Assembly: GCA_025963425.1 (NCBI GenBank)
Contig: JAOPUQ010000453.1
Coordinates: forward strand, 1 to 35,414
Origin: Modestobacter sp.
GTDB taxonomy: Bacteria; Actinomycetota; Actinomycetes; Mycobacteriales; Geodermatophilaceae
Direction of reading: 5' to 3'
Length of the DNA: 35,414 nucleotides
The notes under the pieces are model-generated. The model was not told the DNA's origin and searched no databases. It worked only from the letters and a program-made list of their open reading frames with translations. Position 1 is the first letter of the stretch. Each line of letters begins with the position of its first letter. Below, in pieces: positions 1-35,414 of the stretch. Both the position numbers and the translations under genes were made by a program.

Positions 1-417
1 GCCCGCCGCGCGGTCGGGCTCTGGCTGGCCGCCGCGTGGGCGGTGCTGTACGGGGTCTTCCTCAGCGTCTTCGCCGAGGCCGCCCAGGGCGGCGAGTTCT
101 GGGCGGTGTCCAGCAGCCGGATCTCCCTGCTGCTGACCGTCCTCGCGCTGCCGCTGGCCCGGGGCACGTCCCTGCGCCTGCCGCGGAGCGCCGTCCCGCT
201 GGCGGTCGGGAACGGCCTGCTGATCCTCGGCGGGGTCTCGGCATTCGCCTTCGCCACCCAGGCCGGCCTGGTCAGCGTGGTGTCGGTGCTGGCGACGCTG
301 TCACCGGTGGTGACCGTCGCGCTGGCGGTCGTCGTGCTGCGCGAGAGGCTGTTCTGGCGTCAGCACGCCGGACTGGCCGCGGCCATCGCCGGTGTGGTGC
401 TGCTCGCGGCCGGGTGA
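1..417 (+). CDS. EamA/DMT-family membrane transporter, C-terminal part (5' end outside window)
   Basis: The reading frame is open from the first base of the window and ends with TGA at 415-417, so the ORF-track start at 43 is only an internal GTG/ATG-type codon. The 138 visible residues consist of four or five hydrophobic helices with short polar links. They match the second EamA repeat of drug/metabolite transporters: a Ser-Ser-Arg motif after the first helix, then alternating Gly/Ala/Val-rich helices and a conserved LSPV-type turn. Ends of this kind (LRERLFWRQHAGLAAAIAGVVLL) are typical of the family. It would be an inner-membrane exporter or permease of unknown substrate. It converges on the minus-strand operon and is insulated from it by two hairpins, so it is probably not part of the catabolic cluster. 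Confidence 0.8.
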   Translation, partial: ARRAVGLWLAAAWAVLYGVFLSVFAEAAQGGEFWAVSSSRISLLLTVLALPLARGTSLRLPRSAVPLAVGNGLLILGGVSAFAFATQAGLVSVVSVLATLSPVVTVALAVVVLRERLFWRQHAGLAAAIAGVVLLAAG

Positions 418-431
418 GGGCAGCACGCAGA

Positions 432-468
432 CCGGGGGCCGCGGCCGCCTGGCGGTCGCGACCCCCGG
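432..468. terminator. Strong GC hairpin between convergent genes (first of two)
   Basis: Two 15-base arms (432-446 and 454-468) pair with one C-A mismatch and one G-U wobble around a 7-base loop. It lies just after the EamA stop and before the Gfo/Idh stop on the other strand. There is no T-tract, as is usual for high-GC actinobacterial terminators. Confidence 0.65.
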
Positions 469-478
469 CCGGGTCGGA

Positions 479-505
479 TCCCCGGGACCAGTGCTGTCCC
501 GGGGA
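479..505. terminator. Perfect 10-bp hairpin between convergent genes (second of two)
   Basis: The arms TCCCCGGGAC (479-488) and GTCCCGGGGA (496-505) are exactly complementary around the 7-base loop cagtgct. It is six bases from the Gfo/Idh stop codon (511-513), so it most likely terminates the minus-strand operon; the hairpin at 432-468 would serve the opposite gene or act as a backup. Confidence 0.65.
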
Positions 506-510
506 GGCGT

Positions 511-1515
511 TCACCCGCGCAGTCGAACCTGCCGCTGCTCCCGCACCGATCGCGCCAGGGCGTCGATGAGCTCGACGCTGCGCAGCCCGTCGACCCCGGA
601 GGGGCTGGGCTCGTGCCCGCGCAGCACCGCCTCGGCGAAGTTGGCGATCGTCGTGACGAAGGACCCCGCCGTGTCCACCTCGCGCTCGCTGCTGCCGCTG
701 CGGCCCACCACCGCGATGCGGCCCCGCAGGTTGGGCCGGGTCACGTCGTGTCCCAGGATCGTGCCCTCGGTCCCGTAGATCGCGAGGTTCGGCTGGTAGC
801 CGGGAACCGTCTGGTTGGCGTTGACGTAGGCCAGCGCCCCGTTGTCGAAGCGCAGCAGCGCCAGCGCCGCGGTGTCGACCTCGAACCCTTCTTCGACGTC
901 GACCAGGGCCGTGACCTCGGTGATCTCCGCATCCAGCAGGTAGCGCAGCAGGTCGTACCCGTGCACCCCCAGGTTGTGCATCACCCCGGCGCCGGCCAGC
1001 TCGGGATCGGTGCGCCAGCCCTTGGGCAGGAAGCGCCCGGGGCTGATCTCCAGCTGGGCCAGCCGGACGGACCCGATCTCCCCGTCGGCCAGCAGCTGCC
1101 GGATGTGGTCCATGCCCTCGTGGTTGCGCGTCTGGAACGTGGTGCCGAGGTGGACCCCGGCGTCCGCGCACGCGGCCACCGCGCGCTCGGCGTCCGCGAT
1201 CGTGGTCGCCAGGGGCTTGTCGGACAGGACGTGCTTGCCGGCGCGCGCGGCGGCCACCACCTGGTCGGCGTGCATCGCGTTCGGGGTCGCCAGGTAGACG
1301 GCGTGCACGGCCGGGTCGTCCAGCAGCGCCTGGTAGTCGTCATAGGCCGAGGCGGCGCCGAAACGCTCGGCGAACTCCTTCGCCCGCGTGGCATCGCGGC
1401 TCACCACGCCGGCCAGCGTGCTGTTGGTCGCGGCCTGCACCGCCGGCGCGATCTCATTGGTCGCGATGCCGCCCAGGCCGACGATCCCCCAGCCGACCTT
1501 GTCCACGTCGCTCAT
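511..1515 (-). CDS. Gfo/Idh/MocA-family NAD(P)-dependent oxidoreductase
   Basis: 334 residues, normal for the family. The N-terminus carries a Rossmann nucleotide-binding motif (GLGGIA, about residues 12-17). A DKPLA segment near residue 97 replaces the usual EKP; its lysine is the expected catalytic residue. GVMHNLGVHGYDLLRYL (about 170-187) carries the Asp/His active-site pattern of the C-terminal domain. The ATG at 1515 is chosen because its first bases overlap the stop of the upstream hydrolase gene (ATGA, 1512-1515), which implies translational coupling; the longer ORF-track entry is an upstream extension in a shadow frame. It is the last gene of a seven-gene operon with an ABC importer and two hydrolases. 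It probably oxidises or reduces a polyol-, sugar- or hydroxy-acid-like product; the substrate is not determinable from sequence. Confidence 0.9.
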   Translation of the reverse strand: MSDVDKVGWGIVGLGGIATNEIAPAVQAATNSTLAGVVSRDATRAKEFAERFGAASAYDDYQALLDDPAVHAVYLATPNAMHADQVVAAARAGKHVLSDKPLATTIADAERAVAACADAGVHLGTTFQTRNHEGMDHIRQLLADGEIGSVRLAQLEISPGRFLPKGWRTDPELAGAGVMHNLGVHGYDLLRYLLDAEITEVTALVDVEEGFEVDTAALALLRFDNGALAYVNANQTVPGYQPNLAIYGTEGTILGHDVTRPNLRGRIAVVGRSGSSEREVDTAGSFVTTIANFAEAVLRGHEPSPSGVDGLRSVELIDALARSVREQRQVRLRG

Positions 1516-3287
1516 CGGTCGGCCTCGCTGCCGCTGCCGTTCGGGATGACCGGGAGCAGCAGGCAGGAGGGGTGGTCCGGGCCGGTGTGGACCGTCACGT
1601 CGCCGCCGAAGATGTGCTCCGGGCGGTCCCGCGGGTCGTCGTGCTTGAACGGACCGACCCCGTTCCACACGCCACCGAGCTTCTCCCCACCGTCGGCGAT
1701 GTCGCCGGGGTAGACGTAGTCCTTCCCCCGGACGGTGAGCGCGATGCGGTGACCGGGCGGGACGACGATGCAGGTCGGCCAGATCTCCACGTCGAGCTCG
1801 TAGACGGTGCCCGGCGTCAGCGGCTGGATCTCGTCGTGCGTGTGGTACGGCCGGTAGGGGAGGGTCAGCTCCGGGTCCAGCTTGCGGTGCGAGGCCCGCA
1901 GCCAGCCCTGCGCGACGGGGGTGTGCGGGTCCAGGGCGCCGTGGAACACGACCTCCTTGAGGTCGGGACCGAAGACCCGCACCACCAGGAAGAGGTCGGC
2001 GTCCTCGGTCGCCGAGGACACGAAGAGCTTGGCCGCCAGCGGCCCGGTGAGCTCGGTCTCGGCCTCGACCGGGGGAGTGAGGAAGGTGACGCCGTCCCCG
2101 AATCCCGCGTAGGTGACCTGCCCCTGCTGGGCCGGCGGCTCGGCGGAGAGCGTGAGGTGTTCCGCGTCGAGGGCGTAGCTGGTCCACTGCGTGCGGGCCA
2201 GCGGCCACTCCTGCTCGTGCCGTTCGACGAAGCGCTCGCCGGGGTGCCGCACCTGGAGGACCACCGGGGGCTGGCTGTCCCAGCCGGTGTCCTCGCCCTT
2301 GAGGAAGTGGCCGAAGAACCGCTTCTGCAGCTCCACGCCGTAGTCGGTGTAGAACTCGGTCCAGTGCTCCAGACCGTGCACCTCGAGCCACTTCTGCTCG
2401 CCGGCCGCGCGGACGAAGCCCTCGAAGTTGCCGCGGGGGTGCAGGCCCTGGCCGCCCCAGTTCGCCGAGGACAGCAGCGGCGTCCGGACCTTGCTCCAGT
2501 CCGGCATGCGCGACTGCCAGAACTCGTCGGTGTCCAGCTTGTGGGCCAGGCAGTCCTCGTAGAAGTTGCGCCGCTTGGCGCCCAGCTGCTCCTCGGTCAG
2601 GGTCTCCGGCCCGGAGACCCAGTCACCGGTCAGCCGGCTCTTGTGACCGTTGGCGCCCCGGCCGTTCTGGACGGTGTAGACCTGCGCCTCCGACCAGGAC
2701 TTGCTGAACCCGTTGCAGAAGATCCCGCCGTGATGGGCCATGTCCCGGTAGAAGTCGGCGGCGCCCTCCCAGGTGCAGATCGCGGCCAGGTGCTCGGGCT
2801 GCAGCGCCGCGGTCTGCCACTGGTTCTCCGCGAAGTAGGAGATCCCGTTGAGCCCGACCTTGCCGTTGGACCACGGCTGGACGCCGGCCCAGTCGACGCA
2901 GATGGCCAGGTCCTGGGCCTCCCGCAGCGACCAGATGTCGATGACGCCCTCGGACGTCCCGGCGCCCCGGCTGTCCACCCGGATGACGACGTACCCGTCC
3001 GGAACCCACTTCTCCGGGTCGACGACCTCCCAGACCTGGTACTTGTTGGTCGACCCGGTCGGCACGTCCGGGTGCTCGGCGCACATCAGGTTCCACTGGT
3101 GGGCGTAGCCGTCCTCGAAGTGCAGCTGCTTGCCGTACGGACCGAGGGTCATGATCACCGGGTAGGCGCCCTCCTGCACCGGCCGGTAGATGTCTGCGCG
3201 CAGCACCACCCCGTCGTCCATCGCGATCGGCATGTCCCAGTCGATCCGCATGCCGTCACGCAGCTCGGACTTCTCCCTGTGGCGCAT
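1512..3287 (-). CDS. CocE/NonD-family (peptidase S15-like) alpha/beta hydrolase, copy 1
   Basis: 591 residues. The N-terminal alpha/beta-hydrolase domain begins with the family pattern of a beta strand and RADIYRP (about residues 30-36). The nucleophile elbow is GISY with Ser150, preceded by a conserved DSRGAG loop (105-110). The C-terminal jelly-roll domain of X-Pro dipeptidyl-peptidase/CocE enzymes follows, with a typical RASHRKLD and YRPYHTHDE stretch. A His in VHGLEHW (about 305-308) is the likely triad His. At the position where CocE has the catalytic Asp (a GWYD-like motif) this protein reads NWGGQG, so the acid must lie elsewhere or differ. The family hydrolyses esters, amides or acyl-peptide bonds. 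It lacks a signal peptide, so it is likely cytosolic and acts after import. The stop overlaps the next gene. It is closely related to copy 2 at 4243-6006. Confidence 0.88.
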   Translation of the reverse strand: MRHREKSELRDGMRIDWDMPIAMDDGVVLRADIYRPVQEGAYPVIMTLGPYGKQLHFEDGYAHQWNLMCAEHPDVPTGSTNKYQVWEVVDPEKWVPDGYVVIRVDSRGAGTSEGVIDIWSLREAQDLAICVDWAGVQPWSNGKVGLNGISYFAENQWQTAALQPEHLAAICTWEGAADFYRDMAHHGGIFCNGFSKSWSEAQVYTVQNGRGANGHKSRLTGDWVSGPETLTEEQLGAKRRNFYEDCLAHKLDTDEFWQSRMPDWSKVRTPLLSSANWGGQGLHPRGNFEGFVRAAGEQKWLEVHGLEHWTEFYTDYGVELQKRFFGHFLKGEDTGWDSQPPVVLQVRHPGERFVERHEQEWPLARTQWTSYALDAEHLTLSAEPPAQQGQVTYAGFGDGVTFLTPPVEAETELTGPLAAKLFVSSATEDADLFLVVRVFGPDLKEVVFHGALDPHTPVAQGWLRASHRKLDPELTLPYRPYHTHDEIQPLTPGTVYELDVEIWPTCIVVPPGHRIALTVRGKDYVYPGDIADGGEKLGGVWNGVGPFKHDDPRDRPEHIFGGDVTVHTGPDHPSCLLLPVIPNGSGSEADR

Positions 3288-3332
3288 CGTTCTCCTTCGT
3301 CGTCGTCTGTCGTGCTGGGGGAGTGGTGCCAG

Positions 3333-3364
3333 GCCGGCCGGTGCACCCGGGCGTACCGGCCGGC
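3333..3364 (-). other. Perfect 10-bp intercistronic hairpin
   Basis: Arms GCCGGCCGGT (3333-3342) and ACCGGCCGGC (3355-3364) are exact complements with a 12-base loop. It sits in the 85-base gap between the ATPase stop (3373) and the start of CocE copy 1 (3287). It could be a partial terminator, attenuator or mRNA-stabilising structure that sets expression of the genes downstream. Confidence 0.55.
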
Positions 3365-3372
3365 AGGAGGGC

Positions 3373-4218
3373 TCAGCCGACCTGGCGCTCGGCGGCGATC
3401 ACTTCTTGCATGAGCAGGTCCCAGACGTGCCCCTTGACGTCGTGGAACCGCGGGGTCGACAGCGTGTCCCGCGTCCGGGGGTGGGGGATCCCCACGTCGA
3501 TCACCTCGTGGATGCGGCTGGGCCGACCCTTGAGGACGACCACCCGGTCGCCCATGAGCACGGCCTCGTCGATCGAGTGCGTCACGAACAACATGGCGAT
3601 GGGCCGTTGCTCCCAGATCCGCAGCAGCTCGAACTGCAGGATCTCCCGGGTCTGGGCGTCGATGGCGGAGAAGGGCTCGTCCATCAGCAGGACCTGTGGT
3701 TCCACGGCCAGCGCCCGGGCCAGGCCGGCGCGCTGCTGCATGCCCCCGGACAGCTGGTGCGGATAGGACTTCTCGAACCCGGCCAGCCCGACCATCTTGA
3801 TGTACTTGGGGACCGTCTCCTCGATCTGCTCCTTGGGTGCGCCCTGCAGCTTCAGCCCGTAGGCCACGTTGTTGTAGACGCTCTTCCACGGGAACAGCCC
3901 GAAGTGCTGGAAGACCATGCTCACCCCGGGCATCGGCCCGTTGAGCGGCTTCCCGTCGACGGTCACCGTGCCGGAGTTGAGTCGGGTCAACCCGTCGATG
4001 CACCGCAGCAGGGTGGTCTTGCCGCAACCGGACGGGCCGACGATGGAGACGATCTCCCGGTCCTTCACGGTCAGGTCGATGCCTTCGAAGACGGTCAGGT
4101 CGCCGTAGTTGACGCGGCCCTGGGAGACGACGACCCGGGCGGCGTCGGACGGCGCGGCGCCGGGCGAGGCGCCACGCCCGGTCGATGCGGTGGGCGTGCG
4201 GCCAGCGGATCGGGTCAT
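3373..4218 (-). CDS. ABC transporter ATP-binding protein, NitT/TauT (SsuB/TauB) type
   Basis: 281 residues. A low-complexity N-terminal extension of about 28 residues precedes the domain. Walker A GPSGCGKTT is at 61-69, a Q-loop Q at about 104, the ABC signature LSGGMQQ at 156-162, Walker B VLLMDEP at 176-182, and the H-loop is in FVTHSIDEA. The close fit to SsuB/TauB/NrtD ATPases and the presence upstream in the same operon of two matching permeases and a lipoprotein binding protein identify it as the energising subunit of that importer, on the inner face of the membrane. Unusually, it is separated from its permeases by a hydrolase gene (24-base gap upstream, 85-base gap downstream). The ATG at 4218 follows a GGAGC-type site. 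An ATG nearer the domain is not available. Confidence 0.93.
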   Translation of the reverse strand: MTRSAGRTPTASTGRGASPGAAPSDAARVVVSQGRVNYGDLTVFEGIDLTVKDREIVSIVGPSGCGKTTLLRCIDGLTRLNSGTVTVDGKPLNGPMPGVSMVFQHFGLFPWKSVYNNVAYGLKLQGAPKEQIEETVPKYIKMVGLAGFEKSYPHQLSGGMQQRAGLARALAVEPQVLLMDEPFSAIDAQTREILQFELLRIWEQRPIAMLFVTHSIDEAVLMGDRVVVLKGRPSRIHEVIDVGIPHPRTRDTLSTPRFHDVKGHVWDLLMQEVIAAERQVG

Positions 4219-4242
4219 TGCCTTGCTCCTTGTCCGGTGCGG

Positions 4243-6006
4243 TCAGGCGGACGGGATGAGGGGGAGGAGCAGGTGGGACTGCCGGTCCCCGCCGGTGTGG
4301 ACGGTGACGGTGCCGGAGAACAACTCGGCGGGGCGGTCCCGCGGGTCCTCGTGCAGGAACGGGCCGCATCCGGTCATCGGGTTCTTCATGTTCGACAGGT
4401 GCTCGGCCGGACCGGGGTAGACGTAGTCCTTGCCGCGGACGTCGAGCTGGACGGTGTAACCGGCCGGGACGACGAGGCAGGTGGGCCAGATCTCGATGTC
4501 GAGTTCGTAGACCGTGCCCGGCTGGAGCGGCTGCACCTCGTCGTGGGTGTGGTAGGGCCGGTACGGCAGGCTCAGCTTGGGATCGAGCTTGCGGTGCGAG
4601 GCCCGCAGCCACCCCTGGGCGACGGGGGTGTGCGGGTCCAGCGCGCCGTGGAAGACCACCTCCTCGCCCTCGGGGGAGAAGACCCGCAGCACGAGGAAGA
4701 GGTCGGCGTCCGCGGTGCTGGACTCGACGAACAACTTCGCCGCAATGGGCCCGGTCAGCTCGGTCTCCGCCTGGAGCGGACCGAAGGTGAACGACGCGCC
4801 GTCACCGGTGGTGTCGTACGCGAGTGACGCGGCGGCCTGCGGCACGTCGGTGCCGAGCGCGCCGGTGGCCGCGTCGAGGTAGACCCGGGTCCACTCCGTG
4901 CGCTCCAGCGGCCAGGACTGCTCGTGCCGGACCTCGAAGGTGCTGTCGACGTGCCGGATGTTCAGCTGCAGGGGCGGCTGCTGGTCCCAGCCGTTGTCCT
5001 CACCCTTGAGGAAGTGGTCGAAGAAGCGGAGCTGCAGCTGCCGGCCGTAGTCGGTGTAGAAGTGGCTCCAGTGCTCCAGGCCGTGCACCTCCAACCACTT
5101 CTGCGGTGATGCCGACCGCAGGTAGCCCTCGATGTTGCCGCGCAGGTGGAGCCCCTGACCTCCCCAGTTCGCGGTGGACAGCAGCGGCACGGTGATCTTC
5201 TCGAAGTCCGGCGTCCGCTCGGCGTACAGCTCGTCGTCGAGGGGGTGCCGCAGGTAGTCCTCGCCCAGGGTGGTCAGGTTGGCGGCGAGCTCCTCCTCGC
5301 TCAGCGTCTCGTCGCCGCACACCAGCAGGCCGGAGTTCGGGTCGCGCGGGCCGTTCGTGCCGCGCCCGTACTGGACGGTGGTCACCTGCATCGGGATCCA
5401 GTTGGCGACGAAGGTGCACAGGATCCCGCCGTGGTGGCTCATGTCGCGGTACCAGTCCGAGGCGCCCTCCCAGGTGCAGATGGCCGCGAGGTGCGGCGGC
5501 TGCAGTGCGGCGACCTGCCACTGGTTCATGGCGTAGTAGGAGATGCCGTTCAGACCGACCTTGCCGTTGCTGAACGGCTGCGTGCCGGCCCACTCGATGC
5601 AGTCGTGGAAGTCCTGCGTCTCGCGCGCGGACCACAGGTCCATCCGCCCCGGAGTCCGCCCCGCGCCCCGGGAGTCGACCCGGATGCAGACGTAGCCCTC
5701 CGGAATCCACTTCTCCGGGTCGACGACCTCCCAGTTCTGGAAGCGGTTCGTGGAGCCGGCGGTGACGTCGGGATGGTTGCGGGCCATGATCTCCCACGAC
5801 GTCTCATATCCCTGCTGGAAGGGCAGCCCCTTCCCGTACGGCCCGTAGGTGAGCAGCACCGGGAACTGGCCGTCGGCGGCAGGGCGGTAGACGTCGGCCC
5901 GCAGGACCAGCCCGTCGTCCATCTCGATCGGCACGTCCCACTCGATGACGATGCCTTCGGGGGTGGTCTCGCTGTGGTGTGCGCCAGGGGTCTCGACCTG
6001 AGTCAC
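4243..6006 (-). CDS. CocE/NonD-family (peptidase S15-like) alpha/beta hydrolase, copy 2
   Basis: 587 residues from the GTG at 6006, chosen because AAGGAG lies six bases upstream; the much longer ORF-track entry (to 6801) runs through the permease region in a shadow frame. The domain order equals copy 1: an N-terminal hydrolase core with ADVYRP, DSRGAG and GISY (nucleophile Ser156), then a C-terminal jelly roll. The C-terminal halves of the two copies are nearly the same (compare RASHRKLDP, YRPYHTHDE, RGKDYVYPG), while the N-terminal and cap regions diverge more, which suggests an old duplication with altered substrate preference. NWGGQG again replaces the usual Asp-bearing motif. It lies between permease and ATPase genes of the importer, so its substrate is probably what that transporter brings in. 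Ester or amide hydrolysis is expected from the family. Confidence 0.88.
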   Translation of the reverse strand: MTQVETPGAHHSETTPEGIVIEWDVPIEMDDGLVLRADVYRPAADGQFPVLLTYGPYGKGLPFQQGYETSWEIMARNHPDVTAGSTNRFQNWEVVDPEKWIPEGYVCIRVDSRGAGRTPGRMDLWSARETQDFHDCIEWAGTQPFSNGKVGLNGISYYAMNQWQVAALQPPHLAAICTWEGASDWYRDMSHHGGILCTFVANWIPMQVTTVQYGRGTNGPRDPNSGLLVCGDETLSEEELAANLTTLGEDYLRHPLDDELYAERTPDFEKITVPLLSTANWGGQGLHLRGNIEGYLRSASPQKWLEVHGLEHWSHFYTDYGRQLQLRFFDHFLKGEDNGWDQQPPLQLNIRHVDSTFEVRHEQSWPLERTEWTRVYLDAATGALGTDVPQAAASLAYDTTGDGASFTFGPLQAETELTGPIAAKLFVESSTADADLFLVLRVFSPEGEEVVFHGALDPHTPVAQGWLRASHRKLDPKLSLPYRPYHTHDEVQPLQPGTVYELDIEIWPTCLVVPAGYTVQLDVRGKDYVYPGPAEHLSNMKNPMTGCGPFLHEDPRDRPAELFSGTVTVHTGGDRQSHLLLPLIPSA

Positions 6007-6036
6007 GGGGTTCTCCTTCTCGATGGGAGCCCGTTG

Positions 6037-6054
6037 CGCCGCGGTTCGGCGGCG
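6037..6054 (-). other. Short intercistronic hairpin
   Basis: CGCCGC (6037-6042) and GCGGCG (6049-6054) pair around a GGTTCG loop in the 104-base gap between the permease stop and CocE copy 2. A second palindrome, GCGCCC-TG-GGGCGC, follows at 6065-6078. Its role is unknown; a partial terminator or RNA-processing site is possible. Confidence 0.35.
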
Positions 6055-6110
6055 AGGGCCCGATGCGCCCTGGGGCGCGGGTGGATCCGGTGGGTGCTGC
6101 GGGCCGGGCG

Positions 6111-7019
6111 TCAGCGCCCGTACCAGGGCAGGAAGCGCCTGCGGGCGAGCGTCAGCAGCGCCCGCGTCCCGACGACGAACACGGTCAGGAGGACGACGCC
6201 CACGAAGGCCTCGTTCTGCTGGAAGCTGCGGGTCTGCATGAGGATCGAGTAGCCGAGGCCCGGCACGCCGGCGAGGAACTCGACGGCGACGGCGGTGACG
6301 AGTGCGCGGGCGATGGCCAGCTGGAGGCCGGCGATCAGGTACGGGATCGCGTTGCGGAGCGCGATGCCGAACCAGATGTTGTGCACCTTGGCCCGGAAGG
6401 TGCGGGCGACGTCGAGGTACTCCTTGGGGATCGACCGGGATCCGTCCGCGGTCGTGACCACGATCGGCAGGAACGCCGACAACGCGACGGCGACGAGCCG
6501 TGTCTCGCTGGTGTAGCCCAGCCAGATGGTCATCAGCGGGACGACCGCGACCATGGGAAGGGTGTACAGCGCGCTGACGTAGGAGGTGAAGAACCAGCGG
6601 ACCAGTCGGATCCGGCCCATGGCCAGGCCCAGCAGGGTCCCGGCCACCGCTCCGATGACCACGCCCTCGATGACCGACCAGATGGTCGCCCAGGCGTCCT
6701 GCCAGAACTTCTCGGTGGCGAACACCTCCGGAACCGCCTGTGCCACCGCGGTGGGGCGGGCGACGAAGTCCGATCCCAGGGCCCGGGCAGCCAGCTCCCA
6801 CAGCGCCAGCAGCGCCACCCCCGCCAGTGTGCGCAGCAGCCAGTCCGGCGGCCTCCGGCGCTCGCGCCGGCGCTCACCGGGAGGAACCGCCTGACCGGGC
6901 CCCGACGGTTCGCCGGGCAGGGGCACCGCCTCGGTGGCGGCGGAACCCAGCCCCGCGGACGGTGCGCTGACCGGGCGACCGGCCCCCGCGCCGGCATGGA
7001 TCTGTGGCTGCTCGGTCAC
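6111..7019 (-). CDS. ABC transporter permease, NitT/TauT type (SsuC-like)
   Basis: 302 residues from the GTG at 7019. That start overlaps the stop of the preceding permease gene (GTGA, 7016-7019), which implies coupled translation. A Pro/Gly/Arg-rich cytosolic tail of about 65 residues precedes the first membrane helix (LLRTLAGVALLALWELAA). Five or six further helices follow. The cytoplasmic EAA-like loop (SIPKEYLDVARTF and following) contacts the ATPase. An AVEFLAGVPGLGY segment is typical of SsuC/TauC permeases. It pairs with the permease encoded just upstream to form a heterodimeric channel for the SBP1 importer. The long N-terminal extension is unusual but common in high-GC actinobacteria. 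Confidence 0.9.
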   Translation of the reverse strand: MTEQPQIHAGAGAGRPVSAPSAGLGSAATEAVPLPGEPSGPGQAVPPGERRRERRRPPDWLLRTLAGVALLALWELAARALGSDFVARPTAVAQAVPEVFATEKFWQDAWATIWSVIEGVVIGAVAGTLLGLAMGRIRLVRWFFTSYVSALYTLPMVAVVPLMTIWLGYTSETRLVAVALSAFLPIVVTTADGSRSIPKEYLDVARTFRAKVHNIWFGIALRNAIPYLIAGLQLAIARALVTAVAVEFLAGVPGLGYSILMQTRSFQQNEAFVGVVLLTVFVVGTRALLTLARRRFLPWYGR

Positions 7020-7783
7020 TCGGAGAGTCCTTCCCGCCATCCGGCGAAGCGCCGCTCGACCACGCCGCTGACTCCCATGAGAGCCACCGCGATCACCGAG
7101 ATGACCAGCGTGACCGCCAGTGCGCCGGCGGAGTCGAAGTTGGTCGACGCCCGGATCAGCAGGTCGCCGACCCCCGTCGCGTTGAGGAACAGCTCCGCGA
7201 TGATCGTGCCGACCAGCGCGCCTGCGATGCCCTGCTTGAGACCGGTCACCGCGTACGGGACCGTGTAGGGGATCACCACGTCGGCCCAGAGCTGCCGCTC
7301 GGTCGACCCGTAGGAGTGGGCGACGTCCAGCAGCCGCACCGGCACGCTGCGGGCGCCTTCCATGGCACTGATCAGGATCGGGAAGATCGCGGTCAGCACG
7401 ACGACCAGGACCTTGGCCCGGAAGTCGAATCCGAGCCCGCTCAGGATGAACGGCACCAGGGTGATCACCGGGATGGCGTAGAGCGCGTAGACGTAGGTCT
7501 CCAGGGCAGCGGTGATCAGCGGGAACCGGGCGAACACCAGCCCCAGGGGCAGCCCCAGGACCATGGAGATCCCCAGGCCGGTGAGGAAGATGCGGCCCGA
7601 GGACCACAGTGCCGTGCCGAGTTCCCCGTTGCTGACGAGTTCACCGAGCCGGGTCATCGTCGCGGTGAAGCTCGCCAGCAACGGGCCGGTCCCGGCCGAG
7701 ACCAGCTGCCACACCACCGCCAGGACGACCAGGCTCAGCACGTACACGGCATATCGGGCCGCTCGGTTGTCGGTGGAGTTCAC
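7016..7783 (-). CDS. ABC transporter permease, NitT/TauT type (SsuC-like)
   Basis: 255 residues, the usual size. Six hydrophobic segments are visible, starting at about residue 10 (AVYVLSLVVLAVVWQL). The EAA-type cytoplasmic loop reads GARSVPVRLLDVAHSYG, followed by the typical periplasmic/helix segment GIAGALVGTIIAELFLNATGVGDLL. It starts with ATG at 7783, 34 bases after the binding-protein stop, and its stop overlaps the next permease. It forms the transmembrane channel with that permease. The partner ATPase is at 3373-4218. The transported compound is unknown; the family includes sulfonate, nitrate, taurine, thiamine-precursor and aromatic-acid systems. Confidence 0.92.
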   Translation of the reverse strand: MNSTDNRAARYAVYVLSLVVLAVVWQLVSAGTGPLLASFTATMTRLGELVSNGELGTALWSSGRIFLTGLGISMVLGLPLGLVFARFPLITAALETYVYALYAIPVITLVPFILSGLGFDFRAKVLVVVLTAIFPILISAMEGARSVPVRLLDVAHSYGSTERQLWADVVIPYTVPYAVTGLKQGIAGALVGTIIAELFLNATGVGDLLIRASTNFDSAGALAVTLVISVIAVALMGVSGVVERRFAGWREGLSE

Positions 7784-7817
7784 GGACCAGAGCCCCCCTC
7801 GGTCGCGGGCCGGTGGA

Positions 7818-8894
7818 TCAGTTGGTCGACTCGACGAGCGCCAGTGCCTCGTCGTAGACGCTCGGGTCGATGAGGTCCTCGTAGGTCGGGGCCTGCGCCT
7901 CGGTGATCGCGCCGGCGGCCACCTGCTCCTTGACGACGCCCATGAACTTCGCCTCGTCCTCGAGCCCGGAACCCTCGGGCCAGAAGTCGAAGTCGAGGAA
8001 CAGCGCGACGGACTTCTGGGCCACCTCGATCGGCTGGCCGTTGTACTTGGCCGCGATCTCCGCGAAGCGGTCGCTGTTCGCCGGGTCGCGGATGAACTTG
8101 TTGGCCTCGATGTAGGCCGCGGTCATCCGGACGACGGCCTCGCGGTTCTTCGCGAGGTAGTCGTCGGTGACCACCTGCAGGACGTAGTGCGTCTCCGGGT
8201 TCACGTCCTTGACGAGGCTGATGACCTCCTCGACGTTCACGTCGGTGGTCGTCTCGATGAACGCCTCTTCGTCGTAGTGCAGGTTCGCGAGCTTGACCTG
8301 GCCCTGCACGAGGGCCTGGATCACCGGCGGGCCGGCGAAGTTGACGAACTTGACGTCGTCCACGGTGAGGCCGCAGGAGGCGAGCATGGTGACCGTGGAG
8401 TTGTAGCGGGCGCCGCCGGTCTGGTCGACGCCGATGGTCTGGCCCTCGAGGTCCTCGCAGCTGGTGATGTCGGGATCGGTCGAGGCGATGTAGTAGTCGG
8501 GCTTGTCCATCCCGACCACGCCCTTGAGCTCCGCGCCCTGGCCGCTCACGTTGACCAGGCTCGAGGTCGACGTCAGGGCCATGTCGACCTGGCCACCGAT
8601 GACCGCCCGGATCGAGTCCGCCCCGTTGGAGAAGTTCTGCATCGTGACGTCGAGGTTGTACTTGTCGAGCAGGCCCTCCTCCTGGGCCACGAGCATCATG
8701 AGGCTGCCGTAGACGACCGGGGTGCCGGTGGTCCCGAAGGTGAGCGAGATCGGCTCCTGCGAGCCGGCCCCGCCTCCGGATGCGTCGGCGGGGGCGGCTT
8801 CGTCGCCGCCGCCTCCGCAGGCCGTGGCCACGACCGCCACGGCCAGGAGGGAGCCGATGAGGCGGGAACGTCGGGTTATCGGGCGATGAGCCAC
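7818..8894 (-). CDS. ABC transporter substrate-binding lipoprotein, NitT/TauT (NMT1/SsuA-like) type
   Basis: 358 residues from the GTG at 8894, supported by a GGAGGA site five to six bases upstream; the ORF-track start at 10478 is a shadow extension. The N-terminus is a lipoprotein signal: Arg-rich n-region, hydrophobic core, and a lipobox ending in TAC with Cys26, then a Gly/Ala/Ser-rich linker. The mature part begins PISLTFGTTG and has the two-lobed NMT1/SsuA pattern: the GLLDKYNLDV segment, the VIGGQVDMALTS hinge and an ALVQGQVKLANL stretch. It should be anchored to the outer face of the membrane and deliver ligand to the two permeases. It is the first gene of the seven-gene operon, and the divergent SDR gene lies 336 bases away. 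Confidence 0.92.
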   Translation of the reverse strand: MAHRPITRRSRLIGSLLAVAVVATACGGGGDEAAPADASGGGAGSQEPISLTFGTTGTPVVYGSLMMLVAQEEGLLDKYNLDVTMQNFSNGADSIRAVIGGQVDMALTSTSSLVNVSGQGAELKGVVGMDKPDYYIASTDPDITSCEDLEGQTIGVDQTGGARYNSTVTMLASCGLTVDDVKFVNFAGPPVIQALVQGQVKLANLHYDEEAFIETTTDVNVEEVISLVKDVNPETHYVLQVVTDDYLAKNREAVVRMTAAYIEANKFIRDPANSDRFAEIAAKYNGQPIEVAQKSVALFLDFDFWPEGSGLEDEAKFMGVVKEQVAAGAITEAQAPTYEDLIDPSVYDEALALVESTN

Positions 8895-9230
8895 GGATTT
8901 CCTCCGGAGTGGATGCGGGGAACGGGGGCTGACACGGACGGTCAGTCCTCGAGCCGGGAACCCGCTCTGAGGCGGCCCGGGTGCGCCGAGAAAGTTATCG
9001 AGAGTGTGATCTGCGCAACGCTGTGCGTGACGCCAAAATGCATGCGCAGTCTTTGGGGCGGTTCCTAGAGACGCGGCGTCCCCGGGTGTGGGGAACTGGG
9101 CATTCCCCGTGCCCGTGGTCGACGCCGCGAGCCAGCCGGTGGCCGGGTCCGGGAGCAGCGTGACCAGCTGACCGACCGGTGCCTTCCAGGGGCTGGGCGG
9201 TCGGGTGCGGCGACAGCGGAGGAGACGGGT
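8895..9230. promoter_or_regulatory. Divergent promoter region between SBP1 operon and SDR
   Basis: This is 336 bases without a gene. For the minus strand a -10-like GATAAC is visible (plus GTTATC, 8994-8999), but no convincing -35 at standard spacing. Inverted arms CTGCGCA (9011-9017) and TGCGCAG (9043-9049) flank it. A LacI-like core, A-A-CG-C-T, lies at 9017-9022 but lacks the outer TG/CA. Smaller palindromes are GACGC-G-GCGTC (9070-9080) and GGGGAA-N7-TTCCCC (9090-9108). The last 50 bases before the SDR gene contain a GGAGGAG ribosome-binding site. Assignment to specific regulators is not possible. Confidence 0.35.
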
Positions 9231-10016
9231 ATGCACCGGTTGGACGGACAGGTGGCGATCGTCACCGGCGCGGGGACGGGCATCGGCCAGGCCACCGCAG
9301 TGGCGCTCGCCGGCGCCGGCGCCACCGTCGCCGTGGTCGGCCGGCGGGAGGGGCCGCTGGAGGAGACCGTCGCCGCGGTCTCGGCCCGGGGCGGCTCGTC
9401 GTTCGCCGCCCCGGTCGACGTCACCGACGCCGGCGCCGTCGAGGAGCTCCTCGCCGAGGTGACCCGGCGTTGCGGCCGGCTGGACGTGCTGGTCAACAAC
9501 GCCGGGGTCAACGTGCCGCGGCGGGACATGTCCAGCGTGACGGTGGCCGACTGGACCGCGGTGCTCCAGGCCAGCCTGACCGGTACCTTCCTGATGGCCC
9601 ACGCCGCGCTGCCGCTCATGCGCCGTCAGCGCTCCGGCACGATCATCAACGTCTCCTCCATGGCGGGCATGCACGCCAGCGCCCTGACCGGGCCGGCGTA
9701 CAACGCCGCGAAGGCGGGGGTGAACTCGCTGACCGAGTCGCTCAACCTCGGCGAGCGGCGGCACGGCATCCGGTCCTGTGCGATCTGCCCGGGTGAGGTG
9801 TCCACGCCGATCCTCGAGCACCGGCCGGAGCCGCCGACAGCACAGGCGCGGGCGACCATGCTGCAGCCGGAGGACGTCGCGGCGACCGTTCTGTTCGTCG
9901 CCGCGCTGCCACAGCGGGCCACCGTGGAGCTGCTCAGCGTCTTCCCGACCGAGCAGCGCGACTGGACCGCCGAGCTGCGTCAGTCCCGCCCGGACGAGAG
10001 CGTGCCGCGCCCCTGA
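9231..10016 (+). CDS. SDR-family NAD(P)-dependent oxidoreductase
   Basis: 261 residues, the classical SDR length. It has the TGAGTGIG cofactor motif (about residues 13-20), NNAG (about 90-93), a catalytic Ser in NVSSMAG (about 143-149), and the YxxxK pair in YNAAKAG (about 157-163). The C-terminus has the family's CPGEVSTPI loop. The ATG at 9231 follows GGAGGAG at good spacing; two overlapping longer ORFs are shadows. It reduces or oxidises a carbonyl/alcohol on an unidentified substrate, often 3-oxoacyl or sugar-like compounds. It is a monocistronic gene divergent from the SBP1 operon, and its last 37 bases overlap the convergent amidohydrolase gene, which could allow antisense interference. 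Confidence 0.92.
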   Translation: MHRLDGQVAIVTGAGTGIGQATAVALAGAGATVAVVGRREGPLEETVAAVSARGGSSFAAPVDVTDAGAVEELLAEVTRRCGRLDVLVNNAGVNVPRRDMSSVTVADWTAVLQASLTGTFLMAHAALPLMRRQRSGTIINVSSMAGMHASALTGPAYNAAKAGVNSLTESLNLGERRHGIRSCAICPGEVSTPILEHRPEPPTAQARATMLQPEDVAATVLFVAALPQRATVELLSVFPTEQRDWTAELRQSRPDESVPRP

Positions 10017-10867
10017 TCGGCGACCGGCCAGCCGAGCCACGCCAGCACGTTCGCCCCCATCACCGCCTCGACGTCCTCGGCGGAGAGGAAGTCCAGGTCC
10101 TCCCGGAACAACCGGACGAGGTCGGGGTAGCTGCCCCGCAGCCGGGACAGGTCCGATCCCCAGAAGAGCCGTCGCGGCCCGTAGGCGTCGTAGAGCCGGC
10201 GGAGGAACGGGTGCAGCGCCGGGTACGGGTAGGGCTCGGTGCTGTAGCAGGGGGCGGCGGTGACCTTGACCGAGACGTTCTCCAGGCCGCTCAGCGCCAC
10301 CAGGGCATCGATCTCCGGGGCGATCGCCGCATCCGTGACCTGGCCGGTCAGCCCCAGGTGGTCGACCGCCAGGCGCAGTCCCGGACGGGACCGGGCGATG
10401 CGGGCGAGCGCGTCGAGCTGACCCGAGGCCAGCAGCATGACCGGCACCTGCTGCTCCTCGGCGAAGGCCCACAACCACTCCGCCGCCGGGTCGTCGACCC
10501 GCCCGGCGTCCGCGGGCAGGAAGACCAGACGTATGCCGGCGACGACCGGGTCCCGTAGCAGTTCACGGACCGGACCGGGGTCGCCGGTGCGCAGGTCCAC
10601 CCGGGCCATCACCCGGAACGCGTCCGGCGCCTCGGTCGCGCAGGCCACCGCGTAGTCGTTGCGGTACCCCTCGAAGAACGGCGGCACGAGGACCGCGCGG
10701 TCGACGCCCGCGGCGCGCATCTCCCCGAGCAGCGACGGTCCGCTGATCGGTTCGTGCCGGTGCATGGCGAGGGCGCGCTCGGCGCCGCCCGCCGGCCAGG
10801 GCCGGTCCACGGCCTCGGGCAGCCAGACGTGCACCTGGGCGTCCACGACGGGCGCGGGCACCGTCAC
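9980..10867 (-). CDS. Amidohydrolase-2 family metal-dependent hydrolase (TIM barrel)
   Basis: 295 residues from the GTG at 10867, which overlaps the stop of the LLM gene (GTGA, 10864-10867); a second in-frame GTG at 10861 is possible. The N-terminal strand reads VDAQVHVW, the amidohydrolase-2 variant of the metal-binding DxHxH. A second metal His is likely in AVDHLG (about residue 165). The final metal or active-site Asp lies in LFWGSDLS (about 240). A GANVLAWLGW end matches the family's C-terminal Asn-Ala-x-x-(L/F)-(F/L)-G pattern. Relatives decarboxylate or hydrolyse aromatic acids, lactones and amides. Coupling to a flavin monooxygenase gene suggests action on its product. The 3' end overlaps the SDR gene by 37 bases. 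Confidence 0.85.
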   Translation of the reverse strand: MTVPAPVVDAQVHVWLPEAVDRPWPAGGAERALAMHRHEPISGPSLLGEMRAAGVDRAVLVPPFFEGYRNDYAVACATEAPDAFRVMARVDLRTGDPGPVRELLRDPVVAGIRLVFLPADAGRVDDPAAEWLWAFAEEQQVPVMLLASGQLDALARIARSRPGLRLAVDHLGLTGQVTDAAIAPEIDALVALSGLENVSVKVTAAPCYSTEPYPYPALHPFLRRLYDAYGPRRLFWGSDLSRLRGSYPDLVRLFREDLDFLSAEDVEAVMGANVLAWLGWPVADQGRGTLSSGRD

Positions 10868-11883
10868 AGCTCCCGAGCCGTGGGGAGGACCTCGCGGGCG
10901 AACAGGTCGAGCGAGGACATGATCTTCTCGTGCGGCAGTCCGCCCAGGTGCAGGAAGAGCATGACCCGGTCGATGCCCAGTTCCTTGATCGCGCGCAGCC
11001 GGTCGATCACGGTCTCGGGGCTGCCGAACAGCGCGCTGTCCCGCAGGTCGGCGTCGAGGTCGAAGGGGCTGCGCCCGCCCGGGGCCGCGTCGGGGCCGGT
11101 CGCCCGTCGCAGCGTGTCCGCGTAGCCGAGGAAGTCCTTGTACGGGCCCTCGGCCTCCGCCCAGGCCTGCGCGTCGCTCGGCGCCACGTAGGCCGCGCGC
11201 GCCAGGTACGCGCGTGCCCGGCCCGGCCCCTGACCCGCACCGGCCAGCGCCTCCGCGTAACGCTTCATCTGTCCGGCGGTGACGGTCAGCGACGTGCCCT
11301 GGGGGAGCAGCACGCCCCAGTCCTCCGCCGCGCACCGGGCGAGACCGTCCGGGCTGTCGGTCGCCACCCACAGCGGCGGGTGCGGTCGCTGACGAGGGCG
11401 CGGCTGCGGCGCGGCGTCCTCGAAGGACCAGTACGTCCCCGAGTACGACACCGGGCCGTCGGTGGCCCACACCTGCTTGAGGATGTCGAGGGCCTCGGCG
11501 AACCGGTCGTTCTTCTCCGCGATGTCGACGCCGAACCCCCGGAACTCGCCCGGCTGGTATCCCCGTCCGATGCCGAGGTCCAGGCGGCCCCGGCTGAGCT
11601 GGTCGACCGTCGCGGCCGCCTCGGCCAGGCGCAGCGGGTGGTGGAGCGGCAGCACCGAGACGGCCGTGCCGAGTCGCACGTGGCTCGTGCGGGCGGCGAG
11701 GTAGGCCAGGACGGTGAGGCTGTCGGAGACGATGCCGTGCCGGCTGAAGTGATGCTCGGTCAGCCAGACGGAGTCGAACCCCAGCTCGTCGGCGTAGCAG
11801 GCCTGCGTCAGCGCCTGCTCGTACCGGTCCGCCTGGTCGCTGCCTTCCGGCCACTGAACGGAGTGGAACAGTCCGATCTGCAT
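10864..11883 (-). CDS. LLM-class (luciferase-like) flavin-dependent monooxygenase 1
   Basis: 339 residues from the ATG at 11883, chosen because the domain begins at once (MQIGLFHSVQWPEG) and GAGG lies just upstream; the ORF-track extension to 12063 reads through promoter DNA. The TIM-barrel LLM fold is clear: LGFDSVWLTEHHFSRHG (the EHH segment typical of FMN-dependent LuxA-like monooxygenases), a LGTAVSVLPLHHPLRLAEA stretch, and a LDLGIGRGYQPGEFRGFG active-site loop. The C-terminal part has GSPETVIDRLRAIKELGIDRVM, as in the family. FMNH2 would be supplied by a separate reductase, none of which is seen here. It is the first gene of a two-gene unit with the amidohydrolase, divergent from the Liv-type operon. 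Confidence 0.9.
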   Translation of the reverse strand: MQIGLFHSVQWPEGSDQADRYEQALTQACYADELGFDSVWLTEHHFSRHGIVSDSLTVLAYLAARTSHVRLGTAVSVLPLHHPLRLAEAAATVDQLSRGRLDLGIGRGYQPGEFRGFGVDIAEKNDRFAEALDILKQVWATDGPVSYSGTYWSFEDAAPQPRPRQRPHPPLWVATDSPDGLARCAAEDWGVLLPQGTSLTVTAGQMKRYAEALAGAGQGPGRARAYLARAAYVAPSDAQAWAEAEGPYKDFLGYADTLRRATGPDAAPGGRSPFDLDADLRDSALFGSPETVIDRLRAIKELGIDRVMLFLHLGGLPHEKIMSSLDLFAREVLPTAREL

Positions 11884-12102
11884 GCGCGCCTCGACTCTCG
11901 CGGACGGATGTGTCCGGACCGGTCCGGGAGCCCGCTCCCGCGGTCCTCGTCGACCCCGCTGGATACGAGCACGACCGGGGGGTGCGGCAGGTTGTTCGGA
12001 GTCACAACTCGGGAGCCGTCGATTGGGTCGGCGCAACGAGACTCCGGTCACCGCGCCGCTCATAGGGTCCCTTCACCTGATCAACGGTGAGAGGTGTGGT
12101 CC
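11884..12102. promoter_or_regulatory. Divergent promoter region, LLM1 / Liv-type operon
   Basis: This is 219 bases without a gene. It holds a perfect 14-bp palindrome CCGGACCGGTCCGG (11914-11927), a GGGAG-CCCG-CTCCC hairpin (11926-11939), and the TTGT-N8-ACAA site listed separately (11991-12008). Close to the plus-strand gene, TCACC (12073-12077) and GGTGA (12086-12090) form a short inverted repeat around TGATCAAC. No clear -35/-10 pair could be assigned. Confidence 0.4.
11991..12008. promoter_or_regulatory. Candidate operator GTTGT-N8-ACAAC (copy A)
   Basis: GTTGT (11991-11995) and ACAAC (12004-12008) are exact inverted arms eight bases apart, near the middle of a divergent promoter region. 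The same TTGT-N8-ACAA layout recurs in the other large divergent region (22061-22078). AT-rich palindromes are scarce in this GC-rich DNA, so a shared transcription factor is plausible. Confidence 0.45.
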
Positions 12103-13368
12103 ATGCGGGCGAAAGTGAGCCTCTTGGCAGGCGCGGTCCTGTTGCTGACGTCGTGCGGCGGCACGGTCGGCGGTAGCGGGAGCGACGACGGTGGCGGCGG
12201 CGGCGGCGGCTCGACCGAGCCGATCAAGATTGGAGTCATCACCAGCCTGACCGGCGCCTACGTCCAGCTGGGCGAGGACCAGAAGAACGGCGCGGAGCTG
12301 GCCGTGGAGATGCTGGGCGGCAAAGCCGGCGACCGTCCCATCGAGCTGATCGTCCGCGACGACCAGCTGAAGCCCGACGTGGCGCTCCGCGAGGCCCAGT
12401 CCCTCGTCCAGGAGGAGCAGGTCGACTTCCTGACCGGATGCGTGTCGGCGGCGACCACCCTGGCCATGAACCAGATCGCCTCGCAGGCCGGCGTGCCCTA
12501 CCTGGGCACCTGCCAGACCGAACAGCTCAACCGGCCGCCGAACTTCAGCGCGGAGTCCACGTACCACCTGGCACCGACGCCGTCGCAGACCACCAACGGC
12601 GCAGCACCGTTCATCTGCTCGGAGCTGGGCACGAGCGTCTTCCTGCTCCTGCCGGACTACGCCTACGGGCACGAGCAGGAGGCCGGCTACACCACCGCGA
12701 TCGCCGAGCAGTCCGGGTGCCGGGTCGCCGGGAAGGCGTTCTTCCCCCTCGGCACGACCGACTTCAACCCCTTCATCCCCACGATCGAGGGCTCCGGTGC
12801 GGACGCGCTGGTCTTCGGCGGGGTCGGCCGCGACCAGGTCAGCTTCCTGCGTCAGGCGGCACAGTTCGGGCTGACCGACCGGATCCCGACGTTCCTGACC
12901 CTCGAGGACCTCAGCTTCGACCAGGAGCTCGGCCACGACCTGATCGCCGGCACGTGGGCGATGTCCGCCTTCTACTGGAACGTCGACGACGACGGCGTCC
13001 AGAAGTACGTCACGGCCTACCGCGAGGCGTACGGGACCCCGCCGGGTGGCTACGGCGTCTACACCTACAACGCGATCAACGTCATCGCGCAGCAGGTGGC
13101 GAAGGGGAACTCCTCGCCGGAGGACTTCCGCACGGCGGTGGAGGGCCTCGAGGTCACCCTCGGCCAGGGGGACATGGCCATCCGCGAGTGCGACCACCAG
13201 GCCCTCATGCCGATCTACATCCTCAAGGGGCTGTCGGCCGACGAGGCGCAGAGCCGTGGTGACGACCCGGAGTTCGGTCTGCGCGAGGTCGTCCAGACCG
13301 TTCCCGGCACGGAGGAGTACGCCCCCACCTGCGACGAGGTCAAGGCGGAGTTCCAGCGGGTCGGCTGA
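12103..13368 (+). CDS. ABC transporter substrate-binding lipoprotein, branched-chain amino acid/amide (HAAT, LivJ/UrtA-like) type
   Basis: 421 residues from the ATG at 12103; a GTG nine bases earlier is in frame but would place its own ribosome-binding site too close. A lipoprotein signal ends at Cys18 (LLTSC), followed by a Gly/Ser/Asp-rich linker of about 20 residues. The mature protein opens with IKIGVITSLTGAYVQLGED, the hallmark start of type-I periplasmic binding proteins of the HAAT family. GAELAVEMLGG and a FLTGCVSAATTLAM segment follow. Several cysteines (for example GTCQ, FICSE, SGCR, RECD) could form disulfides in the extracellular protein. Its ligand is unknown; relatives bind amino acids, urea, short amides or aromatic acids. 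It leads a six-gene operon. Confidence 0.93.
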   Translation: MRAKVSLLAGAVLLLTSCGGTVGGSGSDDGGGGGGGSTEPIKIGVITSLTGAYVQLGEDQKNGAELAVEMLGGKAGDRPIELIVRDDQLKPDVALREAQSLVQEEQVDFLTGCVSAATTLAMNQIASQAGVPYLGTCQTEQLNRPPNFSAESTYHLAPTPSQTTNGAAPFICSELGTSVFLLLPDYAYGHEQEAGYTTAIAEQSGCRVAGKAFFPLGTTDFNPFIPTIEGSGADALVFGGVGRDQVSFLRQAAQFGLTDRIPTFLTLEDLSFDQELGHDLIAGTWAMSAFYWNVDDDGVQKYVTAYREAYGTPPGGYGVYTYNAINVIAQQVAKGNSSPEDFRTAVEGLEVTLGQGDMAIRECDHQALMPIYILKGLSADEAQSRGDDPEFGLREVVQTVPGTEEYAPTCDEVKAEFQRVG

Positions 13369-13453
13369 GATCTCGACCCGACGGACCCGTCAGCTCGATG
13401 GACCCGGTCGGCACCGTGAACCCGAACGGCCATCACCACGTGGAGAGGCTCGT

Positions 13454-14314
13454 ATGGACCAGCTGATCTCCCAGCTCGTCCTGGGTCTGGTCAGCGGAGC
13501 GTTGCTCGTGCTGCTCGCGCTCGGACTGAACCTGATCTTCGGACTGCTCGAGTTCATCAACTTCTCCCACGGCGCGCTGTACATGGTGGGGGCGTACATC
13601 GCCTCCTACCTGGCGGTCGCGACCGGCACCCTCTGGCTCGCCCTGCTGGTGGTGCCGGTCGTGATGGCCGCGCTGGGCGCGGCACTCGAACGCACGGTCA
13701 TCCGGCCGATGTACGGGCGGGAACAGGTCGACGCGCTGCTGCTGACCTTCGGTCTCACCTACATCCTCATCGAGGGCGTACGGATGATCGCCGGGTCGGG
13801 CGGCCGCCGGGTGGCCGCGCCGGAGATCCTCGCCTTCCAGGTCGACCTCGGGGTGGGGCGCCCGGTTCCGGCGTACCTGCTGTTCGTGGTGGTCGTCGTC
13901 GGGCTGGTGGTGGGCGGCCTCTGGCTGTTCCTGCAGCGCACCAACGTCGGCCTGATCGTTCGGGCGGGCATCCGCGACCACGAGATGATCCGGGCGCTGG
14001 GCGTGCGGTTCGACCGCTACCGCACGCTGGTCTTCGCGATCGGGATCGCGGTGGCCGGCATCGCCGGCGTGCTCACCGGCCCGATCACCGGCGTCTACCC
14101 CGAGATGGGGGCCGACATCCTGATCCTGGCCTTCGTCGTGGTCGTCGTCGGCGGGATGGGCAGCTTCTGGGGGGCGGTGGTCGCCGGCCTGCTCATCGGC
14201 GTCCTCGTCTCGATCACCACGCTCTACGCGAGCATCTACGCCGGCATCGTGCCGTTCGTGCTGATGATCCTCGTGATGACCTTCCGACCGCGCGGCCTGC
14301 TGGGGGCGACATGA
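13454..14314 (+). CDS. Branched-chain amino acid/amide ABC transporter permease, LivH type
   Basis: 286 residues from the ATG at 13454 with a GGAGAGG site upstream; the ORF-track entry from 13046 merges it with a shadow of the binding protein. About eight hydrophobic segments are visible. The family signatures are the N-terminal SGALLVLLALGLNLIFGLLEFINFSHGALYM stretch, which is characteristic of LivH, the cytoplasmic RAGIRDHEMIRALGV loop that docks the ATPase, and the VVVVVGGMGSFWGAVVAGLLIG segment. The last four bases overlap the LivM start (ATGA, 14311-14314). It forms the inner-membrane channel together with the LivM-type protein. Confidence 0.94.
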   Translation: MDQLISQLVLGLVSGALLVLLALGLNLIFGLLEFINFSHGALYMVGAYIASYLAVATGTLWLALLVVPVVMAALGAALERTVIRPMYGREQVDALLLTFGLTYILIEGVRMIAGSGGRRVAAPEILAFQVDLGVGRPVPAYLLFVVVVVGLVVGGLWLFLQRTNVGLIVRAGIRDHEMIRALGVRFDRYRTLVFAIGIAVAGIAGVLTGPITGVYPEMGADILILAFVVVVVGGMGSFWGAVVAGLLIGVLVSITTLYASIYAGIVPFVLMILVMTFRPRGLLGAT

Positions 14315-15372
14315 CCGAGGTCACCGCGGCGAACGCGCCGGACGGCACGCCCACCCGGGGAGGTGCGTCGGCGGTGACCGTCGCCCGGGTCCGGGGGAGG
14401 GGGCCTGCCCGGTGGACCTGGGGCCAGCTCGGTCTCCTCGTCGTGCTCGCCACGGTGGTGCTGTTCACCGTCCCGAACCCCAGCCTGGCCATCGGCATGC
14501 TCATCTACGGCCTCTGGGCCTCGGGGCTCAACCTGCTCGTCGGCTACGGCGGCCTGGTCTCCTTCGGCCACGCGCTGCCCTTCATGTGGGGCGGCTACGC
14601 CGCCGGCCTGGTGCTGCTGAACGTGACCACGAGCGTATGGCTGGCCCTGTTCATGGCTGCGGCAAGCATGGCCCTGCTCTCGCTGGTGGTCGGTGCCGTC
14701 TGCCTGCGGCGCACCGAGGTCTACTTCTCGATGCTCACGCTGGCCTTCGCGCAGCTCGGCTTCTTCATCGCGCTGCAGTGGGACTCGGTGACCGGTGGGG
14801 ACGACGGCCTGGCCGGCATCCCGGTACCGACGTTGTGGCTGCCGGGCACGACGCTGGAGCTGAACTCGCTCCGTGACCCGCTGACGTTCTTCCTGTTCAC
14901 CGCGGTCGTGGTCCTGGTGACCTTCGCCGCCCTGATCCTCTACACCGAGTCCCCCATGGGCCGGGTCCTGCAGGCCATCCGCGAGAACGAGGAGCGGGCC
15001 CGGGGCTGCGGGTACAACACCCGGCTGGTCCAGCTCGTCACCTTCGTCGTCGCCGGCACGGTCGCCGGCCTGGCCGGGGGGCTGTTCGCCATGCTGAACA
15101 ACTTCGTCGGCCTGCAGCCGTACTGGCTGCTGTCGGGCGGGGTCCTGATCATGGTGATCCTCGGCGGGCGTTCGTCCCTCTTCGGGCCCTTCCTCGGAGC
15201 GGTCGTCTACCTCCTGCTCGAGACCACGCTGAGCCAGTACTACGCCTCCTGGCAGCTGTTCGTGGGCGCCATCTTCGTGGTCTGCGTGCTGGCCTTCCCG
15301 CAGGGGCTGTGGGGGCTGGTCATCTCGGCGCGGCCGCGGCGGCTGCTGAGCAAGGTGCGGAGGAGACGGTGA
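14311..15372 (+). CDS. Branched-chain amino acid/amide ABC transporter permease, LivM type
   Basis: 353 residues. A polar N-terminal tail of about 40 residues precedes eight or nine hydrophobic segments. The family core is visible in SGLNLLVGYGGLVSFGHALPFMWGGY, in an AIRENEERARGCGYN cytoplasmic docking loop and in the ATVAGLAGGLFAMLNNFV-like segment. The C-terminal tail is Arg-rich (RPRRLLSKVRRRR), as is common for a cytosolic end. It overlaps both neighbours by four bases (ATGA at its start, GTGA at its end), so LivH, LivM and LivG are translationally coupled and probably made in equal amounts. Confidence 0.94.
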   Translation: MTEVTAANAPDGTPTRGGASAVTVARVRGRGPARWTWGQLGLLVVLATVVLFTVPNPSLAIGMLIYGLWASGLNLLVGYGGLVSFGHALPFMWGGYAAGLVLLNVTTSVWLALFMAAASMALLSLVVGAVCLRRTEVYFSMLTLAFAQLGFFIALQWDSVTGGDDGLAGIPVPTLWLPGTTLELNSLRDPLTFFLFTAVVVLVTFAALILYTESPMGRVLQAIRENEERARGCGYNTRLVQLVTFVVAGTVAGLAGGLFAMLNNFVGLQPYWLLSGGVLIMVILGGRSSLFGPFLGAVVYLLLETTLSQYYASWQLFVGAIFVVCVLAFPQGLWGLVISARPRRLLSKVRRRR

Positions 15373-16115
15373 CCGACCTCATTTTGCGGGCCGAGAACCT
15401 CGACCGGTCCTTCGGCGGCATCCACGCGGTGAACGACGTCTCGCTGGAGATCCCGCGGGGGACCCTGCACGCCATCATCGGCCCCAACGGTTCTGGCAAG
15501 ACGACCCTGTTCAACCTGATCACCGGGCACACCCACCCGAGCTCGGGCCGGGTGGAGTTCGACGGGCAGGACATCACCGGGATGGCGTACGCCAAGGTGG
15601 CGCGCAAGGGGCTGGCGAAGTCCTACCAGATCACCACCGTCTTCCCGCTGCTCACGGTCTTCGAGAACGTCCGGATCGCGGCCCAGGCGGCCGCCCACTC
15701 CTACGTGTTCTGGCGACCGGCCGACGGCATCAAGGCGGTCACCCGGGCCACCGAGGAGGTGCTGGAACGGATCGGGCTGGCCGCCGACCGGGACGTCATC
15801 GCCAGCAACCTCTCGCACGGTGACCAGCGCCGGCTGGACCTCGCCATCGCGCTGGCGACCTCGCCCCGGCTGCTGCTCCTCGACGAGCCGACCGCGGGAA
15901 TGAGCCCGACCGAGACCGCGGCCACGGTGGAGCTCGTCCGTGAGCTGAACCGGGACGTCACCATCCTGATGATCGAGCACAAGATGGACGTCATCTTCGA
16001 CATCGCCACCACCATCACCGTCCTGCACCAGGGCAAGAAGCTGTTCGAGGGGGCCCCGGCCGAGGTGAAGTCGCACCCGTTGGTCCAAGAGGTCTACCTG
16101 ACGGGCAGTCTGTGA
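15369..16115 (+). CDS. Branched-chain amino acid/amide ABC transporter ATPase, LivG type
   Basis: 248 residues from the GTG at 15369, which overlaps the LivM stop and has AGGAG a few bases upstream. Walker A GPNGSGKTT is at about 38-46. The Q-loop region reads KSYQITTVFPLLTVFENV, the expected LivG pattern. The signature is degenerate, LSHGDQRRLDLA, as in other LivG proteins. Walker B is LLLLDEP with the TAGMSPTET D-loop, and the H-loop is in MIEHKMDVIF. It energises the importer as a heterodimer with the next gene product. Its length is slightly short of typical LivG proteins (about 255). Confidence 0.94.
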   Translation: MTDLILRAENLDRSFGGIHAVNDVSLEIPRGTLHAIIGPNGSGKTTLFNLITGHTHPSSGRVEFDGQDITGMAYAKVARKGLAKSYQITTVFPLLTVFENVRIAAQAAAHSYVFWRPADGIKAVTRATEEVLERIGLAADRDVIASNLSHGDQRRLDLAIALATSPRLLLLDEPTAGMSPTETAATVELVRELNRDVTILMIEHKMDVIFDIATTITVLHQGKKLFEGAPAEVKSHPLVQEVYLTGSL

Positions 16116-16858
16116 GCGCGGCCGCGGAGAGCGCCGCGCCCGCCGGTTCGTTGCTGGAGGTCCAGGACGTCCAGGCGTACTACGGCCTCGCCCACGTGCT
16201 CCAGGGCGTGTCACTGACGGTGCGGCCCGGTGAGCTGGTCGCCCTGCTGGGCCGCAACGGCGCCGGAAAGACGACCACCGTCAAGTCGATCATGGGGTTG
16301 GTCTCCGTGCGCGGCGGGCACATCCGTTGCGCCGGCCGGGACTTCGTCGGCCTGCCGACGGAGAGCGTCGCCCAGTTCGGTATCGGCTACGTGCCGGAGG
16401 ACCGCCGGATGTTCCCCGGCCTGACGGTGCGGGAGAACTTCCGGCTGGCCGCGCTCGGTTCGAGGCTGCCGAAGGCCGAGCAGCAGGCGGCCCAGCGCCG
16501 TGCGCTGGACGTCTTCCCCCTGCTGGAGCCGCACCTCGACCGGGATGCCTCGCGGCTGTCCGGCGGCCAGCAGCAGATGGTGGCCGTGGGCCGCGCGCTC
16601 ATCTGCGGGCAGAAGCTGCTGCTCGTGGACGAGGTGACGCAGGGGCTGGCACCCAACATCGCCTCGGACATGGGGCGCACCCTGCGCCGGGTGGCCGATG
16701 GCGGGCTCGGCGTGCTGCTGGTGGAACAGAACAGTCAGATGGCGCTGGAGCTCGCCGACCGGGTCTACGTCCTCGACCAGGGCGTCGTCGTCCACTCCGG
16801 GGACGCGCGGGAACTGCGCGCCGACCCGACGTGGATGGAGCAGTACCTGCAGTTGTGA
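16112..16858 (+). CDS. Branched-chain amino acid/amide ABC transporter ATPase, LivF type
   Basis: 248 residues from the GTG at 16112, again overlapping the preceding stop (GTGA). Walker A GRNGAGKTT is at about 46-54, with the LivF-specific VTVRENFRLAALG-like segment and FGIGYVPEDRRMFPGLTV Q-loop region. The signature is LSGGQQQM, Walker B LLLVDEV with TQGLAP following, and the H-loop sits in LLVEQNSQMALELADRVYVL. In Walker B the usual Asp-Glu-Pro reads Asp-Glu-Val, which is seen in some LivF proteins. It completes the importer. The 61-base gap to the LLM gene downstream contains a strong ribosome-binding site, so that gene is probably in the same transcript. Confidence 0.94.
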   Translation: MSAAAESAAPAGSLLEVQDVQAYYGLAHVLQGVSLTVRPGELVALLGRNGAGKTTTVKSIMGLVSVRGGHIRCAGRDFVGLPTESVAQFGIGYVPEDRRMFPGLTVRENFRLAALGSRLPKAEQQAAQRRALDVFPLLEPHLDRDASRLSGGQQQMVAVGRALICGQKLLLVDEVTQGLAPNIASDMGRTLRRVADGGLGVLLVEQNSQMALELADRVYVLDQGVVVHSGDARELRADPTWMEQYLQL

Positions 16859-16919
16859 CGACGTCAGCTGTGCACCGAGTGGCGGTCGAGCAGTCCCATG
16901 ACGAGGAGGTAGGAACCGC

Positions 16920-17918
16920 ATGGCCCAGGTGGCGGCAGCTCTGCTCACGTTCGCGCCGGCGCGGACCCGGGACTTCGTGGCGCTGGGCCGCTGCGCCGAG
17001 GAGGAGGGGTACGTCGCCTGCTACACGACCGAGTCGCTGACCGATGCGCTGTCGATCGACCTGGCCATCCTGCTGGGGACGTCGCGGATCCGGGTCGGCA
17101 GCTTCGTGACCGTCAGCTACCTGCGGCACCCCATCATCGCCGCACAGATGGCGGTCACTGCCTCCGACCTGTCCGGCGGGCGGTTCGTGCTGGGCCTCGG
17201 CCTCGGCCACAAGGTGCGGCTGGCGGCGCTGGGCGTGACCGCCGGCACGCCGGCCACCGATCTCCCTGACTACGTCCGCGATGTGAAGGCGGTGCTGGAG
17301 GGGCGGGGCCGGGAACGTTATCCCGACCTGCCGCCGCAGACCTACCAGGGCCAGCTGCTCGACTTCCGGACGCCGGAGCACCCGGTCCCGGTGTACACCG
17401 CGGCCGTCGGTCCGAAGATGGCCGAGGCCGGCGCCATGGTGTCCGACGGTGTCATGGTCTGGCTGGTGCCGCACTCGGCCATCGGTGAGCTCACCGCGGC
17501 CGCTGCCCGGGCGGGGGAGCGGACCGGGCGCAGCGCACCCCCGGTCGAGGTCGCGGTCCATGCGTTCGTCGACGACGACCTCGCCGCCGCGCGTGATTGC
17601 GCGCGCTCCTCGCTGGGCTACTGGGTGGGGCTGCCGGCCTACAACGCCGCGCTGGCCCGGGCCGGCTACGAGGCCGAGGCGGCGCAGATCGCCGACGCGT
17701 TCCGCGCCGACGACCGGGCGGCCCTGCGGGCGGCCATCACCGACCGGCTCGTCGACGAGTACTGCCTGGTCGGGCCGCCGGCCCGGTGCCGCGACCAGCT
17801 GGCCACGTGGGACGACACCGATGTGGCCACGGTGGCGCTGGTGCCGCACCCGGTCCAGCCGGGGGAGAGCTACCCCGATGGCGTGGCCCGCAGCCTGCGG
17901 GCGCTGGCCCCGGGCTGA
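16920..17918 (+). CDS. LLM-class F420/FMN-dependent oxidoreductase 2
   Basis: 332 residues from the ATG at 16920, preceded by AGGAGGT. It is an LLM TIM-barrel protein of the mer/F420-dependent subgroup: FAPARTRDFVALGRCAEEEGY at the N-terminus, TSRIRVGSFVTVSYLRHP in strand 3-4, LSGGRFVLGLGLGHKV at the cofactor-binding loop, and VPVYTAAVGPKMAEAGAMVSDGVMVWL near residue 160. The sequence favours F420 over FMN, but the cofactor is not certain. It is the last gene of the Liv-type operon, so it probably acts on the imported compound. It converges on the PucR-type regulator with 42 bases between the stops; no convincing terminator hairpin was seen there. Confidence 0.88.
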   Translation: MAQVAAALLTFAPARTRDFVALGRCAEEEGYVACYTTESLTDALSIDLAILLGTSRIRVGSFVTVSYLRHPIIAAQMAVTASDLSGGRFVLGLGLGHKVRLAALGVTAGTPATDLPDYVRDVKAVLEGRGRERYPDLPPQTYQGQLLDFRTPEHPVPVYTAAVGPKMAEAGAMVSDGVMVWLVPHSAIGELTAAAARAGERTGRSAPPVEVAVHAFVDDDLAAARDCARSSLGYWVGLPAYNAALARAGYEAEAAQIADAFRADDRAALRAAITDRLVDEYCLVGPPARCRDQLATWDDTDVATVALVPHPVQPGESYPDGVARSLRALAPG

Positions 17919-17960
17919 CGGTTCCGGACACGGCGCCGGCGCAGCCCGCCGCCACCCCGG

Positions 17961-19865
17961 CTACTTGTCGCCGAGGATCGACTCGATCATCAGCGCGAGC
18001 TGGACGTGCAGCATGGCCTGCGGGTCGCTCAGGTCGAGACCGACCAGCTCCTCGACCCGCCGGAGCCGGTAGGCCACGGTGTTGGGGTGCACGTGCAGCT
18101 CCCTGGCCGCGAGCGAGACGTTGCACCGCTGCGCCATGTAGCAGCGCAGGGTGCCTCCCAGCTTGGAGTGGTGCGCCTCGTCGTAGGTGTGGACCGTGCC
18201 CAGCACGGACTCCGCGAAGACCTGCAGCTCGCGCGGTCGCTTCACCTGCAGGAGGACCCGGTAGGCGCCGATGCTGTCGAGGGAGACCACGCGGTCACGC
18301 CGGTCGGACTGCTGCACCAGGTCCAGCACGTCGCAGGTGAGCCGGTAGGCGTCGCCGTACTCCTGCAGCTCCAGACACGTCGGCCCGACGCAGATGGTGG
18401 CGGTCCACCCACCGGCGTAGGTCTGGATCTCACGGTGCAGGTGCTCGGCGAAGTCGCTCGCCGACCGGGTCTGCTGGTCGTCGTGCCAGAGCACCACGAC
18501 GTGGTCGCTGCGGGTCGCGGTCAGGGTCGCCCCCTTCCACGCCGCGCCGGTTCGCTGGACGAGGGAGAGCAGTGACCGCTGGGCATAGGCCTCGCGGTCC
18601 TCGTGCACCGCACCGGGCTCGGCCGGCAGCGGATCGCGGCGGATGACCAGCACGGTGTGCCGCCGGGAGAGGTCGGCGCCCAGCTGGCGGGCGCGGGCGT
18701 GGAGCGCGTCACCGGACTGCCCCTCGGCATCGAGCAGGTCGTCCAAGAAGTCCCGGGACAGCCGCCACTCCACCTCCTGGGCTGTGCGCTCCTTCAGCAG
18801 GGCCAGCGCCACGACGGCCGCGGCCCGGGTCAGCGCCTGCCGGTGGCCGCCACCGAACGGCACCCGGGGGTCGAGTGCCCAGACGTGCCCGGCCGCCTCC
18901 TCGTCGAGGACCACGGGCACGACCAGCCCGGCCGGGCCGCCCGGCTGACCCACTCCCGCCGGCACGACGACGGTCTCGTGGTCGGCGTCCGGACCGACCA
19001 GCTCCCGGGCCCGCTCGTGGGCGGCCGCGATCTGGCGGCTCCGCCCGCCGCGCCCTCCGTCGCTGCTCGCCGCGGCCAGCAGGCGGCCGGCCGCGTCATC
19101 GACGACGACCGTGCACCGGAGCATCGCCCCGAGCGACTCGGCGATCGCGGCCAGGCCCCCGCCCTTGAGCACGACCCGCAGCAGCTCGCCGTGGTCGGCG
19201 TCGGCCTGGTGCTGCGCGTCGAGCTGCAAGCGCAGGGCGGTGGCCTCCTCGGCGGCCCGGTGCTCGTGGTCCTGCGCGTCGGCCAGCCGGCGGGTCGTCT
19301 CGATCGCGAGTCCGGCCTGGTTGGCCATGCTCTCCATCAGGATGATCTCGCGCGCCGAGAACCTGTGCTTCTCCGCCGTGTAGCAGTTGATCAGCCCGAA
19401 GTGGGCCTGCCCGACCACGAGCGGGATCGACAACAACGAGGAGTAGCCCTGGTGGGCGGCCACCGTCTCCCACGACCGCGACGCCGCATCGGCGGCGATG
19501 TCCAGCACCGTCGTCGGCCGCTGGGAGCGGAACGCCCGGCTCGACGGGCCCTCCCCGGTGTCGCAGGGGCGCACCAGGATCGGTGTCCGCGCGTTGATCG
19601 CGTCGATGTAGGCGCGGGACAGACCGTAGGAGCCCTCGATCAGCAGTGCCTGCCGCTCAGGGTCCGCGACCAGGATGCTGCAGAAGTCGTAGCCGGTCAG
19701 CCGGGCGGTGGCCCCCGCGATGAGGTCGAGCAGCTCCCCGAGCGGCGTCCCCCGGTTGGCCGCGCGGGTGATCTCGGCGATCGCGTCGAGCCACGACCGC
19801 AGTTCGGCGGCGGTCGGCTCGCTGGCGGTCAGGGCACCCAGCTCCGCCACCCGTGTCTGGGTCAC
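17961..19865 (-). CDS. GAF-domain PucR/CdaR-family transcriptional regulator
   Basis: 634 residues from the GTG at 19865, preceded by GAGAGGGG; an ATG at 19934 would add 23 unconserved residues and run through a palindrome. Domain order: a GAF sensor (about 25-190, with the AGATARLTGYDFCSILVAD and SSLLSIPLVVGQAHFGLINCY patterns), a short helical linker (about 195-230), a central PucR-like domain, and the C-terminal PucR helix-turn-helix (about 570-625; VSLAARELHVHPNTVAYRLRRVEEL). It is a cytosolic, ligand-sensing activator or repressor; the GAF domain may bind an aromatic or other pathway compound. It lies downstream of the acyl-CoA synthetase (91-base gap) and between two catabolic operons, so it is a good candidate for their regulator. 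Confidence 0.88.
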   Translation of the reverse strand: MTQTRVAELGALTASEPTAAELRSWLDAIAEITRAANRGTPLGELLDLIAGATARLTGYDFCSILVADPERQALLIEGSYGLSRAYIDAINARTPILVRPCDTGEGPSSRAFRSQRPTTVLDIAADAASRSWETVAAHQGYSSLLSIPLVVGQAHFGLINCYTAEKHRFSAREIILMESMANQAGLAIETTRRLADAQDHEHRAAEEATALRLQLDAQHQADADHGELLRVVLKGGGLAAIAESLGAMLRCTVVVDDAAGRLLAAASSDGGRGGRSRQIAAAHERARELVGPDADHETVVVPAGVGQPGGPAGLVVPVVLDEEAAGHVWALDPRVPFGGGHRQALTRAAAVVALALLKERTAQEVEWRLSRDFLDDLLDAEGQSGDALHARARQLGADLSRRHTVLVIRRDPLPAEPGAVHEDREAYAQRSLLSLVQRTGAAWKGATLTATRSDHVVVLWHDDQQTRSASDFAEHLHREIQTYAGGWTATICVGPTCLELQEYGDAYRLTCDVLDLVQQSDRRDRVVSLDSIGAYRVLLQVKRPRELQVFAESVLGTVHTYDEAHHSKLGGTLRCYMAQRCNVSLAARELHVHPNTVAYRLRRVEELVGLDLSDPQAMLHVQLALMIESILGDK

Positions 19866-19893
19866 GAACGGCCCCCTCTCTCCGGCACCGTGG

Positions 19894-19909
19894 TGTGGCG
19901 TGCGCCACA
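19894..19909. promoter_or_regulatory. Palindrome TGTGGCG-TG-CGCCACA upstream of PucR-type regulator
   Basis: Seven-base inverted arms (19894-19900 and 19903-19909) separated by two bases lie 29-44 bases upstream of the chosen GTG start. The position suits an autoregulatory operator. On RNA it could also form a short hairpin in the leader of the regulator. Confidence 0.45.
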
Positions 19910-19956
19910 GGCACTGTACTGATCTTGGAGCCATCCGCCGACGGTCCGGATCCGCG

Positions 19957-21924
19957 TCATGCGATCGGGGCGGTCCCCGACGTCGGCCACCGCTCGAGCA
20001 CCGAGGTGTCCTCGAGGGAGGTCAGGTCCCCCTGGGGTGCACGGATGTAGGACGCCCGGGCGACCCGGCGCAGGACCTTGCCGTTACGGGTCTTGGGCAG
20101 TGCGTCGACGACGTGCACGGCGCGCGGGGCCATCGCCTTGCCCAGGGCCGTGGTCACCGCGCCGCCCAGCGCCACGGCCGCGGCGTCGGCATCGACCCCC
20201 TCCCGGAGCACGACGAAGCAGACGAGCGCCTCACCCTTGACGTCGTCGGGCACGCCGATCGCCGCCGCCTCGATGACCCGCTCGTCGGACACCAACAGCG
20301 ACTCGACCTCCGCCGGACCCAGACGCTTGCCGGCCACCTTGATCGTGTCGTCGGAACGACCCAGCAGGAACCAGTAGCCGTCCGCATCGACGTAGGCCAG
20401 GTCGCCGTGGTGCCAGATGCCGGGAAAGCGCTGCCAGTAGCTCGCCAGATACCGCTCCTCGTCGCGCCAGAAGCCCGCCGTCATGCCGGGCCAGACGGAT
20501 CGGACCACCAGTTCGCCGATCTGCCCGCGGACCGAGCGGCCCTGCTCGTCGACCACGTCCGCGACGACACCCAGCGTGGGACCGGGGAAGGACGCCGGCT
20601 TGACCGGCAGGTAGGTCGAGCCGCACAGCAGCGATCCGCCGATCTCGGTGCCGCCGGAGATGTTGATGATCGGCGCGCGGCCCTTGCCCACGTGCTCGGC
20701 GCACCAGCGCCACGGGTCGATGTTCCAGGGCTCCCCGGTCGAGCCGATGGCCTGCAGGAGCGGCAGGTCGTGCCGGTCGGGCCAGGAGTCGCCGTGGGCC
20801 ATCAGGGCGCGCACGACGGTGGGGGAGATGCCCAGCACGGTGGTGGCGCTGCGCTCGGCCACCGCCCACAACCGGTCCGGCTCCGGCCAGTCGGGGACCC
20901 CTTCGAAGAAGACGGCGGTCCCTCCGTTGGTGAGAGCCGCCGTGATCACGAAGGACCCCATCACCCAGCCCATGTCGGTCAACCACAGCATCGACGAGTC
21001 CTGGTCGACCCCCATCCCGTGCCTGGCCTCCAGGGCCACCTTGAACGGCAGCCCGGCGTGGGTGTGCACGCACCCCTTGGGCTTGCCCGTGCTGCCGGAC
21101 GTGTACAGGAGGAGGCAGGGCGCGTCCGCGGCCATGGCCTCGGCCCGCTCCACGGGCGCGGCCGCTGCGCACTCCTCGTGCCACCAGTGGTCCCGCCCGG
21201 CGGTCATCGGGACGTCGACGCCGAGGCGGCGGACGACGAGGACCGTCTCCAGCGCGGGCAGGTCGCGGACGGCGTCGTCGGCCACCTGCTTGAGCGGCAC
21301 CGGCCGGCCGCGACGGGGGAAGGCGTCACAGGTCACCAGCACGGTCGCGCCCGAGTCCTCCAGGCGCGCGCGGACGGCGGCCGCGCCGTATCCACTGAAC
21401 AGCGGCATGACGATCGCACCGATCTTCGCCGCGGCGAGCACGGTCGTGATCGCCTCGGGGACCATCGGCAGCAGCAGCGCGACCACGTCCCCGATGCCCA
21501 CGCCGTGGGCGCGCAGGGCGCCTGCCGCCGCGTCGACGCGATCCTTCAACTCGGCGTAGGTCAGGGTGAGGGTGGCGCCGTCGTCGCCCTCCCACCACAC
21601 GGCGCGGGCTCCGCCGCGGCCCTCGCGCACCCATCGGTCCACCGCATAGTCGGCCCAGTTCAGCTCCCCGCCGACGAAGAAGCGTGGGTGTTCCACGCCG
21701 CGGGACAGGTCGACGACGGCGTCATAGGGACGCATCCAGCAGATGCCGACGTCCTCCGCGCCCGCAGCCCAGTACCAGGCCGGGTCCGCCGCGGCCCGGT
21801 CGGCGAGTTCCCCCGGATCGGTGATGCCGTGGCGGGCTGCCATCCGGCCGGCCGGGGACGCGGCGAAGGCCCCCGGGGGCGGCGTCCAGGCGACCGTCAG
21901 GCCCTCGAGTTCGTCGATCGGCAT
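19957..21924 (-). CDS. Acyl-CoA synthetase (AMP-binding, acetyl/acetoacetyl-CoA ligase-like)
   Basis: 655 residues from the ATG at 21924 with GAAGGAAG upstream; the ORF-track extension to 25011 is shadow sequence. An ACAS-type N-terminal segment (GGELNWADYAVDRW, about 85-98) is followed by the adenylation domain. The motifs are LLYTSGSTGKPKG (A3), NISGGTEIGGSLL (A5), FLLGRSDDTIKVAGKRLGP (A8) and PKTRNGKVLRR with the catalytic Lys (A10). It activates a carboxylic acid with ATP and CoA, forming an acyl-AMP intermediate. Length and motifs fit the acetyl/propionyl/acetoacetyl-CoA synthetase branch rather than the long-chain branch. It is divergent from the LLM3-ribBA operon, and its product would carry the degraded substrate into acyl-CoA metabolism. 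Confidence 0.92.
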   Translation of the reverse strand: MPIDELEGLTVAWTPPPGAFAASPAGRMAARHGITDPGELADRAAADPAWYWAAGAEDVGICWMRPYDAVVDLSRGVEHPRFFVGGELNWADYAVDRWVREGRGGARAVWWEGDDGATLTLTYAELKDRVDAAAGALRAHGVGIGDVVALLLPMVPEAITTVLAAAKIGAIVMPLFSGYGAAAVRARLEDSGATVLVTCDAFPRRGRPVPLKQVADDAVRDLPALETVLVVRRLGVDVPMTAGRDHWWHEECAAAAPVERAEAMAADAPCLLLYTSGSTGKPKGCVHTHAGLPFKVALEARHGMGVDQDSSMLWLTDMGWVMGSFVITAALTNGGTAVFFEGVPDWPEPDRLWAVAERSATTVLGISPTVVRALMAHGDSWPDRHDLPLLQAIGSTGEPWNIDPWRWCAEHVGKGRAPIINISGGTEIGGSLLCGSTYLPVKPASFPGPTLGVVADVVDEQGRSVRGQIGELVVRSVWPGMTAGFWRDEERYLASYWQRFPGIWHHGDLAYVDADGYWFLLGRSDDTIKVAGKRLGPAEVESLLVSDERVIEAAAIGVPDDVKGEALVCFVVLREGVDADAAAVALGGAVTTALGKAMAPRAVHVVDALPKTRNGKVLRRVARASYIRAPQGDLTSLEDTSVLERWPTSGTAPIA

Positions 21925-22194
21925 CGGGACTTCCTTCCGCCCGCTGCACTGCGGGACTGATGACCGCGCGTGGTCTCGGCGGTGCGCGTCCGGGGCCGGG
22001 AGGCGCCGTGGCCGCACCCGTCCGGGGCGTTCATCGTGGTCGCCGGAGGAGTGGTCGCGACTTGTGTCCAGCCACAAGAGAACGCCGTCCGCCCTGTTCA
22101 GGACCTGCATCTCAGCGGTCGCCGCGATCCGTAGCGTCGGCGCCGGAACGGGGTGACCTGCCCCACATCGAGCGCGAGAGCGGAGTGCGCAGCC
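21925..22194. promoter_or_regulatory. Divergent promoter region, acyl-CoA synthetase / LLM3 operon
   Basis: This is 270 bases without a gene, slightly less GC-rich than its surroundings. It holds the CTTGTG-N6-CACAAG palindrome near its centre (22061-22078). No standard -35/-10 pair is obvious on either strand. Confidence 0.45.
22061..22078. promoter_or_regulatory. Candidate operator CTTGTG-N6-CACAAG (copy B)
   Basis: Exact six-base inverted arms (22061-22066, 22073-22078). Seen as TTGT-N8-ACAA, the layout is identical to copy A at 11991-12008. It lies about 115-155 bases from both divergent start codons, as expected for an operator or activator site serving both directions. Confidence 0.5.
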
Positions 22195-23442
22195 ATGGTG
22201 AAAGTGATCCTCCAGCTGTACCCCCAGATCCCGGCCACCCGCGATGAGCGCATCGAGCAGCGCCCGATGGGCCGCGACGCCGAGCGCTACCAGGCGCTCA
22301 TCCGGGAGATGCCGGACATCATCAAGGCCGCCGACGAGCTGGGCCTGTGGGGCGTCTCCTCCATCGAGCACCACTTCCACAGCGAGGGCTACGAGGTCGG
22401 CCCCAACCCCGGCCTGCTCAACGCCCACTGGGCGGCGATCACCAAGAACATCCGGGTCGGCCAGCTCGGCTACACGATGAGCGCGCAGAACCCCTTCCGG
22501 GTCGCCGAGGACGTCGCGATCATCGACCACCTCGCCGGCGGCCGGTCCTTCTGCGGGTTCTCCCGCGGCTACCAGGCCCGGTGGACCAACATCCTGGGGC
22601 AGCACCTGGGCACTCGCGCCACCCTCTCGCCCTCGGGCAACCAGGAGAAGATGGCCGAGCTCGACGAGGCCACGCAGGCCGCTCGCATCTCCGACGACCA
22701 GATCAACCGCGAGATCTTCGAGGAGAACGTCGAGCTCGTCCAGCAGGCCTGGACCCAGGACAGCGTGGAGTGGAAGGGGCGCTGGCAGGTCCCGTTCCCC
22801 TACGACGAGGGCGTCGACTGGACCATGACCGCGACCCGCGAGATGGGCGCGGTCGGGGAGATGGACGAGCACGGCAAGATCCGCCGGGTCAGCGTCACGC
22901 CCAAGCCACTCACCCAGCCGCACCCGCCGGTCTTCGTCTCCAGCAACGCGAGCAAGGAGACGGTGGAGTACTGCGGTCCGCGCGGGTTCATCCCGACCTA
23001 CTTCTCGAAGATCGAACGGGCGGCCGAGTTCGGCGGTGCCTACGTCGAGGCCGCCGCCACCGCCGGCAAGACCTACGCGCTCGGTCAGAACCAGGCGCTG
23101 GTCCGGTGGGGGCAGATCGCCGAGACGACGGAGGAGGCGCGGCAGATGGTCGCCGACTACGACGTCGACATCTTCCGGGACCTCTACGCCGGTACCACCC
23201 CGATGAAGTTCGACCCGGACAACGCCGTGGACTCGGTCGTCAACTCCGGGCTGTGGGTGGTCGGCACGCCCGAGGAGGTCCGCGACCAGTACGTCGAGCT
23301 GTGGCGTCAGCTGCCGGCCGAGTACGTCGTGCTCATCTACCACTACGCGCAGCAGCCGGCGCAGAGCGTCATCCGGCAGCTCGAGTTGTTCATGGAGCAC
23401 GTCAAGCCGGCCCTGGACGCGCTGACCGACTACGAGGTCTGA
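22195..23442 (+). CDS. LLM-class (luciferase-like) flavin-dependent monooxygenase 3
   Basis: 415 residues from the ATG at 22195; the ORF-track start at 22153 adds a short unrelated leader. The LLM barrel is clear: DELGLWGVSSIEHHFHSEGY with the EHH motif, IRVGQLGYTMSAQNPFRVAEDVAIIDHLAGGR, the CGFSRGYQARWTNILG cofactor loop, and PKPLTQPHPPVFVSSNASKETVEYCG. It is longer than simple LLM enzymes because of an insertion at about 150-225 (EKMAELDEATQ to the Trp-rich stretch), which may cap the active site. It should use FMNH2 and O2, often for ring or C-heteroatom cleavage. It is the first gene of an operon with ribBA and hydrolytic/dehydrogenase genes; no flavin reductase follows. Confidence 0.9.
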   Translation: MVKVILQLYPQIPATRDERIEQRPMGRDAERYQALIREMPDIIKAADELGLWGVSSIEHHFHSEGYEVGPNPGLLNAHWAAITKNIRVGQLGYTMSAQNPFRVAEDVAIIDHLAGGRSFCGFSRGYQARWTNILGQHLGTRATLSPSGNQEKMAELDEATQAARISDDQINREIFEENVELVQQAWTQDSVEWKGRWQVPFPYDEGVDWTMTATREMGAVGEMDEHGKIRRVSVTPKPLTQPHPPVFVSSNASKETVEYCGPRGFIPTYFSKIERAAEFGGAYVEAAATAGKTYALGQNQALVRWGQIAETTEEARQMVADYDVDIFRDLYAGTTPMKFDPDNAVDSVVNSGLWVVGTPEEVRDQYVELWRQLPAEYVVLIYHYAQQPAQSVIRQLELFMEHVKPALDALTDYEV

Positions 23443-23534
23443 CGTGGACGCGACGGCGGCGCCTGCCCGGCACGTCGGCGGTCCCGGCCTGCCCGGCCGG
23501 GACCGGCCGGGACCGCCTCCGTCGCGTCCACGTC
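23441..23534 (+). other. Large nested hairpin between LLM3 and ribBA
   Basis: Outer arms are exact over 16 bases (23441-23456 with 23519-23534), starting inside the LLM3 stop codon. Inside them a 13-bp stem pairs 23477-23489 with 23505-23517. A direct repeat of GGCCGGGACC (23495-23504 and 23505-23514) allows an alternative 10-bp, 5-base-loop hairpin with 23480-23489, so two mutually exclusive folds are possible. It may be an operon terminator/attenuator or a novel structured leader of ribBA. A further 7-bp stem (23552-23558 with 23580-23586) follows before the ribosome-binding site. Confidence 0.6.
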
Positions 23535-23613
23535 GGGGCTCTTGCCCTCCGCGGCGGGACCTGCTGTGCGCTGCAGCCGCCCGCCGTCCCCTCTCGTTCA
23601 GCGCAGGAGTGAT

Positions 23614-24969
23614 GTGAACGGCACCAGCGACACGACGGGCACGTCCACGAGCTTCAACACCATCGCCGAGGCCCTGCAGGAGATCGCCGACGGCGGCATG
23701 GTGGTGGTGGTCGACGACGAGGACCGCGAGAACGAGGGCGACCTCATCATGGCCGCCGAGCACGTCACCCCGGCGGACCTGGCGTTTCTGATCCGGTACA
23801 CCTCCGGCGTCGTGTGCGTGGCGCTCACCGGCCAGCGGTGCGACGAGCTGGACCTCCCGCTGATGGTCGGCACGAACACCGAGCAGCACGGCACCGCCTT
23901 CACGCACACCGTCGACCTGGCCGCCGGCACCACCACCGGCATCTCGGCCGCGGACCGGGCGGCGACCATCCGCGGGCTCGCCGACGAGACGCTGACCGCC
24001 ACCGCCTTCCACCGCCCGGGCCACGTCTTCCCCCTGCGCGCCCGCAGCGGGGGCGTGCTCGAACGCGGGGGGCATACCGAGGCCGCCGTGGACCTGGCGC
24101 GCCTGGCCGGCCTCGCCCCGGCGGGCGTGCTCTGCGAGGTCGTCAACGACGACGGGACCATGGCCCGACGCCCGGACCTGGAGCGGTTCGCCGCGGAGCA
24201 CGGCCTGCCGATCGTGACGATCGCCGACCTCGTCCAGCACCGGCGCCGTGGCCAGGTCGCTGTCGAACGCACCGGCGAGGCGCGTGTGCCCACGCCGTGG
24301 GGACAGTTCCACTGCACCAGCTACCGCGCCGTCAGCGACGGGACCGAGCACGTCGTCTTCACCCTCGGCGACGTCTCGGCGCCGGAGGACCTGCTCGTCC
24401 GGGTGCACAGCGAGTGCCTCACCGGCGACATCTTCCGGTCGCTGCGCTGTGACTGCGGCCTCCAGCTGGAGAGCGCGATGGCCCGCATCGCCGCCGTCGG
24501 CCGTGGGGCGGTCGTCTACCTGCGTGGCCACGAGGGCAGAGGCATCGGCCTGGGCCCCAAGCTCCGCGCGTACGACCTGCAGGACGCCGGCCGGGACACC
24601 GTGGACGCCAACCTCGACCTCGGGATGCCGGTCGACAGCCGCGACTACGGGATCGGCGCGCAGATCCTGCTCGACCTCGGCGCGAGGCGGTTGCGGCTGC
24701 TGACCAACAACCCGGCCAAGTACGGCGGGCTGACCGGCCAGGGCCTGGAGATCGTCGGCAGGGAACCACTCGAGACCGTGCCGAACCCGGAGAACCTCGG
24801 CTACCTGCGCACCAAGAAGCGCCGGCTGGGACACCTGCTCCACGGCCTGGACGAGGTGCAGGTGCCGCCCGAGCGCCGGGCACCGGACCGGCACCCCCGC
24901 GCGCGTCCCCCGGTGGAGCGCCCTACCCCGCAGGATGTGCTGGCCGGGCACGGCCACGCACTCCGCTGA
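23614..24969 (+). CDS. ribBA: Bifunctional 3,4-dihydroxy-2-butanone-4-phosphate synthase / GTP cyclohydrolase II
   Basis: 451 residues from the GTG at 23614, with AGGAG four bases upstream; the ATG at 23612 is out of frame. The N-terminal RibB domain has DDEDRENEGD (about 34-43), the THTVD and TTTGISAADRA segments (about 92-110) and GHTEAAVDL. The C-terminal RibA domain has the zinc site CLTGDIFRSLRCDCG (about 270-284), a GHEGRGIGLGPKLRAYDLQD loop, DSRDYGIGAQIL and the LLTNNPAKY motif. All key residues I can check are present, so both activities are likely. The protein makes the two precursors of riboflavin from ribulose 5-phosphate and GTP. No other rib gene is nearby; it is embedded between LLM3 and an FAA hydrolase, suggesting a dedicated paralogue. 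Confidence 0.94.
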   Translation: MNGTSDTTGTSTSFNTIAEALQEIADGGMVVVVDDEDRENEGDLIMAAEHVTPADLAFLIRYTSGVVCVALTGQRCDELDLPLMVGTNTEQHGTAFTHTVDLAAGTTTGISAADRAATIRGLADETLTATAFHRPGHVFPLRARSGGVLERGGHTEAAVDLARLAGLAPAGVLCEVVNDDGTMARRPDLERFAAEHGLPIVTIADLVQHRRRGQVAVERTGEARVPTPWGQFHCTSYRAVSDGTEHVVFTLGDVSAPEDLLVRVHSECLTGDIFRSLRCDCGLQLESAMARIAAVGRGAVVYLRGHEGRGIGLGPKLRAYDLQDAGRDTVDANLDLGMPVDSRDYGIGAQILLDLGARRLRLLTNNPAKYGGLTGQGLEIVGREPLETVPNPENLGYLRTKKRRLGHLLHGLDEVQVPPERRAPDRHPRARPPVERPTPQDVLAGHGHALR

Positions 24970-24997
24970 CCTGTCCCCACCCCGAAAGGACCCACCC

Positions 24998-25930
24998 ATG
25001 CGCTGGACCACCTATGTGTCACCCTCCGACGGACAGCCGCACCCGGGGCTGCTCTCGGACGGCTCGGTGCACGGTCTCCGGGCCGCCACCCGGCTGCTGG
25101 ACCTGCTCGGCGACGACGGGGAGCAGTTGGCGCGGGCAGCGGAGCAGGCCCTCGCCGACCCGCTCGACGTCGTGGCCGAAGCCGATGCACGGCTGCTGGC
25201 ACCGGTGCCCGTCCCGCCGTCGGTGCGGGACTTCTACGCCTACGAGACCCACGTGAAGACCTACCGTGAGGCCAACGGGCAGGCCATGGACCCGGACTGG
25301 TACGAGCTGCCGGTCTTCTATTTCCAGAACCCGGCAGCCATCTGCCCGGCTCGGGCGGAGATCCCGATGCCGCCCGGGTGCGTGAGGTTCGACTACGAAC
25401 TGGAGTTCGCCGCCGTCATCGGACGGACCGGGGCCAACCTCGCGCCCGACGAGGCCGAGCAGCACATCGCCGGGTACCTGCTGCTGTGCGACTGGAGCGC
25501 CCGGGACCTGCAGGCGCGGGAGTCACGCCACGGCATGGGCCCGGTCAAGGGCAAGGACACGGCGACCAGCCTGGGGCCGTGGCTGATCACCCCCGACGAG
25601 CTGGCACCCCGGCGCGCCGGTCAGGCCTTCGACCTGGAGATGCGCGCCTCGGTCAACGGCCGGCCGTACAGCAAGGGCAACGCCGGCGACCTGTACTGGA
25701 GCTTCGGCCAGATGATCTCCTACGCCTCGCGGGGCACCCGCGTCCAGACCGGGGATGTCATCGGCAGCGGCACCGTCGGGACCGGCTGCATCCTCGAGCT
25801 GTCGACGGTGCACAGCGAGGAGGAGTACCCGTGGCTGAAGCCGGGTGACGAGGTGACGCTCGAGGCCGACCTGCTCGGCGCCATCACCGGTCGGATCACC
25901 GGACCGCAGGCCCTGCATCCGCTGAAGTGA
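24998..25930 (+). CDS. Fumarylacetoacetate (FAA) hydrolase family protein
   Basis: 310 residues from the ATG at 24998, after an AAAGGA site and 28 bases beyond ribBA; the longer ORF-track start is upstream shadow. The family core runs from about residue 70: RDFYAYETHVKTY, then FDYELEFAAVIGR with the two metal-binding Glu, and LLCDWSARDLQARE with the third metal ligand, Asp. A GPVKGKDTATSLGPWL segment contains the catalytic-lysine region. The C-terminal GDVIGSGTVGTGCILEL is typical. Members cleave C-C bonds of acylpyruvates, decarboxylate oxaloacetate or isomerise ring-cleavage products, with Mg2+ or Mn2+. In this operon it probably processes the compound opened by LLM3. Confidence 0.9.
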   Translation: MRWTTYVSPSDGQPHPGLLSDGSVHGLRAATRLLDLLGDDGEQLARAAEQALADPLDVVAEADARLLAPVPVPPSVRDFYAYETHVKTYREANGQAMDPDWYELPVFYFQNPAAICPARAEIPMPPGCVRFDYELEFAAVIGRTGANLAPDEAEQHIAGYLLLCDWSARDLQARESRHGMGPVKGKDTATSLGPWLITPDELAPRRAGQAFDLEMRASVNGRPYSKGNAGDLYWSFGQMISYASRGTRVQTGDVIGSGTVGTGCILELSTVHSEEEYPWLKPGDEVTLEADLLGAITGRITGPQALHPLK

Positions 25931-25997
25931 CGCCCGGCCCGTGGACAGCGATCGGACAGCGACGCCGACCGGCGTCCGACCACGACCGGGGCAACCG

Positions 25998-26882
25998 ATG
26001 ACGACAGCAGGAGTGGTCGGGCTGGGGATCATGGGGTCGGCGATGTCCGGCCACCTCCTGGCCCGGGGCCATCACGTCGTGGGGTACGACGTGGACGCCG
26101 GGCGGCTGGCCGACTTCCAGCGGGCCGGCGGCCACCCGGCCGCGTCGGTGCAGCGGGTGGCCGAGGGTGCCGACGTGGTCCTCACCTCCCTGCCCACCGT
26201 GGATGCGGCGCTCCAGGTGTGTGCCGAGCTCGCGTCGGGCGCCCATCCGGGGCTCGTCGTCGCCGAGACGTCCACACTGCCGCACGAGGTGAAGCACCGA
26301 TGCCGGCGGCTGCTCGTCGACGCCGGTGCCGAGCTGCTGGACTGTCCGCTCAGCGGCACCGGCGCCCAGGCGCTCGAGCGTGACGTGGTGGTCTACGGCA
26401 GCGGGGACGAGGACGCTTTCGAGCGGGCGCGCCCGGTCCTCGAGGCGTTCTCCCGATCCGTCCGCCACCTGGGGCCCTTCGGGCGCGGCTCGACGATGAA
26501 GCTGGTCGCCAACCTGCTGGTGGCGGTGCACAACGCGGCGACGGCGGAGGCGTTCGCCCTCGGCGAGGCCGCGGGGCTGGACCCCCAGCAGATCTACGAC
26601 ACCGTCCGGGACGGCGCCGGCAACTCGGTGATCTTCGAGAAGCGGGGACGGCTCATGGTCGACCGGTCGTACCTGCCCGCCACGGCCAAGATCTCGATGT
26701 TCGTCAAGGACGTCGGTCTGGTCACCGACTTCGCCGCCGGACTGGGTGTCGGCACGCCGCTGCTCGACGCGACCCGCCCGCTCTACGACCGCGCCGTCGA
26801 GCTGGGCCTCGCCGGCGCCGACGCCGCCGGACTGCTGGACGTCCTCAGCCCACCGCACCGCCACCGTGAGGAGCAGTCATGA
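25998..26882 (+). CDS. 3-hydroxyisobutyrate / tartronate-semialdehyde-type (beta-hydroxyacid) dehydrogenase
   Basis: 294 residues from the ATG at 25998. The N-terminal Rossmann motif reads VVGLGIMGSAMSGHLL (GxGxMG). The substrate-binding DCPLSGTGAQALE corresponds to the family's DAPVSGG segment, here with Cys for Ala and Thr for Gly. The catalytic Lys lies in GSTMKLVANLLV (about 170). All are hallmarks of 3-hydroxyisobutyrate dehydrogenase, tartronate-semialdehyde reductase and beta-hydroxyacid dehydrogenases with NAD(P)H. A small GACGCC-GACC-GGCGTC hairpin (25961-25976) lies in its 67-base leader. Its stop overlaps the next gene (ATGA). It would reduce or oxidise a short hydroxyacid or semialdehyde product of the pathway. 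Confidence 0.9.
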   Translation: MTTAGVVGLGIMGSAMSGHLLARGHHVVGYDVDAGRLADFQRAGGHPAASVQRVAEGADVVLTSLPTVDAALQVCAELASGAHPGLVVAETSTLPHEVKHRCRRLLVDAGAELLDCPLSGTGAQALERDVVVYGSGDEDAFERARPVLEAFSRSVRHLGPFGRGSTMKLVANLLVAVHNAATAEAFALGEAAGLDPQQIYDTVRDGAGNSVIFEKRGRLMVDRSYLPATAKISMFVKDVGLVTDFAAGLGVGTPLLDATRPLYDRAVELGLAGADAAGLLDVLSPPHRHREEQS

Positions 26883-27316
26883 CCACGCTCGCCCGGGCCG
26901 AGGAGATCGCGTCGGCCACCCTGAAGCACGGGCGCGGGCTCGGTGCCGCGCCCCTCACCGTGGCGGTCCTGGACGCGGGCGGGCACCTGGTCGCCCTCAA
27001 ACGTGAGGACGGGTCGGGCATCCTGCGGCCGCAGATCGCCTGCGCCAAGGCGTGGGGCGCCCTGGGTATGGGCTTCAGCTCCCGGGAGCTGGGGCGGCGG
27101 GCGGAGCAGCAGCCGGTCTTCTTCGGTTCGCTGGCGTCGGTCGCCGACGGCCGACTGGCCCCGGCGGCCGGAGGGGTTCTCGTCCGGACCGCCGACGGTG
27201 CGGTGATCGGTGCCGTCGGGGTCAGCGGGGACGTCTCGGACGTGGACGAGGAGTGCGCGCTGGCGGGAGTGCAGGCGGCCGGCCTGTTGTCCGACCCCGT
27301 GCCCCCGACGGCCTGA
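26879..27316 (+). CDS. GlcG/HbpS-family small protein (heme-binding or ligand-binding domain)
   Basis: 145 residues, the usual size for the family. The pattern of LTVAVLDAGGHLVALKREDGS near residue 25, the AKAWGALGMGFSSREL stretch and GGVLVRTADGAVIGAVGVSGDVSDVDEECA near the C-terminus are the GlcG/HbpS hallmarks. Members bind heme in Streptomyces HbpS, or support glycolate/propanediol and aromatic-degradation loci where the exact role is unclear. No signal peptide is seen, so it is cytosolic. The start codon overlaps the stop of the dehydrogenase gene (26879-26882). It is the last gene of the LLM3 operon and is followed by a strong terminator. Whether it is an enzyme, a chaperone or a sensor cannot be told here. 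Confidence 0.85.
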   Translation: MTTLARAEEIASATLKHGRGLGAAPLTVAVLDAGGHLVALKREDGSGILRPQIACAKAWGALGMGFSSRELGRRAEQQPVFFGSLASVADGRLAPAAGGVLVRTADGAVIGAVGVSGDVSDVDEECALAGVQAAGLLSDPVPPTA

Positions 27317-27365
27317 GGACGCCGGCCCGTCGTCCACCGTGCACCAGCGCACTGACGTCGGGACC

Positions 27366-27408
27366 GCGGCTGCGCGGACCGCCCCTCGGGGCCGGTCCGC
27401 GCAGCCGC
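27366..27408. terminator. Very strong bidirectional terminator hairpin between convergent operons
   Basis: GCGGCTGCGCGGACCG (27366-27381) is exactly complementary to 27393-27408. The 11-base connecting segment contains CCCC-TC-GGGG, which can extend the stem further with one bulged C. It lies between the GlcG stop (27316) and the cyclase stop (27427) and can serve both strands. Confidence 0.8.
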
Positions 27409-27426
27409 CGTCGCGAGGACGTCAGG

Positions 27427-28398
27427 TCACTTGATGACCTGCGGGTTGACCGGTGACCCCACCGCGCCCGGGACCACCAGGGGCGGCCCCACGAACAGGA
27501 ACTCGTACTGGCCGTCGTCGGCGCAGTCCGCCGCCAGCGCGTCGAGGTCCCAGATCTCGCCGACCAGCAGGCCCATGCTCACGATGATGATCAGGTGCAG
27601 CGGCTGGAAGACACCCGGCAACTCGTTGGGGCGCACCTCGGCGCCCCACGTGTCGGTGGCGATCGCGGCCACCTGCTTCTCGTGCAGCCAGGGTGCGGCG
27701 AGCAGCGACAGCCCCGGGGAGTCCCCGGCCGAGTAGCCGTCCCAGCCGGGCTTGTCCCGCCGGGCGCCCATGTCCCCGGTGCGGATCAGCACCACGTCGC
27801 CGGACTCCACCGTGACACCGTGCGCCGCGCACGCCTCGTCGAGGTCCGCGGGTGTGATGGCGTACCCCCGTTCCAGGGCGTCGACCCCCTTCACCCGGGC
27901 CACGTCCAGCAGCACGCCGCGGGAGACGACCGTCGGCATGTTCTCCACCCCGCCGCGGGCGGCGCCCTTGGCGGTGACCTCACCGGCGCTGAAGCCGTTG
28001 TACATCTTGCCGTCGCGGAAGATGTGCCCGAGGGCGTCCCACTGGCTGCCGCCCTGCAGGAAGAAGAACAGGCTGTCGTCGGCGAAGCCGAAGCCGAGCT
28101 TGTCGTCCGCGTAGCCCTGGGTCCCGGCGAGGTGGTCGGTGCCGGTGGCGACCATCTGGTGCAGCGGGTTGACCCGACCGAACGCGCCGGTCTGCGGCCC
28201 CTTGTCGTCCATCGGCAGCTGCAACGAGATGGTCTTTCCGCTGCGGACCAGGCCGGCAGCCGAACGCACCTTCTCGGGCGTGATGTAGTTCAGGGTCCCG
28301 CGCTGGTCGTCGGCTCCCCACCTGCCCCAGTTCGAGCAGGACGTGTAGTACTCGTCGAACAGCTCGAACGACGGCTCCAGGTTCTCCCCAGCAGTCAC
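27427..28398 (-). CDS. Cyclase-family (kynurenine-formamidase-like) metal-dependent hydrolase
   Basis: 323 residues from the GTG at 28398, with AGGAAGG upstream; the ORF-track extension to 28485 is not supported by a conserved sequence. Conserved features are the WGRWGADDQRGTLNYITPEKV N-terminal segment and FLQGGSQWDALGHIFRDGKMYNG, which corresponds to the metal-binding HxGTHxDxxxH of cyclases; here the two leading His are Gln. VVSRGVLLDVARV, GDVVLIRTGDMG and PLHLIIIVSMGLLVGEIWDL are further family segments. The GTQWDxLxH type is a recognised clade, so the protein may still bind metal through the remaining ligands. It probably opens a cyclic amide, lactone or formamide. It is the last gene of the SBP3 operon region, downstream of the LacI gene (111-base gap). 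Confidence 0.84.
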   Translation of the reverse strand: MTAGENLEPSFELFDEYYTSCSNWGRWGADDQRGTLNYITPEKVRSAAGLVRSGKTISLQLPMDDKGPQTGAFGRVNPLHQMVATGTDHLAGTQGYADDKLGFGFADDSLFFFLQGGSQWDALGHIFRDGKMYNGFSAGEVTAKGAARGGVENMPTVVSRGVLLDVARVKGVDALERGYAITPADLDEACAAHGVTVESGDVVLIRTGDMGARRDKPGWDGYSAGDSPGLSLLAAPWLHEKQVAAIATDTWGAEVRPNELPGVFQPLHLIIIVSMGLLVGEIWDLDALAADCADDGQYEFLFVGPPLVVPGAVGSPVNPQVIK

Positions 28399-28488
28399 GA
28401 TGAACGGCCTTCCTTCTCTCGGGTGCACCGATGCGACGTGCTCTCCTCCGGACCGTCGGTGCGATCGGCCGGAACAGGCGTGCAAGCC

Positions 28489-28509
28489 CCCGAGTGCGGA
28501 GGGCTCGGG
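28489..28509 (-). terminator. Small hairpin right after the LacI-type regulator stop
   Basis: CCCGAG (28489-28494) and CTCGGG (28504-28509) form a 6-bp stem with a 9-base loop directly beyond the LacI stop codon (28510-28512 on the plus strand). It may weakly terminate or attenuate transcription into the cyclase gene. A second inverted pair, GCACCGA (28425-28431) and TCGGTGC (28456-28462), lies in the same gap and could be an operator for the cyclase. Confidence 0.4.
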
Positions 28510-29622
28510 TCAGGGCTGCCGGGGGCGGTCGACGGTCGACCGTTTGACCAGGCTGGTCGCGAAGACCTGCTCGCGCCCGGGGCCGATCGCCGCGGGGTGC
28601 TCGATGCGCTCGGCGAGCATCCGGGCCGCGGCGCGGGCCATGTCGTCGAAGGGCTGCCGGAGCGTGCTGAGCTGGAAGACCTCCCACGACGCCATGGGGA
28701 TGTCGTCGAAGCCGAGGATCGAGATCTCCTCGGGCACCCGGACGCCGAGGGCCCGAGCGGCGTCCAGGGCGCCGAACGCGACGACGTCGTTGCCACAGAA
28801 GATCGCCGTCGGCGGTTCGGGGAGGCGGAGCAGCTCGCGGGTGTGCTGGTAACCGCTCTGGTGGGAGTAGGAGCCATGGCGGACCAGCGTCGGGTCCAGC
28901 GGGACGCCATGGGCCTCGAGTGCGTCCTGCAGGCCGGCCAGGCGGTCGCGGCTGGTGGAGGTGTTCGCCGGGCCGCGGACCACCCCGATCCGCCGGTGCC
29001 CCAGCTCCAGCAGGTAACGGCCGCCGGCATAGGCGCCGCCGTGGTTGTCGCTGATCGCGCGGTCGACGTCCAGCCCGTCGATGTAGCGGTTGAGCAGCAC
29101 CATGGGCAGCCCGCGCCGCTGGAGCAGGCCGGCGAAGCTCGACCCCAGCGTCGCCGTGGTCACCAGCACGCCGTCGATCGACCGGTCCAGCAACCGGTGC
29201 AGCGCCTCCTGGCCGGTGGGGAGGTCGGTGCGCTCGGCGAAGAGCACCACCCGGTAGCCCATGAGCTGCAGCTCGTCGTAGACGGGCGTCAGCAGGTAGG
29301 GGAAGAACGGGTTGGTGAGGTCGGAGACGATGACCGCGACGGTGCGGGTCGATCGGGAGGCCAGCCCGCTGGCCAGGGAGTTGGTCACGTACCCCAGGCG
29401 ACGGGCGGCTTCGTCCACGCGCTGCCGGGTCTCCTCGCGTACCCGCGGGTCGCCACGCAGGGCGTGGGAGACCGTCGACTGCGACACCCCGGCCGCACGG
29501 GCGACGGTCCAGGCGGTGGTCGTCGCGTCCACCGGCTGCGGGCTCGGTGCCGCTGCGGTCATCGCCGACGGCCGGCCGGCATCGGCCGCCCGGGGCGCCG
29601 GATGGCGGGACACAGCGGTCAT
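28510..29622 (-). CDS. LacI-family transcriptional regulator
   Basis: 370 residues from the ATG at 29622, preceded by GAGGGA; a second ATG at 29562 is possible and closer to the DNA-binding domain. After a polar N-terminal tail of about 35 residues comes the LacI helix-turn-helix (TVARAAGVSQSTVSHALRG, about 38-56) and the hinge (DEAARRLGYVTNSLASGLAS). The periplasmic-binding-like effector domain follows (TVAVIVSDLTNPFF and onward, with FCGNDVVAFGALDAA and ISILGFDDIPMASW). It should be a repressor released by, or bound to, a small effector, perhaps the SBP3 ligand or a downstream metabolite. It lies in line with the SBP3 importer and the cyclase gene, though a 14-bp hairpin separates it from the ATPase gene. 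Confidence 0.93.
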   Translation of the reverse strand: MTAVSRHPAPRAADAGRPSAMTAAAPSPQPVDATTTAWTVARAAGVSQSTVSHALRGDPRVREETRQRVDEAARRLGYVTNSLASGLASRSTRTVAVIVSDLTNPFFPYLLTPVYDELQLMGYRVVLFAERTDLPTGQEALHRLLDRSIDGVLVTTATLGSSFAGLLQRRGLPMVLLNRYIDGLDVDRAISDNHGGAYAGGRYLLELGHRRIGVVRGPANTSTSRDRLAGLQDALEAHGVPLDPTLVRHGSYSHQSGYQHTRELLRLPEPPTAIFCGNDVVAFGALDAARALGVRVPEEISILGFDDIPMASWEVFQLSTLRQPFDDMARAAARMLAERIEHPAAIGPGREQVFATSLVKRSTVDRPRQP

Positions 29623-29641
29623 GGGAGTTCCCTCGATGCGG

Positions 29642-29680
29642 TGGGCACGGGCGCCGGTCCGGGGAGGGCGCCCGTGCCCA
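29642..29680 (-). terminator. Perfect 14-bp hairpin between ABC ATPase and LacI genes
   Basis: TGGGCACGGGCGCC (29642-29655) and GGCGCCCGTGCCCA (29667-29680) are exact complements with an 11-base loop. It fills most of the 79-base gap. It probably ends most transcription of the SBP3 importer genes, with partial read-through into the regulator, or else acts as an attenuator. Confidence 0.65.
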
Positions 29681-29701
29681 GGAGGGGAGTGGCCGGCGGG
29701 C

Positions 29702-30466
29702 TCAGACCGCCGAGGCGACCGTGGGCGTCAGCGCCTTCATGTTCTCCAGCCGGGCCAGGACCTCGGCCTGGAGCGTCGCCACCGCCGGGTCCGACTGCCG
29801 GCGCGGGCGTGGCAGGTCGATCTCGATGTCCTCGAAGATCTTCCCCCCGGGCTGAAGGACGATGATGCGGTCGGAGAGCTCGACCGCCTCCACGACGTCG
29901 TGCGTGACGAAGACGACGGTCTTCTTCGAGTGCGACCAGATCTCCTGCAACTGGGCGCGCAGCCCCCGCGCGGTGATGGCGTCCAGGTGGCTGAACGGCT
30001 CGTCCATGATGAGCAGGTCCGGCTCCACCGCGAACGCCCGGGCGATGCCCACACGCTGCTGCATGCCGCCGGAGAGCTGACCGGGGAAGAAGTCACCGTG
30101 CTTGGACAGGCCCACCATGTCCAGGTAGCGGTCGACCCGTGTGCCCGCTGCCTCGTCCGCGGAGTCCTGGACGTACAGCATGTTCTTCCGCACGCTCCGC
30201 CACGGCAGCAGGCGCGGGTCCTGGAAGACGTATCCGAGCCGGGCCGGGCTGCCGCTGTCACCGGTGACCGAGATGTGCCCGGAGGTGTGGTCCTCCACCC
30301 CCGAGATGATGTTGAGCAGGGTGCTCTTCCCGCACCCCGAGGGCCCGACGATCGACACGAACGTCTGCCCTCGCACGTCGAAGCTGATGTGGTCGAGCAC
30401 GCGGTTGCTGCGGGCCGTTCCGGCACCGAAGGTCTTGCAGAGGTCTTTCACCGTCAGAACGGCCAT
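29702..30466 (-). CDS. ABC transporter ATP-binding protein, NitT/TauT (SsuB/TauB) type
   Basis: 254 residues from the ATG at 30466 with GAGAGG upstream; the ORF-track start at 30547 reads into the leader. Walker A GPSGCGKST is at 41-49, the Q-loop region GYVFQDPRLLPWRSV at about 78-92, the signature LSGGMQQR at 131-138, Walker B LLIMDEP at 151-157, and the H-loop in FVTHDVVEA. It is the energising subunit of the SBP3 importer, on the cytosolic face. The C-terminal tail is normal for the family. It follows the second permease by 106 bases that contain a perfect hairpin. Confidence 0.93.
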   Translation of the reverse strand: MAVLTVKDLCKTFGAGTARSNRVLDHISFDVRGQTFVSIVGPSGCGKSTLLNIISGVEDHTSGHISVTGDSGSPARLGYVFQDPRLLPWRSVRKNMLYVQDSADEAAGTRVDRYLDMVGLSKHGDFFPGQLSGGMQQRVGIARAFAVEPDLLIMDEPFSHLDAITARGLRAQLQEIWSHSKKTVVFVTHDVVEAVELSDRIIVLQPGGKIFEDIEIDLPRPRRQSDPAVATLQAEVLARLENMKALTPTVASAV

Positions 30467-30523
30467 GTCGTTGCCTCTCGGGTCCGGGGGAGGGGGGAGG
30501 GAGAAGGGGACGTCGTCCGGCCG

Positions 30524-30560
30524 CGGCGCCGGTGGGGGGCGGTGCACCCTACCGGCGCCG
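30524..30560 (-). other. Perfect 10-bp intercistronic hairpin
   Basis: CGGCGCCGGT (30524-30533) and ACCGGCGCCG (30551-30560) pair exactly around a 17-base loop that itself contains the palindrome GGTGCACC. It lies between permease 2 and the ATPase gene. A partial terminator or an mRNA-stability element is plausible. The purine-rich run just after it on the plus strand (AGGGGGGAGGGAGAAGGGG, about 30491-30509) is a pyrimidine tract in the transcript. Confidence 0.55.
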
Positions 30561-30572
30561 GTCGCCGGCTCC

Positions 30573-31391
30573 TCAGTGCGTCTGGTCGCGCCATCGGAAG
30601 GCCCGCCGGGAGGCCTTCTCGAAGACGAGCTGGTCCAGGACGATGATCACGCCGACGAAGAGCACCACCCAGGCCGCGAACCCGGCGAACTGGTTGGCGT
30701 CGTACCAGTAACGGGCCCGGTACCCGGCGCCGCCCGAACCGCCGAACCACTCGGCGAGCAGCACACCGTTCCAGCCCATGATCACGGCGAACCGGACCCC
30801 GGCCAGGACGTAGCCGGAGACCGCGGGCAGGACCAGGTCCCGGACCCGCCTGGTCAGGGGGATGCCGTAGGACGACGACATGTCGCGCAGATCGCGGGAC
30901 ACGCCCTGAACCCCCTGTGCCACGTTGAGGATGACGAAGGGGACCGCCGTCAGGAACGTCGTCACGATCGGCGACATGTGCCCGAACCCGAACCACATCA
31001 CGGTCAGGAAGGCCCACATGATGGCCGGGATGGACAGCCCCACCATGACCGGGCTCTCCAGGAACGCCCGGGCCATGGGGGACAACCCGATGAGGACGCC
31101 GATCAGGATGCCGGCGACGACCGACAGTGCCACCCCGATGCTGAACCGGTAGAAGGTGTCCGCGAAGTTGCCGAACACCTCGCCCCGGCGGAACTCCTCG
31201 ATCAGCCGGTCGACGACCGAGGCCGGTCCCGGGATCCGCTCGAACAGTGCCGCCAGCAGCAGCCAGGTCAGGAACGCGGCGACGTAGAACGTGCTGCGGG
31301 CCGCCGGGTTCGACGTCAGCCGCCCGCGCCAGGCCGGGGCGTCGCCGGCCATCTCCTCCGCCGAACGGCGGCGGGTCACGGTCTGCGTCAC
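30573..31391 (-). CDS. ABC transporter permease, NitT/TauT type (SsuC-like)
   Basis: 272 residues from the GTG at 31391, which overlaps the stop of the upstream permease gene (GTGA, 31388-31391); the long ORF-track entry is a shadow. Six membrane segments are visible after a polar N-terminus of about 38 residues. Typical features are the IPAIMWAFLTVMWFG helix, the cytoplasmic RDLRDMSSSYGIPLTRRV loop for ATPase contact, and AGVRFAVIMGWNGVLLAEWFG. It is the second channel subunit of the SBP3 importer. The final segment includes a polar, Arg-rich cytosolic end. Confidence 0.91.
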   Translation of the reverse strand: MTQTVTRRRSAEEMAGDAPAWRGRLTSNPAARSTFYVAAFLTWLLLAALFERIPGPASVVDRLIEEFRRGEVFGNFADTFYRFSIGVALSVVAGILIGVLIGLSPMARAFLESPVMVGLSIPAIMWAFLTVMWFGFGHMSPIVTTFLTAVPFVILNVAQGVQGVSRDLRDMSSSYGIPLTRRVRDLVLPAVSGYVLAGVRFAVIMGWNGVLLAEWFGGSGGAGYRARYWYDANQFAGFAAWVVLFVGVIIVLDQLVFEKASRRAFRWRDQTH

Positions 31392-32242
31392 TGGACAGCC
31401 CTCTCGTCGGGGCGCCATGCGAGCACGCGCTGCTCCAGTTTGCGGAGCACCAGGCGCTCGACCAGGAGCATGAACACGATGAACAGGCCCATCCAGGCGA
31501 TGACGCCGGTGATGTTGAACAGCTGGTACTCGTTGCGGATCTGGAAGCCGACGCCGTTCGTGCCGCCGAAGACCTCGGTGAGGGCCTCGACCTTCCAGGC
31601 GACCGCGAAGGACATGCGGATCGCGGCGAAGACGTAGGGCACGATCGTCGGGACGAACACCTCCCGGCGGATCTGCCGGGGGGAGCGGCCGAACGCCTGG
31701 CTCATCTTCACCAGGGACTGGTCCACGCCCCGGATCCCCTCCGCCACGTTGAGCGCGACGTAGGGCGTCGAGACCAGGGCCACGGCGAGCACCGGTCCGA
31801 GGTCGGACAGGCCGAAGATGATCAGTGACAGGACGGCGTAGGTGAGCGCGGGAATGGTGCCCGCGACCGTCACACCGTCGTGGAAGAACGCCTTCCAGTA
31901 GTTGTACCGACCCATCAGGTAGCCGACGGGTGCGCCGATGGCCCCGGCGACGGCGAAGCCCACGGCGGTCTTGGCGATGCTGGCGAACAGGTCCGAGACC
32001 AGCGCACCGCCGGCGACGATGTCCCACATCTCCGCCCCGACCTCGAGGGGGTTGGGGAGGGTGCCGAAGGGGAGGTAGTACGCGGCCACCTGCCAGATGC
32101 CCAGCATGGCGGCCCAGCCGGCCACCAGGAGGGCGAGGCGCTTCCGCTTGTGCCGTGCGGAGGCGCGGCGGGCGAGGACCTCGCCCTCCTGCCAGGTGAC
32201 CGCGGCCGCCGTGGGCGGCGCCTCGATCACGGGGTTGGACAT
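31388..32242 (-). CDS. ABC transporter permease, NitT/TauT type (SsuC-like)
   Basis: 284 residues from the ATG at 32242, preceded by GAAGGGG and 31 bases after the binding-protein stop. A cytosolic tail of about 38 residues precedes six hydrophobic segments. Family features include the TIPALTYAVLSLIIFGLSD helix, the docking loop VDQSLVKMSQAFGRSPRQI, and ALTEVFGGTNGVGFQIRNEYQLFN near the end. It forms a heterodimer with the permease at 30573-31391. The translational overlap with that gene suggests equal production of both. Confidence 0.92.
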   Translation of the reverse strand: MSNPVIEAPPTAAAVTWQEGEVLARRASARHKRKRLALLVAGWAAMLGIWQVAAYYLPFGTLPNPLEVGAEMWDIVAGGALVSDLFASIAKTAVGFAVAGAIGAPVGYLMGRYNYWKAFFHDGVTVAGTIPALTYAVLSLIIFGLSDLGPVLAVALVSTPYVALNVAEGIRGVDQSLVKMSQAFGRSPRQIRREVFVPTIVPYVFAAIRMSFAVAWKVEALTEVFGGTNGVGFQIRNEYQLFNITGVIAWMGLFIVFMLLVERLVLRKLEQRVLAWRPDERAVQ

Positions 32243-32273
32243 GGTGCCCCTTCCGGGTCGGGTGTCGTGGGGA

Positions 32274-33350
32274 TCAGGACGCCGGCTCGAGCGTGGTGAA
32301 GCTGGGGTCCTTGATGTCCTTGTCCATGAAGCCGGTCTCCCGCATCAGGTCGAAGACCTCCTTCTCGCCCTCGACCCACGTGTCGTCGAGGTAGGTGGTC
32401 GGCACGAACCAGTCGAAGCGGTTGTCCAGCCAGTCCTGGAGGAAGGCCATCTCCTCCGGCGTGCGGACGGCGAAGTCCTCCGGGTAGGCGGCGATGATCT
32501 CGTCGCGGTGGGCCTGCCACTCCTTGATCCCGCGGTCCCAGAGCTGGATCAGGAAGGCTGCTTCGTCCGGGTTCTTCTCCACCCACGCCTTGCGCGCCAC
32601 GAAGACGTTGGTCTGCGGGTGGGTGACGTCGTCCTTGTTGGTGGCGTAGTTCTCGGCCCACATCTGGGCTGCGGACTTGGCGTCGTACAGGGGTGAGATC
32701 TGGTTGCTCGACAGCTCCGGGATGGCGAAGTCGGGCAGGCACAGGCACGCGTCGGCGTCGCCGCGGGCCACCAGGCTGGCCAGGTTCTGGATGTCGGTCA
32801 CGACCAGCTGGAAGTCACCGCCGTCAGCGCGGAGGTCCAGGCCGCACATCTCCTTGGCGTACATGCCCCAGATCAGCGTGATGCTGACCGCGGTGAAGGT
32901 CGCGATCCGCTTGCCCTTCAGGTCGCAGATGGTCTTCGCCGGGTTGCCCGCGCCGACGGCCAGGATGCTGCGGTCGATGTTGTAGGCACCGAAGACGGTG
33001 GCCGGCTCGCCGGTCGCCTCCTCGAGGTCGGGCACCTCGTACGTGGCGGCGGAGATGACGTCGGCGTGACCACCGGCATAGACGCCGAACTCGTCCCAGG
33101 AGGAGGAGGTGAGGATCTGGATGCCGGCTGCCTCCTCCATCTCCTGCTTGATGCCCTGGTCATCGAGCCACTTCCAGACCGGGTCGGGCGCCATGACCAT
33201 GTTGACCGCACCGTTGGCGTCCGCGGCCTCACCGGGCTTCTGACCGGAGCCTCCGCCGGAGGCACACGCCGTGGCCGCGAGGGCCACCATCGTGAGCGTG
33301 GCGACCCACCTCCACTGCCCGGCGCGGTTCCTGCCTGTTGTGATCCCCAT
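32274..33350 (-). CDS. ABC transporter substrate-binding lipoprotein, NitT/TauT (SsuA-like) type
   Basis: 358 residues from the ATG at 33350, with GAGAGG about ten bases upstream; the long ORF-track entry from 33821 reads through the promoter. The N-terminus is a lipoprotein signal: an Arg-containing n-region, a hydrophobic stretch and a lipobox with Cys29 (ATAC). The mature protein has the two-lobed NitT/TauT pattern with SWDEFGVYAGGHADVISAATYEV and a FTAVSITLIWGMYAK hinge region. It is Trp-rich and contains several Cys (for example ICDLKG, MCGLDL, CLCLPDF), which is unusual for this class and may give disulfides outside the cell. Its ligand is unknown. It is only distantly similar to SBP1, so the two importers probably differ in substrate. 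Confidence 0.9.
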   Translation of the reverse strand: MGITTGRNRAGQWRWVATLTMVALAATACASGGGSGQKPGEAADANGAVNMVMAPDPVWKWLDDQGIKQEMEEAAGIQILTSSSWDEFGVYAGGHADVISAATYEVPDLEEATGEPATVFGAYNIDRSILAVGAGNPAKTICDLKGKRIATFTAVSITLIWGMYAKEMCGLDLRADGGDFQLVVTDIQNLASLVARGDADACLCLPDFAIPELSSNQISPLYDAKSAAQMWAENYATNKDDVTHPQTNVFVARKAWVEKNPDEAAFLIQLWDRGIKEWQAHRDEIIAAYPEDFAVRTPEEMAFLQDWLDNRFDWFVPTTYLDDTWVEGEKEVFDLMRETGFMDKDIKDPSFTTLEPAS

Positions 33351-33469
33351 GATCTGCACGCCTCTCTCGGGGGACGCGACGGTCGCTGCGTCCTGCTGGT
33401 GTAGCGACTCGGTGGGGCCGGACGACCCCACCGCAGACCGGTCACAGGCCGATCTAAGGCCGGCGCGGT

Positions 33470-33483
33470 CGGTAGCGCTGTCA
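33470..33483. promoter_or_regulatory. Candidate LacI-family operator
   Basis: Read on the minus strand, TGACAGCGCTACCG fits the LacI-family consensus TGNNANCGNTNNCA at every defined position except the last. It overlaps a -35-like TGACAG (33478-33483) that sits upstream of a -10-like TTAGAT, with a slightly long spacer of 20 bases. It is 120 bases before the SBP3 start, at the head of the operon that carries the LacI-type regulator. Confidence 0.5.
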
Positions 33484-33672
33484 TGTGCCTGCGTTGTGCG
33501 GACAGTGAGCCAGCTGTGACACGGGCCACTGTGTGGCGGTGACTGTGTCTGCCTTCCTATGCACGCGTCAAGACCGTGCGGCATGGAGGTTCCGAACAGT
33601 TCGGTTCCGTTGTCGACCCCGCCCGCCGAGCGGTTGCTGCGCCATTGCCGCGAAAACACTGGCCCGTCGGGG

Positions 33673-33684
33673 GAATGCGCATTC
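33673..33684. promoter_or_regulatory. 12-base perfect palindrome GAATGCGCATTC
   Basis: A perfect palindrome with a central CG, the symmetry used by LacI-family operators. It lies 323 bases before the SBP3 start codon. It may be a distal operator for looping or belong to the decayed gene to its right. Confidence 0.35.
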
Positions 33685-33841
33685 GCCGGGCTCACCTCAC
33701 CGGCGCGCCGCCACGAGCAGTACGACTGGGCGTTGCCATGACTGCGTATGCGCAAACGGGATGCAATTCCCAACCAATGTGGAGCACACATGAGCCAGCA
33801 GTCGGAGCAGACGGTCTCCACCGCGGCGTTGCGGCCGGACC

Positions 33842-33913
33842 CGATCCGACGTCACCGTCGACCTGCTCAGCCAGGCCGAGCACGGTCCGGACCCGCCCGT
33901 CGTCCTCACTGGA
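33842..33913 (+). pseudogene. Histidinol-dehydrogenase (HisD-family)-like gene fragment
   Basis: In the frame starting at 33842 the translation contains VTVDLLSQAEHGPD followed by PPVVLT. This is the highly conserved DLLSQAEHGPDxxVxLLT segment of histidinol dehydrogenases and their paralogues. Neither side continues the family: the upstream frame lacks the expected AGPSEV motif and the downstream frame turns into Arg/Ser-rich sequence, so only about 20 codons remain. It is best read as a relic of a deleted dehydrogenase gene. HisD paralogues occur in catabolic loci (for example sulfopropanediol dehydrogenase), but nothing here shows which type it was. Confidence 0.5.
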
Positions 33914-34086
33914 AAGGGCCGGCGCAGCGTGTTGCGCGCTTCAGTACGTCGGCCTTCGCGGGCTACGCGTCGGTCGGGTCGGGCCGTGACGCCGCAGGCA
34001 GCTACCAGCCGCGCTGACGCCGGGGGGTCTACGTGTGCGAGCGTGACGAGGACCCGAGCCAGCCGCTCCAGGGCGCCGCCCCGTCG

Positions 34087-34320
34087 TCACTGCATCAGGT
34101 CGCGGTTCTGCGCGTGCTCGCTGACCTGCGGTTCCCCGTCCACCGGGGCCCGGGCAGCGTGGCCGGCCGCCTCCGTCCGCGCCCAGCACAGCCGGCACAG
34201 GTGCGTGGGCTCCGGCGGCAGCAGCGGGTGACCGCCCAGCGGGCGGACCTCCACCCAGCCGACGGCGGCCTCGGACTCCGCCACCTCCCCGCACTCGTCA
34301 CAGCGGTACAGCACGCTCAC
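34087..34320 (-). CDS. Small zinc-ribbon-like hypothetical protein
   Basis: 77 residues from the GTG at 34320, with a GGGAG-type site about nine bases upstream; the 135-aa ORF-track entry starts in unrelated upstream sequence. The protein opens with VLYRCDECGE and later has LCRLCWAR, giving two CxxC pairs about 35 residues apart, as in a zinc ribbon. Between them is a Trp/Pro-containing stretch that probably packs the knuckles. The C-terminus is polar. I do not recognise a named family; its size and Cys pattern suggest a cytosolic nucleic-acid or protein-binding role. It is oriented away from the secreted coiled-coil gene and is not linked to the catabolic operons. Confidence 0.6.
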   Translation of the reverse strand: MSVLYRCDECGEVAESEAAVGWVEVRPLGGHPLLPPEPTHLCRLCWARTEAAGHAARAPVDGEPQVSEHAQNRDLMQ

Positions 34321-34601
34321 AGGAACCGTCTCCCGACGCTGGGAGCCGACGTCCGTCGGCCTGTGCGCCCAGCCTCCTCGCCGCGGGACGCGGCTGCACG
34401 GCCTCCAGCTCCGGCCGTCGAGCCGGCGGGGTGGCTCACCGACCCGGCGCCGGCCACGTCCGGTGACCGGGCGTGTGCGCAGCGGAGCAGCCATCCACGT
34501 GGGTCTTTCTCCTGGTCAACCCAGGGTCCTACGGTCCACAGCGTGGGTCCCGCGCGGTGGTGGGGCCACCGCACCCAGCGCCTGGCTGTGCAGGGGGACA
34601 G

Positions 34602-35414
34602 ATGGAACGTCCACGGCGACCGGCGTCCCTCCGCGCGGGACTGGCCGCGGTGTCCGGCGCCCTCGTGGTCTGCCTCATGAGCTCCCCGGGCGTGGCCGCC
34701 GCCGCGCCGACCCCGGCCCCCCCGACCGCCCCCGGTGACGGGCAGGTGACCGCGGCCCAGGACACCCGGGACGCCGCCGTCCGGCAGCTGAGCGACCTCG
34801 CCACCCGGCTGACCCGGGCCCGGGTGCAGGTCGACACAGCGAACGCCGCCGCGGCCATCGCACTGGACACCTACCAGGCCAGGCAGGCCGACCAGCAGGC
34901 CGCGCAGGCCACCGCGGAGTCGACCGCCGCGACGGCGCGGCAGGCCGTGGCGGCGTTGGCCGCTGCCCGCGACGAGGTGGCCGCCTTCGCCCGGGCGAGC
35001 TACATCCAGGGCACCACCTCACCCGGTCTCCAGGCGATGCTCGACACCGACGACCCGGCGCAGCTGCTCGAACGCGCCCGGCTGCTCGCCGCCGCAGGCG
35101 GTCACAAGGCCGATGTGCTGCTCCAGTTCGCCACCGCACGGCGGGCGGCCGTGGCCGCCCACGACACGGCCCAGACGGCGCTGGTGCAGGCGCGCACGTT
35201 CGAGCAGCAGGCGGCCGACGCCCTGCACGCCGCCGAGCAGGTGGAGGCGGACGCCCGCCGGCAGGCCGCGGAGTTCGAGGCCGAGCAGGCCGATCTGCTC
35301 GTCCGGGTCCAGCAGGCGCAACAGGCGCTCGCCGACCTCGAGGGGGCCCGGGCCGCGGCGCTGGAGTACGCCCGCCGGCAGGCCGCCGCCGAGGCTGCCG
35401 AGGCTGCCGAGGCC
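34602..35414 (+). CDS. Secreted coiled-coil protein, RipA/CwlO-like N-terminal region (runs off window)
   Basis: The frame from the ATG at 34602 stays open to the last base (271 codons visible) and is therefore missing from the ORF track. An AGGGGG site lies just upstream. A Sec signal is clear: Arg-rich n-region, hydrophobic core (AGLAAVSGALVVCLM) and an Ala-rich cleavage zone (about residue 35). After a Pro-rich link comes a long Ala/Gln/Glu/Arg-rich heptad pattern (about 50-271) broken by a short globular part (FARASYIQGTTSPGLQAMLDTDDP). This matches the N-terminal coiled coil of actinobacterial NlpC/P60 peptidoglycan endopeptidases (RipA-type); the catalytic domain would be to the right of the window. 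The final GCT-GCC-GAG repeats are coding, not a DNA repeat. Confidence 0.75.
   Translation, partial: MERPRRPASLRAGLAAVSGALVVCLMSSPGVAAAAPTPAPPTAPGDGQVTAAQDTRDAAVRQLSDLATRLTRARVQVDTANAAAAIALDTYQARQADQQAAQATAESTAATARQAVAALAAARDEVAAFARASYIQGTTSPGLQAMLDTDDPAQLLERARLLAAAGGHKADVLLQFATARRAAVAAHDTAQTALVQARTFEQQAADALHAAEQVEADARRQAAEFEAEQADLLVRVQQAQQALADLEGARAAALEYARRQAAAEAAEAAEA

Follow-up and report, generated by a model that had tools for sequence, protein, structure and literature searches.

In mycobacteria, 'I-shaped' hairpins without a U-tract are described as the predominant kind near stop codons, and U-less stem-loops are on record at transcript 3' ends (reviewed in PMC12288462); a U-less hairpin within an operon lowers the signal of a downstream reporter (PMC5335608). 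Studies disagree, with in vitro work among them, on whether U-less hairpins can terminate transcription unaided (Czyz 2014 against Unniraman 2001 and Ahmad 2020, all as cited in PMC12288462 and PMC5335608). Of 535 highly structured transcript 3' ends in Streptomyces clavuligerus, 353 lack a U-tract and make up the 'HS-U-lack' class; they may be I-shaped terminators or the trimmed ends of Rho-dependent transcripts (PMC8269248).

We analysed a long nested hairpin in a stretch of 35,414 nucleotides from Modestobacter sp. (contig JAOPUQ010000453.1, hereafter the window). The hairpin occupies part of the 171-nt gap between a monooxygenase gene, whose product matches Pfam Bac_luciferase (E 1.5e-24), and a ribBA gene, whose product matches NCBIfam NF006803 with 623.6 bits against a cut-off of 569. 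The original prediction, made from the sequence, had described a large RNA structure with alternative folds in front of ribBA and proposed that it might be a terminator, an attenuator or an undescribed cis-regulatory RNA. Features of the locus are collected in the table.

Table. Features of the monooxygenase-ribBA locus and further U-less hairpins of the window
Feature	Position	Strand	Description
Luciferase-like (FMN/F420-type) monooxygenase gene	22195..23442	+	Probable ATG 22195; TGA 23440-23442; upstream of the hairpin
Long nested GC-rich hairpin, no U-tract	23441..23534	+	Outer stem 16 bp, 23441-23456 (GACGTGGACGCGACGG) / 23519-23534 (CCGTCGCGTCCACGTC)
Inner stem region	23477..23517	+	Left arm 23477-23489 (GGCGGTCCCGGCC) pairs with 23495-23505 (11 bp) or 23505-23517 (13 bp)
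Third stem, between main hairpin and ribosome-binding site	23551..23587	+	Fold of 23535-23616, -34.5 kcal/mol
ribBA Shine-Dalgarno AGGAG	23605..23609	+	4 nt before GTG; read from sequence
ribBA paralogue (3,4-DHBP synthase / GTP cyclohydrolase II)	23614..24969	+	GTG 23614
Second U-less hairpin	27366-27408		16-bp perfect stem; convergent gap 27317-27426 between a GlcG-like gene and a cyclase gene
Third U-less hairpin	29642-29680		14-bp perfect stem; tandem gap

The structural elements that the original prediction had listed were all located. The outer arms are perfectly complementary and enclose 62 nt, the left arm begins within the monooxygenase stop codon, and the hairpin ends 79 nt before the ribBA start. 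Nested inside is the predicted 13-bp inner stem. The direct repeat CCGGCCGGGA, at 23493 and 23503, creates the expected two adjoining right arms for one left arm; the inner stem preferred by energy is the 11-bp pairing with the first of these (23479-23489 / 23495-23505), not the 13-bp one. A third stem indeed lies ahead of the ribosome-binding site. The hairpin is real and non-random and exceeds what base composition would lead one to expect: the region folds with a minimum free energy of -120.6 kcal/mol, compared with -93.8 +/- 4.5 in dinucleotide shuffles (z -5.98), and stems of at least 15 bp were absent from three shuffles of the window.

The 3' tail of the hairpin, GGGGCTCTTGCC, has no U-tract, and the element is therefore not a canonical (L-shaped) intrinsic terminator, in which a GC-rich stem is followed by such a tract; a terminator scan of 23441-23613 called no terminator. 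The hairpin does have the features by which the I-shaped type is defined in PMC12288462, namely a stable GC-rich stem that lies no more than about 50 nt from the stop codon and lacks a U-tract, and it is a member of a class that is enriched at gene 3' ends across the genome. This enrichment emerged from a survey of perfect inverted repeats of at least 13 bp, with arms at most 110 nt apart, in gaps between genes called by a home-made codon-usage caller that recovered the genes identified in the window. The sampled stretches add up to about 1.14 Mb and come from three other genomes of the genus and from the window's own genome, where stretches were partly picked through weak DNA matches to this hairpin. 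Such repeats are present in 39 of 113 gaps of the convergent type, 46 of 388 of the tandem type and 4 of 158 of the divergent type; the corresponding figures after shuffling are 0.15, 0.6 and 0.85. Fisher tests gave p values of 1.5e-13 for convergent versus divergent gaps (with 40 convergent cases under a slightly different edge rule) and 2.6e-4 for tandem versus divergent gaps.

Hairpins in tandem gaps start a median of 19.5 nt past the stop codon, some of them at -4 to -1 as in the window, and 41 of the 46 have at most two T among the eight bases that follow, with a mean of 1.6. They are arranged like elements that mark gene ends, and lack the U-tract that classical terminators have. One near-twin in another species (locus L099, 14010-14105) has a 17-bp stem, a 62-nt loop and a nested 21-bp stem, and begins 3 nt past a stop codon. 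The survey totals leave out samples from two Geodermatophilus genomes, G130 and G079, which represent another genus; the count for G130 is inflated by one repeat-rich stretch. In G130 (L100-L109), 148 inverted-repeat pairs crowd into just six convergent gaps, and another 122 lie in coding sequence or at edges; they probably represent a dense repeat array, CRISPR-like or other.

The terminator-type reading, one of the three options originally offered, is thus supported by genome statistics. We consider it likely that the element is a lineage-specific, intercistronic, U-less ('I-shaped') 3'-end hairpin placed on the monooxygenase stop codon inside a monooxygenase-ribBA-FAH operon, and that it would act through partial pausing or termination, through a block to 3'-to-5' exonucleases, or both. 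The 16-bp stem and the nested inner stem would, when transcribed, fold in the wake of RNA polymerase as soon as the terminating ribosome leaves the stop codon free. The folded hairpin might then cause part of the polymerases to pause or terminate, or might block 3'-to-5' exonucleases after Rho-dependent termination. The monooxygenase message would gain a stable 3' end while part of transcription continues to ribBA, with the net effect that the monooxygenase message would exceed that of ribBA. A terminating, pausing or protecting action of this hairpin, together with the resulting polarity, is what we infer.

The downstream gene is one for which partial expression appears tolerable. A second near-full-length ribBA homologue, 54% identical, is present in the source genome (contig C494; the match crosses one TGA), and members of the genus that lack the monooxygenase-ribBA cluster have a single homologue of this kind per genome. 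The cluster-borne ribBA is thus an extra copy, and its partial expression is probably harmless to the riboflavin supply. A dedicated ribBA paralogue lies directly behind a luciferase-like monooxygenase gene across Geodermatophilaceae and in one Nitriliruptorales MAG; a gene for an FAH-type hydrolase accompanies the pair, as does, in most loci, a divergent acetyl-CoA-synthetase-like gene. This travelling paralogue suggests that flavin is supplied locally to a catabolic enzyme that depends on it and, to judge from the gene neighbourhood, the extra RibBA may provide the flavin for the monooxygenase.

A complete terminator at the end of the monooxygenase transcript, combined with an independent promoter for ribBA in 23535-23604, is an unlikely but not negligible alternative. 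In its favour, the gap, short in relatives, is 171 nt long here and leaves 79 nt between hairpin and start codon. However, a scan found no promoter-like hexamers between the hairpin and ribBA, although it covers GC-rich actinobacterial promoters poorly; this stretch is itself GC-rich and folds stably, and the gene order and short spacing in relatives suggest one operon. Because ribBA would fall silent behind a complete terminator if it had no promoter of its own, complete termination is less likely and only a partial action fits.

The order monooxygenase-ribBA-FAH is also found in Blastococcus sp. CT_GayMR19 (L041), Geodermatophilus sp. YIM 151500 (L042), G. africanus (L043) and G. ruber (L045), whose monooxygenases are 87-89% identical, and the monooxygenase-ribBA pair occurs in the Nitriliruptorales MAG (L044). 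The distances from stop to start are 30, 1, 72, 32 and 46 nt, respectively, and a stem comparable to that of the window is absent from all five gaps. Searches of the genus, of 115 genomes from the family and of 395 from the class turned up no further close copy. The start of the G. africanus gap, TGACGTGCACGCG, resembles the left arm in the window; it is short and has no right arm, and we treated it as a chance resemblance. On the loci compared, the hairpin is specific to the Modestobacter source species or its close kin, which leaves nothing for covariation to act on. A conserved cis-regulatory RNA would show compensatory changes before orthologous ribBA genes, and the original prediction had itself named a lack of covariation across relatives as grounds for abandoning it; that lack is found here in the form of a structure missing from five of five syntenic loci.

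Such a restricted distribution, together with the palindromic character of the element, would also be expected of a palindrome of mobile or repetitive type (REP or MITE-like) that was inserted and has no function at this site. We regard this as quite improbable. The 3.7 Mb searched of the source genome, a 70.6%-complete MAG from which copies could be missing, contain no second copy, and the best other match has an E value of 0.002 over 34 nt. Weaker matches to the hairpin DNA occur in four other genomes of the genus; these cover just part of the hairpin. A repetitive-element origin was accordingly set aside.

The position ahead of a riboflavin-synthesis gene raises the question of a riboswitch. 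The original prediction had excluded an FMN riboswitch and proposed an Rfam search, which bears it out: at gathering thresholds nothing matched in the whole window, RF00050 included, and at E <= 10 neither RF00050 nor any other relevant family appeared around the gap (23000-24000). The only notable sub-threshold match, mir-22, reached 30.4 bits against a cut-off of 48, lies antisense of coding sequence and was taken as chance. RF00050 was found in none of the 23 genomes of the genus that were searched (G000-G022), yet the same search recovered it from 7 of 14 named control genomes and from 6 genomes that belong to other families in the order. Riboflavin genes of the genus therefore appear not to use the FMN riboswitch.

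It follows that control of ribBA in these 23 genomes must lie elsewhere, which, with the duplicated GGCCGGGACC and the placement of the hairpin, could be taken to favour an undescribed ligand-sensing or attenuating leader for ribBA, in which the two inner right arms would represent mutually exclusive states. We find this hard to credit. With the outer stem retained, folds using the first and second right arm have energies of -80.5 and -75.7 kcal/mol, and the 11-bp pairing with the first arm has a probability of at least 0.975, compared with 0.001 for the 13-bp pairing with the second; a difference of 5 kcal/mol leaves the second state a predicted share of about 0.1%. Neither the Shine-Dalgarno sequence nor the outer and third stems are predicted to change between the inner folds, and neither fold reaches a U-tract. 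The states of a switch have to differ in some feature that can be read, and any switching here would be without visible output. The switch-like competition originally proposed for the right arms thus gives way, in the modelled folds, to a register alternative inside one hairpin. Nor does the idea of an RNA dedicated to ribBA agree with the same gap lacking the structure in five other genomes, with nothing comparable in Rfam, or with similar hairpins standing at the ends of genes across the genus irrespective of which gene follows. Also very improbable is a young, species-level RNA switch for the ribBA of this catabolic cluster, set in a genus that lacks FMN riboswitches; in such a switch the ribosome terminating at the monooxygenase stop would decide whether the outer stem forms and hence whether polymerase reads on into ribBA.

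The U-less 3'-end hairpin remains our preferred reading: the structure looks like one of the many GC-rich gene-end hairpins of these genomes and a role as riboflavin switch is improbable. Taken singly, the hairpin carries little weight and serves as an example of the ordinary gene-end hairpins of GC-rich actinobacteria, here Geodermatophilaceae. Since highly stable nested hairpins, duplicated arms included, are commonplace at gene ends there, stability and alternative pairings are by themselves poor evidence for a riboswitch. The gap survey, in turn, quantifies in Geodermatophilaceae a class of hairpins whose ability to terminate is contested in mycobacteria.

Among described systems, the FMN riboswitch (RF00050) would be expected where the hairpin sits, upstream of a riboflavin-synthesis gene; unlike it, the hairpin gives no covariance-model match. 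TtsaD of the M. tuberculosis alr-groEL1 operon (PMC5335608) likewise lies just downstream of one gene inside an operon and lacks a U-tract, although the genes are others. TtsaD was assayed with a GFP reporter and the HS-U-lack class of S. clavuligerus was defined by Term-seq (PMC8269248), whereas the window hairpin and its assignment to a class are predicted from sequence. With HS-U-lack ends it shares a high degree of structure and a U count below three in the 8 nt that follow the stem (two, in GGGGCTCT). Compared with the I-shaped hairpins of mycobacteria and other GC-rich actinobacteria it is bigger and has a nested stem, and its outer arms are separated by 62 nt where those have a short loop; in common with them, it has a long GC-rich stem at a stop codon, no U-tract, and counterparts at many gene ends of its genus.
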